This document shows, in pieces, positions 1 through 64,000 of a DNA stretch of 64,000 nt. The stretch spans positions 124,001-188,000 of the forward strand of contig NZ_FRBF01000005.1 of assembly GCF_900142545.1 (NCBI RefSeq). The letters are read 5' to 3'. The position numbers and the translations under genes were made by a program. The notes under the pieces are model-generated. The model did no database searches, was not told the DNA's origin, and saw only the letters and a program-made list of their open reading frames with translations. This DNA is from Fibrobacter sp. UWT2 (GTDB lineage: Bacteria > Fibrobacterota > Fibrobacteria > Fibrobacterales > Fibrobacteraceae). Numbering within the stretch: the first letter of the stretch is position 1; every line of letters begins with the position of its first letter.

Positions 1-1452
1 GGCGGAATCGCCACCGTTACCGAAAAGACGGACAAGTTCAAGTTCCACATTGACGACACGTTGGAAGCGGGAGCCGGCCTTTGCAAAAAGGAACCCGTGA
101 ACATTTTGACCAAGAGCGGCCCGGCGACCATTCAGCAGCTGGTCAAGTGGGGCGTGCAATTTACCCCCTCGCCCGTCGACAAGACTCAGTTTGACTTGCA
201 CCTGGAAGGCGGCCACAGCCACCACCGCATTTTGCATGCCGCAGACCTTACGGGTAAAGAAATCATGCGTGCACTGCTTTGCGAACTGCACAAGCACAAG
301 AACATCCACTATATTGAAAACTGCTACATCAAGGACTTGATTTGCAAGGGCGAAGGCAAGGCAAAGCGTTGCGTGGGTGCAAAGATTATTCACCAGAAAA
401 CAGGCATTGTCGAAGACCTTTACGCAAAGGCTTCTATCCTTTCTACCGGCGGTGCCGGTCGTATCTGGCAGTACACCGTTTGCCCGCACGACAGCTGCGG
501 CGACGGCATGGCGATTGCGGCACGCGCAGGTGCAGCCTTGCAGGATATTGAATTCATGCAGTTCCACCCCACGAGCCTTTATGCGCCGAGCCTCAAGAAG
601 CCGTTCCTGATTTCGGAAGCGGTGCGCGGCTTTGGCGGAATCTTGAAGAACGACAAGGGCGAAGAATTCATGAACCAGGTGCACCCGCTGCACTCCCTTG
701 CACCGCGCGACATTGTGGCACGCGCCATTCACAGCGAAATGCAGCGACTGGGCAAGCCGAACATGTTTATCGACTTGAGCGGTCGCACGCCGAAAGACAT
801 CAAGAGCCACTTCCCGAACATTTACGCGAAGTGCCTCGAGGCTGGCATCGACATTACCAAGCAGTGGATTCCGGTGGTGCCGGCCGCACATTACATGTGC
901 GGAGGCGTACTGGTCGACACTTGGTCCAGGACCGAAATCAAAGGCCTGTACGCCTGCGGCGAAGTCGCCGCCACCGGCGTTCATGGCGCTAACCGCCTCG
1001 CTTCTAACTCCCTCTTGGAAAGCGTGGTATTCGCGGTGCGTGCCGTTGACAACATTTGCGAAAGCGGCCTCCTTAAAGAAAAGATTGTTCCGAGCAAGGC
1101 TAAGCCGCAAAAGGTTTCCTTCGGCAAGGCTGCTTACTGGCGCAAGCGCAAGAAGATTCTGCAAGACATGATGTGGACGCATTGCGGCATCGTGCGTACC
1201 GTGGCGGGCCTGAATCAGGGCCTCAAGGTTATCGAAGAACTAGAAAAGGACGTTGATGCAGCGATCAAGAACAAGGAAACCGAAAATCTGCATTACCTTG
1301 AATTCTTGAATGCACTTCAGGTTTCCAAGATGATTCTGATTGCAGCTCTCCACCGCAAGGAATCCCGCGGATTGCATTACATTCTGGACTACCCGAATCT
1401 GGACCCCAAGACGAAGCATCATACAATTTACTTAAAGGGGTCTGAGCGATGA
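1..1452 (+). CDS. nadB: L-aspartate oxidase, 5' end outside window
   Basis: Flavoenzyme that oxidises L-aspartate to iminoaspartate, the first step of de novo NAD synthesis, in the cytoplasm. The frame is open from base 1 (reads GGIATVTEK...), so the FAD-binding N-terminus lies upstream and the TTG at 61 is only an internal codon. Visible family signatures are STGGAGRIWQYT, SGDGMAIAARAG-type text, EFMQFHPTSLY, SEAVRGFGG, the substrate-site stretch LAPRDIVARAIHSEM, VPAAHYMCGGV, and GVHGANRLASNSLLE near the FAD. The C-terminal helical domain is complete. The last codons (Ser-Glu-Arg) and the TGA stop appear to be read from the edge of a family B repeat, so the native C-terminus may have been altered. 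Identity is firm; only the 5' boundary is missing. Confidence 0.95.
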   Translation, partial: GGIATVTEKTDKFKFHIDDTLEAGAGLCKKEPVNILTKSGPATIQQLVKWGVQFTPSPVDKTQFDLHLEGGHSHHRILHAADLTGKEIMRALLCELHKHKNIHYIENCYIKDLICKGEGKAKRCVGAKIIHQKTGIVEDLYAKASILSTGGAGRIWQYTVCPHDSCGDGMAIAARAGAALQDIEFMQFHPTSLYAPSLKKPFLISEAVRGFGGILKNDKGEEFMNQVHPLHSLAPRDIVARAIHSEMQRLGKPNMFIDLSGRTPKDIKSHFPNIYAKCLEAGIDITKQWIPVVPAAHYMCGGVLVDTWSRTEIKGLYACGEVAATGVHGANRLASNSLLESVVFAVRAVDNICESGLLKEKIVPSKAKPQKVSFGKAAYWRKRKKILQDMMWTHCGIVRTVAGLNQGLKVIEELEKDVDAAIKNKETENLHYLEFLNALQVSKMILIAALHRKESRGLHYILDYPNLDPKTKHHTIYLKGSER

Positions 1453-1515
1453 GGTTCTGAGGTATGAGCTCAAAGGGCGAAAGCCCGAGCTCAAAGCGAA
1501 GCGACCTCAAACCAA
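1441..1515. repeat. Family B heptamer/hairpin repeat
   Basis: On the plus strand the TGAGCGA, TGAGGTT, CTGAGGT and ATGAGCT heptamers run in series. They are followed by the hairpin GGGCGAAAGCCC (1475-1486) and then AAAGCGAAGCGACCTCAAACC-type text in inverse orientation. It fills the 75-bp gap between nadB and the kinase and contributes the nadB stop codon. The same module recurs near 28.7, 34.2 and 35.3 kb. Confidence 0.75.
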
Positions 1516-1527
1516 AACATTTGATTT

Positions 1528-2592
1528 ATGAGCGAAGCGAAGAATACAAGACCTTCAAAGATTGGTGGATATACTCCTACGCAGGAATTAGGTTCCGGCG
1601 CGATGGGTCAGCTGTGGCTCTGTCACGACAAGTCGCTAGACCGAATGGTCGTGGTCAAGCAGATGCAGCAGGACATCGAAGATAGCGATGTAAACGTCCG
1701 CCGCTTTATGCAAGAGGGTAACATTCTCGCACACCTGAACCATCCGGCTATTACCAAGCCCTACGCCTTGTGGAAAGAAAAAGACGGCAAGCTTTCGCTC
1801 TCCATGGAATTTGTGCACGGGCTTACGCTCCGCCAGATTTTAGACAAAGTGCCGCAGCCGCCTCTCTGGGTGGTGCTGAACATTTTGCATGAAATTCTTT
1901 GCGCCTTGGGCGAAGCCCACCGCAAGGGAATCGTGCATCGCGACCTGAAACCCGCAAACATCATGGTCGACAACGACGGTCGCGTGCACCTGCTGGACTT
2001 TGGCATCGCCCACACCGAAAATCCGCTCAAGTTCAACAAGGGCGAAGACGCCGAACGCCTCACGCAAACGGGCGCCATCCTCGGTACTGTCACTTACATG
2101 AGCCCCGAGCAAACCGTCGGTGAAGAAGCGACTCCTGCTTCGGACTTGTTCGCGATCGGCATCATCGCCAGCGAAATGCTCCTGGGCCAGAATCTGTTCC
2201 GCGGCACAAGTTTTAGCGACACACTCACGCGCATCCAAAAGCTGCGTGTTACCGAGAAAGCCTTTAGCAAGGAACTCCCCCGCCGCTTAAGAAAGCTGAT
2301 CGAACGAATGCTCCAGAAGGATCCGCGCAAGCGCCCGCTCACTGCCTTCGATGCCGCCGAGCAAGTTTCGCAAGTCATGCGAAACTTCCCCCGCGACATG
2401 GTCCCTTACATGGCCATGTGGATTTACGCTATTAAGGATTCTATCAAGCAAAAGACAGAATCTATTGACGAAACGCTTTTTACTGAACCCCCGGTCTACC
2501 CCACTCACACAAAGTTCCTGATGTTCAAGGGATTCTGCATGGGTGCATTGGCCGGTTCCTTAATTTGTTTTTTGATTACACGATTTATCTAA
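1528..2592 (+). CDS. Membrane-anchored PknB-like serine/threonine protein kinase
   Basis: Hanks-type kinase of 354 residues. Visible motifs in order are the glycine-rich loop ELGSGAMGQLW (about residue 20), the catalytic lysine in VVVKQM, the HRDLKPANIM catalytic loop (about 137-147), LLDFGIA (DFG), and GTVTYMSPEQ in the activation segment. The kinase domain covers roughly residues 15-280. A hydrophobic helix at the very C-terminus (MGALAGSLICFLITRFI) would anchor it in the inner membrane, with no extracytoplasmic sensor domain such as PASTA. No strong Shine-Dalgarno sequence precedes the ATG; the upstream gap is occupied by a family B repeat. A CvpA-like membrane protein follows after 23 bp and may be cotranscribed. 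Substrates cannot be deduced. Confidence 0.9.
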   Translation: MSEAKNTRPSKIGGYTPTQELGSGAMGQLWLCHDKSLDRMVVVKQMQQDIEDSDVNVRRFMQEGNILAHLNHPAITKPYALWKEKDGKLSLSMEFVHGLTLRQILDKVPQPPLWVVLNILHEILCALGEAHRKGIVHRDLKPANIMVDNDGRVHLLDFGIAHTENPLKFNKGEDAERLTQTGAILGTVTYMSPEQTVGEEATPASDLFAIGIIASEMLLGQNLFRGTSFSDTLTRIQKLRVTEKAFSKELPRRLRKLIERMLQKDPRKRPLTAFDAAEQVSQVMRNFPRDMVPYMAMWIYAIKDSIKQKTESIDETLFTEPPVYPTHTKFLMFKGFCMGALAGSLICFLITRFI

Positions 2593-2615
2593 AACCTATT
2601 TAAAACAAATTTTCT

Positions 2616-3275
2616 ATGAACGCCATCGATATCGTCTGCCTCATCATCATCCTGTTCTTAATGTTACTGGGACTGTGGCACGGCTTTTTCCGAGGAATTT
2701 TCCGCTTAATCGCCTGGGCTTCAGGCATTCTGGGCGCTTACTTTGCGTGCGGCTTGCTGGCCGACTTTATTTCGAACACGTTGCAGGCTAGCGCATTTTC
2801 GACAAAGCTCGTTTGCATGTGCATCGGCTTCTTGGTCCCGTTCTTGCTTTTCTTGTTTATCGGGCACTTTTTGCAGCACATTACCGAAGGTACGACCGTA
2901 GGCAAAGCCGACCGCATTCTCGGCGGAATTTTCGGAGTCATCAAGGCGTTGCTCATTTGCTTTGTGCTGCTCACGATTTTGCACCTGTTCCCGTTCGGCG
3001 GAATCATCCCCGAAACCCGCAACAGCGCCTTCTCCTACGAAGCCTACAAGGCGACCATCGAGATGATGGGTTATTCTTCGGAGCCGGTGGATCTTTTGGA
3101 AGTCGCCGAGAAGAAGGCTAGCGAGGTCGTGAAGAACGCAACGGACAAGGCTGCAGAAAAAGCCGCGGAAGCCGCTAAAGATGCCGCTGACAAGGCAGTT
3201 GAAAAGGCAACCGAAGCGGCTAAGGAAACAGTGAAAGGCGCTGTAAGCAACGCTGTGGATTCGCTCAAGAAATAG
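2616..3275 (+). CDS. CvpA family membrane protein with LEA-like C-terminal tail
   Basis: The N-terminal 140 residues carry four hydrophobic helices, beginning with MNAIDIVCLIIILFLMLLG and then a short GFFRGIFRLIAWASGI segment, as in CvpA (colicin V production) proteins. After about residue 150 the protein becomes an Ala/Lys/Glu-rich amphipathic helix with near-repeats such as DKAAEKAAEAAKDAADKAVE, resembling LEA-type 11-mer repeats. CvpA itself has no settled biochemical role; links to envelope stability are known for the family. It lies 23 bp behind the kinase gene. Its 3' end overlaps the end of the convergent deaminase gene by 11 bp. The family call is reasonable; function is unknown. Confidence 0.75.
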   Translation: MNAIDIVCLIIILFLMLLGLWHGFFRGIFRLIAWASGILGAYFACGLLADFISNTLQASAFSTKLVCMCIGFLVPFLLFLFIGHFLQHITEGTTVGKADRILGGIFGVIKALLICFVLLTILHLFPFGGIIPETRNSAFSYEAYKATIEMMGYSSEPVDLLEVAEKKASEVVKNATDKAAEKAAEAAKDAADKAVEKATEAAKETVKGAVSNAVDSLKK

Positions 3276-4515
3276 CGTACTTCCGCGCGTCCTTGATGAC
3301 GTCTTCTTCACCGTCGACGTGATGATTGCGCATCACGAACTTGCCATTACAGATAACTGAATGAATGGCGCTGGAATCCCCTGCGTACACCCAGTTGCTG
3401 ACCAAGTTATAGTTCGGCACCAGGCGCTCATTCTTGAGGTCAATCAGCAAGGCGTCCGCCAAGAAGTCTTCGGCGATCAGCCCCGCCGGAATTCCATAAG
3501 CGAGAGCCGTATTCCAAGTCGCCATTTCAAGCGCCTCAATCGCCGGTAGCGATTCCGCCTTGCCAGTCTTCGGCTCCACCTTCGCCAGCAGCGAAATCAG
3601 CTTCATTTCTTCGTGCATGTCGAGGTTGTTATTCGACGAGGCACCGTCGGTACCAAGCCCCACGAGCACGCCGCTATCCAGCAGCGCATTCACCTTCGGG
3701 ATGCCGCTACTGAGCTTTAAGTTCGAGCACGGATTCAGAATCGCCGCCGATTCCGATTCGGCCATCAGCGACATTTCATATTCGTTCAGATGAACGCAGT
3801 GCGCGCCGACAAAGTTTTCGCCGAGAATCCCCCACTTATCGAGGAGTTCTACGGGAGTGCATCCATACTGCTTTTTGCAATCCTTGACTTCCTTAAGCGT
3901 TTCAGACAAATGAGTGTGCAGAATGTAGTTTTCTTCGCGCGCCACTTTCGCGCAGCGCTTGAAGATTTTTTCACCGACGGTGTAAATGCTGTGCGGCATC
4001 ACCGCAAGCTTGACGCGGTCCGATTCCAGGCGGTGATCCCGCAGGAACTTGAAGTTTTCTTCGATATGTTCGGGAGTATCGAGGTTCTCGGCAATCGTCA
4101 CGCCGATCGCCGCGCGGATTCCCATTTCTTTGACGACCTTCATGGTGACTTCGCGACGCCAGTACATGTCCGAAAAAAATACCGTTCCGGACTTGATCAT
4201 TTCAAGCACGGCAAGGCGCGTTCCGATTTCGATATCTTTGGCGGTAAGCTTCGCCTCGAACGGCCAAATGTATTCCGTGAGCCACTTTTGCAGCGGCATG
4301 TCGTCGGCATAGCCACGCAACAGCGTCATGGCGGCATGCGTATGACCATTGTAGAACGGCGGAATAATCGCCAATCCGTCGCAATTTAACACTTCGGCAT
4401 TTTCGTAATCGCGCTTGGAAAGTTCGCGGCCGACCTTCGCAAATTTCTTCCCGGAGATTAACAAATCTTGTTTCTTGCCCTGAAATAGTACAGATTGGAG
4501 TATCGTTTTTGCCAT
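3265..4515 (-). CDS. mtaD: 5'-methylthioadenosine/S-adenosylhomocysteine deaminase, amidohydrolase family
   Basis: Zinc amidohydrolase of 416 residues predicted to deaminate SAH and/or 5'-methylthioadenosine (to inosyl products) in the cytoplasm. Signatures visible are NGHTHAAMTLLRGYADDMPL followed by WL..YIWPFEAK, typical of MtaD-type enzymes and holding the HxH metal pair. They are followed by the His in ILHTHLSET, the His in GAHCVHL, and the metal/catalytic Asp in GLGTDGASSNNNLDM. Length matches the family (about 420-440). It is convergent with the CvpA gene and divergent from the GGDEF gene, so it is probably monocistronic. A guanine or cytosine deaminase is the main alternative; the substrate assignment rests on the N-terminal signature. 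Confidence 0.85.
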   Translation of the reverse strand: MAKTILQSVLFQGKKQDLLISGKKFAKVGRELSKRDYENAEVLNCDGLAIIPPFYNGHTHAAMTLLRGYADDMPLQKWLTEYIWPFEAKLTAKDIEIGTRLAVLEMIKSGTVFFSDMYWRREVTMKVVKEMGIRAAIGVTIAENLDTPEHIEENFKFLRDHRLESDRVKLAVMPHSIYTVGEKIFKRCAKVAREENYILHTHLSETLKEVKDCKKQYGCTPVELLDKWGILGENFVGAHCVHLNEYEMSLMAESESAAILNPCSNLKLSSGIPKVNALLDSGVLVGLGTDGASSNNNLDMHEEMKLISLLAKVEPKTGKAESLPAIEALEMATWNTALAYGIPAGLIAEDFLADALLIDLKNERLVPNYNLVSNWVYAGDSSAIHSVICNGKFVMRNHHVDGEEDVIKDARKYAIS

Positions 4516-4585
4516 AAATGCTCGCTTTTCGCCTCGTTTTTCCTAAAAATATAAATTATAAAAAGCTATTTGAGCATTTTTTGTA

Positions 4586-4597
4586 TATAATTATGGT
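4586..4597 (+). promoter_or_regulatory. Candidate -10 box placing the transcript start at the ATG
   Basis: TATAAT at 4586-4591 ends 6 bp before the GGDEF start codon at 4598, and no ribosome-binding site fits between them. If it is used, the mRNA would be leaderless. No convincing -35 box lies 16-18 bp upstream. A very similar sequence (TATATAATTATGGTATGAG here, TATATATTTATGGCATGAG there) precedes the gene at 44938. Confidence 0.4.
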
Positions 4598-5593
4598 ATG
4601 AGCAACTACGAGTTGGAAACATTGCCCATCTCCAGGGCAGAATTTCAGCGACTAGAAATTTTCAAGAACGTCGCTTTCGAAAGCTTGGCGGGTTACCTGC
4701 TAGGCTGTAAAACGATTTACCCCGCACCGGGCACTTTACTCATTGACCCGGAGCAACCGCAGAGGCGGCTCCTGGTGCTTTTGGAAGGCCTCATGGAAGT
4801 GCAGGTGGAATCGCAAGGCGGCATTTTCAAGAACGATATTCAGGCCGGACACTGTGCCGGCGAAATGTCCATTTTCGAAAACGTGAAGCCCAGCGCCAAG
4901 GTGTATGCCAAGGCGAATTGCAAGATTCTGATTATCGAAGCGGACACGGCGCTCGCCATGCTGAACGCTTCGCACGACCTTTGCTTGAATTTTTTGCAGA
5001 TTCTAAGCAACCGCATTCGCAACAGCAACAAGATGGTTTGCGAAGAAGAATACCACATTCGCTGCATCGAAGAAAACGCGAAGGTGGACGCCCTGACGGG
5101 CCTCCATAACCGCCGCTGGCTCGAAGAAATGTACACCCGCGAACTCAAGCGTAGTAACGCGGGTAACTTGCACCTTTCGGCGTTCATGGTGGACATCGAC
5201 CACTTCAAACGAATCAACGACACTTACGGGCATCTCGTGGGCGACCAGGTGCTGATTGCAGTCGCCAAGGCGATTCTTGAATGCTTGCGCCCCACCGACA
5301 TGCCCGTGCGTTACGGCGGCGAGGAATTCACCATATTCCTGCCGGGAACGAGCGTCGAGAACGCAAAGATTGTCGGCGAAAGGCTGCGTGCCGCCATCGA
5401 GGCGTTGCCGATTCCGCTGCCCAACGGCGAGAAGCTTTCGGTGACGGTGAGTGTCGGCTTTACCGAGCGTAAAAACGAAGACACCGTCGAGGCGATTATT
5501 AAACGCGCCGACGATGCTCTTTACTTCGCCAAGGAATCAGGACGCAACCGAGTGTGCTTGAATCTTGGCGATGACACGATGTTTTTGTTTTAA
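4598..5593 (+). CDS. Cyclic-nucleotide-binding domain plus GGDEF diguanylate cyclase
   Basis: A 331-residue cytoplasmic signalling protein. Residues about 20-140 form a cNMP-binding/CRP-like beta-barrel (LLVLLEGLMEVQVESQGG..., HCAGEMSIFENVKPSAKVYAK). Residues about 165-325 form a GGDEF domain beginning DALTGLHNRRWLEEMY, with the active-site signature RYGGEEFTIFLPG and the NDTYGHLVGDQVL substrate-binding stretch. The GGEEF form is catalytically competent, so it should make cyclic di-GMP. An RxxD inhibitory site just before the motif (CLRPTDMPVRYGGEEF) is plausible but not certain. There is no membrane segment. The gene stands alone, facing away from mtaD. What nucleotide the N-terminal domain binds cannot be read from sequence. 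Confidence 0.93.
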   Translation: MSNYELETLPISRAEFQRLEIFKNVAFESLAGYLLGCKTIYPAPGTLLIDPEQPQRRLLVLLEGLMEVQVESQGGIFKNDIQAGHCAGEMSIFENVKPSAKVYAKANCKILIIEADTALAMLNASHDLCLNFLQILSNRIRNSNKMVCEEEYHIRCIEENAKVDALTGLHNRRWLEEMYTRELKRSNAGNLHLSAFMVDIDHFKRINDTYGHLVGDQVLIAVAKAILECLRPTDMPVRYGGEEFTIFLPGTSVENAKIVGERLRAAIEALPIPLPNGEKLSVTVSVGFTERKNEDTVEAIIKRADDALYFAKESGRNRVCLNLGDDTMFLF

Positions 5594-5615
5594 AAACAGC
5601 TCATAGCTCACTGCT

Positions 5616-6905
5616 CTAAAGACGCTTCAGGACCGCTGCAGCGTGGTGAATGAAGCCTTCTTCAGTAGCGACGGCGGCGATCGCCTTCGCATTCTTCTTG
5701 ATAGCTTTTTCGCTGTAGCGGATGATGCTCATGCGCTTTAAGAAGTCGTACACACCGAGCGGGCTAAAAAAACGGCCCGTGCCGTTAGTAGGCAGCACAT
5801 GGTTGGGGCCTGCAAAGTAGTCGCCCACCGGTTCGCTGGACCACGGACCGATAAACACGGCGCCAGCGTTTTCAATCTGGGCGGCCATGGATTCAGCTTC
5901 GGCGGTCATGACTTCCAAATGTTCCGGAGCGATGCGGTTCGCGATTTCTACACCGTCGAACCAATCCTTCACCACCAAGATGCGGCCGAAGTTGCCGAGC
6001 ACCTTTTCGAGGAGTTCACGCTTCGGAGAATTTTCCACCTGCACGTCAACGCAAGCAGAAATCATCTGGGCGGTTTCCATGTTGTCGGTAATGCAAATAG
6101 CGGCTTCAAAGCCAGAACCGTGTTCGGCCTGGCTCAAAAGGTCTGCAGCGACAAAGTCCGGATCGCAAGTGTTGTCGGCCATCACGAGCACTTCGGAGGG
6201 ACCAGCGACCATGTCGATATCCACGATACCGAAGACTTCCTTCTTGGCGATAGCGGCAAAAACGTTACCCGGGCCGACGATCTTGTCGACGCGTTCCACA
6301 ACCGTCTTGCCCTTGGCATCCTTCGCGCCGTAAGCGAGCAAGCCGATGGCCTGAGCACCACCAATGTGGTAGACTTCAGTAATGCCGAGTTCCTGCAGCA
6401 CGAATGCCACGGCGCGGTTGATTTCGCCCTTGATTGGCGTCACCACCACGATGTCCTGCACGCCCGCGACAAGCGCCGGCACTGCATTCATAATCACCGT
6501 ACTCGGATAAATGCCTGCACCACCCGGCACGTAGAGACCAACGCGCTTCATCGGGCGAATGCGCTGACCGAGTACCACTCCGTCAGCCCCTTCCATCAAC
6601 CAGGATTCTTCCATCTGATTCTTGTGGAAGTCACGCACGTTCTTGATGGCCTGCTTGAGGGCCTTCTGGAGTTCCTTGGGGCACTTGGCGGCAGACTTTG
6701 CAATGGCAGACGCCGGCACGCGAATGTTCTTGCCCTTAAGGCCATCGAACTTCTGGGCGTATTCAGTTGCCTTGGCGATGCCGCCCTTCTTGATGTCGGC
6801 AAGGATGTTCATCACCTTGTCGTGAATTTCTTTAGACGGGGCGACTTCGCGCCCGCAGATGCGTTCAATTTCAGCAGATTTCGGATTTACTTTTGTAATA
6901 ATCAT
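5616..6905 (-). CDS. hisD: Histidinol dehydrogenase
   Basis: Zinc- and NAD-dependent enzyme (429 residues, normal length) that converts L-histidinol to histidine in the last two steps of histidine synthesis. Visible residues are the nucleotide-site stretch PGGAGIYPSTVIMNAVPA, the SQAEHGSG zinc ligands Gln/His, the catalytic Glu-His pair in IAPEHLEVM, the zinc Asp in GDYFAGPNHVLPT, and the last zinc His in EGFIHHAAA. It is not in a his operon here; cimA lies upstream in the same direction. The 40-bp gap between them is filled by a family A repeat array that runs up to the ATG and leaves no Shine-Dalgarno sequence, only a pyrimidine-rich leader on the coding strand. Confidence 0.97.
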   Translation of the reverse strand: MIITKVNPKSAEIERICGREVAPSKEIHDKVMNILADIKKGGIAKATEYAQKFDGLKGKNIRVPASAIAKSAAKCPKELQKALKQAIKNVRDFHKNQMEESWLMEGADGVVLGQRIRPMKRVGLYVPGGAGIYPSTVIMNAVPALVAGVQDIVVVTPIKGEINRAVAFVLQELGITEVYHIGGAQAIGLLAYGAKDAKGKTVVERVDKIVGPGNVFAAIAKKEVFGIVDIDMVAGPSEVLVMADNTCDPDFVAADLLSQAEHGSGFEAAICITDNMETAQMISACVDVQVENSPKRELLEKVLGNFGRILVVKDWFDGVEIANRIAPEHLEVMTAEAESMAAQIENAGAVFIGPWSSEPVGDYFAGPNHVLPTNGTGRFFSPLGVYDFLKRMSIIRYSEKAIKKNAKAIAAVATEEGFIHHAAAVLKRL

Positions 6906-6938
6906 AGTAGACAGTAGGAAGTAGGAAGTAGACAGTGG
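6905..6938. repeat. Family A heptamer array (cimA-hisD gap)
   Basis: Array of GTAGACA, GTAGGAA, GTAGGAA and GTAGACA heptamers ending GTGG, read on the plus strand. It occupies almost the whole gap between the cimA stop (6946) and the hisD start (6905). Transcribed from the minus strand it becomes a CUUCCUAC-type leader directly before the hisD ATG. Confidence 0.85.
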
Positions 6939-6945
6939 TTTGTGA

Positions 6946-8637
6946 TTAGAGACCTGCGGCGCGTTTCACTTGGCGTTTCGTTAATTTCTTTTGCTTCGCC
7001 GGAGCAGGTTCCTCTTTGGGCTTGGCCGGTTCAACAGGCTTCACGTCCAGATGCTTGTAAGCACCTTCGATGACCTTGTTGTCCACCAGAATCTTGTAGG
7101 TGAGGCCATCCACAAAAGCCATCCAAGATGCTTCGATGATGTTGCTCGAAACACCGACCACGTTCCAGTAGCCCTTTTCGTCGCCGAAGGTCGTCCACAC
7201 GCGAACCGTCGCGTCAGAAGCAACCTTGCTTCCGAGCACGCGCACCTTATAGTCGTCGAGCTTGACCTTCGCCATGTTCGGGAAGAACGGGAGCAGCGCC
7301 TTACGGAGAGCCGCATCCAAAGCGTTCACCGGGCCGTCACCTTCGCTCACCTGATGGCTAATCTTGTCGCCAATCTGGAGCTTGACTGTCGCCTGCGACA
7401 CCGAAACGCCCTGCGGCGTCTTGTCTTCGATGACGCGGTAGTTCAGCACCTTGAACGGTTCCTTGACCATTCCCAAGTGGCGGTACACGAGCATCTTGAA
7501 GCTTGCTTCGGCGCTGTCGAAATGCCAGCCGGCGTTTTCGCGTTCCTTGATGAGCGAAAGCAGACTTGCCACCACCGGGTCCTTCTTGTCGATGCCCGGC
7601 TTAATGGCCTTAAGTTTTTCCACAACGAGAGAGCCGCCGGCCTGGTCACTGGTGACGAACACGCGGTCGTTACCGACGGCGTGCGGGTCGATGTGTTCAA
7701 AGCTGCGGGACACCTTCATCACACCGTCGATGTGAGCGCCGCCCTTATGGGCAAAGGCTGCATCGCCAACGTACGGGGCGTGAGCATCGCTCGGCAAGTT
7801 CACAATCTGGTCCACGTTGCTGCTCAACTGACGAAGGCGAGCAATCTTTTTAGCAGCGAAGAACTTCGCACCCATTTTGAAGTGGAGGTCGGCAGCGATG
7901 GTCGTGAGGTTTGCGTTACCGCAACGTTCACCGTAACCGTTCACCACGCCCTGCACCATAGTCGCACCGCTCTTCACGGCATAAATGCTGTTGCACACGC
8001 CAAGGCCGGCATCGTTATGCACATGAATACCGATAGGTGTAGAAACATGCTTCTTCACGTCCTTCACGATTTCTTCGAGTTCCCACGGCATGGTTCCGCC
8101 GTTGGTGTCGCAAAGCACGATAAAGTCGGCATGGCCGAGTTCTGCAGCCTTGAGTGTTTCCAAGGCGTACTGCGGATTGGCCTTGTAGCCGTCAAAGAAA
8201 TGTTCCGCATCGTAAATCACCTCTTCGGAATGTTCCTTGAGGTACGCCACCGAAGACTCGATCATGTCGAGGTTTTCTTCGAGGGTCGTGCGAATCACGT
8301 CGGTCACGTGCAAGTCCCAGCTCTTGCCGAAAATCGTCTTGACCGGAGCGCCAGACTTAACGAGAGCCTGCAGCAGCGGGTCCTTTTCGGGGAGCACCTT
8401 GGGGCGACGCGTCGAACCGAAGGCAGCAATCTTCGCATGCTTCAGCTTGACTTCCTTAATCTTCTGGAAGAATTCTTCGTCGGTGGGGTTGCTGGGGTTC
8501 GGCCAGCCGCCTTCGATGTAGTCAAAGCCGAAATGGTCCAGAATACGTGCAATCTGCAGCTTGTCTGCAAGAGAAAGACTGATTTTACGGTCCTGGTTAC
8601 CGTCGCGGAGAGTCGTGTCGTAGAGAAAAACTTTCAT
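6946..8637 (-). CDS. cimA: (R)-citramalate synthase
   Basis: HMGL-like Claisen-condensation enzyme of 563 residues predicted to join pyruvate and acetyl-CoA to citramalate, the entry to the threonine-independent isoleucine route. N-terminal LYDTTLRDGNQ and YIEGGWPNPSNPTDEEFF are the CimA form of the 2-isopropylmalate synthase signature. The metal-binding HVHNDAGLGVCNS and GYGERCGNANL follow. The C-terminal LeuA-type regulatory dimer domain (about 400-530) suggests isoleucine feedback. The protein ends in a Lys/Pro/Ala tail (EPAPAKQKKLTKRQVKR) not typical of the family. The distinction from LeuA rests on the N-terminal GGWP-type motif. It is 9 bp downstream of the BY-kinase stop-start junction and is probably transcribed with hisD. 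Confidence 0.9.
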   Translation of the reverse strand: MKVFLYDTTLRDGNQDRKISLSLADKLQIARILDHFGFDYIEGGWPNPSNPTDEEFFQKIKEVKLKHAKIAAFGSTRRPKVLPEKDPLLQALVKSGAPVKTIFGKSWDLHVTDVIRTTLEENLDMIESSVAYLKEHSEEVIYDAEHFFDGYKANPQYALETLKAAELGHADFIVLCDTNGGTMPWELEEIVKDVKKHVSTPIGIHVHNDAGLGVCNSIYAVKSGATMVQGVVNGYGERCGNANLTTIAADLHFKMGAKFFAAKKIARLRQLSSNVDQIVNLPSDAHAPYVGDAAFAHKGGAHIDGVMKVSRSFEHIDPHAVGNDRVFVTSDQAGGSLVVEKLKAIKPGIDKKDPVVASLLSLIKERENAGWHFDSAEASFKMLVYRHLGMVKEPFKVLNYRVIEDKTPQGVSVSQATVKLQIGDKISHQVSEGDGPVNALDAALRKALLPFFPNMAKVKLDDYKVRVLGSKVASDATVRVWTTFGDEKGYWNVVGVSSNIIEASWMAFVDGLTYKILVDNKVIEGAYKHLDVKPVEPAKPKEEPAPAKQKKLTKRQVKRAAGL

Positions 8638-8646
8638 GAGTTGTAA

Positions 8647-10812
8647 TTACTTTTTCTTTTTGTCTTTACCGTAATAGCCGTACTTGCCGTAGCCATAGCT
8701 GCCGTAGCCGTAGCCATGACCGTCGGATTCGCAATGGTTCATCACGAAGGCGCGAGCCTTGCCTTCGCAGCAGCGGTCGAGCTTCATCATGGATTCCTTG
8801 ATCTGGTCCATGGTATGCTTGCCGTAATGGAGCACGGACAAGGCGAAGTCCACAATCGGGTAAATGAGTTCGGAATCGGTGACGAGTTCCAGAGGAGGCG
8901 TGTCCACGATAATGATATCGAACTTGGACTTGGCTTCTTCCAAAAGGTTCTTGAAGGTTTCGCCGCGCAAGAGTTCGCTCGGGGAAACGTCGGTCTTACC
9001 GGCACCAAGCACATACAGGTTCTTGGTAATGGAATCGGCCACAGCGTTATCCAAGGAGCACTTGCCTTCGAGCACATCGCCAAGGCCCTGCTTGCGGTGG
9101 CTGTACACCACGCCGCGGCGCATGTCGGCATCAATGAGCAAAGTCTTTTTGCCAGAGCCTGCAAAAAGGGCAGAAACGTTCTTGGACACAAAGGACTTGC
9201 CCACGCCCGGAATCATACCCGTCACCATCATGACGCGCAAATCGTTCGTTGCAAATTCAATAGCCGTATAAAGAGAACGCAGCGCTTCGCTCGACGGCGA
9301 ATCGGGATCGTCTTCAACCAGGGGCTTCGTGTTTTTGCCCTTGTTGCGCTTGAGGAGGATTGCGTTTTCGGCCTTCGGAATCTTGGCGTACACGCTAATA
9401 CCCGTTTCACGTTCAATTTCAAGAGAGCTGCGGACGCCACGCTTGGTCATCTGCAACAGGTAAAGCAGCAAGGCTCCCAACAGGAAGGAACCGCCTACGC
9501 AACCTGCAAACACAACCTTCTTATTCGGCTTAGAGGGTCTACGTTCAATCTGAGCATAGTCCACAATGCGCACGTTACCGACTTCACCGGCACGCACCAC
9601 GCGCAGCTGCTGGATGTTATTCAACATGGCCGTATACTGGGCATTGTTCACAGCCACTTCTTCTTGCAGGCTACGAACGTCTTGCTGCGTTTTCGGCATG
9701 TTTTCGGCAGACTTCTTGAGTCGAGAAAGTTCGGCACGCAGGCGGTTCTGCTGCTGCACAATCGTCTGCACGGAGGGGTGTTCTTCCTTGAACAAGCGAG
9801 TGGCTTCTTGGCGCTGCTGTTCCAGTTCCAAGACCTGCTTTTCAAGTTCCGAAACCTTTTCCAAGTGGACTCTGGTTTCGCCCGTCATGTCCACGGAACC
9901 GATCTTCAAACGGTAATCGGCCAGGTTCTTTTCGGCCGTATCGAGTTTAGCCTTCACGCCCGGGAGCTGTTCTTCCAGGAATTCCAAAGTCTTTTCGGCT
10001 TCGGCACTGCGCATTTCCACATTCTGGCGCAGGTAGATATTGGCAATGGTATTCAGGACCGAAGCAGCTTTGTCTGCATAGCGGTTGGTGTAAGACACGC
10101 CGATAATGCCCGTCTGCTTGCCGCGTTCGGACACGTCGAGCTGTTTAACCAAGCCTCGGACCGCATCTAGCGGTTCGGACTGCACGATAGCGAACACCTG
10201 TCCCGGCCTTGCCAGCAGGTGCTTCACGTGAATTCGGAGCGTGTCGCCGCCATAGGGAGCAGAGAGGGCCTCGCCCACCTTACCCTGCAAAAGCTTGACG
10301 CCTTCGGGAGTGAACACGGCGATTTCATCTTCGCCCACCACATGAGCCATCCACTTTTCATCGCGTGCGATTTCGGGGATGTACAAGTCTTCGAGATCCA
10401 TGCGGCCTTCCGTATGGAGCAAGCGGTCGATGATTCCCTTCGGGTAGGCGTTAAAACAAAGGTGTTCCTTTTCGACCACATAGTTCAAGACCATGCGGCT
10501 CTTCAAAAGTTCGATTTCGGCTTCGGCAGGGCTGGCCACATCCAAAAGGGCACCCATTTCGCCCATGGCCTTACCGGCCTTGTTACCCTTCACGTCAATC
10601 TGCAAAAGAGCGTCGCTCGTATACTGGGGGCGCATAAAGTTGGATGCCAAAAAGCCTACGGCGCAGCCCACCGCAATACAACAAGCCAAGAAGAATTTGT
10701 GCTTCAGCAACAAACCCAAGACTTCAAGGATATCGATTTCATCGTCTTCCTTATGCTTTGCCGGTGAGCTCGATCCCATTGAATTGTACTGATTATTCGG
10801 TTCCATTTTCAT
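8647..10812 (-). CDS. Polysaccharide co-polymerase with BY-type tyrosine kinase (Wzc family)
   Basis: Inner-membrane protein of 721 residues. A short cytoplasmic N-terminus leads to TM1 (FFLACCIAVGCAVGFLAS, about 40-58) and a Wzz-type domain. A long periplasmic coiled coil (about 250-400, TLEFLEEQLPGVKAKLDTAEK) and TM2 (VVFAGCVGGSFLLGALLLYLL, about 440-460) follow. The cytoplasmic kinase has Walker A GMIPGVGKSFVSKN, Walker A' LLIDADMRRG and Walker B IIIVDTPPLE. It ends in a Tyr/Gly cluster (GYGYGSYGYGKYGYYG), the expected autophosphorylation tail. Members control chain length and export of capsule or exopolysaccharide. No glycosyltransferase or Wza gene is adjacent; a Wzi-like gene lies 46 kb away. 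Its long Gly-Tyr tail is more repetitive than usual. Confidence 0.92.
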   Translation of the reverse strand: MKMEPNNQYNSMGSSSPAKHKEDDEIDILEVLGLLLKHKFFLACCIAVGCAVGFLASNFMRPQYTSDALLQIDVKGNKAGKAMGEMGALLDVASPAEAEIELLKSRMVLNYVVEKEHLCFNAYPKGIIDRLLHTEGRMDLEDLYIPEIARDEKWMAHVVGEDEIAVFTPEGVKLLQGKVGEALSAPYGGDTLRIHVKHLLARPGQVFAIVQSEPLDAVRGLVKQLDVSERGKQTGIIGVSYTNRYADKAASVLNTIANIYLRQNVEMRSAEAEKTLEFLEEQLPGVKAKLDTAEKNLADYRLKIGSVDMTGETRVHLEKVSELEKQVLELEQQRQEATRLFKEEHPSVQTIVQQQNRLRAELSRLKKSAENMPKTQQDVRSLQEEVAVNNAQYTAMLNNIQQLRVVRAGEVGNVRIVDYAQIERRPSKPNKKVVFAGCVGGSFLLGALLLYLLQMTKRGVRSSLEIERETGISVYAKIPKAENAILLKRNKGKNTKPLVEDDPDSPSSEALRSLYTAIEFATNDLRVMMVTGMIPGVGKSFVSKNVSALFAGSGKKTLLIDADMRRGVVYSHRKQGLGDVLEGKCSLDNAVADSITKNLYVLGAGKTDVSPSELLRGETFKNLLEEAKSKFDIIIVDTPPLELVTDSELIYPIVDFALSVLHYGKHTMDQIKESMMKLDRCCEGKARAFVMNHCESDGHGYGYGSYGYGKYGYYGKDKKKK

Positions 10813-10839
10813 CCTTTCTTGATCTTCTTTTATAAAAAA

Positions 10840-10877
10840 TAGAAAAAGAGGCCGCAGAGCATGTCCGCGACCTCTTT
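10840..10877 (-). terminator. Rho-independent terminator after adk
   Basis: On the minus strand, AAAGAGG pairs with CCTCTTT around an imperfect GC-rich stem (10845-10877). It is followed by a U-rich run (TTTTTCTATTTTTT), 19 bp beyond the adk stop. It separates adk from the BY-kinase gene. Confidence 0.8.
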
Positions 10878-10895
10878 GTATAAGCTAGAAAAGCT

Positions 10896-11546
10896 TTATT
10901 TCTTCTTAGCGGTCTTCTTAGCCGGAGCCTTCTTAGCAGGGGCCTTCTTTGCAGAAGCCTTGCAGAACTTCACGTAGGCAGCGAGAGTGTCGCAGAACAC
11001 TTCGTCCGGAGTGTTGTCGCCGTTGATGCGGCTGATGATGGACTTGCTGTACTTGCCGAGCACCTTAGCGGTGGATTCCTTGTAAACCTTGAGACGGTTC
11101 TTGATCACGGCTTCGTCGGCGTCGTCCTTACGGCCTTCGATCTTGGCGCGGTTCAGGAGGCGAGCCACGATGGTCTTTTCGTCCTTGATGTCGAGCACGA
11201 AGATGTGCTTCACGTCGACCACGGATTCAATGAGCTTGACCTGAGCAACAGTGCGAGGAATACCGTCGAGGAGGAGGGTGTCCTTATCCGGATTTACCTT
11301 GTTCGTATTGACGAGGCCTTCGATGAAGCGGCCGAAGATTTCGACAGTAGCTTCATCCGGAACCAAGAGGCCCTTGCTGGAGTAAGAAGCAAGGAGCTTG
11401 CCAGATTCGCTGGACGGGGCAATGCCACGGAAGATGTCACCCGTGGAAATGTGCTTGAGGGACGTAGTAGCAGCGAGCTTTGCGCCGACGGTACCCTTGC
11501 CGGAACCCGGTGCGCCAAAGATAAGAACTGCAGGAATTTTAGCCAT
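10896..11546 (-). CDS. adk: Adenylate kinase, short-lid type with basic tail
   Basis: Interconverts ATP + AMP and 2 ADP in the cytoplasm. P-loop GAPGSGKGT at residues 11-19, AMP-site stretch HISTGDIFRG, DGIPRTVAQV (usual form DGFPRT), and ARLLNRAKIEGRKDD with the lid arginines. There is no inserted zinc-type lid, so this is the short form. The C-terminus carries a Lys/Ala/Pro tail (KKAPAKKAPAKKTAKKK) of about 20 residues beyond the normal fold, similar in character to the tail on CimA; its purpose is unknown. Signs of its own transcription unit are a terminator after it and an 86-bp gap holding a family A array before it. Confidence 0.9.
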   Translation of the reverse strand: MAKIPAVLIFGAPGSGKGTVGAKLAATTSLKHISTGDIFRGIAPSSESGKLLASYSSKGLLVPDEATVEIFGRFIEGLVNTNKVNPDKDTLLLDGIPRTVAQVKLIESVVDVKHIFVLDIKDEKTIVARLLNRAKIEGRKDDADEAVIKNRLKVYKESTAKVLGKYSKSIISRINGDNTPDEVFCDTLAAYVKFCKASAKKAPAKKAPAKKTAKKK

Positions 11547-11593
11547 TGTGTTAACCTCTTGGGTTTAGTGTTGAAAATTCGGGACTAAAGATA

Positions 11594-11631
11594 GTAAAAA
11601 GTAGGAAGTAGACAGTAGGCAGTAGACAGTA
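11594..11631. repeat. Family A heptamer array (clpC-adk gap)
   Basis: GTAGGAA, GTAGACA, GTAGGCA and GTAGACA heptamers in series on the plus strand, ending one or two bases from the clpC stop codon. Confidence 0.8.
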
Positions 11632-11632
11632 A

Positions 11633-14173
<2,541 letters not shown>

Positions 14174-14187
14174 ATTTTCTCCTTAAG

Positions 14188-14859
14188 CTATTGAATGACT
14201 CCACCGTGCATTACCACACGGCGTTTTGCAAAACTAGCCAATTTTTCGTCGTGAGTCACAATCAAGAAGGCCTGATTGAACTTTTCGTTGAGTTCGCCAA
14301 TCAATTCGTTGAGCATCGCGGAATTTGCTTCGTCCAAGTTGCCGCTCGGTTCGTCAGCAAGCACCAAATCCGGATGATTCATGAGCGCACGGGCAATCGC
14401 CACACGCTGACGTTCACCGCCGCTGAGTTCACGCGGCAAGTGCTTGAGGCGGTCCTTCAGGCCCACCGTTTCCAAAAGCATGGCGGCACGTTCCTTGCAT
14501 TCCTTTTCAGAAGTTCCGAGAATGCGGCCCGGCACGCACACGTTTTCAATCGCGGTAAATTCGCTCAGCAAGTGGTGGAACTGGAACACGAAGCCCACCT
14601 GCACGCGGTGGTAACGGTCGCGTTCAGAGTCGTTGAACTTGGAAAGCGCCTTGCCCTTAAAGAGGATTTCGCCAGACGTCGGCGTATCGAGCATGCCCAC
14701 CAAATTCAGGAACGTCGACTTACCCGAACCCGAAGAACCCGTGAGCGCCACGAGTTCGCCTTCTTCCATCGAGAAGTTCACGCCCTTGAGGATTTCAAGC
14801 TTTTCGCCCGTCTCGGAAAATTCACGACGGAGGTCAACTGTTTCAAGCAAACTACTCAT
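14188..14859 (-). CDS. lolD: Lipoprotein-release ABC transporter ATPase LolD
   Basis: ATPase of the LolCDE complex that extracts lipoproteins from the inner membrane. Walker A TGSSGSGKSTFLNL, Q-loop FQFHHLLSEFTAIENV, signature LSGGERQRVAIARAL, Walker B LVLADEPSGNLDE and H-loop VTHDEKLA are all present. The ATG at 14859 is chosen because it overlaps the end of the lolC/E gene by 8 bp (translational coupling) and gives the standard N-terminus (MSSLLETVDLRREF). A longer reading to 14940 adds 27 residues that are only the other gene in another frame. The window's many lipoproteins fit a need for this system. Confidence 0.93.
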   Translation of the reverse strand: MSSLLETVDLRREFSETGEKLEILKGVNFSMEEGELVALTGSSGSGKSTFLNLVGMLDTPTSGEILFKGKALSKFNDSERDRYHRVQVGFVFQFHHLLSEFTAIENVCVPGRILGTSEKECKERAAMLLETVGLKDRLKHLPRELSGGERQRVAIARALMNHPDLVLADEPSGNLDEANSAMLNELIGELNEKFNQAFLIVTHDEKLASFAKRRVVMHGGVIQ

Positions 14860-16099
14860 GTCTAATCGCCCCCACCGGATCCAAGCGGCTAGCCTTCCAT
14901 GCCGGCAACAAAGTCGCCAGAACGCAAAGCGCAATGCCAATTACAAAAATCAAAATCACGTCAAGAATATGCACCGAAATCGGGAAGTACGGAATCACGT
15001 AGACATCGCCCGGCAGCTTGATAAAGTGGTAAGCCTCTTGCAACTTGCAAAGCACCAAGCCAATCGTACCGCCGACAATCGTACCGCCCACGCCAATGAA
15101 GCTTCCCATGAGCATAAAGACGCGCATAATGCCCGCCTTGCTAAAGCCCATGCTGCGGAGGATGCCGATTTCCTTGGTCTTGTCGATAACGACCATGATC
15201 AAGCTACTGATGATATTGAATGCCGCAACCAGAATGATGAGGCAAATCACCGCCGCCACGATGAACTTTTCGTAGTTCATCCACTTGAGGAGCGTGATGT
15301 TTTTCGTCTTCCAGTCCATGGCGTAATACGGGTAACCGAGCCAAGTGGCAAGGCTATCCACCGCTTCGCCGGCGAGCCAGTGATTGTTCAGGCGGAACTG
15401 GATGCCTGTCACGACATCTTCAAGGCCAAGCAACTTCTGGAGTTCCGGAATGCCCACATAAGCGAGGTTGCCGTCGTATTCGTAAGTACCCGTTTCAAAG
15501 ATGCCGCTCACCACGCACATCATCATCTTCGGGCCGCCGCTGCTGACCATGGCGTCCGGGCTCTGGAAAGTCTGCAGCACCAGCTTGTCGCCGACCACCA
15601 CACGGAGCCTATTGGCAAGGCCGGAACCCAAGATGATTCCAGGGCGACGAGTTCCGCTCAAGTCTTCGAGGCTGTCGACCGAGTAGTTACCCCACTTGAT
15701 GTACTTGTGGATGTCGGTGACGCCCTTGGCGGTTTCTGCATCAATACCGTAAATGACGATGCCGTCGTTTACCTTCTTGGAGCTCACGCCCACCTTGTAA
15801 ATAATGAACGGGGACGAGGCCACCACGCGAGAATCGCGATCGCGGACTTCTTTGGTGAGGCTGTCATACGGCGCAATGAATTCGCCATTGTAAGCCATCA
15901 CTTCGAAGTGAGCGTCTTTGCCAATCATCTGGGCGGTGACTTCTTCTTCGAAACCATTCACTGCAGCAAGCGCCACCACCAGCGCGAACACGCCAATGGA
16001 GACACCCAGCATACTAAAAATGCCAATCAGCGAAACAAAGAGGCTTTTGCGTTGAGCCCCTAAGTAACGCCAGGCGATGAGCCACTCAAGTTTATTCAT
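14852..16099 (-). CDS. lolC: Lipoprotein-release permease LolC/LolE
   Basis: Inner-membrane subunit (415 residues, normal length) of the LolCDE complex. N-terminal WLIAWRYLGAQRKSLFVSLIGIFSMLGVSIG is the classic LolC/E start followed by TM1. A large periplasmic domain (about 50-270) and three C-terminal TM helices of the FtsX type (IVAAVICLIILVAAFNIISSL onward) follow, with a DKTKEIGILRSMG cytoplasmic loop. Only one permease gene is present, so it may act as a homodimer (LolF-like arrangement) unless a second lies elsewhere. The ATG abuts a family A array with no recognisable ribosome-binding site. Confidence 0.92.
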   Translation of the reverse strand: MNKLEWLIAWRYLGAQRKSLFVSLIGIFSMLGVSIGVFALVVALAAVNGFEEEVTAQMIGKDAHFEVMAYNGEFIAPYDSLTKEVRDRDSRVVASSPFIIYKVGVSSKKVNDGIVIYGIDAETAKGVTDIHKYIKWGNYSVDSLEDLSGTRRPGIILGSGLANRLRVVVGDKLVLQTFQSPDAMVSSGGPKMMMCVVSGIFETGTYEYDGNLAYVGIPELQKLLGLEDVVTGIQFRLNNHWLAGEAVDSLATWLGYPYYAMDWKTKNITLLKWMNYEKFIVAAVICLIILVAAFNIISSLIMVVIDKTKEIGILRSMGFSKAGIMRVFMLMGSFIGVGGTIVGGTIGLVLCKLQEAYHFIKLPGDVYVIPYFPISVHILDVILIFVIGIALCVLATLLPAWKASRLDPVGAIRHE

Positions 16100-16134
16100 A
16101 GGAAGTAGGAAGTAGGAAGTAGGAAGTAGGAAGA
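16100..16134. repeat. Family A heptamer array, left side of S23-type gene
   Basis: Five consecutive GGAAGTA-phase heptamers on the plus strand, touching the lolC/E start codon on one side and the end of the S23-type gene on the other. The copy at 16501-16540 is in the opposite orientation. Confidence 0.88.
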
Positions 16135-16136
16135 CC

Positions 16137-16505
16137 CTACGTCCAATCCTTCGTTCCCAATTTTCTCCTCAAGGCGGTTAACATTTTTCCAATATCGTCA
16201 AGTGACTTTTTTATCGATTCCGTCTCAGACGATTTCAAAAGGTTCACTCGTTCACTCAAAACAATTTGCGTTTCTAATTCCGACTTAGAACCAAGGGCAA
16301 TTCCTAAAAAATGCGAAAATTCATTTTTTGATTTACGACCTTCTCCTTCTGCAATATTACTCGCAATTGATACTGCAGCACGTCGCATTTGAGAGGTCAA
16401 ACCAAACATTTCATCTTTAGAAAATGCACTTGTAAGACGATAAGTTTCAACAGCAACATCCATTGCTTGTTGCCAAACAATCAGGTCTCTGTATCCTTGT
16501 GTCAC
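16137..16505 (-). CDS. Four-helix-bundle protein, S23 / 23S rRNA intervening-sequence family
   Basis: A 122-residue protein with the characteristic family text: YRDLIVWQQAMDVAVETYRLT, FGLTSQMRRAAVSIASNIAEG, the SEFSHFLGIALGS-like stretch and ELETQIVLSE. Family members occur inside intervening sequences of 23S rRNA genes and as stand-alone genes; the Avd protein of diversity-generating retroelements has a related fold. Function here is unknown. The start is a GTG. Both the GTG and its purine-rich ribosome-binding site (GGAAG) are contributed by the flanking repeat. The gene looks more AT-rich than lolC/E and lysS beside it and lies exactly between two inverted family A arrays, so it may be a mobile passenger. 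No reverse transcriptase or variable repeat pair is visible nearby. Confidence 0.85.
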   Translation of the reverse strand: MTQGYRDLIVWQQAMDVAVETYRLTSAFSKDEMFGLTSQMRRAAVSIASNIAEGEGRKSKNEFSHFLGIALGSKSELETQIVLSERVNLLKSSETESIKKSLDDIGKMLTALRRKLGTKDWT

Positions 16506-16540
16506 TGTCTACTTCCTACCGTCTACTGTCTACTAGCTAG
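16501..16540. repeat. Family A heptamer array, right side of S23-type gene (inverted)
   Basis: Reads on the minus strand as GTAGACA, GTAGACG, GTAGGAA, GTAGACA, GTG, so it is inverted relative to the array at 16100. It ends in a small palindrome, GCTAGGCTTCGCCTAGC (16536-16552), which contains the lysS stop codon. Confidence 0.85.
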
Positions 16541-16547
16541 GCTTCGC

Positions 16548-18056
16548 CTAGCAGCTTTCGGGCTTCATCAGCGGGAAGAGCTGCACGTCGCGGATGGTCT
16601 GCTGGTTGGTGAGGAGCATGACCATGCGGTCGATGCCGAATCCCACGCCACCGGTAGGCGGCAAGCCAGATTCGATGGCGTGCATGAAGTTTTCGTCCAT
16701 CGGGTGAGTTTCACCTTCGCCACCGCGGCCGCGGCGCACCTGGTCTTCCAGGAGCTCACGCTGACGGATGGGGTCGTTAAGTTCGGTATAGGCGTTACCC
16801 AGTTCCCATCCGTTAGCGTACGGCTCGAACTGTTCGATAAGGCCTTCGATGGTACGGTGCTTCTTGCAGAGCGGAGTACTTTCGGTCGGCATGTCCTTGA
16901 TGAACGTCGGCTGGATGAGCTTGTCTTCCACGGTAAGCTCGAACAGTTCGAGGATACCGCGGCCGCGGCTGAATTCGCCGTCCAGGTGTCCGCCCAGTTC
17001 TTCCATCTTGGCCTTGATTTCGTCGTCGCTCATTTCATTGACCTTGAGGCCGCCGAACTTTTCGATGGCTTCAATCATGCTGTAGCGGGGCCACGGAGCC
17101 TTGAAGTCGATTTCCTTACCCTGGTATTCAATCTTGGTGGTGCCGTTGGCGGCAATACAGGCGCGTTCGTAGATGTTTTCGAAGTGCACCATCATGTCGT
17201 TGTAGTCGGCATAGGCTTCGTAGAATTCGAGACCGGTGAATTCCGGGCTATGCGTACGGTCCATACCTTCGTTACGGAAGTTCTTGGAGAATTCGAAAAC
17301 CTTTTCCATGCCGCCCACGATGCAGCGCTTCAGGTAAAGTTCCGGAGCCACGCGCAGGTAAAGCGTCATGTCGCAAGCATTGTGGTGCGTAGTGAACGGA
17401 CGGGCGTTTGCACCGCCGTAAATCGGCTGGAGCGTCGGAGTTTCGACTTCGATAAATCCCTTTTCAATCAGGTATTCGCGGATAGCCTGCAGAATCTTGA
17501 AGCGCTTGATGAACACGTCCTTCACATCGTCGTTCAAAGCCATGTCGATATAGCGCTGGCGGTAACGGGTATCCACGTCGGCAAATTCGTTGAACACGAC
17601 CTTGTTGCCGTTTTCGTTGACCTTTTCCTTAGCGACCGGAAGCGGACGCACGGCCTTCGAAAGCATGGTCACCTTCTTCACGTGCACGGAGTATTCACCC
17701 GTCTGAGTTTCGAACATGGAACCGTTCACGCCGATAAAGTCACCGAGGTCGGTCATCTTCACGACTTCGTAGTTTTCTTCGCCCACTTCGTCACGGGCAA
17801 CCACCACCTGCAAGCGACCATAACGGTCCTTGAGGTGCATAAAGCACATTTTGCCCTTGCGGTTAAAGCGAACCACGCGGCCAGCGAAAGCGATTTCTTC
17901 GCCAGAAGCCATCAGGGCTTCCTTATTTTCTTTCAAAACCTTGGAATCATGCGTGCGGTTGAACTTGTGCGGATAAGCTTCCACACCCATTTCCTTAAAC
18001 TTGTCAAGCTTCGCGAGGCGAGCCTGCACCTGGTCATTCATGTCTTGCATTGCCAT
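16548..18056 (-). CDS. lysS: Lysyl-tRNA synthetase, class II
   Basis: Charges tRNA-Lys; 502 residues, standard length. An N-terminal OB-fold anticodon-binding domain (about 60-150, FAGRVVRFNRKGKMCFMHL) is followed by the class II core. Motif 2 is FRNEGMDRTHSPEFTGLEFYEAYADY-type text and motif 3 is GFGIDRMVMLLT. The ATG at 18056 (MAMQDMNDQ) fits; a second Met two codons later is an alternative. The stop codon lies within a short palindrome next to the inverted family A array that borders the S23-type gene. Confidence 0.97.
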   Translation of the reverse strand: MAMQDMNDQVQARLAKLDKFKEMGVEAYPHKFNRTHDSKVLKENKEALMASGEEIAFAGRVVRFNRKGKMCFMHLKDRYGRLQVVVARDEVGEENYEVVKMTDLGDFIGVNGSMFETQTGEYSVHVKKVTMLSKAVRPLPVAKEKVNENGNKVVFNEFADVDTRYRQRYIDMALNDDVKDVFIKRFKILQAIREYLIEKGFIEVETPTLQPIYGGANARPFTTHHNACDMTLYLRVAPELYLKRCIVGGMEKVFEFSKNFRNEGMDRTHSPEFTGLEFYEAYADYNDMMVHFENIYERACIAANGTTKIEYQGKEIDFKAPWPRYSMIEAIEKFGGLKVNEMSDDEIKAKMEELGGHLDGEFSRGRGILELFELTVEDKLIQPTFIKDMPTESTPLCKKHRTIEGLIEQFEPYANGWELGNAYTELNDPIRQRELLEDQVRRGRGGEGETHPMDENFMHAIESGLPPTGGVGFGIDRMVMLLTNQQTIRDVQLFPLMKPESC

Positions 18057-18113
18057 AATATTTATCCTGTGATTAAATCACGTTTAAAATTTACGGCAAA
18101 AATTTAGAAAAAT

Positions 18114-18190
18114 GTAGGAAGTAGGAAGTAGGAAGTAGGAAGGACTCAGCGCCAATTACTGTCTACTGCCTACTGTCTACCGTCTACTGC
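18114..18190. repeat. Opposed pair of family A arrays (potential cruciform)
   Basis: Four GTAGGAA heptamers at 18114-18143, a 14-bp centre, then the reverse-complement type (ACTGTCTACTGCCTACTGTC...) at 18158-18190. The two arms are partly complementary, so a large hairpin could form. It lies between the lysS start and the stop of the SprT-like gene. Confidence 0.8.
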
Positions 18191-18191
18191 A

Positions 18192-18989
18192 TTACAATTC
18201 AGCATGTCTCCGCATCTTGCGGATATTCTGCGGAAGCACGTGATTGTGCCAGTGAATCCATTCGTCGTAATAGATGTATTGGCGTTCGCGGCGTCTAAAG
18301 TTGCGGCCATGCACAATGCGGCGGCCGTTCTTGACTTCGACCGGAATCGCAATATGCAGGCATTCATGGTACACGACACCGGCCACGGCATATTCCGGGC
18401 AGTTCGCGGCATCGTAACCCTTGCTGATGCTGATCAAATGGAATTCTTCACCGGTCACAGGATCCTGACGGACTGAATGGAAACTGAGTCCGCCGACGCG
18501 GTTACTCCAGGTGATACGGCAAGTTAATTTATCTTCAAAGTAGGTGCTGTTGATCGCGGCAAGCACATCGTTCAAATTGTGGTACTTGCCTTGCGGCTTA
18601 ATCGGCGGAAGCCTACCCTTGGTCGACAAGGATTCATCGCCACGATCGGCCAAAATCTGCTCCACCAGCGTCCAAAAGCGGCTGACCAAATCCTTGATAA
18701 TCGCCTTGTTCTTCGCCGTTTTACGCTTGATGGCGTGTTCCGCCCATTCGGCGGCAAGCTCACGTGCCGGCGCAAATTCAGGCTCCTTCATGTAAGCTGG
18801 CAAAATCACTTCGGGGTGGCCAAACAGCACTCCCCCCTTGCAACGGATACTCTTCTTAAGCTGAGAATTGTACTTGAAATGCACCAGCCCATTCTGCGAA
18901 ACCGAAGCCGGAACTTTCGGCTTTGCCGGTTCCTTGGGAGCATCGGTATTGTTCCCGAACAAGTCGAGTTGCATTCCAAACAAATTCAT
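18192..18989 (-). CDS. SprT-like zinc metalloprotease-domain protein
   Basis: A 265-residue protein. Residues about 130-250 contain an SprT-like fold with the HExxH zinc motif in GVVYHECLHIAIP and a further His-rich stretch (HGRNFRRRERQY) where a third ligand is expected. The N-terminal 120 residues have no recognised domain and begin with a Pro/Lys-rich segment. SprT-like proteins include the DNA-protein crosslink protease SPRTN in eukaryotes; bacterial members are poorly characterised. It starts 2 bp after the stop of the upstream YkgJ-type gene, so the two form an operon. Confidence 0.8.
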   Translation of the reverse strand: MNLFGMQLDLFGNNTDAPKEPAKPKVPASVSQNGLVHFKYNSQLKKSIRCKGGVLFGHPEVILPAYMKEPEFAPARELAAEWAEHAIKRKTAKNKAIIKDLVSRFWTLVEQILADRGDESLSTKGRLPPIKPQGKYHNLNDVLAAINSTYFEDKLTCRITWSNRVGGLSFHSVRQDPVTGEEFHLISISKGYDAANCPEYAVAGVVYHECLHIAIPVEVKNGRRIVHGRNFRRRERQYIYYDEWIHWHNHVLPQNIRKMRRHAEL

Positions 18990-18991
18990 TC

Positions 18992-19768
18992 TCAGTTACC
19001 GCCAATCAGGCCTTCGAAACGGTTCACCGCTAAGAGTCCGCCAAAGTAGCTTTCCGGCAAATCCAAAAGGGCGAAATGTTCCGAAATCCCGTACACCGCA
19101 TCTTCGATGCTATCAGGCAAATACACAATATAGCTATCGTTTTCGGGAGTCTGCAAATGCTCCGGCGTACAGAACTTGGGGTCCGTCTCACTAAAATACA
19201 TGCGGCAAGACACCGGACGCAGCGGATACACCGTGCAATCGCCTTTCTTGTCCGAAAACGGGCACGGGTTCCAGGCGCTAAAATAGTCATGCAGGGCCTT
19301 ATCTTCGGCGTAATCGTCCAAATCCATCTGGTCAGGCACTGCACCCTCGGCGCGTCTCGCCTCAAAAAATTTGCTGAACAGCGACGATCTCACCTGGCAG
19401 GCTTCCATAATATTGAGCAAGTCATTCCGCCCCCGGAGGTCGCAATATAAAGTGACAAGTTCAAAAGGCTCCACCGACATCGGGTAATGGTGGCAACAAT
19501 TACCGCAGGCGGGCCTGCACTGGATAGGCCGCGGCTGTTGCGGCAAAACCGCTTCCAGGTATTCCGAAAAAAGCCGGTGGTATTCCCGGGTAAATTCCTT
19601 AATCTTGGGGAGTTCTTCGAGTAGGTTATCGGGACCGATCGCCGATTCTCGGCCCATGGTCGCCGCAACGGCATCCAGGCGATCCCTTTCCGCCCTCAAA
19701 AGGCTTGCCAGGCGCATTTCGGCCAAACGAAACGCCTTTGTCGGAAAATACTCTCGATAAGATTCCAT
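18992..19768 (-). CDS. YkgJ-type cysteine-cluster protein
   Basis: A 258-residue protein of the YkgJ/Fli-B-like family thought to bind zinc or an iron-sulfur cluster. Conserved cysteines appear as CRPACGNCCHHYP (about residue 84) and CPFSDKKGDCTVYPLRPVSCRMYF (about 170-195), the pattern that defines the family. The surroundings are mostly helical. No catalytic role is known. It is the first gene of a two-gene operon with the SprT-like protein and starts 151 bp from the divergent lipoprotein gene at 19920. Confidence 0.82.
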   Translation of the reverse strand: MESYREYFPTKAFRLAEMRLASLLRAERDRLDAVAATMGRESAIGPDNLLEELPKIKEFTREYHRLFSEYLEAVLPQQPRPIQCRPACGNCCHHYPMSVEPFELVTLYCDLRGRNDLLNIMEACQVRSSLFSKFFEARRAEGAVPDQMDLDDYAEDKALHDYFSAWNPCPFSDKKGDCTVYPLRPVSCRMYFSETDPKFCTPEHLQTPENDSYIVYLPDSIEDAVYGISEHFALLDLPESYFGGLLAVNRFEGLIGGN

Positions 19769-19919
19769 GCAACAAAGATAGATATTTTACCAATATCCGA
19801 AAAAACATCAAAAAAAAGCCACAAATATCACAAGATTTTCAAAAAACTACATAAAAAACAGATTGAGAAATCCTTTTTGTAAGAATAATGTTATCTTTTA
19901 GGAAAATGGGAATAGTGTA

Positions 19920-21308
19920 ATGAGAAACGTACTTCAATCCAAGTTCTTATGGGCTTCGGCACTTGTCCTCTCGTTGAGTATAGCCGGATGCAACATTTTC
20001 AACCCCACCGAAAGCATCAACATCAAAGACGACGATGCCCAGGCGCTTACCTACGAAGGCTACAAGAAAATTCGTGATAACGAATATTCTAACGCAGAAT
20101 ACTATTTCAACAAAGCAATTGCGGCCGACTCCAGCTATTCTCAAGCTTGGTTCGGCCTCATGAAGGCCATCTTGAACCGCAAGCTGAACACCACCCAAGA
20201 AACCAACGTGTTCTCGTTGCTTTCTTACGTGAACGCAAGCCGCGACTCCAAGGTGCCCTTCTCGGGCATGTCCGATGCCATTGCAATCCAACTTCAAGAT
20301 GCCATTGATTCCGTGAACGCCATTGCAAACCAGTTTATCGAACGCGACAAGGCTGGCAAAACCGACAGCGTGATCACCTACAAGACTATTTCTGAAGGCT
20401 ACATGGTTCTCCAGATGATGAAAACCATGCTGGTGCTGCGAAAAACGACCCAGAGTATGGAAGGCTGTTCGCTGCAGAAGGGCCAGCAAAATTCCTGCGA
20501 CATGGCCAGCGTCTTGAATAACATCAAGAGCGATCCGGCAGAAACAGTGGAATCTTTCAACGCCGTCTTCAAGACCTGCGAAGAAAGCCCCGAAAGCATG
20601 ACCAAGATGTTCGACAGCTACCTGCAGGGCTTCGACAACCTTAAAGAAGAAGCCCAGCGTTCTGCCGTGAGCAGCATGTGCGGCGCTCTGGCCCAAGAAA
20701 CCGACAAGGCCAAGGATAACGAAGACCAGCAAACCAAAACATTGAATATCATTATCGGCCAGTTCGGCTACAGCGACATTATCGATGACGACGGCGACGG
20801 CTGCGTTGACGAAGAACTCTACGACGGCGAAGACAACGACGGCGATGGAGAAATCGACGAGGACGTGAGCGACAAGACCAACAAGATTGAATACGATAAC
20901 GATATGATCCTTAAAAACGTTACCGCCGGAAAGACTGCAATCAGGGACCTCCGTGTTATCAGCAGGGTCAATCCGAACGAAAAGTACGAAACCGTCGATA
21001 TCGACATGAACGGCAAGACTGTCGCAGACAACCGGGACGAACTCGAAACCGAATGGGCTTTCGTCTACCCCAAGTATCAGGACCGCGTAAACAACAACAA
21101 CCACCGACTGGTCTTTGCAACAGGCCTGACCTTCAACCCGCAGGGGCTGCCCCCCGAAGAATACAACGCCTACAAGCACGCTATCGCCAAGGATAAGGAC
21201 ATCAACAATATCCAATACGACCTGGCGTTCAGAAAGCAGTACATTGGAGGTTGCTGGGCGAACTACGACGAGAAACGCTTTATGCAGTGGTTCGAAGGGA
21301 GGAACTAA
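19920..21308 (+). CDS. Lipoprotein with TPR-like N-terminus and Asp-rich calcium-type repeats
   Basis: Signal peptide ending in lipobox LSIAGC (Cys about residue 24), so a lipidated envelope protein of 462 residues. Residues 40-85 (AQALTYEGYKKIRDNEYSNAE...) look like a TPR-type helical hairpin. Residues about 285-320 hold two Asp-rich loops, DDDGDGCVDEE and DNDGDGEIDED, resembling calcium-binding loops of EF-hand or thrombospondin type 3 repeats. The rest is unrecognised. The next gene, an outer-membrane-type protein, starts 3 bp after its stop, so the pair probably functions together at the cell surface. Upstream, a TTATCTTTTAG segment near 19890-19900 is a weak -10 candidate. Confidence 0.72.
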   Translation: MRNVLQSKFLWASALVLSLSIAGCNIFNPTESINIKDDDAQALTYEGYKKIRDNEYSNAEYYFNKAIAADSSYSQAWFGLMKAILNRKLNTTQETNVFSLLSYVNASRDSKVPFSGMSDAIAIQLQDAIDSVNAIANQFIERDKAGKTDSVITYKTISEGYMVLQMMKTMLVLRKTTQSMEGCSLQKGQQNSCDMASVLNNIKSDPAETVESFNAVFKTCEESPESMTKMFDSYLQGFDNLKEEAQRSAVSSMCGALAQETDKAKDNEDQQTKTLNIIIGQFGYSDIIDDDGDGCVDEELYDGEDNDGDGEIDEDVSDKTNKIEYDNDMILKNVTAGKTAIRDLRVISRVNPNEKYETVDIDMNGKTVADNRDELETEWAFVYPKYQDRVNNNNHRLVFATGLTFNPQGLPPEEYNAYKHAIAKDKDINNIQYDLAFRKQYIGGCWANYDEKRFMQWFEGRN

Positions 21309-21311
21309 GCG

Positions 21312-22562
21312 ATGAAAAAGATTCTGATTTTCTTGATTTTTGTACTTGCCGTCGCCACGTATGCAGCCAAGGCTCCGACCCACCATTCCCTGCGTGCCGA
21401 AGCCATGGGTAACGCCCACGTGGCCCTTGTAGACGACAAAGAAGCAATCTACTTCAACTACGCCGGTTTGAGCCAGATTAACCGCCTGGGTAACTACGAA
21501 AAGCGCCCGGAACAAGGTTACTACCCCCGCAATTTTTTGGGCGACATGCGCCTGAACTTGGGCGGAGCCGGTCCGTTCGAAACCTACTTCTCGACTTACA
21601 GCGTGGCTAGGGACTTGCAGAAGATTTACAAGAATGCAAGAAATACTGCTGAGGCCCTGGGCCTTAGCCAATCCAATGTTTTGATGGATACGCTCGCCAC
21701 TCACCCGGAACTGATTCACAAGCTGAACAATTACGACCACAAATACCTGACCATGAAAATCAAGATGGATGCCGAAATGGCGTTCCACGGATTCGGCGGT
21801 GCAATTTGGGTAGACGGTAACGTCGCACCTTACCTAGACGGTGGCCTTGTGCTCCCCTTCCTCGCTATTGACACCTTCTACGTGGACGGTGTGGCCCAGG
21901 CCGGTTTTTCTTACGGATTCACCAACAACCTGTCTGTCGGTTTGGGCGTCAAGATGGCCAAGCGCCAGAAGGTTGAAATGATTACCGTAGACGTGTTGAA
22001 CTACGACGCCCTGCAAGATACTCTTGAAGACCGCTACCACGACGTCACCGACAACATTTTCGATTTTGAATCTGTTTCTGCCGGTATCGATATGGGCGTG
22101 CTCTACCAGCTGACTCGCGAATTCAGAGTCGGTATGTCGCTGCGCGACGTGTACTTCAAGGAACTCGCCGGTGACAAGATTACGCCGAACCTCACGGCTG
22201 GTTTCAACTACAGCCCCCGATTCTTCAACAAGAACACCGGTTACGCCCGTAAGTTCAATATCGCATTCGACTACGCCGATGCATTCAACAACGAAAGAAA
22301 CTATAAGGTATTCTCTCACTTGAACATGGGTCTCGAAGTAGAACAGAACTTGCTCGCCTGGCCGGGTTACAACAACGAAATCCGCCTGCTCGCCCTGCGA
22401 CTTTCGGGCGGTTTCAAGGGCGGCTACCCCGCTGCCGGTTTCGCTATCGAAGCTCTGCGTTTCATTACGGTTGAATTCGCTACCTGGGCTGAAGAACTCG
22501 GTTACTACACCGGCCAGGACGAAGAACGTATTTATATGGGCCAGCTGAGCATCGGCTTCTAG
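21312..22562 (+). CDS. Outer-membrane beta-barrel protein, PorV/TraF-like
   Basis: A 416-residue exported protein with a signal peptide (KKILIFLIFVLAVATYA, cleaved about residue 20). The mature N-terminus, SLRAEAMGNAHVALVDDKEAIYFNYAGLSQI, is typical of FadL/PorV/UPF0164-type barrels, which begin with a GNA..A..DD..A...NPAGL text. Alternating hydrophobic strands follow, and it ends with an aromatic residue (LSIGF), as expected for a BAM substrate. Coupled by a 3-bp gap to the upstream lipoprotein. A strong terminator follows 20 bp after the stop. The exact role is unknown; a transporter-like or type IX secretion-associated barrel are possibilities. Confidence 0.72.
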   Translation: MKKILIFLIFVLAVATYAAKAPTHHSLRAEAMGNAHVALVDDKEAIYFNYAGLSQINRLGNYEKRPEQGYYPRNFLGDMRLNLGGAGPFETYFSTYSVARDLQKIYKNARNTAEALGLSQSNVLMDTLATHPELIHKLNNYDHKYLTMKIKMDAEMAFHGFGGAIWVDGNVAPYLDGGLVLPFLAIDTFYVDGVAQAGFSYGFTNNLSVGLGVKMAKRQKVEMITVDVLNYDALQDTLEDRYHDVTDNIFDFESVSAGIDMGVLYQLTREFRVGMSLRDVYFKELAGDKITPNLTAGFNYSPRFFNKNTGYARKFNIAFDYADAFNNERNYKVFSHLNMGLEVEQNLLAWPGYNNEIRLLALRLSGGFKGGYPAAGFAIEALRFITVEFATWAEELGYYTGQDEERIYMGQLSIGF

Positions 22563-22582
22563 TTTGCCCCTCTACAAAATTT

Positions 22583-22611
22583 AAAAGAGCTCCTGATGGA
22601 GCTCTTTTTTT
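22583..22611 (+). terminator. Rho-independent terminator after barrel gene
   Basis: Perfect stem GAGCTCC / GGAGCTC with a TGAT loop (22587-22604), extended by A-T pairs and ending in seven T's. Confidence 0.92.
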
Positions 22612-22650
22612 AGATCCTTCCCCTGAAACAAGTTCAGGGTCAGGATGACA
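22612..22650. repeat. Short intergenic repeat with CCTGAA/TTCAGG hairpin
   Basis: Contains CCTGAAACAAGTTCAGG (6-bp stem) followed by GTCAGGATGACA. On the minus strand this resembles the GTCATCCTGA...GGATC class of dispersed intergenic repeats seen in many bacterial genomes. Only one copy is seen in the window. It sits between the terminator and the end of the converging operon. Confidence 0.5.
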
Positions 22651-22657
22651 CTACATA

Positions 22658-23314
22658 TTACTTCTTGTCTTGAGGAACGAGGCGTTCTACGACACGGAAC
22701 AGGTCGTTATAAATTTCGAGGAAGTCTTCAATCCAAATCGGGTCACGCTCGCCCACCACGTGGAAGGTTTCTTCCAGCGTATGGAGGGCGTTATAGGGGC
22801 CCACCAGGCTACCGGACGGCACCGATGCCGTTCCACGATAAAGGTCCGTTGCAACCAGGCGTGCACGGAAGCTACGCCTTAAGCGGGCAATCAGGGCGGT
22901 ACGGAGCGACAGAAGCTCATCGTGAGCCTGCAGCAGCTGGCCTTCGCGAATCCAGCCTTCTACCAAATTCAAGCGACGGATCGTAGAATCGCGTTCCGTC
23001 GACGGCACCAGCTGGCGTTTTTCCATAAGCGTCTGCTTAAGCTTGGCAGACATCGCCATAAGCATATCCGCATTCCAGAACACCATCGGATTTTCAGAAA
23101 AGCGTTCGGTCTTGTCTACGCGAGGCGCATGCGTCTTGATCCAGCGTTCCAGCTTTTCAGCCACACGGCCCGCTTCAGGGAGCCTGTCGACAGCAACATA
23201 TTCGCCGGCACGGTTCAGCAGATTTTCGGCATAGACCATACGCCAATGCGAAAGCTTTCCGCTCTTGCGGATCGCATCGATATTCTGGCGAATGGTGTCT
23301 AGGCGTTCTTGCAT
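22658..23314 (-). CDS. Unrecognised helical protein, last gene of the motor operon
   Basis: A 218-residue soluble, predicted mostly alpha-helical protein with no signal peptide, no TM segment and no motif recognised. It is rich in Arg/Leu/Glu and contains heptad-like stretches (KLERWIKTHAPRVDKTER). It starts 4 bp after the stop of the OmpA/MotB-like gene, so it is almost certainly translated with the motor pair. By position it could be a cytoplasmic partner of the MotA-like tail. No function is claimed. Confidence 0.65.
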   Translation of the reverse strand: MQERLDTIRQNIDAIRKSGKLSHWRMVYAENLLNRAGEYVAVDRLPEAGRVAEKLERWIKTHAPRVDKTERFSENPMVFWNADMLMAMSAKLKQTLMEKRQLVPSTERDSTIRRLNLVEGWIREGQLLQAHDELLSLRTALIARLRRSFRARLVATDLYRGTASVPSGSLVGPYNALHTLEETFHVVGERDPIWIEDFLEIYNDLFRVVERLVPQDKK

Positions 23315-23318
23315 CGAA

Positions 23319-23954
23319 CTACTCCTGAGTTGACTTCTGCAACGGAGTCACGCCGATTTCTACGCGGCGGTTCAGGCGGCGGTGTTCTTCGCTGTCGTTG
23401 GGGTACTTGGGCATGTGTTCGCCGAAGCCCGCAGCAAAGAGTCTGTCCGGCGGGAATCCTTGAGCGATCAGCGTCTTGACCACATTCACCGCACGTTCGG
23501 TAGAAAGGTTCCAGTTGGTATAAGTCTTGGACTTCACCGGAGTATCGTCGGTAAAGCCGCTCACCATAATCACGTCGGTAGAATCAAGGGCTTCCAAAAG
23601 GCCCTTGCTAATGCCACGAATCACGCCCTCGCCTTCTTTGGTGAGGTCAGCGCCGTTAATCGGGAAAAGGAAACTGGCCTGAATCTGAATTTTACCGTCT
23701 TCGAGGGCAATGAGACCCGCTTCAATAGAAGTCTGCAAGCTCTTGGACAAGAGCGCATTGCGTTCGGCCGCAATCTTGCGCATCTGTTCCTGGCAGGTAA
23801 GCACTTCTTCTTCGGTACGGGTCAAGTCTTCGGCCTTCTGTTCCTTAAGGGTCGCCATGGCCACAAACGCAAGGATGAACAACGAAACCAGGGCAACACC
23901 CAAGTCCGTGTACGCCATCCAAGGATTGCTGTTTTCGTCTTTCTTAAAGCGCAT
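23319..23954 (-). CDS. OmpA/MotB-type stator protein with N-terminal TM (ZorB-like)
   Basis: A 211-residue protein. One N-terminal TM helix (TDLGVALVSLFILAFVAMATL) starts with Asp17, the position of the proton-carrying Asp in MotB/ZorB-type stators. A short coiled coil (about 40-75) leads to an OmpA-like peptidoglycan-binding domain (about 95-200) with GFTDDTPV, NWNLSTERAVNVVKTL and NDSEEHRRLNRRVEI, including the Asp and Arg used to bind meso-diaminopimelate. It lies 2 bp downstream of the MotA-like gene. Together they should form a proton-driven rotary stator. Flagellar genes are absent, and the TM region is closer in appearance to ZorB than to flagellar MotB. Confidence 0.85.
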   Translation of the reverse strand: MRFKKDENSNPWMAYTDLGVALVSLFILAFVAMATLKEQKAEDLTRTEEEVLTCQEQMRKIAAERNALLSKSLQTSIEAGLIALEDGKIQIQASFLFPINGADLTKEGEGVIRGISKGLLEALDSTDVIMVSGFTDDTPVKSKTYTNWNLSTERAVNVVKTLIAQGFPPDRLFAAGFGEHMPKYPNDSEEHRRLNRRVEIGVTPLQKSTQE

Positions 23955-23956
23955 GC

Positions 23957-25696
23957 TTAGCCCTCGACCTTAGGCTGCTGAATGGCAGAACGTTGAGTCT
24001 GTTCCAAAACTTCGAGCAAGATTTCCTGCGTCTTGACGGCGTTTTCCATAAGCACTTCGCTCGCGCGTTCGTGGAAGGCTTCCAGAGACTGGTTGAGGTG
24101 TTCCACAAAGCTTTCTTCTTCTTCGCGTTCGGCAGTGTCGCCCGAGAGCTTTTCCAAAATCGTTTCGAGGCCGGCACGCAGCATTTCGAGGTTTGCGCTG
24201 AGTTCGGACTGGTTCACGCGCATGAGTTCTGCGGTTTCCACGATGTTTCCACCCAGAGCGTCCGTCGCTTCCTTTTCCTTGACCACGCGGTTGTCGATGC
24301 TTTCGGTGAGAGCCTTCTGGGCTTCAAGCAGCACGGCAGAAGTTTCGGAAAGCTTCTGGAAGGCGCCGAGAATGTCCGAGGAAAGCGCCGAGAGTTTTTC
24401 GGCCACGGAGTTGCTGAGTTCGGCAGAACCGGCCTGAGCCTTTTCGGCCACCTGCAAGGCAACGTTCTTGAGCGTTTCGAGGCCTTCTTTCTGGCTGTCC
24501 ACATTGGCAGTCGTCTTGTCTTCGAGACGCTGCATAAAGCTTGCCCACTGATCGCCAGACTGCTTGACCTGTTCGGCCACGGCGGCAGCTACGTTCTTCG
24601 TCGAATCGGTCATGGCCGATTCCGTTGCAGAGGCAACGCCATCCAAGCCAGACTTCACATCGGATGCCACCTTCGAAAGAGCCGTTTCCACATTGCTAGA
24701 AACACCTTCGAGAGAAGCCTTGAGGGTCGAAGAAATGCCGTTCAGCTTTTCATCGAGCTTAGACGGAATCGATTCCACAGAAGTCGAAAGCGTCTTGATA
24801 TTCTGTTCCATCGGAGTGAATGCACCGGCCAAGGAATCCTTGACCGAGGGGCCCAAGTTTTCGACAGCCTTGTTCATGTTCGTAGAAACATTGGCAAGCG
24901 ATTCGTTGAGCTTCGTGGTCATGGCAGAAAGTTCATCACCCACCATCGAGACAACGCCCGAAAGGCCTTCCTTTACAGAGGAGGCAACGACAGACAAATT
25001 CTTTTCGACAGAATCAAACAGGCGTTCGAGTTCCGTCTGGGCCTGCGCTTCTTCGCTTTCGCCGTTTGCAGCGCCCTGCATATCCAGAGTCAGAGCGTCG
25101 AGCTTTGCCACGAATTCTTCACGGGCAGAAACCATCATGTTGCGGCTAGCGTTCAAAATCAAGGCGGCGAACAAACCGCAAAGGCTCGTACCGAAAATGC
25201 CCTTCATGTTCTGGAACAAGAGCTGAATGGTATCGAGAGTGCCCTGAGTCGTCGAATTATCGATTGCACCACCGGCCGTCGCCACAGAATACATAAGACC
25301 AAAGAACGTACCCATCAAGCCAAGCAGAATCACCGTACCGCCGGCACTCTTGGGAACTGCAATGGCAACACTGTTAGAAAGAACTTCATAGGCCATCGAA
25401 GAATCGAGGCGAATGTTCTTGGCAATCAAGTTCTGAGCCAAAGCCACGCGCTTTGCCACCACGCCGTCGCCACTGACATAGCCACCGCGCTTTCTGCAAG
25501 TTTCCAAAATATCAGTTTCGGCAGCAATCTGCTTCACCGTCTTGAGGGCAACCACCTGTTCGCCGATAAATACGGCAAAGATTGCCGCCATGATAATCCA
25601 GCCAAAGAGCGGTGCGCCGAAATAGCAAGCGGCAATCACCAGGGCCAAAAGTCCCACTATAGTCAGTGCTAAAATGATCTGGAAGGAGTTTTTCAT
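23957..25696 (-). CDS. MotA/TolQ/ExbB-type channel with long coiled-coil tail (ZorA-like)
   Basis: A 579-residue protein. TM1-TM2 lie near residues 6-50 (IILALTIVGLLALVIAACYFG; FGWIIMAAIFAVFIG). TM3 is GGTVILLGLMGTFFGLMYSVA and TM4 is GIFGTSLCGLFAALILNAS (about 175-195), the two helices that line the ion path in MotA/ExbB-type channels. The GLMGTFFGL motif is the form seen in ZorA-type proteins. Residues about 215-579 are a very long helical tail of near-repeats (VASSVKEGLSGVVSMVGDEL; SNVETALSKVASDVKSGL) predicted to project into the cytoplasm, as in ZorA. It overlaps the upstream gene by 4 bp (ATGA) and precedes the OmpA/MotB partner by 2 bp. Confidence 0.85.
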   Translation of the reverse strand: MKNSFQIILALTIVGLLALVIAACYFGAPLFGWIIMAAIFAVFIGEQVVALKTVKQIAAETDILETCRKRGGYVSGDGVVAKRVALAQNLIAKNIRLDSSMAYEVLSNSVAIAVPKSAGGTVILLGLMGTFFGLMYSVATAGGAIDNSTTQGTLDTIQLLFQNMKGIFGTSLCGLFAALILNASRNMMVSAREEFVAKLDALTLDMQGAANGESEEAQAQTELERLFDSVEKNLSVVASSVKEGLSGVVSMVGDELSAMTTKLNESLANVSTNMNKAVENLGPSVKDSLAGAFTPMEQNIKTLSTSVESIPSKLDEKLNGISSTLKASLEGVSSNVETALSKVASDVKSGLDGVASATESAMTDSTKNVAAAVAEQVKQSGDQWASFMQRLEDKTTANVDSQKEGLETLKNVALQVAEKAQAGSAELSNSVAEKLSALSSDILGAFQKLSETSAVLLEAQKALTESIDNRVVKEKEATDALGGNIVETAELMRVNQSELSANLEMLRAGLETILEKLSGDTAEREEEESFVEHLNQSLEAFHERASEVLMENAVKTQEILLEVLEQTQRSAIQQPKVEG

Positions 25697-26589
25697 GTTT
25701 TCACCTCAAATAAATTCAATTGACCGCGGGAGAACCCGCGCAAGAATAACGCCCACTTGCTCTGGTACCATTCAATAATCTGAAGGGTAAGTCCACGGGC
25801 GTAATCACAAAAGTCATCAGTAAATGCCAAGAAACCGTTTTCGTAAGCGTAGTGCGGATTCCAGTAACGGCCCACGTTGCGTGCGCAAGAGGCTGCCGAG
25901 CTGTAGTAATGCGCAGGGCTCTTGGTGTTGAATGCAGCCGCAAAGCGCTTTTTAGCAAGAGCATTCAGCGAGCTGCGGAGCGAAACCACCAGGGCGTTTT
26001 CCTTATCGCGGAGCGACGCTTCCAAACTGGGAAGCAGTTTGGAAACCGCATCCACGGCGCTTTCGGAGTGCCAGTACTTGCAGAGCTTTTCCTGCAGCTG
26101 CATCACGCGCCCGTGCATGCGGACGAACAACGGTTCGGCGTCGCTCACCAGCAGGTGAATCGTCGCCGAGTAAAAAGCGTTAATGTCTTGCTTATTGTTC
26201 TTGACCGTGAGTGCCCAGCCCTTTTCTTCGTCGTGATGCAAGAAGTCGCCACCTTCCAGCAGCAGGCGCATCACTTCGTCTGTCGAAAAGCGCTGCATCC
26301 ACTTGGTGCGGAATTCGTCGTAGAGCTTGTTGGCATCGGCCATAATCTGCGGGAAGCTGGAATCCGCCAACTTCCACGCCGTTTCGCTGTAAGAAATCAG
26401 TTCCGTAGTACCCACGTTTACCGCAGGATCGTTCAGCATGGCATCCAAATGTTCGTGCAGCACAATCGACCACGTCACCATCATGGACTGCGAAAGCGTC
26501 GCCATCATGGTCGAGCGGTTCGGACGCACCGAAAGACGGACACTGCTGTCCGTCATCTTGCGAATGGATCTGCGAAAGGACTCTTGCAC
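25693..26589 (-). CDS. Unrecognised helical protein, motor operon
   Basis: A 298-residue protein without signal peptide or clear TM segment, predicted largely alpha-helical. It has no motif I recognise. The start is GTG preceded by a reasonable ribosome-binding site (AAGGGA, 6 bp spacing). Its stop overlaps the start of the MotA-like gene (ATGA), which implies coupled translation and a stoichiometric relation with the channel. It could be a cytoplasmic regulator, adaptor or effector of the motor. Its position directly before a ZorA-like gene differs from known Zorya loci, which carry ZorC/D or ZorE after ZorB. Confidence 0.65.
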   Translation of the reverse strand: MQESFRRSIRKMTDSSVRLSVRPNRSTMMATLSQSMMVTWSIVLHEHLDAMLNDPAVNVGTTELISYSETAWKLADSSFPQIMADANKLYDEFRTKWMQRFSTDEVMRLLLEGGDFLHHDEEKGWALTVKNNKQDINAFYSATIHLLVSDAEPLFVRMHGRVMQLQEKLCKYWHSESAVDAVSKLLPSLEASLRDKENALVVSLRSSLNALAKKRFAAAFNTKSPAHYYSSAASCARNVGRYWNPHYAYENGFLAFTDDFCDYARGLTLQIIEWYQSKWALFLRGFSRGQLNLFEVKT

Positions 26590-26599
26590 GAAAGTTCCC

Positions 26600-27325
26600 T
26601 TAGAATGCGGTTTCGATACGGTGCCAGATGTTCCTGTTCACGCGCTTGCCCTGGGCTGCGAGTTCTTCGGCTTCGTTGCGGACGTCGGCTTCAAGGTTGT
26701 CCTTGATCAAAGCCCTGTCACCATCGAACTTTCCACCCGGTTCCAAGTAAAGGCCATAAACGTTATCGTTGATCTTGGTATCGGCGGCAACCACCTGTCC
26801 TGCTCGAATGGAGAGGGCGAAACGGTTGCGCAGGAATTCGCAACGGGCCAGGAATACTTCGGGCACGTCGTCAATCCAAAGGCCGTAGTAGTTGTTCACG
26901 AACTTCACGTTTTCGAAAATGCCCTTGGAACGGAACACCGTATTGCGGAAAGCGTTTTCAACAATCAGGTTCTTGATTTCGAACGGCTTGTTTGCCGATA
27001 CAAAATGAAGGCCGTTCCAGCTCTTGAGCGAATCAGCGCTCTTGAACACTACGGGAGCAGCGTCCGTACCGATAATCTTCACAGATCCGCGGAACATGAG
27101 CTTTGCATATTCGCCCATCAAGACCGTTACACCCGGTTCAATTTCCAAAGTGTCTTTTGCCGAAAATACGGCACCCTGTTCCAACAGGTAAGGGCTATCC
27201 GCCACCACCAGTTTCACCTTGCCGTTTTCAATCGGCGGGAAAGGCATCTCCCCCGCAACGGCGTTATACGCAAACAGGAGCGTCGTTAAGGCTAACCCCG
27301 ACCATTTTTTTAAGCCTAGAATCAA
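26600..27325 (-). CDS. Secreted right-handed beta-helix protein
   Basis: A 241-residue protein with signal peptide (GLALTTLLFAYNAVAGE). The rest has the repeating short-strand pattern of parallel beta-helices (PGVTVLMGEYAKLMFRG; GLHFVSANKPFEIKNLIVE; NTVFRSKGIFENVKFVN; GLWIDDVPEVFLARCEFL). The start is TTG overlapping the preceding stop (TTGA). It is 10 bp upstream of the 298-residue motor-operon gene. Beta-helix proteins of this type often bind or process polysaccharide, but no catalytic residues are identified. Probably periplasmic or surface-exposed. Confidence 0.7.
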   Translation of the reverse strand: MILGLKKWSGLALTTLLFAYNAVAGEMPFPPIENGKVKLVVADSPYLLEQGAVFSAKDTLEIEPGVTVLMGEYAKLMFRGSVKIIGTDAAPVVFKSADSLKSWNGLHFVSANKPFEIKNLIVENAFRNTVFRSKGIFENVKFVNNYYGLWIDDVPEVFLARCEFLRNRFALSIRAGQVVAADTKINDNVYGLYLEPGGKFDGDRALIKDNLEADVRNEAEELAAQGKRVNRNIWHRIETAF

Positions 27326-28152
27326 ATTTCACTCCTCAGTTTAATTTTCTGGATCACATGCATGTCAGGAATCACGTTGTCGGCAACGATGTCGTTTACA
27401 CTGAGGTCGCCGGTCAATTCCATCTTCACGCTCGAAATCACGCCATTCGTCATATCGAAGAGGATACTGCCCGAGCCTACGATAAAGCCCTTGCTTTCCA
27501 TGCGCAGGTCAGAAGTAGAGTCGGCCACTTCCTTGTACTTCAGGTTCATGCCGATCTTCGCCATCTGGATTCCGTCATGAACGTAATGGTCTTCCAGGGT
27601 AAAGGACTTGTACACCACCGTCTTACCCGAATTGCCCGGGATTTCCACAGAACGGTCCCAAGTTTCACCCAGTTTAACCGGCTTGCCCGGCAAAAGGGGC
27701 TGCACCTTGAGGAAGATGCGGATGAGGTCCAGGGCTTCCGTGCCCATCATCACGGAGTCTTCGATGACTGCGTCGCGGATGGTGCCATCCTTACTCATCT
27801 TGAACTGGAAATGTTCGGTGGACATGTAGCGTTCCATACTGCGGAATTCTTCCACCGTACGCTTGTCGGACTTGTAGTCCACGGAATCGATTTTCAGCTG
27901 GAACTTGGCCGAGCCGTCATCGTAAGCCGTCAAAAGTGAATTGGTTGCGCGAACTTCCAAGTGGGTGTTCATGGCTTCGGGCGTCGCGGATACGGAATCC
28001 ATTGCCGGAAGGATGGCATTCAAGGAAGATTCGAGGAAATAGGTCTGCTGTTGAGCATTTTGGGTGTTGAACGAGATAGTGAATTCATTCCCGTCGCAAG
28101 CACAAAGAGCGAATAGGGCTACAGAGCCCGTAAAAAGCTTAAAGAAATTCAT
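27322..28152 (-). CDS. Lipoprotein of unknown function, start of envelope/motor operon
   Basis: A 276-residue protein with lipobox LFALCAC (Cys about residue 18-19), so lipidated and exported. The mature part is beta-rich with a repeated style of short strands (LKYKEVADSTSDLRMESKG; SSVKMELTGDLSVND) and resembles DUF6263-type lipoproteins, though this is only a pattern impression. It sits 15 bp after tadA and overlaps the beta-helix gene by 4 bp, so it forms a tight chain with the motor genes downstream. Confidence 0.65.
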   Translation of the reverse strand: MNFFKLFTGSVALFALCACDGNEFTISFNTQNAQQQTYFLESSLNAILPAMDSVSATPEAMNTHLEVRATNSLLTAYDDGSAKFQLKIDSVDYKSDKRTVEEFRSMERYMSTEHFQFKMSKDGTIRDAVIEDSVMMGTEALDLIRIFLKVQPLLPGKPVKLGETWDRSVEIPGNSGKTVVYKSFTLEDHYVHDGIQMAKIGMNLKYKEVADSTSDLRMESKGFIVGSGSILFDMTNGVISSVKMELTGDLSVNDIVADNVIPDMHVIQKIKLRSEI

Positions 28153-28167
28153 GTTTAGAATATAGTA

Positions 28168-28743
28168 TTAACTAATTCCCTTATTCCCAGAATCCCCTTT
28201 TTCAAGGCGCATTTTCTGGAAAAAAGCCTTCAAAAGGCCCAGACATTCGTCGGCAAGGAGGCCGCCCACCACTTCGACTTCGCGTTTGAGCGCATTGTTC
28301 GAAATGACGTCGATTGTGGTGCCGCAACCGCCAAAACGGGTGTCCGGAGAACCGTAGACCACACGGCTGATTCGGCTATTCAAAATGGCCCCTGCACACA
28401 TCGGGCAAGGTTCCAGCGTTACATACAAAGTACAACCATCCAAGCGCCAGTTTTCGAGGCTACTCGCGGCGGTGCCGATAGACAAAATTTCGGCATGGGC
28501 CGTCGCGTCCTTTAGCATTTCGATCTGGTTATGACCTTTACCGATGACTACCCCATCTTTCACGATAACACAGCCGATAGGGATTTCCTTTTCGTCAAAA
28601 GCCTTCTCCGCCTCGCGGAGCGCCATACGCATGAAACGTTCGTCTTCGAGGGTATGAGCTGTGAGGTCGCTCGTTTCACTCGCTTTGAGGTTTGAGGTCG
28701 CAGCCTTCGGCTGCTTTGCTTTGTTCATTTCTTCATCTTTCAT
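28168..28743 (-). CDS. tadA: tRNA adenosine(34) deaminase
   Basis: Converts adenosine to inosine at the wobble position of tRNA-Arg(ACG). Zinc deaminase signatures are HAEILSIG and LEPCPMCAGAILNSR, in a domain covering about residues 32-175. The family normally starts a few residues before the first helix (here DERFMRMALREAEKAF). This protein has an extra N-terminus of about 30 residues (KQPKAATSNLKASETSDLTA) encoded by a family B repeat read in frame. The ATG at 28743 has a good Shine-Dalgarno sequence (GAGGAG), itself part of the adjoining repeat. Met codons further in are possible alternatives. It heads the operon leading into the motor genes. Confidence 0.92.
   Translation of the reverse strand: MKDEEMNKAKQPKAATSNLKASETSDLTAHTLEDERFMRMALREAEKAFDEKEIPIGCVIVKDGVVIGKGHNQIEMLKDATAHAEILSIGTAASSLENWRLDGCTLYVTLEPCPMCAGAILNSRISRVVYGSPDTRFGGCGTTIDVISNNALKREVEVVGGLLADECLGLLKAFFQKMRLEKGDSGNKGIS
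28648..28722. repeat. Family B repeat inside the tadA coding sequence
   Basis: Plus strand: TATGAGCTGTGAGGTC, a degenerate spacer, TTTGAGGTTTGAGGTC, then hairpin GCAGCCTTCGGCTGC (28700-28714) and TTTG. On the coding strand it is translated as part of the extra N-terminus of TadA. Confidence 0.78.
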
Positions 28744-28744
28744 T

Positions 28745-28842
28745 TATCACTCCTCAAAGGGGCTTTAGCACTGATCTCATACCTCAAAGGCACACAGTGC
28801 CGACCCCATACCCCAAAGGCACGCAGTGCCGTCCTCACAGCC
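28745..28842. repeat. Family B repeat, three modules between radical SAM gene and tadA
   Basis: Two near-identical hairpins, GGCACACAGTGCC (28789-28801) and GGCACGCAGTGCC (28818-28830), are 29 bp apart and separated by the constant heptamer text (GACCCCATACCCCAAA). A third, degenerate module lies at 28757-28775. It supplies the stop codon of the radical SAM gene and the ribosome-binding site of tadA. Confidence 0.78.
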
Positions 28843-29824
28843 CTCTCCCGTAGGCGCAGTAGGAGTCTTCTTGCATGTAGTCACCGTCGTGGTAGTAAGC
28901 GGCACGGGCGCGGCAACCGCCGCAACGGTCGTTGAACTTGCACTTGCCGCAAGCACCCTTGTAGGCCTTGGTACGCAACTGCTTGAAAATCTCGGCATTC
29001 GCCCAGATTTCGTCGAAAGGCGTGTCATGTACGTCGCCCGCTTCTTCCATCATGTAAGCGCAAGGGCGCACCTTGCCAATCGGGCTTACGATGCAGTAGT
29101 CGAGGCCGGCGAGGCAGCCGCGGCTGTAACGAGTCTTGATGTCGAGCTGGTCGGCAATGCGCAGGAACTGCGGAGCGCAAGTGGGCTTCACCGGGATGCC
29201 GAGCGTGCGGCTCTTTTCCATAATCTTGCGGAGGAGTCCCTCGTATTCGGCGACGCGGAGTGCGTGACCTTCAATTTCCTTGCCGCGACCCACAGGAATC
29301 AAGAAGAAAATCTGGTGGTTCACCGCGCCGATTTCCTTGACCCAGTCCATGATATCGAAAATTTCGTTCTGGTTCCAGTCCATAATGGTCGTGTGAATCT
29401 GGAACGGGAGGCCTGCAGCCTTGCAGTTTTCGATACCCATCATCGTGAGTTCGAATGCATTCGGGAGACCACGGAAATCATTGTGACGGTCGTGATCGAT
29501 ACTGTCGATGCTGATGCCCATGGCCATCGCACCGGCCTTCTTGAGTTCGAAAGCCAAATCGTGCGTGATGAGCGTGCCGTTAGTGCCGAACACCGGGCGA
29601 AGTCCCTTGCTGGAAGCATGAGCCACCAGTTCCACAATGTCCGGGCGGGTCATCGGTTCGCCACCGCTGAAGATCATAATCTTGAAACCCGCCTTCGCGA
29701 TTTCGTCAATCAGCTTGAGTGCCTCGGCGGTCGTGAGTTCGGCAGCCTTGTTCTCGCCTGCGTCCTGGTAGCAATGCTTACAGGTCAGGTTACACTTGTT
29801 GGTGGTCATCCAAGATACAATCAT
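28835..29824 (-). CDS. Radical SAM/SPASM protein, haem-biosynthesis (AhbC/AhbD/NirJ) type
   Basis: A 329-residue radical SAM enzyme. N-terminal WMTTNKCNLTCKHCYQDAGE carries the CxxxCxxC cluster motif in the form typical of AhbC/AhbD/NirJ proteins; FSGGEPMTRPD and FGTNGTLIT follow. The C-terminal SPASM-type domain has cysteines in CAPQFLRIAD, RGCLAGLDYC, CAYMMEE and CGKCKFNDRCGGCRARA for extra clusters. Next to hemL, hemB, a CbiK-Met8 fusion and cobA-hemD, it could perform one of the late radical steps of siroheme-dependent haem synthesis. AhbA/B (Lrp-like decarboxylase) genes are not in the window, so the exact step is open. The gene's stop codon comes from a family B repeat. Confidence 0.78.
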   Translation of the reverse strand: MIVSWMTTNKCNLTCKHCYQDAGENKAAELTTAEALKLIDEIAKAGFKIMIFSGGEPMTRPDIVELVAHASSKGLRPVFGTNGTLITHDLAFELKKAGAMAMGISIDSIDHDRHNDFRGLPNAFELTMMGIENCKAAGLPFQIHTTIMDWNQNEIFDIMDWVKEIGAVNHQIFFLIPVGRGKEIEGHALRVAEYEGLLRKIMEKSRTLGIPVKPTCAPQFLRIADQLDIKTRYSRGCLAGLDYCIVSPIGKVRPCAYMMEEAGDVHDTPFDEIWANAEIFKQLRTKAYKGACGKCKFNDRCGGCRARAAYYHDGDYMQEDSYCAYGRGL

Positions 29825-29882
29825 TTAAATCCTCAAAAACTTATTGAAAAATAAAAAAGTTTAAATCCCGTAATGAAGAACT

Positions 29883-29913
29883 CTTCCTACTGTCTACTTC
29901 CTACCGTCTACTA
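29883..29913. repeat. Family A heptamer array (hemL 3' end)
   Basis: On the minus strand it reads TAGTAGACGGTAGGAAGTAGACAGTAGG-type heptamers directly after, and including, the hemL stop codon. It is in the sense orientation relative to hemL. Confidence 0.8.
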
Positions 29914-31197
29914 TATTTTCTTGAAAACCTTGCGGGCTGCTTCGATGGTACGGTCGATATCGGCTTCGGTATGGGCCGCACTCACGAAAATCGCCTCGAA
30001 CTGGCTCGGGGCAAGATAAATGCCTTCGTCAAGCATGCCGAGGAAATACCTGCGGAACAGTTCCAAATCGGACTTTTGCACGTCGGCAAAGCAGGTAACG
30101 GGACCTTCGGTAAAGAAGATACAGCCCATGGAGCCCACCTGATTGGTAGCGAGCGGAATTCCAGCGTCCTTCGCTGCGTCCTGGAGACCCGCAATCAACT
30201 TCTTGGTGCTGTTTTCGGCGCGCACGTAATATTCCGGGTGCGTCTTCAATTCGCGCATCGTCGCAAGACCCGAAGCCATTGCCACCGGGTTCCCCGACAA
30301 GGTGCCCGCCTGGTAAATTCCACCAAGCGGTGCAATCTGCTGCATCACATCCAAGCGACCGCCATAAGCACCCACCGGCATACCGCCGCCGATAATCTTA
30401 CCGAAGGTGGTCAGGTCCGGCTTGATGCCATAAAGACCTTGAGCACAATGAATGTCGACGCGGAAACCGGTCATAACTTCATCTACAATCAAAAGTGCGC
30501 CATGCTTCTTGGTTTCTTCGGAAAGAGCCTTCAGGAATTCCGGCTTCGCCGGAACCACGCCCATATTGCCGGCCACGGGCTCCACAATCACACCCGCAAT
30601 TTCGTCGCCAATCTTATCGAACAATTCGTGTACACCAGCGACATCGTTATACTGGAGCGTGAGCGTGTACTTGGCCAAATCCGCCGGCACGCCCTTGCTG
30701 CTCGGCTTGCCCGTCGTGAGCATGCCCGAGCCCGCCTTAATCAGCAAACTATCGCTATGGCCGTGGTAACAACCTTCAAACTTGACAATCTTATCGCGGC
30801 CCGTGAAACCACGCGCCGCACGAATCGCACTCATCGTGGCTTCGGTACCGCTGTTCACCATGCGAATCATCTCGACACTCGGAACAAGTTCCATCACGAG
30901 CTTAGCCAGTTCCGATTCCAAACCGCAGGGAGCACCAAAACTGAGACCATTCTGAGCCGTTTCTGCCACCGCCCTGATTACGGCATCATGGGCATGTCCC
31001 AAAAGCATCGGACCCCAGCTGCCCACGTAATCGATGTAGTCGTTACCATCGACATCATAAATGTGGCTACCCTTGGCACGCTTGATAAACGGAGGTGTCG
31101 CCCCCACATTACCATAAGCACGTACCGGGCTGTTCACGCCACCGGGCATCAGGCCCTTGGCTTCTGCAAAAAGTTTTTCGCTTAAAGAATGGTTCAT
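29911..31197 (-). CDS. hemL: Glutamate-1-semialdehyde 2,1-aminomutase
   Basis: PLP enzyme of 428 residues (normal) forming 5-aminolevulinate from glutamate-1-semialdehyde in the C5 route to tetrapyrroles. Signatures are [62 protein letters not shown] and the PLP lysine in [18 protein letters not shown]. hemA, the partner glutamyl-tRNA reductase, is not in the window. The TAG stop is immediately followed by a family A array. A terminator of the upstream lipoprotein separates it from that gene, so hemL likely has its own promoter or relies on read-through. Confidence 0.97.
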
Positions 31198-31210
31198 GCC
31201 ACCAAAAATA

Positions 31211-31237
31211 GAAAATCCAGCCCGAAAGCTGGATTTC
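31211..31237 (-). terminator. Terminator after small lipoprotein
   Basis: Stem AAATCCAGC / GCTGGATTT with CCGAAA loop (31213-31236). On the minus strand it is followed by TTCTATTTTTGG. The hairpin core is identical to the one at 32835-32862. Confidence 0.82.
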
Positions 31238-31268
31238 CTAAAAATGACTCGTTCTAATTCAACCGATA

Positions 31269-31652
31269 TTAGAAGTTGTGCGGAGCGGCAGTGCCGCAGC
31301 CAACCACGGCAGAAGCTTCATCGTAGAAGTATTCCACCTGGCCACCTTCCTGGGTGTCGCAAGCGAGAGTACCAGCAGCGCAACCCTGACCCGGAGTATA
31401 GACAGCCTTGTCGAATTCGTTGTTAGCGCCGCACTTGGCCAAGAATGCTTCAACGCCAGCGTCATCAGCGGCGATAGCATGGCAAGAGTGGCTTTCAATA
31501 CCAGCAATGTTCCTAACCACATCACAAGAAACAACAGACTTGCCGTCGAGCTGAGTCTTGGAAGAACCCGAAGCGTTAGAAGAGGAATCATCGCCACAAG
31601 CGGTGAGGACAGCAGCTGCGCCGAAAGCGGCAACAATCATCAGTTTTTTCAT
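31269..31652 (-). CDS. Small Cys-rich lipoprotein
   Basis: A 127-residue lipoprotein: [19 protein letters not shown] lipobox, then a Ser/Asn-rich linker ([12 protein letters not shown]), then about 90 residues with six cysteines (SCDVV, HSCHA, AKCGAN, GCAAG, LACDT, VGCGT) suggesting disulfides. No family is recognised. The ATG at 31652 is chosen because GGAG lies 7-8 bp upstream. An ATG four codons earlier overlaps that ribosome-binding site. It has a good sigma70-type promoter (31702-31729) and its own terminator, so it is monocistronic. Confidence 0.75.
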
Positions 31653-31701
31653 TTTATTCTCCATTTAACTTTTGTGTACGTTTTTATTAAAACGCCCTAC
31701 A

Positions 31702-31729
31702 AATATAATACTTTTTTTTACAAAGTCAA
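31702..31729 (-). promoter_or_regulatory. Sigma70-type promoter of small lipoprotein gene
   Basis: On the minus strand TTGACT (31729-31724), a 16-bp spacer and TATATT (31707-31702). The start codon is about 50 bp downstream. Confidence 0.7.
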
Positions 31730-31829
31730 TAAAAAACATACAAGTTACAAAAAAAGTTTTTTGTAACTTGCATCATTTATTATGAAATTTTAGTGTAAAC
31801 TATTACAGAACAACGACTTACGTTAAATT

Positions 31830-32807
31830 CTACTTCAAAAGGCCTTTTTCAAGCACTTCCTTGGCATGGTAAGTGATAATGATATCGGCTCCGGCACGCT
31901 TGAAGGCAATCATATTTTCGCGGATAATCGCCTCTTCGTTAATCCAGCCGTTTTGGGCTGCAGCCTTGACCATGGAATACTCACCACTCACGTTATAAAC
32001 GGCCACAGGCACATTGCTCATTTCAGCCGTTTCGCGCAAAACATCGAGAAAGGCAAGTCCCGGCTTCACCATCACGATATCGGCACCTTCTTCCAGATCG
32101 AGTTCAACCTCATGCAAGGCTTCGCGAGCGTTGCGAACATCCATCTGGTAACTCTTGCGGTCGCCAAAATGCGGTGCAGAATCCGCCGCATCGCGGAACG
32201 GTCCGTAGTAGGCGCTCGCAAACTTGGCGCTGTAGGCCATAATCGGCAAATTCTTGTATCCTTTTTCGTCAAGTTTAGCGCGGATTGCCCTCACGCGGCC
32301 ATCCATCATGTCGCTCGGAGCCACCATGTCGGCACCGGCTTCGGCATGCGAAAGCGCCGCCTTAGCCAAAAGTTCAAGCGTCGAGTCGTTATCCACATCG
32401 CCGTCTTCCTTGACAATACCGCAGTGGCCGTGGCTCATGTATTCGCAAAGGCACACATCGGTAATCACGTACAGTTCCGGGAACTTTGCCTTGATAGAGC
32501 GAACCGCACGCTGCACGATTCCGTCATCGTCATAAGCAGAAGAAGCGATTTCATCTTTGAAGCTAGGAATGCCAAAAAGCAAGATAGACTTAACGCCCAC
32601 CGCCACGCAGCTTTCCAGTTCCTTCAAGATTTCATCGATGCTAAAGCGATACTGTCCCGGCATCGAAGGAATTTCTTCTTTGACATTCTCCCCCTCGACC
32701 ACGAACATCGGGTAAACGAGCGCATCAGGATTCACGGCAGTTTCTGCCACCATGTTGCGGATAGTCGCATTCTTGCGCAAACGACGAGGACGGATAATCA
32801 TAGTCAA
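31830..32807 (-). CDS. hemB: Porphobilinogen synthase (5-aminolevulinate dehydratase)
   Basis: Condenses two 5-aminolevulinates to porphobilinogen. 325 residues, normal length. The Cys-rich zinc site [18 protein letters not shown] is the zinc-dependent form. [12 protein letters not shown], the Schiff-base lysines in [19 protein letters not shown] and [12 protein letters not shown], and [17 protein letters not shown] are all present. It is flanked by two small lipoprotein genes, each with its own terminator, so hemB is transcribed separately. A purine-rich segment (AGGAG) lies just upstream of its ATG on the minus strand. Confidence 0.97.
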
Positions 32808-32832
32808 ACTCCTTATTTGAAATTCAATATAA

Positions 32833-32863
32833 CAAAAAATCCAGCCCGAAAGCTGGATTTTTG
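32833..32863 (-). terminator. Terminator after lipoprotein gene, same hairpin as at 31213
   Basis: Stem AAAAATCCAGC / GCTGGATTTTT with a CCGAAA loop (32835-32862), followed on the minus strand by a T-run. It lies between the lipoprotein stop (32883) and the hemB start (32807). Confidence 0.85.
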
Positions 32864-32882
32864 CAGATTATGTTATCCGATA

Positions 32883-33782
32883 TCAATCATAGAAATCAGA
32901 AGAGTCCATATTCTTCAATTCTTCGCACATCGCCTCAGATTCAGCGACAATATCAGAAATAGAGTACCCGAGATTCGGAACGGTATCCAACTCTACCCCT
33001 TCGGACGATTCATCTCTAAGATAAATAACGTCGCCATCTAAGGTCATCGTCGATACAAAGGACTCATTAACGCCCCCCTCTTTGAATGAGCCATTCACGA
33101 TCACCGTGTTTCCTTTGGTGGTCACCACGCATTGTATATCTGCGGAACCAGACTCTGTATTCTGCGGAGTTTCATCAATCCCCGAATCGTTCCCAGAGTT
33201 ATTGCCGGAGGGATTTCTCACTTCGGTATTTACTTCATCAGACGGTGTTGGCACACTGGACGATTTCAACTTAAATGTCATTCCACGTTCGCCATCAGGA
33301 TTAATGGTCATAGAGCCATTCACCATCTGAAGCGGCATCGTAACATTCTGGCCTTCCATTTCGAACGAAATCTGGAAAGTTCCGTTTTCAAAATCATCGG
33401 AGCCAGACCAAGTTCCTGTAGCCGCAATTCCATTAGAGAATTTCGTTGTGCCATTATTTTTTACTTTTAACTTAGATTCCGTTGCAAGGAACGTGCCATC
33501 CTTAAACAAGTAAACCGCATCGACCATTGTTTTGACGGCATCGTTATCTTGCACTGTTTCGGCATCGGTGGCATACCAAGCTACCACATCTGCCGTTTTG
33601 TAGCCAGTCGGGAAAAACGCCGACACCGTTTCTGCGGTCACCTGACCCGAAGAATCCCCATTTATGTTTGAGGAATTATTCGCATTTGTGTTTGAGGAAT
33701 TGTTCGGACTTGTGGAAGAATCATCACAACCGATCATTAGACCCATAGAAATAGCCAAGGCTACGAACAGTGATTTTTTCAT
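32883..33782 (-). CDS. Lipoprotein with Asn/Ser-rich linker
   Basis: A 299-residue lipoprotein: MKKSLFVALAISMGLMIGC lipobox, then a low-complexity Ser/Asn/Thr linker of about 30 residues (SSTSPNNSSNTNANNSSN). Two beta-rich segments follow (about 50-170 and 215-285), separated by a second Asn/Ser-rich linker near 195-215. One Cys pair (IQCVV, AMCEEL) may form a disulfide. No family is recognised. The style matches other surface lipoproteins in this window. It is transcribed alone, with a terminator after it and a 101-bp upstream gap containing a perfect 25-bp palindrome. Confidence 0.72.
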   Translation of the reverse strand: MKKSLFVALAISMGLMIGCDDSSTSPNNSSNTNANNSSNINGDSSGQVTAETVSAFFPTGYKTADVVAWYATDAETVQDNDAVKTMVDAVYLFKDGTFLATESKLKVKNNGTTKFSNGIAATGTWSGSDDFENGTFQISFEMEGQNVTMPLQMVNGSMTINPDGERGMTFKLKSSSVPTPSDEVNTEVRNPSGNNSGNDSGIDETPQNTESGSADIQCVVTTKGNTVIVNGSFKEGGVNESFVSTMTLDGDVIYLRDESSEGVELDTVPNLGYSISDIVAESEAMCEELKNMDSSDFYD

Positions 33783-33846
33783 ATTTTGCTCCTTGTTATA
33801 ATTTTATTTCAAAAACTATACTTTTATCAAGGAAAAAGCACGCAAG

Positions 33847-33884
33847 CCAATATTCCAACTTGGAATATTGGTGATATTTATCAC
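33847..33884. promoter_or_regulatory. Perfect 25-bp palindrome plus adjacent short inverted repeat
   Basis: 33847-33871 is CCAATATTCCAA, C, TTGGAATATTGG (12-bp arms, one central base). GTGATA-TT-TATCAC (33871-33884) abuts it. It could be a terminator of the CbiK-Met8 gene (no clear U-run follows) or an operator for the lipoprotein gene that starts 65 bp away. Confidence 0.55.
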
Positions 33885-34843
33885 TAATTAAAATCCCGTT
33901 CGATTTGTTCGAGGCCTTCGGCCCATTCGGCTTGGATTTTCTGTTTGAGTTTCTTGGCGAGCGAAGGAGCGCGGCCCTGCGTAGAGACCGTTACGGCGAT
34001 ATTTTCGCCGAAATCCATACGGGCGGGCACAATGAAATCGCCGTCGAGGTAGTCGCAGGCGTTATTCACCAGAATGCGGCGGGCGCGAGCATCGTTGCTG
34101 ACCTGGGCGTTGACTGCAGGCTGGTCGGTGCAGATGAAGACCATGAAAATGCCGCGGAGATCGAGCGGCTCGTAGGGGCGATTAATCAGGGTTACGAGGC
34201 TTGAGGTTTGAGGTCGGGCTTCGCCCTTTGAGGAAAGACTTTCGAATTCCGGATCAAACTGCGGGGCGACTACGGTAATGCGGGCGCCCGTAGGCAAAAG
34301 CGTCTTCACCTTGCGAAGAGCAATACGGCCACCGCCTACCACCAACACATTCTTGCCTTCGAGATTCAATTCGATGGAGAAGAGGTTTGGTTTAGACGAG
34401 AGGGGAGAGGCGAGAGACGAGAGATTATTCTGACAAGACTCATTTTCTTTCGTCTTTCGTCTGTAGCCCGCATCAGCGGGCGTTCTCTCGTCTATTTGCG
34501 CGTTACGGACTCCGGCGACGACCATGTCGGCAAATTCTTTCCAGTCGCCAAGGCAAGGCAAAAGCGTAATCGGAATCTGCGGAAATTCCGCCTGCAAGTG
34601 CGCCACAACCTTAGGCACATCGTTCTTGGTATGCTGACCATTCAGCAGCAAGTACGGCAAAAGCGTCACCGATTCCACATCTTCGCGCAAGAGCGTGCGC
34701 AAGTCATTTTCCAAATCCAACAGACTCGTACTTGCCACGCGCGTACCGGGCAAATCATGGTGCAGTTTATCCATGATTTCTTCGAAGCCTTTATAGGCCC
34801 CCGGCAGAATGCAGTGATGCGCGATAATCAGGATAGCTTTCAT
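33884..34843 (-). CDS. CbiK/CbiX-type chelatase fused to precorrin-2 dehydrogenase (siroheme synthesis)
   Basis: A 319-residue fusion. Residues 1-115 resemble the anaerobic sirohydrochlorin chelatases (IIAHHCILPGAYKGFEE; LLPYLLLNGQHTKNDVPK, with the metal-site His in GQHTKND). Residues about 155-319 are a Met8/CysG-N-type dehydrogenase with NAD-site GKNVLVVGGGRIALRKV and VNNACDYLDGDFIVPA. Together they would oxidise precorrin-2 to sirohydrochlorin and insert iron. The linker (about 116-150) and a loop in the dehydrogenase domain (SLSSKGEARPQTSSLV) are encoded by family C and B repeats. The cobA-hemD gene lies just upstream. The ATG is preceded by a family A array, not a clear ribosome-binding site. 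The order chelatase-dehydrogenase is unusual compared with CysG. Confidence 0.82.
   Translation of the reverse strand: MKAILIIAHHCILPGAYKGFEEIMDKLHHDLPGTRVASTSLLDLENDLRTLLREDVESVTLLPYLLLNGQHTKNDVPKVVAHLQAEFPQIPITLLPCLGDWKEFADMVVAGVRNAQIDERTPADAGYRRKTKENESCQNNLSSLASPLSSKPNLFSIELNLEGKNVLVVGGGRIALRKVKTLLPTGARITVVAPQFDPEFESLSSKGEARPQTSSLVTLINRPYEPLDLRGIFMVFICTDQPAVNAQVSNDARARRILVNNACDYLDGDFIVPARMDFGENIAVTVSTQGRAPSLAKKLKQKIQAEWAEGLEQIERDFN
34197..34237. repeat. Family B repeat inside CbiK-Met8 coding sequence
   Basis: TTGAGGT, TTGAGGT, C, hairpin GGGCTTCGCCC (34217-34227), TTTGAGG on the plus strand. Translated in frame on the minus strand. Confidence 0.82.
34392..34493. repeat. Family C repeat, inverted pair within CbiK-Met8 coding sequence
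   Basis: TAGACGAGAG... and GAGAGACGAGAGA at 34392-34422; the complementary TTTCGTCTTTCGTCT and CTCTCGTCTA at 34445-34493, with a GCCCGC-ATCA-GCGGGC hairpin (34465-34480) between the latter two. It encodes the linker between the two enzyme domains. Confidence 0.75.
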
Positions 34844-34847
34844 AGGG

Positions 34848-34885
34848 GTAGTAGGAAGTTGGAAGTAGGAAGTAGGAAGTAGACA
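34848..34885. repeat. Family A heptamer array (cobA-hemD to CbiK-Met8 gap)
   Basis: GTAGGAA, GTTGGAA, GTAGGAA, GTAGGAA, GTAGACA heptamers on the plus strand, filling the 60-bp gap and ending about 4 bp from the CbiK-Met8 ATG. Confidence 0.85.
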
Positions 34886-34903
34886 GTGGTTAGTGGTTGG
34901 TGA

Positions 34904-36424
34904 TTAGGATTCTTTAGTGTAGAATTCGACGATTTTTTTGACGAGGGAATCCATCGTGGTTTCGTCGGAAGTGACGGTTTCAAAACCATGCTTCTGGGCT
35001 GCTGATTCTGTCATGCGACCAATGCAGAAACTTAGACGAGAGACGAGAGACGAAAGACGAGAGACTTGTACAAAGTTCTCGACGGCGCTGGTGCTGGCGA
35101 AGACGATTGCATCAGCAGATTCAACAGCTTCGCGCTTCCATTCAGGGAGTTCAGCGACCGGGAGCGTTTCGTAAACGACCCAGCGGTTTGCCTGCGGTAA
35201 AAGTTTCAGCAAGGTGTCGTCGGCGAGATTACCCTGCAAGAGAAGGATACGAGGTGTGAGGTGTGAGGTCGCACCTTCGGTGCTTTGAGGTATGAGCGAA
35301 GCCAACAGTTTTCCGAGGCCTTCGCCGGTATGGTCTTCGGGCACGTAATCGCAGCGGATGCCATATTCCAGCAATTTCTTTTCAGTAATCTTCCCCACGC
35401 TTGCAATCTTCTTGCCGGCAAGAACGCGGATGTCATTGCCCGAGGCAAGCAACTGCGTAAAGAAAGATTCAACACCGTTCGTGCTTGTGAAAGCGAGTAC
35501 GTCAAAGTTCGCGAGGTCAGCCCAATTGAACGAGCCCTCAACTGCACGCGTTTCAATCATCGGAGTCTCGATGACTTCGGCACCGAGGGCCGTGAGGCGG
35601 GCTGTAATCCCGCTGGCCTGCTTAGCGGCGCGAGTCACCACCAGGCGCTTGCCCGACAGCGGCAAATTCTTTTTCCAGGCGAGAGTCTTGCCGAGTTCAA
35701 CAACACCGCCCATAATCGTAATCGCGGGGGCTGTCACGTTTTCGCGAACAATCGTCTCCCCCGCCGTTTCAAGCGTCGCCATGACCGTACGCTGGTACGG
35801 CGTGGTTCCCTTTTCGATAAAGGCAAGCGGTGTTTTCGGATCCTTGCCGCATTCCACAAGGCGCTTGGCGATAAAGTCCATATTGGCAATGCCCATCAAG
35901 AAAATGAGGGTGCCCTGGCACTTCGCGAGATTTTCAAAGTCGAGAGAGAGTTCGCCGTTCGACTCAGCCTTTTCGTGGCCCGTGATAATGTGGAAACTTG
36001 TCGCAATGCCGCGATGGCTTACGGGAATGCCCGCATAAGCTGGCACCGAAATGGCCGAGGTAATGCCCGGCACCACATCAAATTCAACGCCAGCCGCCAC
36101 CAGTTCCAAAGCTTCTTCGCCACCGCGCCCGAATACGAACGGGTCGCCACCCTTGAGGCGCGCAATAATACCCTGCGGGTACTCCTGCGCAAACTGCACC
36201 AGAAGCTTGTTGATTTCGGACTGTTTCACCTTGTGGTGCGTCGGCATTTTGCCCACGTCGACCATCTTCGCCTTCGAATTGCACATTCCGAGAATCGCCG
36301 GAGAAACTAGGCGGTCGTACACCACCACGTCGGCGCGTTCCAGAATTTCTTTTCCGCGAATCGTCAAGAGTCCCGGATCGCCAGGACCTGCACCAATCAA
36401 GTAAACATGACCAAAATTCGCCAT
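34904..36424 (-). CDS. cobA-hemD: Uroporphyrinogen-III C-methyltransferase / uroporphyrinogen-III synthase fusion
   Basis: A 506-residue bifunctional enzyme. Residues 1-245 are the SUMT domain: GAGPGDPGLLTIRGKEILERAD-type text, VVYDRLVSP, RLKGGDPFVFGRGGEEA, VVPGITSAISVPAYAGIPVSHRG, LMGIANM. It makes precorrin-2 with SAM. Residues about 255-506 are a HemD domain closing the tetrapyrrole ring (LVVTRAAKQASGITARL, FTSTNGVESFF, VFASTSAVENFV). Two in-frame repeats enlarge the HemD part: a family B copy (SLIPQSTEGATSHLTPR) and a family C copy (VSRLSSLVSRLSF). With the CbiK-Met8 gene downstream, uroporphyrinogen-to-siroheme conversion is complete. hemC is not in the window. Confidence 0.94.
   Translation of the reverse strand: MANFGHVYLIGAGPGDPGLLTIRGKEILERADVVVYDRLVSPAILGMCNSKAKMVDVGKMPTHHKVKQSEINKLLVQFAQEYPQGIIARLKGGDPFVFGRGGEEALELVAAGVEFDVVPGITSAISVPAYAGIPVSHRGIATSFHIITGHEKAESNGELSLDFENLAKCQGTLIFLMGIANMDFIAKRLVECGKDPKTPLAFIEKGTTPYQRTVMATLETAGETIVRENVTAPAITIMGGVVELGKTLAWKKNLPLSGKRLVVTRAAKQASGITARLTALGAEVIETPMIETRAVEGSFNWADLANFDVLAFTSTNGVESFFTQLLASGNDIRVLAGKKIASVGKITEKKLLEYGIRCDYVPEDHTGEGLGKLLASLIPQSTEGATSHLTPRILLLQGNLADDTLLKLLPQANRWVVYETLPVAELPEWKREAVESADAIVFASTSAVENFVQVSRLSSLVSRLSFCIGRMTESAAQKHGFETVTSDETTMDSLVKKIVEFYTKES
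35032..35066. repeat. Family C heptamers inside hemD domain
   Basis: GACGAGA, GACGAGA, GACGAAA, GACGAGA, GAC in perfect 7-bp phase. Translated on the minus strand as VSRLSSLVSRLSF. Confidence 0.85.
35251..35303. repeat. Family B repeat inside hemD domain
   Basis: GAGGTGTGAGGTGTGAGGTC, hairpin GCACCTTCGGTGC (35271-35283), TTTGAGGTATGAG, then GCGAAGC. Translated in frame on the minus strand as SLIPQSTEGATSHLTPR. Confidence 0.85.
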
Positions 36425-36430
36425 CAGAAC

Positions 36431-37549
36431 TTAATCCTTGTCATCAAAGGCTTGAGCGTCTTCCGGTTCTTCCACAATCCAGTCGCGAATGTGGTCAGCA
36501 AGAGCCTTCTGGCCGTCCTTTTCGATTGCATCGGCAAGGTCAGTCAATTCTTCGGCATCGAGCGTCGTCAAATCCTTTTCAAAGCGGTCCACGTAGCCCG
36601 AAAGCTGTTCGTAACGCTTCATGCCAGCGAGCAACTGCATAAATTCCAAATTCGCCGTATTGCCGTTACGGAACTGTTCATGTTCCTTGAGCACGCGGTC
36701 GGCTTCGGCATCGGGCAAGAAGGCGGCCAAACGTCCGAGGTTCATCACCTTCGGGAAAGTCTCGTACAGGGTGCGAGCAATCTTGATGCAGTCAGACTTG
36801 CGGCCTTCCTTGTCGGCAATGGCGGCCTGCAAATCCAGGTACGCTTCTTCGTCTTCGGAGCCGGGGTTGCGCACATCGCCGAGCCACTGCTTGGCAAGTT
36901 CGATATTCCCCGCCATAAACTGTGCATTTGCAATGTCGATGAGTGTCGCATTGCTCTTGTCCGGATCCTTGAGGAGAGCGGCCTTCACAAAGTTTGCTGC
37001 ATCCTTGATAGAATCAGCCATATCGCAAATGGCATCCAGAATATCTTCACGGTTGCCCTGATCGACTTCGGTAACCTTGTTGATCAATTCTTCGAGCAAA
37101 GCCTGCGCGCGTTCCTTGGGCAAGATTTCTTCGACACTCAGGAACACCACCGAGCGGCCTTCGCCACCCACATGGCGCATGGCAAGGTCATGAATCAAAT
37201 CCGCGACATAATCCTTGTCGGTATACTGCGATGCCAGTTCCACAAAGAACGTTCCTGCATCGTAAAAGAGGTTGTCCCAGTATTCTTTTTCTTCGTCGGT
37301 ATCGGCCTTGAACGAAATAAAGTCAGCACGCAATGTCCAAGCCAAAAGTTCCAGCTGGTCCTTCGGATTCTTGAAGTTTTCGATATCGTCAATGCCGTTT
37401 GCAATTGCCTCGTACAAGTCTTCGGGGCGGTGTAAAAGTCTGCTCTGTCCGCTCACAATCTGCGTAAGCGTTTCACGGAGTTTGTCTTCTTTACTGCGCA
37501 TGGCCTGTGCCATGGCAGGAGATTTCCATACCTTTTTCTTCTTTGCCAT
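36431..37549 (-). CDS. Helical protein of unknown function
   Basis: A 372-residue cytoplasmic protein with a basic N-terminus (MAKKKKVWKSPAMAQAM) and an otherwise acidic, all-alpha sequence. The later half has repeat-like helical hairpins (LIDIANAQFMAGNIELAKQWL; LQAAIADKEGRKSDCIKIA) reminiscent of TPR or DUF6880-type solenoids, but I cannot assign a family with confidence. No signal peptide or TM segment. It lies 6 bp upstream of cobA-hemD and 34 bp downstream of the MFS gene, in the same direction. An operon with the siroheme genes is plausible, without an obvious functional link. Confidence 0.6.
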   Translation of the reverse strand: MAKKKKVWKSPAMAQAMRSKEDKLRETLTQIVSGQSRLLHRPEDLYEAIANGIDDIENFKNPKDQLELLAWTLRADFISFKADTDEEKEYWDNLFYDAGTFFVELASQYTDKDYVADLIHDLAMRHVGGEGRSVVFLSVEEILPKERAQALLEELINKVTEVDQGNREDILDAICDMADSIKDAANFVKAALLKDPDKSNATLIDIANAQFMAGNIELAKQWLGDVRNPGSEDEEAYLDLQAAIADKEGRKSDCIKIARTLYETFPKVMNLGRLAAFLPDAEADRVLKEHEQFRNGNTANLEFMQLLAGMKRYEQLSGYVDRFEKDLTTLDAEELTDLADAIEKDGQKALADHIRDWIVEEPEDAQAFDDKD

Positions 37550-37583
37550 AATTACAAATGTAGAAAAAGACGTCGTTCTCTAT

Positions 37584-38897
37584 TTAATGCCGGTCCAGCT
37601 TTCGTTTGATTCGCGCTTGTTTCAGCTTGTTTTTACGGCGTTCACGGCGGCGTTCCTTACGGAGCCTTCGGCGCAGTTCCGCCATTTTCTCGACCTGGTG
37701 CAAAATGTCCTTGATTCGCTCGGTCGCGAAAGCATTATGTAACTTTTTTCGCGTCACATAATCGAGCAAGCAAACACACAGCAAAAGGCAGCCCACAAAT
37801 AACGCAAGCGCCACCGGCCACACAATCACAGATGTCTTAATCGCTACAAGTCCAAACGCTGGCGGCATCAGAATAGAGCCCACATAAGAGCCTGCCATTT
37901 GAATACTAATCGCGCGGCCCGAAAGTTCTTCGCCAAATCGCGCTGGGGTCGCATGAATGAGTGAGGGATACACCGGAGCGCAACCGAGCCCAAGCAGGCA
38001 AATACACACTGGCGTAAACCAGAGCGGCAAAGGTAATACCAGAACAAGACAGCCGAGCACCACGATGGCAATACCCGCATGCACCAAGCGCATATCCGTA
38101 AACTTGATAGCGAAAAAGCCGCTTAGAATGCGCCCAATCATGACAGAGGCAAACATGAGCGAAACCGCGATTGCCCCGATTTCTGGTTCAAAGCCACGAG
38201 CCACCAAGTAAGTACCGCACCAAAGGCTTGTGGAAATTTCAAGCGACGAATAAAAGAAGAACACCCAGAAAGAAAGCTTCATTCCAGGCACCTTGAGCGC
38301 CGCCCACAGCGAGATATCCTTTACCGCAGGCGCCTGCTGCGATTCACCACGCTTTTCCGTCTTTTTCCAAATCGGGAGCGTTATAAGCATCATCACGGCA
38401 ATCACCGCAAGCAGCAAGGCGACCATGTCATAGGCACCACGCCAGCCGACACCAGTCACCACCGAAATCGAAAACAGAGCCGGGCCAAGGCACGCACCCA
38501 CGCCCCAGCTGGCATGCAGCCAACTCGTGTGTTTCGATTCCAAATAAATGGCAGCAAAATTGTTCATCGCGACATCAATCGCGCCCGCCCCGATTCCCAT
38601 AGGAACCGCAAACAGGCACATCATCCAAAATGTCGTCGAAAATCCGTAACCAAACGAAGCCACCGCCGTAAGCGCAATACTCGCAAAAACAAGCTTACCC
38701 GTTCCCATCAGGCGCAAAAGCGCGGGCGTCCACAAACTCGAAACAATCGTTCCCACACTGACGATAATCGACAAGAGCCCCGCCGCCGAAAGAGGCGCAT
38801 TCAGGTCAAGCTGCATCACGGGCCATGCAGCCCCAAGCACTGTATCAGGAAGCCCTAGGCCAATAAAGGCCGCATATATGACAACGAGTAAAAGCAA
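37584..38897 (-). CDS. Major facilitator superfamily transporter
   Basis: A 437-residue inner-membrane transporter with 12 predicted TM helices. The N-terminal FIGLGLPDTVLGAAWPVMQLDL and MGIGAGAIDVAMNNFAA resemble FucP/YfkF-type sugar-permease MFS proteins. It ends in a strongly basic cytoplasmic tail (RRRLRKERRRERRKNKLKQA) beyond the last helix. The start is a TTG at 38897, one codon after an in-frame stop; no in-frame ATG gives a full TM1. It follows the TPR gene of the TonB cluster by 19 bp and may be cotranscribed. Substrate unknown. Confidence 0.82.
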   Translation of the reverse strand: MLLLVVIYAAFIGLGLPDTVLGAAWPVMQLDLNAPLSAAGLLSIIVSVGTIVSSLWTPALLRLMGTGKLVFASIALTAVASFGYGFSTTFWMMCLFAVPMGIGAGAIDVAMNNFAAIYLESKHTSWLHASWGVGACLGPALFSISVVTGVGWRGAYDMVALLLAVIAVMMLITLPIWKKTEKRGESQQAPAVKDISLWAALKVPGMKLSFWVFFFYSSLEISTSLWCGTYLVARGFEPEIGAIAVSLMFASVMIGRILSGFFAIKFTDMRLVHAGIAIVVLGCLVLVLPLPLWFTPVCICLLGLGCAPVYPSLIHATPARFGEELSGRAISIQMAGSYVGSILMPPAFGLVAIKTSVIVWPVALALFVGCLLLCVCLLDYVTRKKLHNAFATERIKDILHQVEKMAELRRRLRKERRRERRKNKLKQARIKRKLDRH

Positions 38898-38916
38898 GCG
38901 CTACACCACGAAGGAT

Positions 38917-39918
38917 CTACTTTTTCTCGCGAATGCGCTTGTACAGGCTTTCGGCTTTTTCGGTATCGCCCGCATTCGAGAATACGTGGCCTACGTTTTC
39001 GGCACCGATGCGCCCCTGCGAATTCCCAGCCACCCAAGCCTTCATGTAGCAATCGAACGCTTCGTCATAGCGTTTCTGGGTAAAGTAAATCTGTCCCAAA
39101 TCAAGGTTCAAATCCGCCTTGCCCTTATTGTGGCGAAGTCCTTCTTCAAGCGTGAAGATCGCCATCCACGGAGAATTGTTCTGCACATACATTTGCGCCA
39201 AGTAGCGGCGTGCCGAAACATTTTCCGGATCCATCAAGATTCCGTTTTCCATTTCGTTCAAGGATTGCCTCGTGGAATCCATGCTGCGGTAGTAATAAGC
39301 CATCGTAAAGTGAACATCGGCGCCCGCAGTAGCGGTCATCTGCAATGCATTCTGAAGAGTCTTGATGGCGTATTCATAGTCGCCCAATTTTTCATAAACT
39401 TCAGCAAGGCCATACCACGCATCCATACGGTCCGGGTTCAGCTGCAGGGCGCGTTCAAAATTCTTCTGAGCAAGAGTCCAGTCACGGCCCTTGAGGTAGC
39501 ATTCCGCCAAGGCAAAATGCACATGATCCGATTCCACGCCAAGTTCAATGGCGCGATTGTAAGCCGCAATGGCCTCGCCCACATCACCACCCAAGTAGTA
39601 AAGATCGCCGAGGAGCATCCAGGCCTTTTCAAAAGTCGGCAGAAGTTCTACCGTACGCTTGTAAGCGACCATTGCCACCTGCTTGCGGTCCAGCTGCACC
39701 ATAGCATTGCCCAAGTTGAACCAGGCAAACGGTTCGTAGCGACCTTCATCAATCGCCGCACGGTACAGCGGCACCGATTCCTTAAACTTACCCTGATCGT
39801 AAAGTTCATTCGCCTTAAAGAAGTAGTCTTCAGCGGCATGGACATGCAACGCGGAAAGCAAAAGCAGTAGGAAGTAGACAGTAGGAAGTAGGAAGATGTG
39901 ATTAGATTTAATTGACAA
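38917..39918 (-). CDS. Periplasmic TPR protein of TonB2-type cluster
   Basis: A 333-residue protein with about seven TPR motifs (AWFNLGNAMVQLDRKQVAM; AWMLLGDLYYLGGDVGEAI; AWYGLAEVYEKLGDYEYAI; and others), exported by an N-terminal signal peptide (LPTVYFLLLLLSALHVHA). In Vibrio TonB2 clusters a TPR protein follows tonB2 in the same way. The reading starts at a TTG that overlaps the end of tonB by 11 bp; no ATG is available. The N-terminal half of the signal peptide is encoded by a family A array, so the original start may have been lost and replaced. Its role is probably in assembling or stabilising the TonB complex. Confidence 0.8.
   Translation of the reverse strand: MSIKSNHIFLLPTVYFLLLLLSALHVHAAEDYFFKANELYDQGKFKESVPLYRAAIDEGRYEPFAWFNLGNAMVQLDRKQVAMVAYKRTVELLPTFEKAWMLLGDLYYLGGDVGEAIAAYNRAIELGVESDHVHFALAECYLKGRDWTLAQKNFERALQLNPDRMDAWYGLAEVYEKLGDYEYAIKTLQNALQMTATAGADVHFTMAYYYRSMDSTRQSLNEMENGILMDPENVSARRYLAQMYVQNNSPWMAIFTLEEGLRHNKGKADLNLDLGQIYFTQKRYDEAFDCYMKAWVAGNSQGRIGAENVGHVFSNAGDTEKAESLYKRIREKK
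39866..39895. repeat. Family A array read as part of a signal peptide
   Basis: GTAGGAA, GTAGACA, GTAGGAA, GTAGGAA heptamers on the plus strand. On the minus strand they are translated as FLLPTVYFLL in the signal peptide of the TPR protein. Confidence 0.82.
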
Positions 39919-40549
39919 AGCGGAACTCCTTTGTGGCCTTCTGTGCCACGGGGAATCCGCCCAACTGTGCCGGGCTAAACTTCCACTGTCTTACAGCCTT
40001 GAGGGCTTCGTTGTCAAATCCATAACCGGGCGGGTCCTGTGTCAACACCTGAGCCTGCGCCACATCGCCATACACGTCGATCACAATCAAAACTTTCACA
40101 TAACCCGAAACACCTAGGCGTTTCGCCTTTTCGGGGAACTTCGGCTGAATTTCACGCAACACCTGCGCCTGTTCATCCACTTCGCCGGCTTCGTATACCA
40201 CATTTTCCATGGAGCCTGTTCCTACGGCCACGCCATCGCCAGCGGCACCGCGGGCAAGCGACAAATCCATCTGGAAATTCTGGCTGCGGGACACGCCCAT
40301 ATTCGAAGAAATCTTGAACGGGTTCGGGTTCACGATCGTGCGAATCACCTTCTGCTTGACTTCAGGCTTCTTTTCACTCACCAGAACTTCCACCTCGGTC
40401 ACGGCCTCGAGTTCCTTTTCCCCCTTGACACCCTTGTTAGACATCAGCGCATTGATGACGGGGATAGCAAGGAAGAATACCGCACTCACGACAAAGGAGA
40501 GTACGAACGCCACCGGGAATCGGAAATATTTTGCGAGGAAATCAAGCAT
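39908..40549 (-). CDS. tonB: TonB-family energy transducer
   Basis: A 213-residue protein anchored by one N-terminal TM helix (PVAFVLSFVVSAVFFLAIPVI) with a short periplasmic spacer (not the long Pro-rich type) and a C-terminal TonB domain (about 130-213). Its conserved strand-turn is GVSGYVKVLIVIDVYGDVAQAQVL followed by FDNEALKAVRQWKFSPA. It transduces proton-motive force to TonB-dependent outer-membrane receptors. Short spacers are typical of TonB2-type proteins, which fits the neighbours exbD, exbB and TtpC-like. The gap to exbD (35 bp) is filled by a family A array. Confidence 0.9.
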   Translation of the reverse strand: MLDFLAKYFRFPVAFVLSFVVSAVFFLAIPVINALMSNKGVKGEKELEAVTEVEVLVSEKKPEVKQKVIRTIVNPNPFKISSNMGVSRSQNFQMDLSLARGAAGDGVAVGTGSMENVVYEAGEVDEQAQVLREIQPKFPEKAKRLGVSGYVKVLIVIDVYGDVAQAQVLTQDPPGYGFDNEALKAVRQWKFSPAQLGGFPVAQKATKEFRFVN

Positions 40550-40558
40550 GAACTAGTT

Positions 40559-40584
40559 AGAAGTAGGAAGTTGGAAGTAGGAAG
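40559..40584. repeat. Family A heptamer array (exbD-tonB gap)
   Basis: GAAGTAG-phase heptamers with two GTTGGAA-type variants (GTAGGAA, GTTGGAA, GTAGGAA, GTT) between the exbD stop and the tonB start. Confidence 0.78.
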
Positions 40585-40989
40585 TTACTCCTCCTTATTG
40601 GCCGAAATGGAGACCTTGCGGACTTTGGCGAGGTTGCATTCATCGAGAATGTCAACGACGACTCCGTTAGGGGCGTCGCGGTCGCTCACGATAATCACCG
40701 GGCGGTCAGGAGCTTCTGCCATCATCTGGCGGAGCACCGTATTCAACGTCGACAAGTTCACCTGCGTTTCGTTAATGTGAATCGTTCCTTGGCGAGTCAC
40801 ACCAATCAAGATGCTTTCCTTAGCCAGTTCCTTGGCAGAGCTAGCCTTGGGCTTTGTCACATCTACGCCGGTTTCACGGGTAAAGGTCGAAGTCACAATA
40901 AAGAAGATGAGCAAGATAAACACCATGTCGAGCATCGGCGACACGTCTACCCTACCGGCTTCCTGTGAACGTTTACGAATAAAACTCAT
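40585..40989 (-). CDS. exbD: ExbD/TolR-type transport protein
   Basis: A 134-residue protein with a single N-terminal TM helix (VDVSPMLDMVFILLIFFIVTSTF) containing the functional Asp in MLDMVF, and a periplasmic ExbD/TolR domain. It forms the proton channel with ExbB and energises TonB. It overlaps exbB by 4 bp (ATGA). The context (TtpC-like, exbB, exbD, tonB, TPR) identifies the TonB2-type arrangement and argues against a TolR role. Confidence 0.93.
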   Translation of the reverse strand: MSFIRKRSQEAGRVDVSPMLDMVFILLIFFIVTSTFTRETGVDVTKPKASSAKELAKESILIGVTRQGTIHINETQVNLSTLNTVLRQMMAEAPDRPVIIVSDRDAPNGVVVDILDECNLAKVRKVSISANKEE

Positions 40990-41642
40990 TTTTCCTCCGA
41001 TTTCTTTTCAAATACGTAGGATTCATATTTCAAAGCCTCGCTCCAGGCGATTTCTTCCACCTTTTCAACTTTGCTGGCCAAGAAGTTGTAAGCCAGCATC
41101 AAGGGGAAGGCAACCAAAAGGCCCGCCTGGGTCGTCAGGAGTGCTTCGGAAATGCCATCTGCCATCAGCACCGGATTGCCGAAACCGAAAAGTTGAATGG
41201 ACTTGAAGGTATGCACCATACCGGACACCGTTCCCAAAAGGCCAAGCAACGGAGCAATGGCGGCGCAAGTCGAAATCGTCTTCAGCCCCTTAGACAAATT
41301 GACCGATATGCGGTGGCGAGTCGCTTCCATGGCATTGCGGACCGCTACGGGGCCTTGATCCTTGTAGTTACGGATATCCGATGCAAGCGCGTAGAAGTAG
41401 CCAAAACGGCGACGTTCCAACTTTTTGAAGGCCGCTTCTTCGCCGCTTTTCTGCAGCGTTTTCCAGAAACCGCCCAAGCCGTTAATGCTACTCCCCTTCA
41501 GCATAAAATAGTAGCCGTAACGTTCAATCATCAAAAACCAGCCGAACCAGCCCAACGCAAACAGCGGGGCCAATACCCAGCCACCTCTAAAGAGGATGCC
41601 GAATACAGCTTCCAATATGGAATTTTGATCGACCGGAGCCAA
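40986..41642 (-). CDS. exbB: ExbB/TolQ-type proton channel
   Basis: A 218-residue inner-membrane protein with three TM helices. These are GGWVLAPLFALGWFGWFLMI near residue 20, TCAAIAPLLGLLGTVSGMVHTF (about 125), and EALLTTQAGLLVAFPLMLAYNFLA (about 165), the last two forming the MotA/TolQ/ExbB core with the conserved Pro-Leu-Gly-Leu-Leu-Gly-Thr. It lies 1 bp downstream of the TtpC-like gene and overlaps exbD by 4 bp. Confidence 0.94.
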   Translation of the reverse strand: MAPVDQNSILEAVFGILFRGGWVLAPLFALGWFGWFLMIERYGYYFMLKGSSINGLGGFWKTLQKSGEEAAFKKLERRRFGYFYALASDIRNYKDQGPVAVRNAMEATRHRISVNLSKGLKTISTCAAIAPLLGLLGTVSGMVHTFKSIQLFGFGNPVLMADGISEALLTTQAGLLVAFPLMLAYNFLASKVEKVEEIAWSEALKYESYVFEKKSEEK

Positions 41643-41643
41643 A

Positions 41644-43161
41644 TTAGTCTTCCTTGACCGATTCGTTAATCCAAAGGGCGTTCAACACCGCAAGGCCTGC
41701 AGCTTCCATGCGGCCACGCAAAGCATCGGCGCGGTTCGTAAGGAAGGTGTGCAACAGCTGCAGCGGAATGGCAACAATCAAGCCCGCTTCCGTCGTCACG
41801 AGGGCGATGGAAATACCGCCAGCCAAAAGCTTCGGGTCAGAAGTGCCATGCATGGTAATGACATCGAAAAGTTCGATCATACCCATCACGGTACCCAAAA
41901 GGCCAAGCAGCGGAGCCGTTGCCGCAAACACGGAAATCCAGGAAAGTCCCATTTCAATCTTCGGGGATTCCGCAGCAAAAACTTCTTCCAGGGCCTTCTC
42001 GGCAGAAGCGCGATTGGCGTAATTCTTGCCCAGCACCGTGCGCAGCACCTTGCCCACCTTACCGTGGAGTTTCGAAGTCAGGCTGCGAGCCATAGCCACA
42101 TCGCCCTTTTCCAAGGCCTTAATGCAACGCCTGGTAGAAAGTCCACCAAAGCCGGCGATCACCAACCAGATGAGGCGCCACAGCACAATCAAGAGACCGA
42201 GGCCGAAAAGCGTCGCGATGGGATACATCAGAATACCGCCATTCTTGAAGAACACCTTGAGGTCATCCTTCCAGGTGGTTTCCTGGTGGTTCGCCATTTC
42301 AGAAGAAAGTTCCGTACTCAAGAGTACATCTACCGGCACCATGACGTAGGCGGAATCTTTCGCTCCGGCAAAAGCCTTGCTGATTTCAGACTTCGTATCG
42401 GGAGTCAAGTTTTCTTGCCAGCTGAACACGCGCTTCTTTTCGCCAGCTACCGGAAGCATCAATGCCGCCGGATGCAAGCCGTTGATATCGACGGCGTTTG
42501 CCATCTGCATGGCATAGAGGCCACCCAAACGCATACGGTCACCCTGGGCGACAGAAGAACCGAACACCAGTTCAGCCTTCTCTACACCGCTTTCGCGAGT
42601 GAATTCCATTTCGGAGCGGGCTGCGTTCAAAATCGATTGAGCAATGCGCAGGGGATCGTCCCTGTACAGGCCCATTTCCTTTTTCACCTTGTTCTGCACT
42701 TCGATGCGGTCAGCCACCTTGAAGGGGATTCCCTGTTCGGTGAACTTCGCAAGCGTTTCGAGGCGTTCCGGACCGGCGGCAAGCGACAAGTATTCAGCGC
42801 GGGCCTTTTCAGCCTGCAGCTTCACCTGGGCCAAGTCTTCACGGGCAACGCGCACGTCTTCGAAAAGGCGGGCACGTTCCGACATCAAGGCGTCCACCTT
42901 TTCCTTGCTTTCGTTGTACTTTTCGTTAAAGAGTTCGCGTTCCTGGTTGGCGGTTTCGCGGTCCTTCCAACGGGCAGCTACAGCCATATCGCGCTTCTTG
43001 CGGGCTTCTTCGAGGTCTGCCTTCGCGCTGTTCAATGCAGCACGCTTCTTCACGGCATCGACATCCGCATTCTGCTGGGCATAAGAGAGCGGCGCCAACA
43101 CAGCGAGAGAGGCTATGAAAACGAGAGACGAGAGACGAGAGACGAAAGATTCGAATTTCAT
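41644..43161 (-). CDS. TtpC-like protein: ExbB-type channel with long periplasmic coiled coil
   Basis: A 505-residue protein. Signal peptide (FIASLAVLAPLSYAQ), a periplasmic coiled coil (about 28-130, KADLEEARKKRDMAVAARW), a beta/alpha region to about 270, TM near 280-310 (GGILMYPIATLFGLGLLIVLWRLIWLV), and a C-terminal MotA/TolQ/ExbB module with ISVFAATAPLLGLLGTVMGMIELF and SIALVTTEAGLIVAIPLQLLHTFL. This architecture matches TtpC of Vibrio TonB2 systems, a third channel-like subunit needed for TonB2 function there. The first residues (ESFVSRLSSLV) are encoded by a family C repeat. It abuts the DUF3450 gene with no gap. Confidence 0.87.
   Translation of the reverse strand: MKFESFVSRLSSLVFIASLAVLAPLSYAQQNADVDAVKKRAALNSAKADLEEARKKRDMAVAARWKDRETANQERELFNEKYNESKEKVDALMSERARLFEDVRVAREDLAQVKLQAEKARAEYLSLAAGPERLETLAKFTEQGIPFKVADRIEVQNKVKKEMGLYRDDPLRIAQSILNAARSEMEFTRESGVEKAELVFGSSVAQGDRMRLGGLYAMQMANAVDINGLHPAALMLPVAGEKKRVFSWQENLTPDTKSEISKAFAGAKDSAYVMVPVDVLLSTELSSEMANHQETTWKDDLKVFFKNGGILMYPIATLFGLGLLIVLWRLIWLVIAGFGGLSTRRCIKALEKGDVAMARSLTSKLHGKVGKVLRTVLGKNYANRASAEKALEEVFAAESPKIEMGLSWISVFAATAPLLGLLGTVMGMIELFDVITMHGTSDPKLLAGGISIALVTTEAGLIVAIPLQLLHTFLTNRADALRGRMEAAGLAVLNALWINESVKED
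43121..43150. repeat. Family C heptamers in the TtpC-like signal peptide
   Basis: ACGAGAG repeated three times followed by ACGAAAG, at the 5' end of the TtpC-like gene. Translated on the minus strand as FVSRLSSLV, the n-region of the signal peptide. The same peptide occurs in the HemD domain. Confidence 0.82.
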
Positions 43162-43956
43162 TTACTTGCCCTCCTTCGGAATCGTTACCGGAATCGTGAC
43201 AAGTCTCGGAGCGGTCTTGCCTTCGGCCACCTTCATCACGTCCTTCAGCACGGTACGCATGGCCAAGTTATCGGACACGTTCTTCCAGGCATAACCGCCA
43301 TCGGCAGTCCGTGCAAGCCACAGCACATCGTTACCGTCGTTGCTCACGAAAATGGAGGCGACTGCACCGTAGCGCAAATAAGTTCCGGGAACGCTGCGGG
43401 CGTCCACCTGCAAAAAGCCCTTGTAGACTTCGGTGGTGTAACCCAGGCGAATACGGTCATAGAAAACTTCGAGTACACGGTTCAAGCCATCGTCGGCTTC
43501 AATCAAGCCCTTGTGGAGCTGGTTTGCAATTTCCTGCACACTCTTGACGGTTTCTTCGTTACGGTACGGGAAATCCGATTCAAACACGGGAACCAAGGAA
43601 TCAATGACCAAGGCCAGGGATTCGCCATACTTTGCCTTACGGTTTTCAAAGTACTTGACCGTTCCCAGCGTCTTCTGGCGAACGTTTGCCAAGTTCTGGA
43701 GTTCCGCCTTCAGGGAATCGATTTCCGCCTTCAAGGTCTTGTTCTGGGAAGCCAGAGCCTGCACCTTTTTGCGGCCCACTTCCACAAATTCGGCATGACG
43801 TTTCTTTTCGGCATCATGGAGCGATTTCTCGCGGGCTGTTTCAGCCTCCACCGCCTTAATCTGGCGACGGACACTTTCTACCGTTTCCTGGGCCTGCGAA
43901 ACAACGCCCGCAAGGCTCAGGCAAAGGAATATCTTGGTCAGTAAATGAAATTTCAT
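43162..43956 (-). CDS. DUF3450-type periplasmic coiled-coil protein of TonB2-type cluster
   Basis: A 264-residue exported protein. The ATG at 43956 gives a normal signal peptide (KFHLLTKIFLCLSLAGVVSQA). A longer reading from 44025 only adds a stretch that overlaps the terminator. Residues about 25-120 are a coiled coil (VRRQIKAVEAETAREKSLHDAE...), followed by an alpha/beta part (VFYDRIRLGYTTEVYKGFL, LRYGAVASIFVSNDGNDVLWLA). This layout and its place before a TtpC-like gene match DUF3450 proteins in Vibrio TonB2 loci. The start codon lies 5 bp past the T-run of the preceding terminator, so the transcript may start close to the ATG. Confidence 0.82.
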   Translation of the reverse strand: MKFHLLTKIFLCLSLAGVVSQAQETVESVRRQIKAVEAETAREKSLHDAEKKRHAEFVEVGRKKVQALASQNKTLKAEIDSLKAELQNLANVRQKTLGTVKYFENRKAKYGESLALVIDSLVPVFESDFPYRNEETVKSVQEIANQLHKGLIEADDGLNRVLEVFYDRIRLGYTTEVYKGFLQVDARSVPGTYLRYGAVASIFVSNDGNDVLWLARTADGGYAWKNVSDNLAMRTVLKDVMKVAEGKTAPRLVTIPVTIPKEGK

Positions 43957-43961
43957 ACGCG

Positions 43962-44003
43962 AAAAATACAAAGAACCGCGGCCATCAGACCACGGTTTCT
44001 TTT
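43962..44003 (-). terminator. Terminator after ankyrin lipoprotein gene
   Basis: On the minus strand an AAAGAAACCGTGG / CCGCGGTTCTTT hairpin (one bulge, 43970-44002) followed by GTATTTTT, about 29 bp past the ankyrin gene stop. Confidence 0.8.
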
Positions 44004-44031
44004 GAAAAATGCGCGTTTTTCGCAAAAAAGA

Positions 44032-44769
44032 CTACTTCTTGGAGTCCTTGAAGTACTGCGGAGTATTCTTGGCGCCGGCCTTCTTAAGGGCCTTGATCAA
44101 GCGGGTATAACCTTCGTTGGTTGCCCAGTCGAGTACAGAGTAGCCCTGGCCGCACTTGGCGTTCACATCGACACCCTTGTTGATGAGGAACATCATGGCG
44201 TCGTAGTTACCGTTCTTCACGGTCCAGTGGATCGGGAGGTAACCGTCAGCGCTACGGGAATCGAGCGGTGCGCCAGCTTCGGCGAGCACTTCGAGCATGT
44301 CGACTTTACCGGTCTTTGCAGCGAGAAGCACAGCAGTGCCGAGCGTCTGGGTTTCAGCACCTTCGGCCTTGAGCTGAGTCAGGAGGCGGTTCACCACTTC
44401 CTTGTTGCCCATCATCACGGCGTTGTCCAGCACGGCTTCGCCGTTGCCGTTCTTCACGTCGGCCTTGGCACCATGTTCAAACAGGTAGTTCAGCACGACC
44501 ATGTTGCCCTTGTTGGCAGCGATGGCCACGGCGTTGTTGCCGTTGTCGGCCGGAGCGTCAATTTCGAAAGAAGCCTGCAAGAAGAGAGTCATCTTGGCAG
44601 TATCGCCGTTCACGGCATAAGAAACAAACTGGTTCGGGGTAAAGGGAATCTGTTGCTTGGTCAGGTACTTGCGCACGGACTGCGGGTCGTTCGGGTCCAT
44701 CTTGTCGTTACAACCGGTAACGGAAACCATCAATGCGGCGGCGCAAAGGGCCAACAACTGCTTTTTCAT
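44032..44769 (-). CDS. Ankyrin-repeat lipoprotein
   Basis: A 245-residue lipoprotein. Signal MKKQLLALCAAALMVSVTGC with the lipidated Cys about residue 20, then five ankyrin repeats (about 70-235), e.g. NNAVAIAANKGNMVVLNYLFEHGAKAD, GTAVLLAAKTGKVDMLEVLAEAGAPLD and GYLPIHWTVKNGNYDAMMFLINKGVDVN in part. The ATG at 44769 has GGAGCAG eight bases upstream. A TTG five codons earlier overlaps that site. It sits upstream of the TonB2-type cluster but is separated by a terminator. Periplasmic ankyrin proteins often mediate protein contacts; the partner is unknown. Confidence 0.85.
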   Translation of the reverse strand: MKKQLLALCAAALMVSVTGCNDKMDPNDPQSVRKYLTKQQIPFTPNQFVSYAVNGDTAKMTLFLQASFEIDAPADNGNNAVAIAANKGNMVVLNYLFEHGAKADVKNGNGEAVLDNAVMMGNKEVVNRLLTQLKAEGAETQTLGTAVLLAAKTGKVDMLEVLAEAGAPLDSRSADGYLPIHWTVKNGNYDAMMFLINKGVDVNAKCGQGYSVLDWATNEGYTRLIKALKKAGAKNTPQYFKDSKK

Positions 44770-44925
44770 AAAAATCTGCTCCAAATGAGGTTTTTCTTAA
44801 TTTTGGTCTAAAAAATAATCAATTTTTGGGCAATAAACACAAAAAAACTCTATTTAGAACTTTTTTTTACCAAATTATCCCCCACGCCTCCACAGCCCCT
44901 TTTTATGCCTCCGGACATTCCTTTA

Positions 44926-44937
44926 TATATTTATGGC
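44926..44937 (+). promoter_or_regulatory. Candidate -10 box for a leaderless transcript
   Basis: TATATT at 44926-44931 ends 6 bp before the ATG at 44938. It is nearly the same sequence as upstream of the GGDEF gene (ATG at 4598). No -35 box is convincing. Confidence 0.4.
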
Positions 44938-45717
44938 ATGAGAAAGAGAATTTTTACCCTGATTTTGCTTGCGAGCACCCTTACCTTTGCCGACCGAGTG
45001 GTCATCGACACCTCCATGGCGGCTTCTACCGACAACGACTACAAGGATTTCGAGGACCGCGGATCGTTCGGCCCCTATATGGAATTCGGCAGCGTCAAAA
45101 TGAAAAACGTCAACTATTCCTACAAGGTGAACGGCAGGAGCCACAATATCAGCGTGGACAACACCTACCTTTATGGTGCCTCGGGTAGCCTCCCCCTTAC
45201 GGAATGGTTCGACATTTACCTGATGGCCGGTTACCAATACCTAGGAGTCAGCCATTCCCCCCGCAACAGGGAGCAGGCTTATCAGGACCTCGCCGCCTAT
45301 GACGACGAAGACGACTTCTTCGAAGCCCCCTTCGACTCCACCGACCTGGAAGGCCGCCACGAAATCCACACGGCCCTTTTCCAGCTGGGTTTTGACTTCG
45401 CCCTGCCCATCGTCATGAATTACAAGCACCAGTTCATGCTCAAGCTTTACGCCTTCGGCGGCGCCGTATTCGGCAAGACCTTCTTTGCCGACGATACCAA
45501 GTTCACCTCGCCCGCCATTTACGGTTACGCCTACGGTGCAGGCCTCCGCACGGCATGGCACGGATTCTTCCTGTCGACGGGTTTCAGGAACAACCACGAA
45601 TATTTCCACACTTATTTCGAGCGCAAGACGGGAGACGTCCGCGACGACGACGAATTCATGCTTGATTTCGACACGTACTTCCAGCCTTACGTGAGCCTCG
45701 GAATTACGTTATTCTAA
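44938..45717 (+). CDS. Small outer-membrane beta-barrel protein
   Basis: A 259-residue exported protein. Signal peptide RKRIFTLILLASTLTFA, then alternating amphipathic strands with aromatic girdles (WFDIYLMAGYQYLGV; FMLKLYAFGGAVFGKTFF; AIYGYAYGAGLRTAWHGFFLSTGF) and a terminal Phe (VSLGITLF), consistent with an 8- to 10-strand barrel. An Asp/Glu-rich loop (AAYDDEDDFFEAPFDSTD) may be exposed. The ATG at 44938 gives a normal signal peptide; an upstream ATG at 44905 would add 11 residues. No family is recognised. Converges with mltD 18 bp further on. Confidence 0.72.
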   Translation: MRKRIFTLILLASTLTFADRVVIDTSMAASTDNDYKDFEDRGSFGPYMEFGSVKMKNVNYSYKVNGRSHNISVDNTYLYGASGSLPLTEWFDIYLMAGYQYLGVSHSPRNREQAYQDLAAYDDEDDFFEAPFDSTDLEGRHEIHTALFQLGFDFALPIVMNYKHQFMLKLYAFGGAVFGKTFFADDTKFTSPAIYGYAYGAGLRTAWHGFFLSTGFRNNHEYFHTYFERKTGDVRDDDEFMLDFDTYFQPYVSLGITLF

Positions 45718-45734
45718 GGAACGATTAAGCAGTC

Positions 45735-47969
45735 TTACTGCTTGATCTTCAGCATTTCACCAACCTTAATCTTGGTGTCCTGCAAATCGTTCCACTTGAC
45801 GATTTCTTCGATGGTCACCTTATATTGGCGAGAGATGTCCCAGAGACCCTCACCTTTTTTGACGGTGTGAATCTTGAACTGCGCTTCTTGAGCGGTACCG
45901 GCGACCTTCAGCTTCTGCCCCACGCTCAAGCTAGAGGAACTGCCCATGTTGTTCAATTCCTGGATCTTTGCCACGGTGGTTCCGAACTTACGGGCAATAT
46001 TCGTGAGGTTGTCACCCGATTGCACCGTATAGACAGAAGTCTTTTCGTTGGAAGCCTTCGGCTTGGCAGCGGGCTTGCTTTCGGACTTGGCGGTCTTCTT
46101 CTCGGCCTTCTTGCGCACGTATTCGGGAATGACCAGAGAATCGCCCACCGAAAGACGGCGGTTAAAGCCTTCGTTCGCCTGCATGAGCATGACCACCGGA
46201 ACGTCGAAGGTTTCGGCGATTGCCGCGAAGGTATCCCCCTCACGGACAACATACTTTTCGCCCTTTGCCATTTTCGGGCGGATCTTTTCAACCTGGGGTT
46301 TCGGTTCGGGTTTAGATACCACTAGGGTGTCGCCTTCCTTGATGACGGCGGCGGCATCCAGGGAATTCCAGGAGCGGACGGAATCTTGGGAAATGCCGAA
46401 CTTGCGGGCAACGGATGCCAGATTATCATCGGACTTGACAATGTAGGTACGCACCTTTTCGGGTTTCTTGCCGCGATTGGCCTTGGGCTTCGGAGTCACC
46501 TTGATCGGAATGAGCAGGGACTGGCCCGCGCGAATGCGGGTATTCTTCATGTCGTTGGCCTGCTGCAGTTCAGACACCTTGATGCCGTACTGGCGGGCAA
46601 TCATGCCCAGATTTTCGCCCTTGCGGACCTTGTGGTGGTGCCAGCTGGAGAAGTTATTCTTTTCCATCTTGTCGTAGCCATCTACAAAGGCGGCACGAGT
46701 ACCCACCGGCAAACGCAACAGGTAGGAATCCTTGTTCGGCGGCGTACACCACTTGACCAGTTCCATGTTCAAGGTACGCAGCGTATCTTCGGAGACCTTC
46801 AAAAGCTTGGCCACTTCTTCGAGCGGGAAGGAATCGAAAACCGTCACCGTATCGAAATCGGGCTGGTAAGTCTGTTCCACCGTCATCTCGTACTGTTCCG
46901 GGTAATGACCGACGACCATGGCCGCCAAGATACGGGGCACATAGCGCATGGTTTCCTTGGGCAGTTCCAAGTCCCAATAGGTCACGGCGATGGTCGTATC
47001 GCGGGTCGTGTCTTCCTGCATTTCGCGAAGCAGCCTGCGGACGCGGCCTTCACCGCAGTTGTAGGCCGCCATCGCCAAAAGCCAGTCGTCAAATTCGTCG
47101 TGCAGGCGGTTCAGGTACTTGAGAGCGGCCATCGTCGCCTTTTCCGGATTGCGGCGCATATCCACCCAGTAGTCCACTTCCAGGCCGTAGCGCTTGCCCG
47201 TTTCGGGAATGAACTGCCACATGCCCGATGCCTTGGCGCGGCTGTAGGCCTTGACCTTGAAGCCCGATTCCACCAAGGCGAGGTAAATCAGGTCGCGAGG
47301 CATCTTGGCCGAATCGAGCTGGGCGTAAATCAGCGAGTCATAAGCGGTCTTGCGGTTCAAAGAACCCGCCATGAAGGCGCGTGCCGAAGTCGTCATGTAG
47401 TAGATTTCTTGAAGCACGCGCTCGTTGAAACTCACGGGGAGCGTAAACTGCGACAAGTCCAGAGTATCCAGGAAGCTTTCGATCACCTGGAGGGCGGCAC
47501 TGTCGGCCGCACTTTCGTCGAGAGCGTCAATCCCTTCGATAGAGACATCGTTTCGCGTATAGTTGTCGACATTCTGGCCCATTTCGGCCACGTTGGGGTA
47601 AACTTCGTCGAGGGCGCGCACAATGCGGAGCGGCATCTTGACGCGGTAGGCGGAATCTTCGGCCGCAGAGACATTCTTGTAGGTAGAATTGAACCTTTCA
47701 GAAACCAACTGCCTCAGGGATTCATCCAGGTAATGTCTAGCCAAAAGCCATTCCTGGTTGTCCATGGCCTGCAAAGCATACTGGTAATAGGTCCAGGACG
47801 GGCGAATGGCGAGAGAATCCGAAATTTTTTCCTTGAGGGCCCGTTCCGAAAAAGATTCAGTTTCAGAGGAATCCGCTGTTTCAACCTTGGGCGTCATATC
47901 GGGCTTACTAGCACAACCCGCCATGACCAATAGCAATAGGGACAATATACCCGAAACGAAATAATTCAT
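45735..47969 (-). CDS. mltD: Membrane-bound lytic transglycosylase D with five LysM domains
   Basis: A 744-residue lipoprotein (lipobox LLVMAGCAS) that cleaves peptidoglycan glycan strands. The SLT catalytic domain is at about 225-350: LALVESGFKVKAYSRAKASGMWQFIPETG with the catalytic Glu in VESGF, and WLLAMAAYNCGEGRVRRL. Five LysM modules follow (starting HHKVRKGENL, RTYIVKSDDNL, KYVVREGDTF, SVYTVQSGDNL, KIHTVKKGEGL), more than the one to three common in MltD. A Lys/Pro/Ala linker lies before module four. A 52-residue membrane protein gene ends exactly where mltD begins. Confidence 0.94.
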   Translation of the reverse strand: MNYFVSGILSLLLLVMAGCASKPDMTPKVETADSSETESFSERALKEKISDSLAIRPSWTYYQYALQAMDNQEWLLARHYLDESLRQLVSERFNSTYKNVSAAEDSAYRVKMPLRIVRALDEVYPNVAEMGQNVDNYTRNDVSIEGIDALDESAADSAALQVIESFLDTLDLSQFTLPVSFNERVLQEIYYMTTSARAFMAGSLNRKTAYDSLIYAQLDSAKMPRDLIYLALVESGFKVKAYSRAKASGMWQFIPETGKRYGLEVDYWVDMRRNPEKATMAALKYLNRLHDEFDDWLLAMAAYNCGEGRVRRLLREMQEDTTRDTTIAVTYWDLELPKETMRYVPRILAAMVVGHYPEQYEMTVEQTYQPDFDTVTVFDSFPLEEVAKLLKVSEDTLRTLNMELVKWCTPPNKDSYLLRLPVGTRAAFVDGYDKMEKNNFSSWHHHKVRKGENLGMIARQYGIKVSELQQANDMKNTRIRAGQSLLIPIKVTPKPKANRGKKPEKVRTYIVKSDDNLASVARKFGISQDSVRSWNSLDAAAVIKEGDTLVVSKPEPKPQVEKIRPKMAKGEKYVVREGDTFAAIAETFDVPVVMLMQANEGFNRRLSVGDSLVIPEYVRKKAEKKTAKSESKPAAKPKASNEKTSVYTVQSGDNLTNIARKFGTTVAKIQELNNMGSSSSLSVGQKLKVAGTAQEAQFKIHTVKKGEGLWDISRQYKVTIEEIVKWNDLQDTKIKVGEMLKIKQ

Positions 47970-48128
47970 CTAATTTCCAGTTACTTTTTCTACACCAAAC
48001 CAAATGACACCGGCCAAGACAAAGGCTGCAACCATCTGCAAAATAATGATGATTCGATTCAGTCGATAAGCCTTTTGGGCTTTACGGTGCCAAGAGGGCA
48101 GTTCCTGTTTTTCTTCCAATTCCTTCAT
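47970..48128 (-). CDS. 52-residue single-TM protein upstream of mltD
   Basis: A short gene: MKELEEKQELPSWHRKAQKA, then a hydrophobic helix IIIILQMVAAFVLAGVIWFG, ending VEKVTGN. The basic segment before the TM (HRKAQKAYRLNR) predicts the N-terminus in the cytoplasm. Its stop is followed directly by the mltD ATG (TAGATG), so the two are cotranscribed. The coding style and start (ATG 48128) are clean and no alternative frame is open. No homologue is recognised; it may be a small partner of the transglycosylase or of the envelope. Confidence 0.7.
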   Translation of the reverse strand: MKELEEKQELPSWHRKAQKAYRLNRIIIILQMVAAFVLAGVIWFGVEKVTGN

Positions 48129-48174
48129 TTCGCTAGAAATATAGTAATTAGCAGCAATAAGAAATTTTCTATGT

Positions 48175-48187
48175 TATACATCGAGTT
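48175..48187 (+). promoter_or_regulatory. Candidate -10 box before OmpA-TSP3 gene
   Basis: TATACA at 48175-48180 ends 7 bp before the ATG at 48188, leaving no room for a ribosome-binding site if used. The 59-bp divergent region also serves the small gene on the minus strand. Confidence 0.35.
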
Positions 48188-50305
48188 ATGAGAAAGCTGT
48201 TTGCCGCATTATGCCTAATGTCCATGCCGGTCCTCGCACAGGTCGGCATCGTAAGGTCTACCAGCGGCATTCACGCGCCTTCGGCAAAAACGAATCCTCA
48301 AGGCTACCTGTACGTTTCGGGCGCATTCGAAATGGCCAGCGACGGAAACACCTTGAGCATGAGCGACGGCTACACCGATTCTAAAGGAAACTTTACCGAA
48401 CTCGACAACAACACGCCCTCTAACGACGAAACCTTTTTCGTGAGTTTCGCCGTTTTGGACAACCTGGAACTGGGATTTTCGTTACCGGTTCACTACGAAG
48501 GCCAAATCAACAATACGAACCTGGACGGAATGGGCCTCGGAGACCTGCAGCTGTCCGCCAAGGGCTCGATCCCTGTCAACGAATGGTTCAATTTGGGTAT
48601 CAGCGGCGAAATCCTGTTTCCCACGGGTTCCACGGAAAAGGGATTCCGCCCCAGGCACCGCTGGTATATCAAGAGTGACAACAGCGCCTACGCCTTCACC
48701 GCCAACAACGCGGCCACCAACATCAACGTCCACTTTTCGTTCGACTGGAGACATTACCTGGTTTTCAACGGCTACACCGGCATCTTGAACGATCTCCAGG
48801 ATAAGGACAAATACTTCCTCTGGGGTGCCGGCTTCAACGTATTCCCCGAAAAGACCATCACGCTCATTCTCGAAGCTTCTGGCGAAACGCCCTTCCGTTC
48901 TACCCGCTGGGGCGACCATTTCTTGAACAGCCCCTTCAGAATCACCCCCGGCCTGCGTGTCAATCTCCCCCGTCAAAGCTACCTGACTATTTCGGGTGAT
49001 ATCGGCTTCCATTACTTCAAGGAGCTGGACACCGAAGACGCCTTGCAAGTCAACCTGAAATCTGGCGGAGAAAGCATCTATTACCCCATGGCAGGTTCAC
49101 CTGAATTGGGTATCGCCATTACCTTGAGCAAGATTTTCGACTTCAGCTGGGGCGACGACGACCACGACGGCGTTATCGACCGCAAGGACATGTGCCCGAA
49201 CACCTTCAAGGGACAAGTCGTCAACCCCCGCGGATGCCCCGTGGACGAAGACTTGGATGGTGTCCTGAACATTGTAGACCAATGCCCCGCTACACCGATG
49301 GGACTGGCAGTGGACTACAACGGTTGCCCCCTGGACCATGACGGCGACGGCGTGGCAGACTACTTGGATAAATGCCCCAATACCACAGCAGGCTTTGCCG
49401 TAGATTCCATCGGCTGTACCTTGGACACCGATGGCGACGGTATTGACGACAACAACGACAAGTGTAACGACTCGCCCAAAGACGAGCCCGTCGGAAAAGA
49501 CGGCTGCCCGCTGGACCAGGACCACGACGGCATTACCAACGACTTGGACCAATGCCCCGACACTCCCGAAGGCATCTCTATCGACAAGCACGGTTGCCCG
49601 CTGGACTTTGACGGCGACGGCGTCCCCGACGATCTGGACAAGTGCCCCAACAGTAAGCTCGGCGAACAAGTCGGCGAATCGGGCTGTCCCCTGGATTCCG
49701 ACAAAGACGGAGTTCCCGACACCAAGGACGAATGTGCCGACACTCCCGAAGGCGTCTTGGTCAATATTCTCGGTTGCCGCATAGACCAAGACAGTGACGG
49801 AATCTTTGACGAAGAAGACAAGTGCCCGGGCACCCCCGAAGGCGCCCCCATCGACAGCTTGGGCTGTCCGCTGGATTCTGACGGCGACGGTATTGCGGAC
49901 TGGGCGGACCAATGCCCCGGCACCCAAGCGCAGGCAACCATCGACGATTCCGGCTGCCCCACCAACCCCAGGCAGAACTTCAACGTATTCGCCAAGCAAA
50001 TCCACTTCAAGGGCCATGACACGCTACTGGTGAATTCCAGCTACACCGCCTTGAACGACATCGTGTACCACATGCGACAATACCCGGTGAATCTGGAAAT
50101 CCAGTGCGCCGCCAGCGACGCCTCTGGCGAAAACGCCAACCGCATTTCTACCGAACGCGCCCAATTCATCTACAACTACCTGGTAAAGAAGGGCATCAGC
50201 AAGGATCGCCTCAAGTACCAAGGTTTCGGCAAGAAACTGCCGCCCACCCTCATCCAGAAGAACGGCAGCACGGACGCTGTCAGGTTTATTCCTAGTAGAC
50301 AGTAG
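48188..50305 (+). CDS. OmpA-family outer-membrane protein with thrombospondin type 3 repeats
   Basis: A 705-residue protein with signal peptide (RKLFAALCLMSMPVLAQ), a beta-barrel of about 290 residues, nine calcium-binding TSP3 repeats (about 320-590) and a C-terminal OmpA peptidoglycan-binding domain (about 595-705). Repeat cores include DHDGVIDRKDMCP, DGDGVADYLDKCP and DSDGIFDEEDKCP. The OmpA domain has NRISTERAQFIYNYLVKKGI and FGKKLP. The last codons (PSRQ) and the TAG stop are read from a family A array, so the original C-terminus was probably a few residues different. Such proteins tether the outer membrane to peptidoglycan and are abundant surface proteins. It is followed by slyD. Confidence 0.92.
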   Translation: MRKLFAALCLMSMPVLAQVGIVRSTSGIHAPSAKTNPQGYLYVSGAFEMASDGNTLSMSDGYTDSKGNFTELDNNTPSNDETFFVSFAVLDNLELGFSLPVHYEGQINNTNLDGMGLGDLQLSAKGSIPVNEWFNLGISGEILFPTGSTEKGFRPRHRWYIKSDNSAYAFTANNAATNINVHFSFDWRHYLVFNGYTGILNDLQDKDKYFLWGAGFNVFPEKTITLILEASGETPFRSTRWGDHFLNSPFRITPGLRVNLPRQSYLTISGDIGFHYFKELDTEDALQVNLKSGGESIYYPMAGSPELGIAITLSKIFDFSWGDDDHDGVIDRKDMCPNTFKGQVVNPRGCPVDEDLDGVLNIVDQCPATPMGLAVDYNGCPLDHDGDGVADYLDKCPNTTAGFAVDSIGCTLDTDGDGIDDNNDKCNDSPKDEPVGKDGCPLDQDHDGITNDLDQCPDTPEGISIDKHGCPLDFDGDGVPDDLDKCPNSKLGEQVGESGCPLDSDKDGVPDTKDECADTPEGVLVNILGCRIDQDSDGIFDEEDKCPGTPEGAPIDSLGCPLDSDGDGIADWADQCPGTQAQATIDDSGCPTNPRQNFNVFAKQIHFKGHDTLLVNSSYTALNDIVYHMRQYPVNLEIQCAASDASGENANRISTERAQFIYNYLVKKGISKDRLKYQGFGKKLPPTLIQKNGSTDAVRFIPSRQ

Positions 50306-50325
50306 GAAGTAGGAAGTAGGAAGTA
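50293..50325. repeat. Family A array supplying an OmpA stop codon
   Basis: TAGTAGACAGTAGGAAGTAGG heptamers in the plus (coding) orientation. The codons AGT-AGA-CAG-TAG end the OmpA-TSP3 protein. Confidence 0.85.
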
Positions 50326-50370
50326 TTTTTTCTATATTTGAACCTCCCCAAACATTAAAAAGGATTTTCT

Positions 50371-50952
50371 ATGAAGATAGCCGACAAGACTGTTGTCCAG
50401 ATGCACTACACCCTGACCTCCGACGAAGGCAAGGTCATCGATTCTTCCGAAGGCCGCGAACCGCTGCAGTACATTCAGGGCGCCCACATGATCGTCGTGG
50501 GTCTCGAAAAGGCCATGGTCGGCCATGATGTCGGCGACAAGTTCGACGTCAAGGTGATTCCGTCCGAAGGCTACGGCGAATACAACGAAGAAATGACCCA
50601 GGAAGTCCCGCTGGACGTTTTCCAGGGTGTCGACAAGGTTGTCGAAGGCATGATGTTCTACGCCCAGACTCCGGCCGGCCCGATGCCGATCCGCGTGAAG
50701 TCCGTTTCCGAAAAGACCGCCGTCATCGATGCGAACCATGAACTCGCCGGCCAGAACCTGAACTTCGCCATCGAAGTCGTTTCTGTGCGTGAAGCTACCG
50801 AAGAAGAACTGAACCCGGGTCACCACTGCTGCTGCGGCGGCAAGGGCGAAGGCGACCACGAATGCGAATGTGGCGGTCACGGCAACAAGGAAAACTGCGA
50901 CGGCAACGGCGGTTGCGGCTGCGAACACCACGCCGAGCACCACAACAAGTAA
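50371..50952 (+). CDS. slyD: FKBP-type peptidyl-prolyl isomerase SlyD
   Basis: A 193-residue cytoplasmic foldase. The FKBP domain is split by the insert-in-flap domain (about 70-130) as in SlyD: MHYTLTSDEGKVIDSSEGREPLQ, GLEKAMVGHDVGDKFDVKV, IPSEGYGEYNEEM. The tail is rich in Cys and His (HHCCCGGKGEGDHECECGG, GGCGCEHHAEHH), a metal-binding tail that in E. coli SlyD binds nickel for hydrogenase maturation. RBS AAAAGGA precedes the ATG by about 8 bp. Upstream, TATATTTG (50332-50339) resembles a Bacteroidetes-type -7 element (TAnnTTTG), immediately after a family A array. A terminator follows the gene. Confidence 0.93.
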   Translation: MKIADKTVVQMHYTLTSDEGKVIDSSEGREPLQYIQGAHMIVVGLEKAMVGHDVGDKFDVKVIPSEGYGEYNEEMTQEVPLDVFQGVDKVVEGMMFYAQTPAGPMPIRVKSVSEKTAVIDANHELAGQNLNFAIEVVSVREATEEELNPGHHCCCGGKGEGDHECECGGHGNKENCDGNGGCGCEHHAEHHNK

Positions 50953-50975
50953 TCGCACCTTAAATTTTAACATCA

Positions 50976-51006
50976 GAAAACGCCCCGCTAGATGCGGAGC
51001 GTTTTT
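50976..51006 (+). terminator. Rho-independent terminator after slyD
   Basis: AAAACGC..CCGC / GCGG.GCGTTTTT hairpin with TAGAT loop, followed by five T's; 25 bp past the slyD stop. It can also serve the convergent lipoprotein gene. Confidence 0.85.
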
Positions 51007-51029
51007 CAATTTGCGGTCAAAGCCTTATT

Positions 51030-52211
51030 TTACTCGTACTGCGGGACTTCCCATTCCTTCGGAACGGGAGCGGTGTCGTTATGCTTGTAGGTGAAGCCCT
51101 TTTCCGGGTCCAGTTTTTCAACAGCACCCTTCACCGCGGACTTGCACTTGCTACCATCTGCAAAGACCGTGCAGCTCTTGTTCATGAGAATCAGCTGGTC
51201 GCCAAACACGGCCCAGATGCCGGTTCTCTTGCCCTGAGGCACCTTGCTCAAGGTCCACTCTAAAGTATAATCGCCGTTGCTATCGAGGGAAAGCGACCAC
51301 TTGGTGTCTTCGTCATAAGCCACCCAGCTACCGGCCAGCTTTTCGCTATCCACTTCCTTGCTTTCAAGCTCGGCCTTCGTGCATTCCAACGTGCTGCCCG
51401 CCTGAATGGTCATCTTGAACTTCTTGTTCAGAGAAGCCATAACGAGGGAATAGGCTTCCGTTTCAAAAAGTTCCGTCACCATCAGCAAGTAACCGCGCTG
51501 GATATCGTAGGCGCCAGCCGACCACGTCGTGGAATCGCCGATCTTTTCTTCGACGATATAGCTGTCCTTGTAGAAAGAATACACCTGTTCCAGCTTTTCG
51601 GTTTCGTTTTTGCAAGTAAGCTTGGTTCCATGCAGTTCGTTGGCGTCCGAAATATCGTTACGGTCAACGTCTACAGGAGACTTCTTGACATCCTTGTAGT
51701 CGCCATCATTGACAGAAACCTGCAGCTGGTCGTTTTCGTTGACGATAAACTTGAGCGTTGCGGTCTTTTCAAAGAATGCCTGCATTTCGTCGGAGCTCTT
51801 CGAGTCAGACCCCATAAAGGAACCGTTGTCGGTGCTTATCTTAATCACGCCGCCCTTGAAATCCGAATGGACCGCAATCACAGCCATCGAAGAGGCATCC
51901 TGAATCCACAGGGAGAACACGCCCTGCTTATTTCCCGAAGCGAGGTACAGTTCGGTTCCGAACATTTCGCCGAGAGTCATGTTCTTTTCCAAGTCATCCA
52001 AGGTTGCGGCGCGGGTGCCCTTGGGCACATCGGCTTCTTCGGAAGACGACGATTCCGTCGTCGAAGAAGAAGACGTTTCTTCGACGCTAGAAGAAGAACC
52101 GTCGTCGCCACGTTCCACGTTAGACGAATTATCGTCGCTGCCACAAGCGGCCAGCATCAAGGTCATCGCCAAGGCAGATGCCCCCAGAACAGAACAAACT
52201 TTAAAATTCAT
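51030..52211 (-). CDS. Lipoprotein with Ser/Glu-rich linker
   Basis: A 393-residue lipoprotein: signal ending LMLAACGSDD, then a low-complexity linker (SSSSVEETSSSSTTESSSSEE) to about residue 60, typical of Fibrobacter surface lipoproteins. The remainder is beta-rich with WAVFGDQLILMNKSC, SWVAYDEDTKWSLSLDSNG and similar lipocalin-like hairpin text. Four cysteines (LTCKN, LECTK, KSCTV, SKCKS) could form disulfides. No family is recognised with confidence. It is convergent with slyD. Confidence 0.75.
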   Translation of the reverse strand: MNFKVCSVLGASALAMTLMLAACGSDDNSSNVERGDDGSSSSVEETSSSSTTESSSSEEADVPKGTRAATLDDLEKNMTLGEMFGTELYLASGNKQGVFSLWIQDASSMAVIAVHSDFKGGVIKISTDNGSFMGSDSKSSDEMQAFFEKTATLKFIVNENDQLQVSVNDGDYKDVKKSPVDVDRNDISDANELHGTKLTCKNETEKLEQVYSFYKDSYIVEEKIGDSTTWSAGAYDIQRGYLLMVTELFETEAYSLVMASLNKKFKMTIQAGSTLECTKAELESKEVDSEKLAGSWVAYDEDTKWSLSLDSNGDYTLEWTLSKVPQGKRTGIWAVFGDQLILMNKSCTVFADGSKCKSAVKGAVEKLDPEKGFTYKHNDTAPVPKEWEVPQYE

Positions 52212-52242
52212 ACATACCTCGTTTTATGCATAGGAATATAAA

Positions 52243-52278
52243 CAAAAAAAAGGGCAATGTAAATAATTGCCGATTTTT
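52243..52278 (-). terminator. Terminator after epimerase gene (bidirectional)
   Basis: GGCAAT / ATTGCC stem (52253-52271) with T-runs on either side: CTTTTTTTTG on the minus strand and GATTTTTTG on the plus. Confidence 0.75.
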
Positions 52279-52301
52279 TGTGATAAAATACGCTTTTTAA
52301 C

Positions 52302-53186
52302 TCAAATTTCTAAGGGTGAACCGGGATTATAGCCCAAATCGGCCCTAGCGTTTTCGATATCGGGAGCGGCGTCGTACAAAAAGCCCGCAAGGGCCTGTTC
52401 TGCCGTAACGGGTTTCCCGCCAATCCAGCTTTTGAGCACGGCAAGTTTTTTTGCAATCCACCAGGGCACCGGAATCATCCAATGACGCTTGCCCGCCAGC
52501 TTCAAGACCGCCTTGGCCATCTCCGCCATCGAAAGGACACCCTCGCCAGCCAAGGCGTAAGTCTTACCAACGGCATTTTCGGAAAGACCGGCCAAGGCAA
52601 TTCCCTTGACCAAGTCAACGCTTTTGACGGGGCGCTTGAGGCACTTGCCGCCACCGGGCAAGAAATACACCGGGAAGCGTCGCACATAGTTGGCGTACAT
52701 GTTGAATTCGATTCCACCGCCGTAACCGACCGGTTCGCCTATCACCAGCGTCGGGCGCACGATCGTCCATTGCAGGCCGGATTCCTTGACGCAAGACTCC
52801 CCCGCCAGTTTGCTTTTGCCGTACTCCGTCAGTACAGGGTACGTCACCGAAATGCTTGAAACGTAAAGGAGGCGCTTTACACCGGCTTCTTTGGCGGCGG
52901 CAACCACATTCCGGGTTCCGTTGGTATTGATGCGTTCAAAGGCGCCCGGCTTTGTCGAAAGAAGGATGGCGGCCAGGTGGTAGACCAAATCTACGCCCAC
53001 AAAGGCCTTGCGGATTGAATCCGCATCCGAAACATCCCCATAAAAGACCTCCACCCCCTCGGGTAAAAACCCAGCCTGGGTATCGCCCGGGAGCACAAGC
53101 ACGCGAACACACACATCACGAGCCAAAAGTTCCCGACAGAGCGCCTTCCCTACGACGCCTGCGCCACCCGTCACCAAAGCAATCAT
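52302..53186 (-). CDS. NAD(P)-dependent epimerase/dehydratase
   Basis: A 294-residue extended SDR. Rossmann motif TGGAGVVGKALCREL, VYHLAA, and the catalytic pair in SSISVTYPVLTEYGKSKL (Tyr-x-x-x-Lys as YGKSK), with IVRPTLVIGEPVG downstream. Substrate unknown: nucleotide-sugar epimerase, dihydroflavonol-reductase-like or hydroxysteroid-dehydrogenase-like activities are all compatible. It ends with a terminator. It starts 2 bp after the dnaA stop, so it is in one transcript with dnaA. Confidence 0.85.
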   Translation of the reverse strand: MIALVTGGAGVVGKALCRELLARDVCVRVLVLPGDTQAGFLPEGVEVFYGDVSDADSIRKAFVGVDLVYHLAAILLSTKPGAFERINTNGTRNVVAAAKEAGVKRLLYVSSISVTYPVLTEYGKSKLAGESCVKESGLQWTIVRPTLVIGEPVGYGGGIEFNMYANYVRRFPVYFLPGGGKCLKRPVKSVDLVKGIALAGLSENAVGKTYALAGEGVLSMAEMAKAVLKLAGKRHWMIPVPWWIAKKLAVLKSWIGGKPVTAEQALAGFLYDAAPDIENARADLGYNPGSPLEI

Positions 53187-53188
53187 TG

Positions 53189-54658
53189 CTAGGCTTCCAG
53201 CAAATAGCGGATATCCTTGACCTTGCGGGCAAGGTCTTCGTCTTTATCCATCTGCTTCACAAGTGAACGGATTGCGGCGATAACAGAAGAGTAATCCCTG
53301 TTAAAGAATTCGCCAATATTTACGAGCGATGTACTGGTCATTTCGCGGCAAAGGTACATCGCCACCTTACGCGGAAGGGCTACACCGGCGTCCTGGCGCT
53401 TGCTTGCAAGGGCCGTGAGGTCGCAGCCGAATTCCATGGCCACGGTTTCGGAGATTCCCTTGACTGAAAGTTCCTCGACGCCAGAGGTTCCCGGAGCTGC
53501 CACCAAGCGCTTGACGGCGCCCAGGTCCAGGTTCTCTTCGCAGAATTCGTTCATGGCACGGAGACCGTTCAGCATGCCCTCGATCACGCGGAAGTTTTCG
53601 CGCGGTGGGAGCGACAGGAACCTGCAAATTTCTTCGCGGTCCTTGTCGACGAACGGAATGCTCATGGACTTCTTCTGGATCAGCTTCATGCGAGTCGTAA
53701 GGTCCGGTACATCGAGGCCCACAGCCACGCAAGATTCCAGCGGAGCCAGAAGCTTTTCCGAAATGCACGGGATTTCGGAATGGCCCTTGGGGCGCGCTTC
53801 GCCTTCGCGAAGCGGATTGAACTGCGACGGATGCCTGTCGCAAGAAAGCACCACCTGCTTGCCCTGGGCGCGCAAATGCTTAATCAAAATGGCAAGGCGC
53901 TTCTGCGTGCTGACGCCATATTCCAGAAGCTGGACGTCGTCCAAAAGCAGCACATCGCAGTTTTCGTACTTTTCCTGGAAGGCGTAAGCAAGTTCACGGA
54001 CGTTGCCGAGTTTTGCGTCTAGCGTCTTGCTCATGGCCGTAGCGTCACGCAGGAATTCGTAAGCATGGCAATAGACCACGCGGATCTGGGAATTGCTCTT
54101 GAGCATCTGTCCGGCAATGGACTGCAACAAATGAGTCTTGCCGAGACCGGACTTGCCATATACAAAAAGCGGATTCAAGGCCGGATCGCCCGGCTTTTCG
54201 GCCACGGACTTGCAAGCTTCACAAGCGGTAAAGTTGCAGTCGCCTTCGATAAAGTTCTCGAAAGTATAGCCGGCATACAAAGAAAGCTTGAGACGGGGGG
54301 CGCGCTTCTTGGCGGCAACACGGGCCGGGCGCACGGGCGGAAGCTTCGGGGCTGCCGGAGTCGACATCACCTGCACGCTTTTTTCGCTAGCGGCAATCGA
54401 AATCTTGAAATCAACAAAGGATTCACCAAGGACTTCGGAAAAGGCGGTACGCAATACACCGGCGTAATGGGCGTTCACCCAATCTCTGCGAAATTCATCA
54501 GGAACCGTTATCTGGGCGTAGCCGTCAAAAAATCCCTCGTATCCGACCATATCAAGGATTTCGAGGCCCAAATAATCATTACATTCAATATGCGCACGGT
54601 CCAACACCAACTGCCAGACCGAAGATTCAGAATTCAAAAGAGCAACAGAGTTCGTCAC
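53189..54658 (-). CDS. dnaA: Divergent DnaA replication initiator
   Basis: A 489-residue protein with N-terminal domain I, AAA+ domain III (VYGKSGLGKTHLLQSIAG, LLLDDVQLLEYG, LSCDRHPSQFN) and a C-terminal helix-turn-helix (RKVAMYLCREMTSTSLVNIGEFFNRDYSSVIAAIR in two parts). Compared with classic DnaA, the DNA-contact signature GGRDHTTV is replaced by FNRDYSSV. The box VII region with the arginine finger (E. coli RLKSRF) reads EKLLAPLES, without the Arg. Before it is an insert of about 14 residues (REGEARPKGHSE) encoded by a GC-rich palindrome. It could be a paralogue or a clade-specific initiator. The start is GTG. No dnaN, recF or gyrB is adjacent. The downstream gene is an epimerase. Confidence 0.82.
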   Translation of the reverse strand: MTNSVALLNSESSVWQLVLDRAHIECNDYLGLEILDMVGYEGFFDGYAQITVPDEFRRDWVNAHYAGVLRTAFSEVLGESFVDFKISIAASEKSVQVMSTPAAPKLPPVRPARVAAKKRAPRLKLSLYAGYTFENFIEGDCNFTACEACKSVAEKPGDPALNPLFVYGKSGLGKTHLLQSIAGQMLKSNSQIRVVYCHAYEFLRDATAMSKTLDAKLGNVRELAYAFQEKYENCDVLLLDDVQLLEYGVSTQKRLAILIKHLRAQGKQVVLSCDRHPSQFNPLREGEARPKGHSEIPCISEKLLAPLESCVAVGLDVPDLTTRMKLIQKKSMSIPFVDKDREEICRFLSLPPRENFRVIEGMLNGLRAMNEFCEENLDLGAVKRLVAAPGTSGVEELSVKGISETVAMEFGCDLTALASKRQDAGVALPRKVAMYLCREMTSTSLVNIGEFFNRDYSSVIAAIRSLVKQMDKDEDLARKVKDIRYLLEA

Positions 54659-55028
54659 GTTCTACCAATCATCTAAAAAAGCATGAAAAAATTAAATAAA
54701 GCATACAACAAAATGTCAGGGGCATGCATTTTTTTTTGAAAAGTGGCGATTTTAGCTCAAAAACTGCAAAAAATTATTTATTACCAATATTGCCCCCATT
54801 GTTACAAACAAATCACGCTTTTAGTCACTCCGCAATCAAGACAGACTCCCTATGATTGGAACAACTTATCAACAGAAAAATTTTGAACTATGTCTTGACA
54901 AGAAAATGAACACTTTTAGTGAACAAAGGTGCATTATTTTTTTTAAGCATACAAAAAAATAACTGCCCATTTTTGTCAAAAAAAGGCAGTTTTTCGTAGA
55001 AGATATTGATTATCAAGGATTTAGCGTT
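54659..55028. promoter_or_regulatory. 370-bp AT-rich gap upstream of dnaA
   Basis: The longest non-coding stretch in the window, strongly AT-rich. One near match to a DnaA box, TTATCAACA (54866-54874, one mismatch to TTATCCACA); no other clear box. The 10-mer AAGCATACAA occurs twice (54699-54708 and 54945-54954). A terminator of the upstream small gene lies at 54952-54991. It contains the dnaA promoter by necessity, but no strong -35/-10 pair is seen. An origin is not supported by box density. Confidence 0.45.
54952..54991 (-). terminator. Terminator after the 144-residue gene
   Basis: Stem AACTGCC / GGCAGTT (54961-54991), followed on the minus strand by an ATTTTTTT run. Confidence 0.75.
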
Positions 55029-55463
55029 CTATTTATTTTCGTCGACTTTCGACTGGAGATTTTCGATACGCTGTTCCAGCATTTTTTGAATTTCGGGCAG
55101 GAGTTTATCCTTGATGCGGTCCAGATAAAGGCACTGCAACTGGATCATACGGTTACGATGCCTACCGGCGTGTTCCTGGATCCAACGACTCACCGCCACC
55201 TGACGATCCTGCATACGTTCCTGCAGCACCTGCTTGATATACGTTGTCTGTACAGACATATAACGCTGCATATTGAAGGGAAGCTTGTAGGTGCGGATAA
55301 ACTGCTTAAGCAATTCCAGAAGCGACAAGTTCTGCGCCCTGCGTTCCTGAATGAATTGCTTCAATTCTTCGCAGTGGCACTGAAAGAAAGGCATAATGGC
55401 TTTATCATCAATCTGATAAAGTTCCAGTTCGTCTTGTTTCTTTGTCGCTTCGTCGACGGCCAT
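55029..55463 (-). CDS. Unrecognised small helical protein
   Basis: A 144-residue soluble, predicted all-alpha protein (ELKQFIQERRAQNLSLLELL; MQDRQVAVSRWIQEHAG; LLPEIQKMLEQRIENLQ). No signal peptide, TM segment or known motif. ATG at 55463 is preferred over a TTG two codons earlier. No clear ribosome-binding site. It lies between trhP (29 bp) and the AT-rich gap before dnaA and ends with its own terminator. Confidence 0.65.
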   Translation of the reverse strand: MAVDEATKKQDELELYQIDDKAIMPFFQCHCEELKQFIQERRAQNLSLLELLKQFIRTYKLPFNMQRYMSVQTTYIKQVLQERMQDRQVAVSRWIQEHAGRHRNRMIQLQCLYLDRIKDKLLPEIQKMLEQRIENLQSKVDENK

Positions 55464-55492
55464 ACGCAATAAATTTATAAAAAATTCAAATT

Positions 55493-56803
55493 TTATGTGA
55501 TTTTACGCACAAAAAAGGCAAAATTCGCACCAAATGAAAGATTTTCGTCATTTTCTTGTAAGAAAACGATTCCCTCGGTCCCCGGATGCAGGCGATCCAC
55601 ATCTCCCCCCCTGAAATCTTTCATCGCCTCGATCTTGCAAGGAGCCATTCCCGACGGTGTCATCAACTCCAGGGAATCGTCGATAGAGAAGGGCGTCTTG
55701 ACGTTTACGCGGCAAGAATTCGTAGCAGCATCGTAAGACAGGACCTGCGCCGCCACGCAGCCACCGGGAGCTTCTTCGTGAGTGGACTCGTAATTCTGCG
55801 GCAGAGGGCCACGCAGGAATCCCGGCATGAATCCGCGACCATCCACAAAGGAAATCGCGCGACGGCTTTCGTCGGAAACCTTCACCGATTCCGTAGGCAC
55901 GCCCTGTGCAAACTGATCGGCACAAGAATCTATCGCCATACGGTAGGCACGCACCACCTGACTCAAGTAATACACCGACTTGGTGCGACCTTCGATCTTG
56001 AACGAATCAAGCCCCGCCGCCATCAGTTCCGGAATCACGTCGATCGCGCAAATGTCGCGGCTACTCATGAAGTATGTGCCCCAAGTGTCTTCGTCCAAGG
56101 CAATCGGATCCAGTTCCGGGCGGTCGGTGCGCTGCAGGCGGAAGGAGCCTTCATGCTCCTGATAGTTTTCGCACTGCGGCTCCGGGTTTGCGTACAAACG
56201 ATACGGCATGCGGCAGCTGTTATCGCAGGCGCCCTGGTTGGCATCGCGGCGAGTCACCCAGTTACTGAGCATACAGCGACCGGACATCGACATACAGACG
56301 GCACCATGCACGAAAACTTCCAATTCCAAATCCGGCAAGCGGTCCTTGATTTCCAAAATCTCGGACAAACGAAGTTCACGGCTCAAAATCACGCGGCTCA
56401 CGCCAAGGTCATGCCAGAACTTGGCCGCCAAATAGTTCGTGGTATTCGCCTGTACAGACAAATGAATCTCGACCTCGGGTCGCACTTCGCGCAACCAACC
56501 CACAAAACCGGGGTCCGCCACAATCAATGCGTCAGGTTTCAAGTCAATGGCCGCAAGCAAGGCCTTCTGGAAAGCCTCCACCTTCACGTTGCGGGGAATC
56601 ACGTTACTGGTGAGGTAAAACTTCTTGCCCAGGCGGTGGGCATATTCGATACCTTCGGCCAGGTCGTCCAAATTCTTAAAACCGTTTTCGCGGGCACGGA
56701 GCGAAAAGGCGGGCTGCCCCGCATATACGGCATCGGCGCCGTAAGCGAAGGCGTACTTCATGCGAACAAGGTCGCCAGCAGGAGCTAAGAGTTCAGGTAG
56801 CAT
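55493..56803 (-). CDS. trhP: tRNA 5-hydroxyuridine synthesis protein TrhP (peptidase U32 family)
   Basis: A 436-residue protein close in pattern to E. coli TrhP (YegQ), which with prephenate makes 5-hydroxyuridine at tRNA position 34. Matching text includes LLAPAGDLVRMKYAFAYGADAVYAG, IHLSVQANTTNYLAAKFWHDLG, VILSRELRLSEI, EVFVHGAVCMSMSGRCMLSNWV, RRDANQGACDNSCRMPYRLY (cluster-binding Cys), SFKIEGRTKSVYYLSQVVRAYR. The ATG at 56803 gives the standard N-terminus. A longer reading to 56845 would run through a family A array. Nothing suggests a collagenase-like protease role for this subgroup. Confidence 0.9.
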   Translation of the reverse strand: MLPELLAPAGDLVRMKYAFAYGADAVYAGQPAFSLRARENGFKNLDDLAEGIEYAHRLGKKFYLTSNVIPRNVKVEAFQKALLAAIDLKPDALIVADPGFVGWLREVRPEVEIHLSVQANTTNYLAAKFWHDLGVSRVILSRELRLSEILEIKDRLPDLELEVFVHGAVCMSMSGRCMLSNWVTRRDANQGACDNSCRMPYRLYANPEPQCENYQEHEGSFRLQRTDRPELDPIALDEDTWGTYFMSSRDICAIDVIPELMAAGLDSFKIEGRTKSVYYLSQVVRAYRMAIDSCADQFAQGVPTESVKVSDESRRAISFVDGRGFMPGFLRGPLPQNYESTHEEAPGGCVAAQVLSYDAATNSCRVNVKTPFSIDDSLELMTPSGMAPCKIEAMKDFRGGDVDRLHPGTEGIVFLQENDENLSFGANFAFFVRKIT

Positions 56804-56830
56804 TGTAGTAGACAGTAGGAAGTTGGAAGG
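56804..56830. repeat. Family A heptamer array (upstream of trhP)
   Basis: GTAGTAGACAGTAGGAAGTTGG heptamers touching the trhP ATG on one side; the stop of the Wzi-like gene lies about 16 bp beyond the other side. Confidence 0.8.
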
Positions 56831-56845
56831 GGTGTGGGTTCGCAA

Positions 56846-58381
56846 TTACCACTTGAAGCCGGTACGGAGGTAAACCTTTTCGTCGTTGAACAACGTAATC
56901 TCGCCGAGGAAGAATACGTACTGTCCTTCGTAGCTGACCGAGGGTGTCAGAGAATATTCCATCTTCGCGCCACGCAAGAAATGCTTGTGGATTTTCATAT
57001 GGTCCCGACGCGGGGTCGTATCGTTTACAGCGCTGCCGTGATCCGTTCCCTTCCAGAACCAGGTGTTTCGCAAGGATGCAAAAACGTGATGGTCCAGGCG
57101 GCCATAAGCGGTAAAGTCAATGGTCTGGCTATTAGGCCCTGCCTGACTGCCCAGCGGGCGGCCCAGATGAGCCATCTGCGCCGTATTCTCGTAGAAGTGG
57201 GAATACACGTAAGGTTCGATGCGGGCGTATTCAGCGATAAAGCCCGATTCCAGCAAATGCGACTTGATCTTGAAATCGTGGGCGCCATGCATACCCGCCA
57301 TCCAAGCCCACTTGGCTTCGATGTTGTCGTTTTTCACGAGACTCACCGGGCTTTCCATGTCATCCAGGAAGAATTCCGTATAAAGGCGGAGTGAATTGAA
57401 CAAGCGGTAGTTGAAGTCAAAAGAAAGAGAGCCGTTGTTGCTGTCTTCGGAGTAGTTGCCCTTTTCCATGAACAGGGGAACCGTCGGAATGAACAGCCAA
57501 GGTTTCAAGTTGTCATACTGAATCTGAAGTTCGCTGATACCGAAGGTCGCATTGCCCACGGCAAGTTCGTAACGGTGGCCAAAGATATTGCGGGTGTTGT
57601 CGATATTGCTGGAGCTCATGCTCGAAAAGATGCGCAGGTCTCCATAGAACGAAAGCACGCGCAGCGGGCCAAATTGCATATCGAGCGAAAGCATGTTGTA
57701 CGGCAGCGCAAACTGGTTCAAGCTCAAGTTATTGTAGTAGCCGGGGCCCCAGTGCATCACGTCGCGGCCAAAGTCCAGGCGCAGCCAATCGTAGTTCAGG
57801 GCAATGTGCGTGCGGTAGCGGGCGTAACTGGTATACTCGAGGCCGGAATTGTTTTCTTCTTTCTGGACTTCCAGGAACTCGCCATCAAAAGCTCTTGGGC
57901 GATCCGCCGAATGACCTTCATCATAAATACGCGCATCGAGCACGAAGTCAATGGAATCCGCATAACCGCGCAAGTAAATGCCTCCATCGATTCCCGGCCA
58001 AATGGTATCGCCAAGAGCTTCGCCGCCGCGGTAGTCCATGCCACCCACCAACGACATCGCCAAAGCCATGCGGGGCTGCGATTTTTCAAAAGAGCCGTGT
58101 CCCGAAACCGACGCCCCGTTTTCGTTATCGAAGTAAAGCAGGGCGTTCTTTTCTGTTGCCACAAAGTTCTTGCGGAAAGAGGTATCGCGATGCGGGTAAG
58201 CAAAGAACTGACGCCCTTCCCCTGTTGTCACACGATGCAAATCAAACAGCATCGGAGAATTTTCCAACAGGCGCAAGTTGCGAACATTCTCGGGGCCTAC
58301 CACCGGCGATGCAGCGAAGGCCGGCATAGAAAGCAGGGTTGCCACCCAAAGGGCAAACGGCTTAGACAGGGATATTTTCAT
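56846..58381 (-). CDS. Wzi-like capsule-assembly outer-membrane protein
   Basis: A 511-residue outer-membrane protein. Signal peptide (PFALWVATLLSMPAFA), then alternating beta-strand text over the whole length. The stretch LRLDFGRDVMHWGPGYYNNLSLNQFALP matches the WGPG signature of the Wzi (capsule assembly) family. Ends in a terminal aromatic residue (LRTGFKW). In the family Wzi anchors capsular polysaccharide at the cell surface. No capsule cluster surrounds it; the Wzc-type kinase lies at 8.6-10.8 kb. It stands upstream of trhP on the same strand. Confidence 0.8.
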   Translation of the reverse strand: MKISLSKPFALWVATLLSMPAFAASPVVGPENVRNLRLLENSPMLFDLHRVTTGEGRQFFAYPHRDTSFRKNFVATEKNALLYFDNENGASVSGHGSFEKSQPRMALAMSLVGGMDYRGGEALGDTIWPGIDGGIYLRGYADSIDFVLDARIYDEGHSADRPRAFDGEFLEVQKEENNSGLEYTSYARYRTHIALNYDWLRLDFGRDVMHWGPGYYNNLSLNQFALPYNMLSLDMQFGPLRVLSFYGDLRIFSSMSSSNIDNTRNIFGHRYELAVGNATFGISELQIQYDNLKPWLFIPTVPLFMEKGNYSEDSNNGSLSFDFNYRLFNSLRLYTEFFLDDMESPVSLVKNDNIEAKWAWMAGMHGAHDFKIKSHLLESGFIAEYARIEPYVYSHFYENTAQMAHLGRPLGSQAGPNSQTIDFTAYGRLDHHVFASLRNTWFWKGTDHGSAVNDTTPRRDHMKIHKHFLRGAKMEYSLTPSVSYEGQYVFFLGEITLFNDEKVYLRTGFKW

Positions 58382-58604
58382 AACGTCTCGATTTTACAAG
58401 AATCTAAATGGCGTAATTTCTAAAAAAGATAGCTTTTTATTCCCTGTATACACCGAAACAAAAACAAATTGGAGCGATTTGTTCCGAACGGGAAAATTCG
58501 TTCCATTTTACGTTTTCTGTTTTTTTTATTAAGTCGTTTTTTCCCGTGAATCCGCCCCAAACGCATTGTATCTTTAGTCTAAACAACCTTTATTTGAGGG
58601 AATC

Positions 58605-60860
58605 ATGTTCACAAGGAAATGTTTGGGATACTCTTCACTTGTCGCGATGGGCCTTATGGCGGCCTGTTCAGACGACAGTTCTAATTCTCCGAAGGATGAA
58701 ATTTCAGAAGCCATCGAGAATCAGGAAATCAACACTAACCCTTGCATCTATGACGGCTACACCGCCATGCAAGGCGCCAGCGGCGAAACGCTTTGCCTTG
58801 ATGCCGAAGGTACTTTGGCCTTCTGGATCAATACCGACGGGACCTACGGATTCCCCGAAGCAGCGCAGGGCGCAACCGAAAGCGGCACCACCGATCCATC
58901 TACCACTACACCTGATCCTGCTGCAGAAACATCACCGAGCGATCCCGCCACGGATCCGTCTGCAAACGATCCGGCGGAATCGACCACGCCCGCAGAGAAT
59001 ACTTCCAACTTCTGCACGACGGACAAGGCTCTCTATACCGTGAACGGCATTTCTTACTACAAGGATGCCGAAGGCAATCTCTATTACTTTGATGCTAGCT
59101 GCAACAAGACTACGGTCACAGCGGCTACACCTGAAAGCAGTTCTTCTGAAACCATTTCGGAAGATCCCGAAACAGCAGCCAGTAGCGCTTCTCAGCCGGG
59201 ACTTACTTCTTCTGAAACGGTAACGCCGGAATCGAGCAATTCGAATGTAGCGCCCAGCAGTTCTGCAGATGCAACCGCAAACAGCAGCGCCTCTGTCGTA
59301 ACGCCTTCAAACGGTAGCGTTCCCACCATCAGTTACGCCGCAAACGGTGCCACTGTCGAAAACAACAACAACTGCGTCACGGTCACTGGCGGCGAAGTCG
59401 AAATTACTTGTGCCGGCGACTACGACTTTAGCGGCTCCTATAGCGGCGCTGACGCCCAGATCCGCGTGTATTCTCCCAAGAGCGATTCGGGCGTTTACCT
59501 GAACCTGCGCGGACTCACGCTTACCAATACGGCTGATGCTCCCATTTATTCGCAGATGTCCAGCAAGACCTTCGTGGTCGCCAAAAGCGGAACCACCAAC
59601 ACGCTTAGCGACGGAAGCACCCGTACGAAGTCTTATACTTACGTCAATTCCAACAACGAAACGAAGGTAGATACCACCAGCGCCTGCATTTACGCCAAGG
59701 ACGACTTGACCATCAAGGGCGAAGGTACCTTAATCGTGAAGGGCAACTACAACAACGGCATTCACACTAGCAACGACTTGCGCTTCCGCGGTGCAACGAC
59801 AATCAACGTGACCGCCGCAAATAACGGTTTGAAGGGCAAGGGCATCGTGGATATCGAAAACGGAAACATTACCATCGCAGCGACCAACGGCGACGGCATC
59901 AAGAGCGACGAAGGCGAAGATGCAGGCTCTATAGTAGACAATAAAGGCATTGTCAATATCAAGGGCGGCAACATCACCATTACCAAGGCGGGCGACGACG
60001 GCATCCAGGCTTACAACTATATCATCGTCCAAGACTCGGTTTCTGAGCCGAACATCAAGGTAACATCGACCGGCAAAGGCATCGTCTCTGACAACAGAGT
60101 TTACATCAATGCCGGGAAAATTGACATTTCTTCTGGTGATGACGGAGTGCATTCCAACTTGAACGTCTACTTTAACGGAGGCTACACAACTATTGCGGCC
60201 CCCAAGAACGACGGCGTACATGCCGACTCAACCCTCATGATCAACGACGGTACCATCTACGTGACCAATTCCTATGAAGGTCTGGAGGCCTGGTACATCA
60301 AGGCAAACGGCGGCATTACCGATGTCTACGGAACCGATGACGCCTGGAATGCTGCCGGCGGCAATGACGGATCCGGCAACACCAATCAAAGCGGCCAGTC
60401 AAACTGGGGATTCGGCCCCGGAGGCGGCATGGGTGGCAGAATGGGAAGCAGCAGCGGTTTCCTTACCATTACGGGCGGCGTACACCACGCAAAGACTGGC
60501 TCCGGTGACACCGACGGCATTGACAGCAACGGCGAACTCACCATTTCTGGTGGCGTTGTCATCGTTGAATGCCAGATTAGCGGCGGCATGGGCGGCTCCT
60601 TCGACGCCGACGGTTCAGCAAGCCTCACCAGTAAAACGGTTCTCGGTTTCAGCAGCGGTTCCTCGGAAAAGGGCACTAACTATAACGTCAGCTTTACAAC
60701 CGGCAGCTACTACGGAACATCTAACATCGCATTCAAGCCCACCATATCGGGTAGATACATGGTCGCTACTACAGGTCAGCCCGCACAAGTAAGCAATACC
60801 TCCAGCTACCAGAAGAGCGTCACCTTCCCTTCAGGAAGCTCCGTCTACTACAACGAATAG
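58605..60860 (+). CDS. Surface lipoprotein with Cthe_2159-type carbohydrate-binding beta-helix
   Basis: A 751-residue lipoprotein: signal ending LMAACSDD, a long Ser/Thr/Pro/Ala-rich linker interrupted by two short cysteine-bearing modules (NPCIYDGYTAMQGASGETLC; NFCTTDKALYTVNGISYYKD), then a right-handed beta-helix from about 250. The helix part has the Cthe_2159 style (TLTNTADAPIYS, GIHTSNDLRF, NGDGIKSDEGED, GDDGIQAYNYI, GDDGVHSNLNVYF), with conserved Asp-Gly turns that bind calcium, and a Gly-rich loop (GFGPGGGMGGRMGSS). The Cthe_2159 family binds cellulose and acidic polysaccharides. In a fibre-degrading organism this suggests a cell-surface adhesin. RBS GAGGGA precedes the ATG. A strong terminator follows. 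Confidence 0.82.
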   Translation: MFTRKCLGYSSLVAMGLMAACSDDSSNSPKDEISEAIENQEINTNPCIYDGYTAMQGASGETLCLDAEGTLAFWINTDGTYGFPEAAQGATESGTTDPSTTTPDPAAETSPSDPATDPSANDPAESTTPAENTSNFCTTDKALYTVNGISYYKDAEGNLYYFDASCNKTTVTAATPESSSSETISEDPETAASSASQPGLTSSETVTPESSNSNVAPSSSADATANSSASVVTPSNGSVPTISYAANGATVENNNNCVTVTGGEVEITCAGDYDFSGSYSGADAQIRVYSPKSDSGVYLNLRGLTLTNTADAPIYSQMSSKTFVVAKSGTTNTLSDGSTRTKSYTYVNSNNETKVDTTSACIYAKDDLTIKGEGTLIVKGNYNNGIHTSNDLRFRGATTINVTAANNGLKGKGIVDIENGNITIAATNGDGIKSDEGEDAGSIVDNKGIVNIKGGNITITKAGDDGIQAYNYIIVQDSVSEPNIKVTSTGKGIVSDNRVYINAGKIDISSGDDGVHSNLNVYFNGGYTTIAAPKNDGVHADSTLMINDGTIYVTNSYEGLEAWYIKANGGITDVYGTDDAWNAAGGNDGSGNTNQSGQSNWGFGPGGGMGGRMGSSSGFLTITGGVHHAKTGSGDTDGIDSNGELTISGGVVIVECQISGGMGGSFDADGSASLTSKTVLGFSSGSSEKGTNYNVSFTTGSYYGTSNIAFKPTISGRYMVATTGQPAQVSNTSSYQKSVTFPSGSSVYYNE

Positions 60861-60878
60861 AATTCCTCCTAATCCACC

Positions 60879-60910
60879 AAAAAGTCCTCCGCGAATTGCG
60901 GAGGACTTTT
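60879..60910. terminator. Bidirectional terminator
   Basis: AAAAGTCCTCCGC / GCGGAGGACTTTT perfect stem with GAATT loop, between the lipoprotein gene and the convergent pilT. Confidence 0.92.
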
Positions 60911-60943
60911 CATATTCTTGCGGCAAAGCCGCCTTGCTATTAG

Positions 60944-62062
60944 CTACATCCAACTGCGTTCAGACGTACCCGAGATACCGCGGATCTTAAGATCGAAGTC
61001 ATCGGGGTTCGTGGCAGCGTTCATAGCCGTTTCAAGGGAAATCTTTTCTTCTTCGTAGAGTTTCAGGAGCGCCTGGTCGAAGGTCTGGCTGCGGTACTGC
61101 ATGTGACCTTCAGCAATAGCCTGCTCGATCAAGTCGTTCTTGTCCTTGTCTTCGATGTATTCCTTGATTGCCGCCGTATTCACAAGGATTTCGGCAGCAG
61201 GCACTCGCCCGTTACCATCCTTGGTCGGCAACAAGCGCAGCGAAATAATACCGGCAAGCACTTCAGAAAGCAGCAAGCGAATTTCGTCATGCTGGTGCGG
61301 CGGGTACATCGAAAGCACACGGTGAATAGTTTCCGTCGCGTTCGTGGTATGGATCGTCGCAAACACCATGTGGCCCGTATCGGCAGCCGTCATGGCAATC
61401 TGCATGGTTTCCAAGTCACGAATTTCGCCCACCAGAAGCACATCGGGGTCCTGACGGAGAGCGGCGCGCAAGGCGTTGGCGTAAGAAAGCGTATCCACAC
61501 CGATTTCACGCTGCGAAATAATCGCCTTGTTGTCCTTGTAAAGGTATTCAATCGGGTCTTCGACCGTAATGATGTTTACCGCTTCATTCTGGTTGATGTA
61601 ATCCAGCATGGCGGCCAAGGTCGTCGACTTACCCGAACCCGTTGTACCTGTAACCAGCACGAGACCACGCTTGGTCAAGGACATGTCGCGAATGACTTCG
61701 GGCAAATGCAATTCTTCAAAGGCCGGAATCTTTGCCTTAATGTGACGAATCACCACAGCGATAGAACCGCGCTGGCGGAAAACGTTCACACGGAAACGGC
61801 CCATGTCGCGGGCACCCACGGCAAAGTCGCATTCCTTGTTAGCTTCAAAACGCTGTTTCTGATCGCGGTTCATGATGTCATCCAAGAAGGAATCCATCAT
61901 CAGGGAATCCACCTTGACATCGAAAGGACGCTGCAAAGCACCGTTAATACGGTAAACAGGCGGAACGCCTACGCGCAAGTGCAAGTCAGATGCACCGCGG
62001 TTTACCATTTCGCGCAACAGTTTTTCAATACGAAGTTGCGGCTGCTGTTGCTGATCTGCCAT
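60944..62062 (-). CDS. pilT: Twitching motility ATPase PilT
   Basis: A 372-residue hexameric ATPase that drives type IV pilus retraction. RGASDLHLRVGVPPVYRINGAL at the N-terminus; Walker A VLVTGTTGSGKSTTLAAMLDY; Asp box VEDPIEYLY; Walker B LLVGEIRDLETMQIAM; His box GHMVFATIHTTNATETIHRVLSM. No pilus structural genes are in the window. Its start overlaps the stop of the upstream acidic repeat protein (TAATG), so translation is coupled. It could serve pilus-based gliding or adhesion. Confidence 0.94.
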   Translation of the reverse strand: MADQQQQPQLRIEKLLREMVNRGASDLHLRVGVPPVYRINGALQRPFDVKVDSLMMDSFLDDIMNRDQKQRFEANKECDFAVGARDMGRFRVNVFRQRGSIAVVIRHIKAKIPAFEELHLPEVIRDMSLTKRGLVLVTGTTGSGKSTTLAAMLDYINQNEAVNIITVEDPIEYLYKDNKAIISQREIGVDTLSYANALRAALRQDPDVLLVGEIRDLETMQIAMTAADTGHMVFATIHTTNATETIHRVLSMYPPHQHDEIRLLLSEVLAGIISLRLLPTKDGNGRVPAAEILVNTAAIKEYIEDKDKNDLIEQAIAEGHMQYRSQTFDQALLKLYEEEKISLETAMNAATNPDDFDLKIRGISGTSERSWM

Positions 62063-64000
62063 TAAGCGTTACCTCCAAACTTATCGTTATAGAGCTTTTC
62101 CACTTCGGCAAGACGAGCAGCAATATCTTCGTTTTCAGGTTCTTTCTGAGCCAAGTCCTTATAGATTTCGAGAGCCTTTGCATACAGTCCCTGGTCGAAA
62201 TAGATTTCAGCCAAGGTGCGGGTATTCAGGCTATCGTCCAAATCCTGTGCGCCACGATCCAGCGGAGCATCGGGGTCATTAATGAGACCAGCAGAAATTT
62301 CATCGTCGGAATCACCAGACATCAAGAAATCTACACCCTTATTCGAAGGCTTGGTTTCTTCAGTCAAGGAATCGTCGTCCATATCGAACAGACCCTTGAA
62401 GGCACCAGAAACTTCGGATTCCAGGGAATCCAAATCCTGAGCAGGTTCTGCAGCCGGAGCTTCCGGAGCGATATCGGCAGGAGCGGCTTGAGCCGTTTCT
62501 ACTTCGGCGGAGGCAGACTCCCCTTCTACCGGCAGATCGTCCTCTTTTCCGAACAAATTATCAAAAGACTTGTCAAGGTCGCTTTCAATGGCTTCTTCTA
62601 CGTTTTCGGCAGGCGTGTCAAGTGCTTCTTCAATCGGAGCGCCGGTGAGTTCCTGTTCGTTAGATTCAGCCTGCGGTGCCGTTTCGGGCAAATCCAAATC
62701 GTCGTCAGCATCGCCAAACATAGAGGCGAATGCGCCGCCCATTTCCTGAGCCAAGTCCGAAGTTTCAGACTTCACTTCAGGCATTTCCAATTCGGCTTCA
62801 GCCTGATTCACCTGTTCTTCCAGCGAAACGGGAGCTTCGGTTTCCTGCAAGTCAGCAGGAGTTTCCGTCAAAGTTTCTTCGGCAGGTTTTTCTTCGGGCA
62901 GATCATCGTCAGAACCGAAGAGAGAATCAAAGGCGCTGTCTACACTGAAGCTGTTGTCCGATGCGGGAGCTGCTTCAACAGGAGCCTCTTCGACAGCAGG
63001 CTCTTCAGCGGCTGTTTCTTCAGCAACAGTTTCTTCTGCGGCAGGTGCAGCAGGAGCATCGTCAGCGAAGAGATTGTCAATCGGCGATTCAAGAGCCGGA
63101 GCATCATCCACCACCAGTTCTTCTTCAGCAGATTCTTCTGCGGCCGGTTCGTCATCGAGCTTAAAGATATCTTCTTCCGCCGGAGCTTCTTCAGCAGGAA
63201 GTTCAAGAGATTCTTCCGCCGGCAGTTCAAGATCAGCAACGGATTCTTCCGCCGGAGCCTCAGCACTTTCTGCAGGCTTTTCTTCGGGCAGTTCGTCTTC
63301 ACCGAAGATGGAATCAAAAGCGTTGTCGATGGTCGTCGGAGCATCTTCTGCCGGAGCAGTTTCTGCTGCGGGAGCTTCGAGCTCAGCGACTTCAGCCGGA
63401 CTGTCATCGCCCGTCAGGTTCATCTCTGCAGAAGCGGACTTTTCAAACAAGCCACCTTCTTCTTCAGCAGGTTCTGCAGGAGCGGCTTCGAGAGATTCTT
63501 CCGCCGGAAGTTCAAGAGATTCTTCTTGCGGTGCAGCTTCAGCCTGCGGCTTTTCTTCGGGCAATTCGTCTTCGCCAAAGATATCACCGAAGGCATCATC
63601 GATGCTCTGCGGCTTGTCTTCTGCAGGTGCAGAAACTTCAGCAGACTTTTCGAACAGGGAATCGCCATCGTTATCTTCGATCCCTTCGTTCAGCGGGGCT
63701 TCAGCAAGATCTTCGATGGAACCGAAGCTAGACACATCCTGAGGCTTCGCTTCTTCCTGCGGCTTTTCTTCGGGAAGTTCGTCTTCGCCAAAGATGTCGC
63801 CAAAGGCATCGTCGATGCTCTGCGGCTTGTCTTCTACAGAAGCGCTTTCAAACACGGATTCCGCATTGGACTGCGCATTGTCGTCGATGCTTACAGGAAT
63901 ATCTGCAACAGGAGCAGCGCTAGCAAAGGGACTCGTGCTCGTCGTTTCTTCGGGTTCCAAGTCGTCGTCCAGACCGAACATGTCGGACAGGGCAGAAGAA
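62062..64000 (-). CDS. Acidic, intrinsically disordered repeat protein with C-terminal TPR, 5' end outside window
   Basis: At least 639 residues from an ATG at 63981, but the frame stays open to the window edge, so the true start is probably upstream. The sequence is Glu/Ala/Pro/Asp-rich and disordered, punctuated by a short repeated motif. Examples are IDDAFGDIFGEDELPEEKP (twice nearly identical), IDNAFDSIFGEDELPEEKP and VDSAFDSLFGSDDDLPEEKP, with looser copies (GGAFASMFGDADDD, DKSFDNLFGKEDD, SGAFKGLFDMDDD). The last 60 residues form a TPR unit (TRTLAEIYFDQGLYAKALEIYKDLAQKEPENEDIAA in part). It precedes pilT with overlapping codons. The conserved AF..hFG core in each motif suggests a repeated short binding peptide. 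Confidence 0.75.
   Translation of the reverse strand, partial: SSALSDMFGLDDDLEPEETTSTSPFASAAPVADIPVSIDDNAQSNAESVFESASVEDKPQSIDDAFGDIFGEDELPEEKPQEEAKPQDVSSFGSIEDLAEAPLNEGIEDNDGDSLFEKSAEVSAPAEDKPQSIDDAFGDIFGEDELPEEKPQAEAAPQEESLELPAEESLEAAPAEPAEEEGGLFEKSASAEMNLTGDDSPAEVAELEAPAAETAPAEDAPTTIDNAFDSIFGEDELPEEKPAESAEAPAEESVADLELPAEESLELPAEEAPAEEDIFKLDDEPAAEESAEEELVVDDAPALESPIDNLFADDAPAAPAAEETVAEETAAEEPAVEEAPVEAAPASDNSFSVDSAFDSLFGSDDDLPEEKPAEETLTETPADLQETEAPVSLEEQVNQAEAELEMPEVKSETSDLAQEMGGAFASMFGDADDDLDLPETAPQAESNEQELTGAPIEEALDTPAENVEEAIESDLDKSFDNLFGKEDDLPVEGESASAEVETAQAAPADIAPEAPAAEPAQDLDSLESEVSGAFKGLFDMDDDSLTEETKPSNKGVDFLMSGDSDDEISAGLINDPDAPLDRGAQDLDDSLNTRTLAEIYFDQGLYAKALEIYKDLAQKEPENEDIAARLAEVEKLYNDKFGGNA

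Follow-up and report, generated by a model that had tools for sequence, protein, structure and literature searches.

S23 four-helix-bundle genes and their inverted heptamer arrays as a putative genetic element mobile without a transposase

The gene for an S23-type four-helix-bundle protein and the two inverted arrays of 7-bp repeats that flank it probably constitute one genetic element, 5'-(AGN5)n - S23 - (N5CT)n-3', in which S23 would act as the specificity protein and which would be mobile without a transposase; a probability of roughly 70% is assigned to this reading. Comparison between genomes shows, as far as sequence evidence reaches, that gene and arrays form a unit, that the repeats are cognate to the protein, that the unit has inserted at new places and spread, and that the protein is under purifying selection. 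The locus from which the analysis starts lies between lysS and lolC in the window, i.e., the whole analysed stretch of 64,000 nucleotides from Fibrobacter sp. UWT2 (genome G000), and comprises the following features:

16137-16505, minus strand: S23 / 23S rRNA-IVP four-helix-bundle gene (PF05635, TIGR02436), 369 bp, 122 aa, GTG start
16504-16539, minus strand: 5' array in gene sense, AG type, GTAGACA-like, carrying the S23 ribosome-binding site and start codon
16099-16133, minus strand: 3' array in gene sense, CT type, (CTTCCTA)x5, adjoining the lolC ATG
16536-16552, minus strand: mini-hairpin GCTAGGC-GAA-GCCTAGC, formed by fold-back across the lysS stop codon at the outer element edge, part of the RNA fold

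Read on the plus strand, the left array consists of 5.0 copies of TAGGAAG with 100% matches (16099-16133), and the right array of about five units of a degenerate TGTCTAC (16500-16539). The two are mutually inverted, with a left/right profile similarity of 0.74, and in gene sense the element runs from an AG-type array through S23, the only gene inside it, to a CT-type array. While the right array extends into the GTG start of S23, with AGGAAG spaced as a ribosome-binding site, the left array meets the lolC start codon, CTTCCT being followed directly by ATG. These observations bear out an earlier note on this DNA, which had placed the gene directly between inverted arrays, had traced its GTG start and ribosome-binding site to the right array, and had described it as more AT-rich than its neighbours (GC 0.388 vs 0.532 for lolC and 0.543 for lysS); genus-wide, S23 genes average 36.6% GC vs 53.1% in their flanks. 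RNA of the element is predicted to fold with its arms paired (z = -4.8). The window contains 14 arrays at lag 7, whereas lags 4, 5, 8, 10, 11 and 13 yield no array, and this excess, together with that at the genus loci described below, argues against a chance origin of the window arrays. As a side observation, the 3' end of lysS is repeated inversely round a GCGAAGC-type loop beside the first heptamer (window 16536-16552; relatives L063, L058, L035 and L094), for example as GAGAGCTGCTAG-GCGAAGC-CTAGCTGCTCTC; such fold-backs in several genomes hint at hairpin-primed copying, as a lead only.

The window protein belongs to the S23 / 23S rRNA-IVP family, with matches above the curated cut-offs of both Pfam 23S_rRNA_IVP (PF05635; 7.8e-39, 132.6 bits vs 33.8) and TIGR02436 (3e-37, 127.2 bits vs 24). 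Its PDB relatives are 2gsc and 2rld, both with five chains per entry. Matches to Avd models are weak and below cut-off (NF033474, 30.2 bits vs 80; bAvd, 27.3 vs 40), and its domain-profile matches include neither a Y1 domain nor any catalytic domain. Since the median dN/dS lies between 0.06 and 0.15 across six S23 clades of the genus (0.11 in the clade of the window protein), the protein appears to be kept by purifying selection.

Arrays of period 7 accompany S23 genes far beyond this locus. Among 80 genomes of the genus, 53 carry at least one S23 gene (PF05635; about 100 genes in all), and arrays with differing heptamers flank nearly all of these genes, including most of a divergent S23 class. 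At 75-76 genus loci the mean lag-7 flank score is 16.1 on the upstream side and 16.8 on the downstream side; the remaining lags between 3 and 13 give 3.3-5.7, and lag 7 measured 650 nt away gives 3.4-3.8. With an array called at a threshold of 9 on the best lag-7 self-match, period-7 arrays flank 73 of 91 Fibrobacter loci on both sides and 89 of 91 on one side or both. A sample of 78 non-Fibrobacter loci from many phyla, obtained by profile search of genome contigs, has arrays on both sides at 51 loci and on at least one side at 65. Mean lag-7 scores there are 21.3 and 18.4, whereas other lags score 5-8 and control positions 5.1 and 6.5. A further 40 S23 genes, lower in the score list and from other genomes, are flanked on both sides in 26 cases and on one side in 4, and about a quarter of the genes sampled at this depth (10 of 40) have no array on either side. 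Period 7 is also found at 11 of 12 plasmid loci, the twelfth having period 8, and at most S23 loci on viral contigs; phage records gave no S23 match. Array flanking of S23 is a strong rule, not a law. The median array holds about 4.6-4.7 units. Some genomes are rich in S23 genes (25 in G120, 17 in G129 and 16 in G110), a number of them lying on one contig a few kilobases apart.

The two arrays of a locus correspond to each other in inverted orientation. When the right array is reverse-complemented and compared with its own left array, similarity reaches 0.716 in the genus vs 0.496 after permutation (sd 0.0115), 0.681 vs 0.459 outside it, and 0.711 vs 0.478 at the 40 further loci; in direct orientation there is no excess similarity. 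The common unit is AGNNNNN, with A at 0.83-0.89, G at 0.77-0.87 and the other five positions variable. The 91 genus loci sort into 16 sites and 10 protein clusters, and comparison of sites and clusters shows the heptamer to follow the S23 clade, not the genomic site. A single clade retains its heptamer at several sites (GACGAGA at two, an AATGTG type at three, a TATGAA type at three), and heptamers at one site differ when the clades there differ. Between sites, heptamer similarity is 0.61 within a clade vs 0.46 between different clades (permutation p = 0.0005), and the value for different clades at the same site (0.475) is close to background. At subfamily level, an AG core accompanies S23 of the NIAEG type and an AAT core that of the SIGAN type: AG:AAT ratios are 67:1 vs 4:14 in the genus and 73:7 vs 3:8 outside Fibrobacter (p = 1e-5, somewhat optimistic because some of these loci come from the same genomes).

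The earlier note had proposed that gene and arrays are one mobile unit, a proposal that could be checked against array-less S23 genes elsewhere in the genome and against conservation of the order lolC-S23-lysS. No array-less S23 gene exists in G000, whose only PF05635 gene is that of the window, and the order is not conserved. The lysS-lolC gap measures 3-6 bp, with no unit, in 17 genomes, 24 bp with an array-like remnant in four, 54 and 100 bp with a gene-less array pair in two, and 441-512 bp in the remaining genomes, where it is filled by S23 genes of three clades. G004 and G000 share 98% identity in lolC, yet the gap of G004 is 6 bp. Conserved gene order was accordingly rejected as the cause of the arrays, given the 17 genomes with a gap of 3-6 bp. 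Elsewhere in the window, arrays of this kind occur without an S23 gene:

18114-18189, no strand assigned: gene-less copy of AG array, 14-nt spacer and CT array of the same heptamer type
6906-6952, plus strand: single AGTAGGA-type array between genes
11589-11631, plus strand: single AGTAGGA-type array
34398-34462, no strand assigned: gene-less AG..CT pair, GACGAGA type, left/right similarity 0.74
34847-34905, plus strand: array of AGTAGGA, then AGTGGTT units
40555-40587, plus strand: single array
50294-50325, plus strand: single AGTAGGA array
56807-56829, plus strand: single AGTAGGA-type array

Several of these copies are polymorphic among relatives. The gene-less pair at 18114-18189 is present in G040 and G044 and absent from G004, G077 and G079; the array at 6906-6952 is base-for-base identical in G044 and absent from G004, G077 and G017. 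Four relatives have an AATGTG-type pair in place of the array at 11589-11631, and the place of 40555-40587 holds a full AG..CT pair in G044 and a 9-bp gap in G004, G077 and G079. An array similar to that at 50294-50325 occurs in G044, with none in G004, G077 or G040, and the array at 56807 varies in unit number, spanning 23, 65 and 100 bp in G000, G040 and G044, and is absent from G004 and G077. The unit of the pair at 34398-34462, GACGAGA, is the heptamer carried by a different Fibrobacter S23 clade (p3). A target-site duplication was not definable, the filled and empty sites being too diverged to judge. In addition, G040 and G079 carry another interspersed repeat (TCATTCTGAGCGAAG... / ...CTCGCTCAGGATGACAA) in place of the array at 6906-6952, this gap being an apparent hot spot for repeats of several kinds. 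Dense arrays of GAGGTTT, GACGAGA and GAGGTGT, heptamers of other S23 clades of the genus, occupy 34196-35269 and 43117-43149; the matching S23 genes are missing from G000, and these arrays are perhaps relics of lost units. Two identical S23 copies on Calothrix plasmids were considered as a transposition pair and rejected, the adjacent integrase genes being common to both.

Copy numbers across whole genomes follow the heptamer of the resident S23. Matches to the doubled heptamer average 58.7 in genomes with an AGTAGGA-flanked S23 vs 5.8 in all others (p = 8e-8) and, for AGTGGTT, 17.1 with a matching S23 vs 3.9 in others (p = 1e-4), these p-values overstating the evidence because the genus genomes are related and because overlapping matches within an array were counted separately and the S23 locus was included. 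On the same count, AGTAGGA averages 8.4 in other S23-bearing genomes, S23-free genomes average 1.8 (AGTAGGA) and 1.1 (AGTGGTT), and G000 has 45 matches. In the Bacteroidota, AGTATTG arrays away from the S23 locus occur in 3 of 4 genomes with an AGTATTG S23 vs 1 of 22 others, self-hits being identified by position where contig and coordinates permit; the corresponding test for GAGATNT gave weak coupling, the hits in L164 and L165 apparently being the S23 locus alone. Some period-7 arrays are present in S23-free genomes too (G046). Together with the empty sites, the polymorphic gene-less copies and the heptamer kept by a clade across sites, this co-amplification lends support to the mobile unit proposed earlier. 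The further suggestion that the protein may act on the repeats or their RNA gains indirect support, from the subfamily-specific core and from genome-wide counts that match the S23 heptamer, the action itself remaining putative. In G000, single arrays are biased 26:4 towards one replication strand (GC skew; contigs C1, C2 and C5), and the bias is weaker in G005 (24:14, i.e., 24/38). The AG strand of these arrays lies mostly on the C-rich strand (26/30 in G000), as if replication-oriented.

S23 is codirectional with both neighbours at 72 of 85 loci. Where a site is occupied by different clades, these too are oriented alike, a pattern that fits a dependence on read-through transcription. On cyanobacterial plasmids (L358, L361 and L363) the order is cas6-S23-cas4, or S23 lies between cas10 and a cmr3-family gene; L363 has period-8 repeats in place of period 7. 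An association of S23 with CRISPR adaptation modules has been published (PMC10910872), and it may be that of a passenger, since S23 sits inside CRISPR operons of these plasmids. Partner enzymes were sought by domain profile. Neither reverse transcriptase (RVT_1, PF00078) nor Y1_Tnp (PF01797) has a match in G000, and both are likewise missing from G040, G044 and G059; an own reverse transcriptase or Y1 transposase was rejected as neither occurs in G000. Rfam gave no match in the window, and no 23S rRNA was found at the S23 loci checked with six rRNA motifs.

With regard to mechanism, S23 may recognise heptamers in register, perhaps with one unit per subunit. One report describes S23 proteins as having no known function and their solved relatives as pentamers (PMC4990558); with arrays of about 4.7 units and pentameric relatives, a match of one unit to each subunit suggests itself as a guess. 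The arms would pair as a hairpin in RNA or single-stranded DNA; S23 would mark this hairpin, and the host replication, repair or RNase III machinery might then copy the element into intergenic gaps that are transcribed. As S23 shows no catalytic domain, the role proposed for it is one of specificity and assistance, comparable to that of Avd, rather than that of a transposase. With RVT_1 and Y1_Tnp both lacking a match in G000, movement would depend on enzymes of the host or on another partner.

Other readings of the same data were weighed. An unlikely alternative is that S23 is a regulator with the arrays as its TRAP- or operator-like binding sites, controlling itself through the array that holds its ribosome-binding site, in which case arrays throughout the genome would be a regulon rather than mobile copies. 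Placement of the S23 ribosome-binding site and start within the upstream array would suit this reading, as would the subfamily-specific core and the arrays adjoining start codons such as that of lolC, a position also reported for TAACTGA arrays in Beggiatoaceae (PMC4679880, available text). However, the arrays form matched inverted pairs round the S23 gene, and they are missing at the same place in close relatives or swapped for other heptamer types, where a regulon would be expected to retain its sites. Greater doubt attaches to movement of the units by a host reverse transcriptase or Y1 (RAYT/IS200-type) transposase, in which S23 would be a passenger or a helper similar to Avd. This finds some backing in the fold family common to S23 and Avd, in gene-less inverted pairs that resemble REPINs (PMC3116915) and in the 26:4 strand preference in G000. 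That genome nevertheless lacks RVT_1 and Y1_Tnp despite its 45 doubled-heptamer matches, as do G040, G044 and G059, though an enzyme may have been present earlier, and the strand bias falls to 24:14 in G005.

It is very improbable that the arrays are ordinary slippage repeats which S23 genes happen to occupy, with no functional tie to the protein. Slippage would account for the differing unit numbers of sister genomes and for the commonness of heptamer arrays, which occur both apart from S23 in a genome that carries it and in genomes devoid of S23, but not for a heptamer that tracks the S23 clade across sites and the subfamily across phyla, for left and right arrays that match each other, or for genome-wide counts that track the S23 heptamer. 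Simple sequence repeats without a partner were likewise rejected, as array sequence tracks S23 clade and subfamily. The reading preferred here, with S23 and its two arrays as one mobile element, can be extended: S23 proteins would be the specificity factors of phylum-spanning transposase-less elements with heptamer ends, each subfamily with its own code; most intergenic heptamer repeats of bacteria would be copies or relics of such elements, and S23-bearing intervening sequences (IVS) would be members that landed in rRNA. The chances of this wider proposal are judged to be about even, and S23 within 23S rRNA IVS is probably the same element in rRNA.

On these terms, S23 elements offer an origin for the 7-base repeats that are widespread in bacterial genomes and lack an explanation, and linking heptamers to S23 makes both testable. 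The data suggest that a four-helix-bundle family related to Avd may read tandem 7-mers by a subfamily code. Such elements would explain the presence of S23 in odd places, including rRNA, CRISPR operons and a ribonucleotide reductase locus, and they point to mobile DNA without a recognised enzyme.

Heptamer repeats have been described repeatedly, in the available texts as TAACTGA (PMC4679880), Xanthomonas GGGAATC and Nostoc GGGGAYT (PMC4692102), cyanobacterial STRR, and in a prokaryote-wide survey (PMC6344855) that ranks tandem heptamers as the most abundant intergenic tandem repeats across a wide variety of prokaryotes and sees 'no clear clue' to their function. Like S23 arrays, they are tandem, intergenic and at times arranged as convergent pairs (about 70 in Xanthomonas), and their function is reported as unknown; they differ in that none is linked to S23 genes in the available texts. 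None of the papers found by searching open-access text makes a general link between heptamer arrays and S23, and a mention elsewhere is possible. TAACTGA on its other strand fits AGN5 (PMC4679880, available text), which is a fit of sequence and not a test of membership.

The REPIN-RAYT system resembles the S23 element in its inverted short-repeat pairs, its many gene-less intergenic copies and its one related gene with the same flanking repeat (PMC3116915). Inverted pairs across intergenic DNA that match those beside the gene are found for S23 as well, which would make it an element that works like a REPIN rather than a member of that system: RAYT is a Y1 HUH transposase, whereas S23 has no Y1 domain, PF01797 has no match in G000, G040 or G044, and S23 is flanked by tandem heptamers where the other system has a REP hairpin. 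A related four-helix-bundle family is that of Avd from diversity-generating retroelements (PMC10053308; weak model matches). The window S23, however, falls under the Avd cut-off, and G000 is without reverse transcriptase. TRAP, the trp RNA-binding attenuation protein, is a ring oligomer and RNA regulator that binds evenly spaced AG-containing repeats. By analogy, it may illustrate how each subunit could take one repeat, set beside the pentameric S23 relatives (PMC4990558, available text) and arrays of 4.6-4.7 units; its fold, however, is unrelated to S23, it acts as an RNA regulator with neither inverted arrays nor mobile copies, and the binding by S23 is putative.

The closest parallel is the 23S rRNA IVS of Coxiella burnetii, for which the available text of PMC4990558 describes an S23p ORF, GACAGAT heptamers just upstream, a 28-bp terminal stem and RNase III cleavage. 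As in the window element, an S23 ORF lies between terminal inverted repeats with heptamers upstream; the 28-bp stem has the length of four heptamers, GACAGAT fits AGN5 (a likeness of sequence, not a membership test), and the IVS is called selfish (PMC4990558, same text). In contrast, the Coxiella IVS sits inside 23S rRNA at one position, its ORF is said to be decaying whereas genus S23 is under purifying selection, and that text describes neither copies without the gene nor a heptamer code nor spread between genes. The window element itself lies between lysS and lolC, not inside a 23S rRNA gene, and its terminal inverted repeats could pair into a stem round the ORF. To our knowledge, no element class described so far combines ends made of heptamer arrays and gene-less copies with a four-helix-bundle protein that is not an enzyme, and for this reason the S23 element class is regarded as new. 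The rRNA IVS is its nearest kind and would then be a special case of the S23 element.
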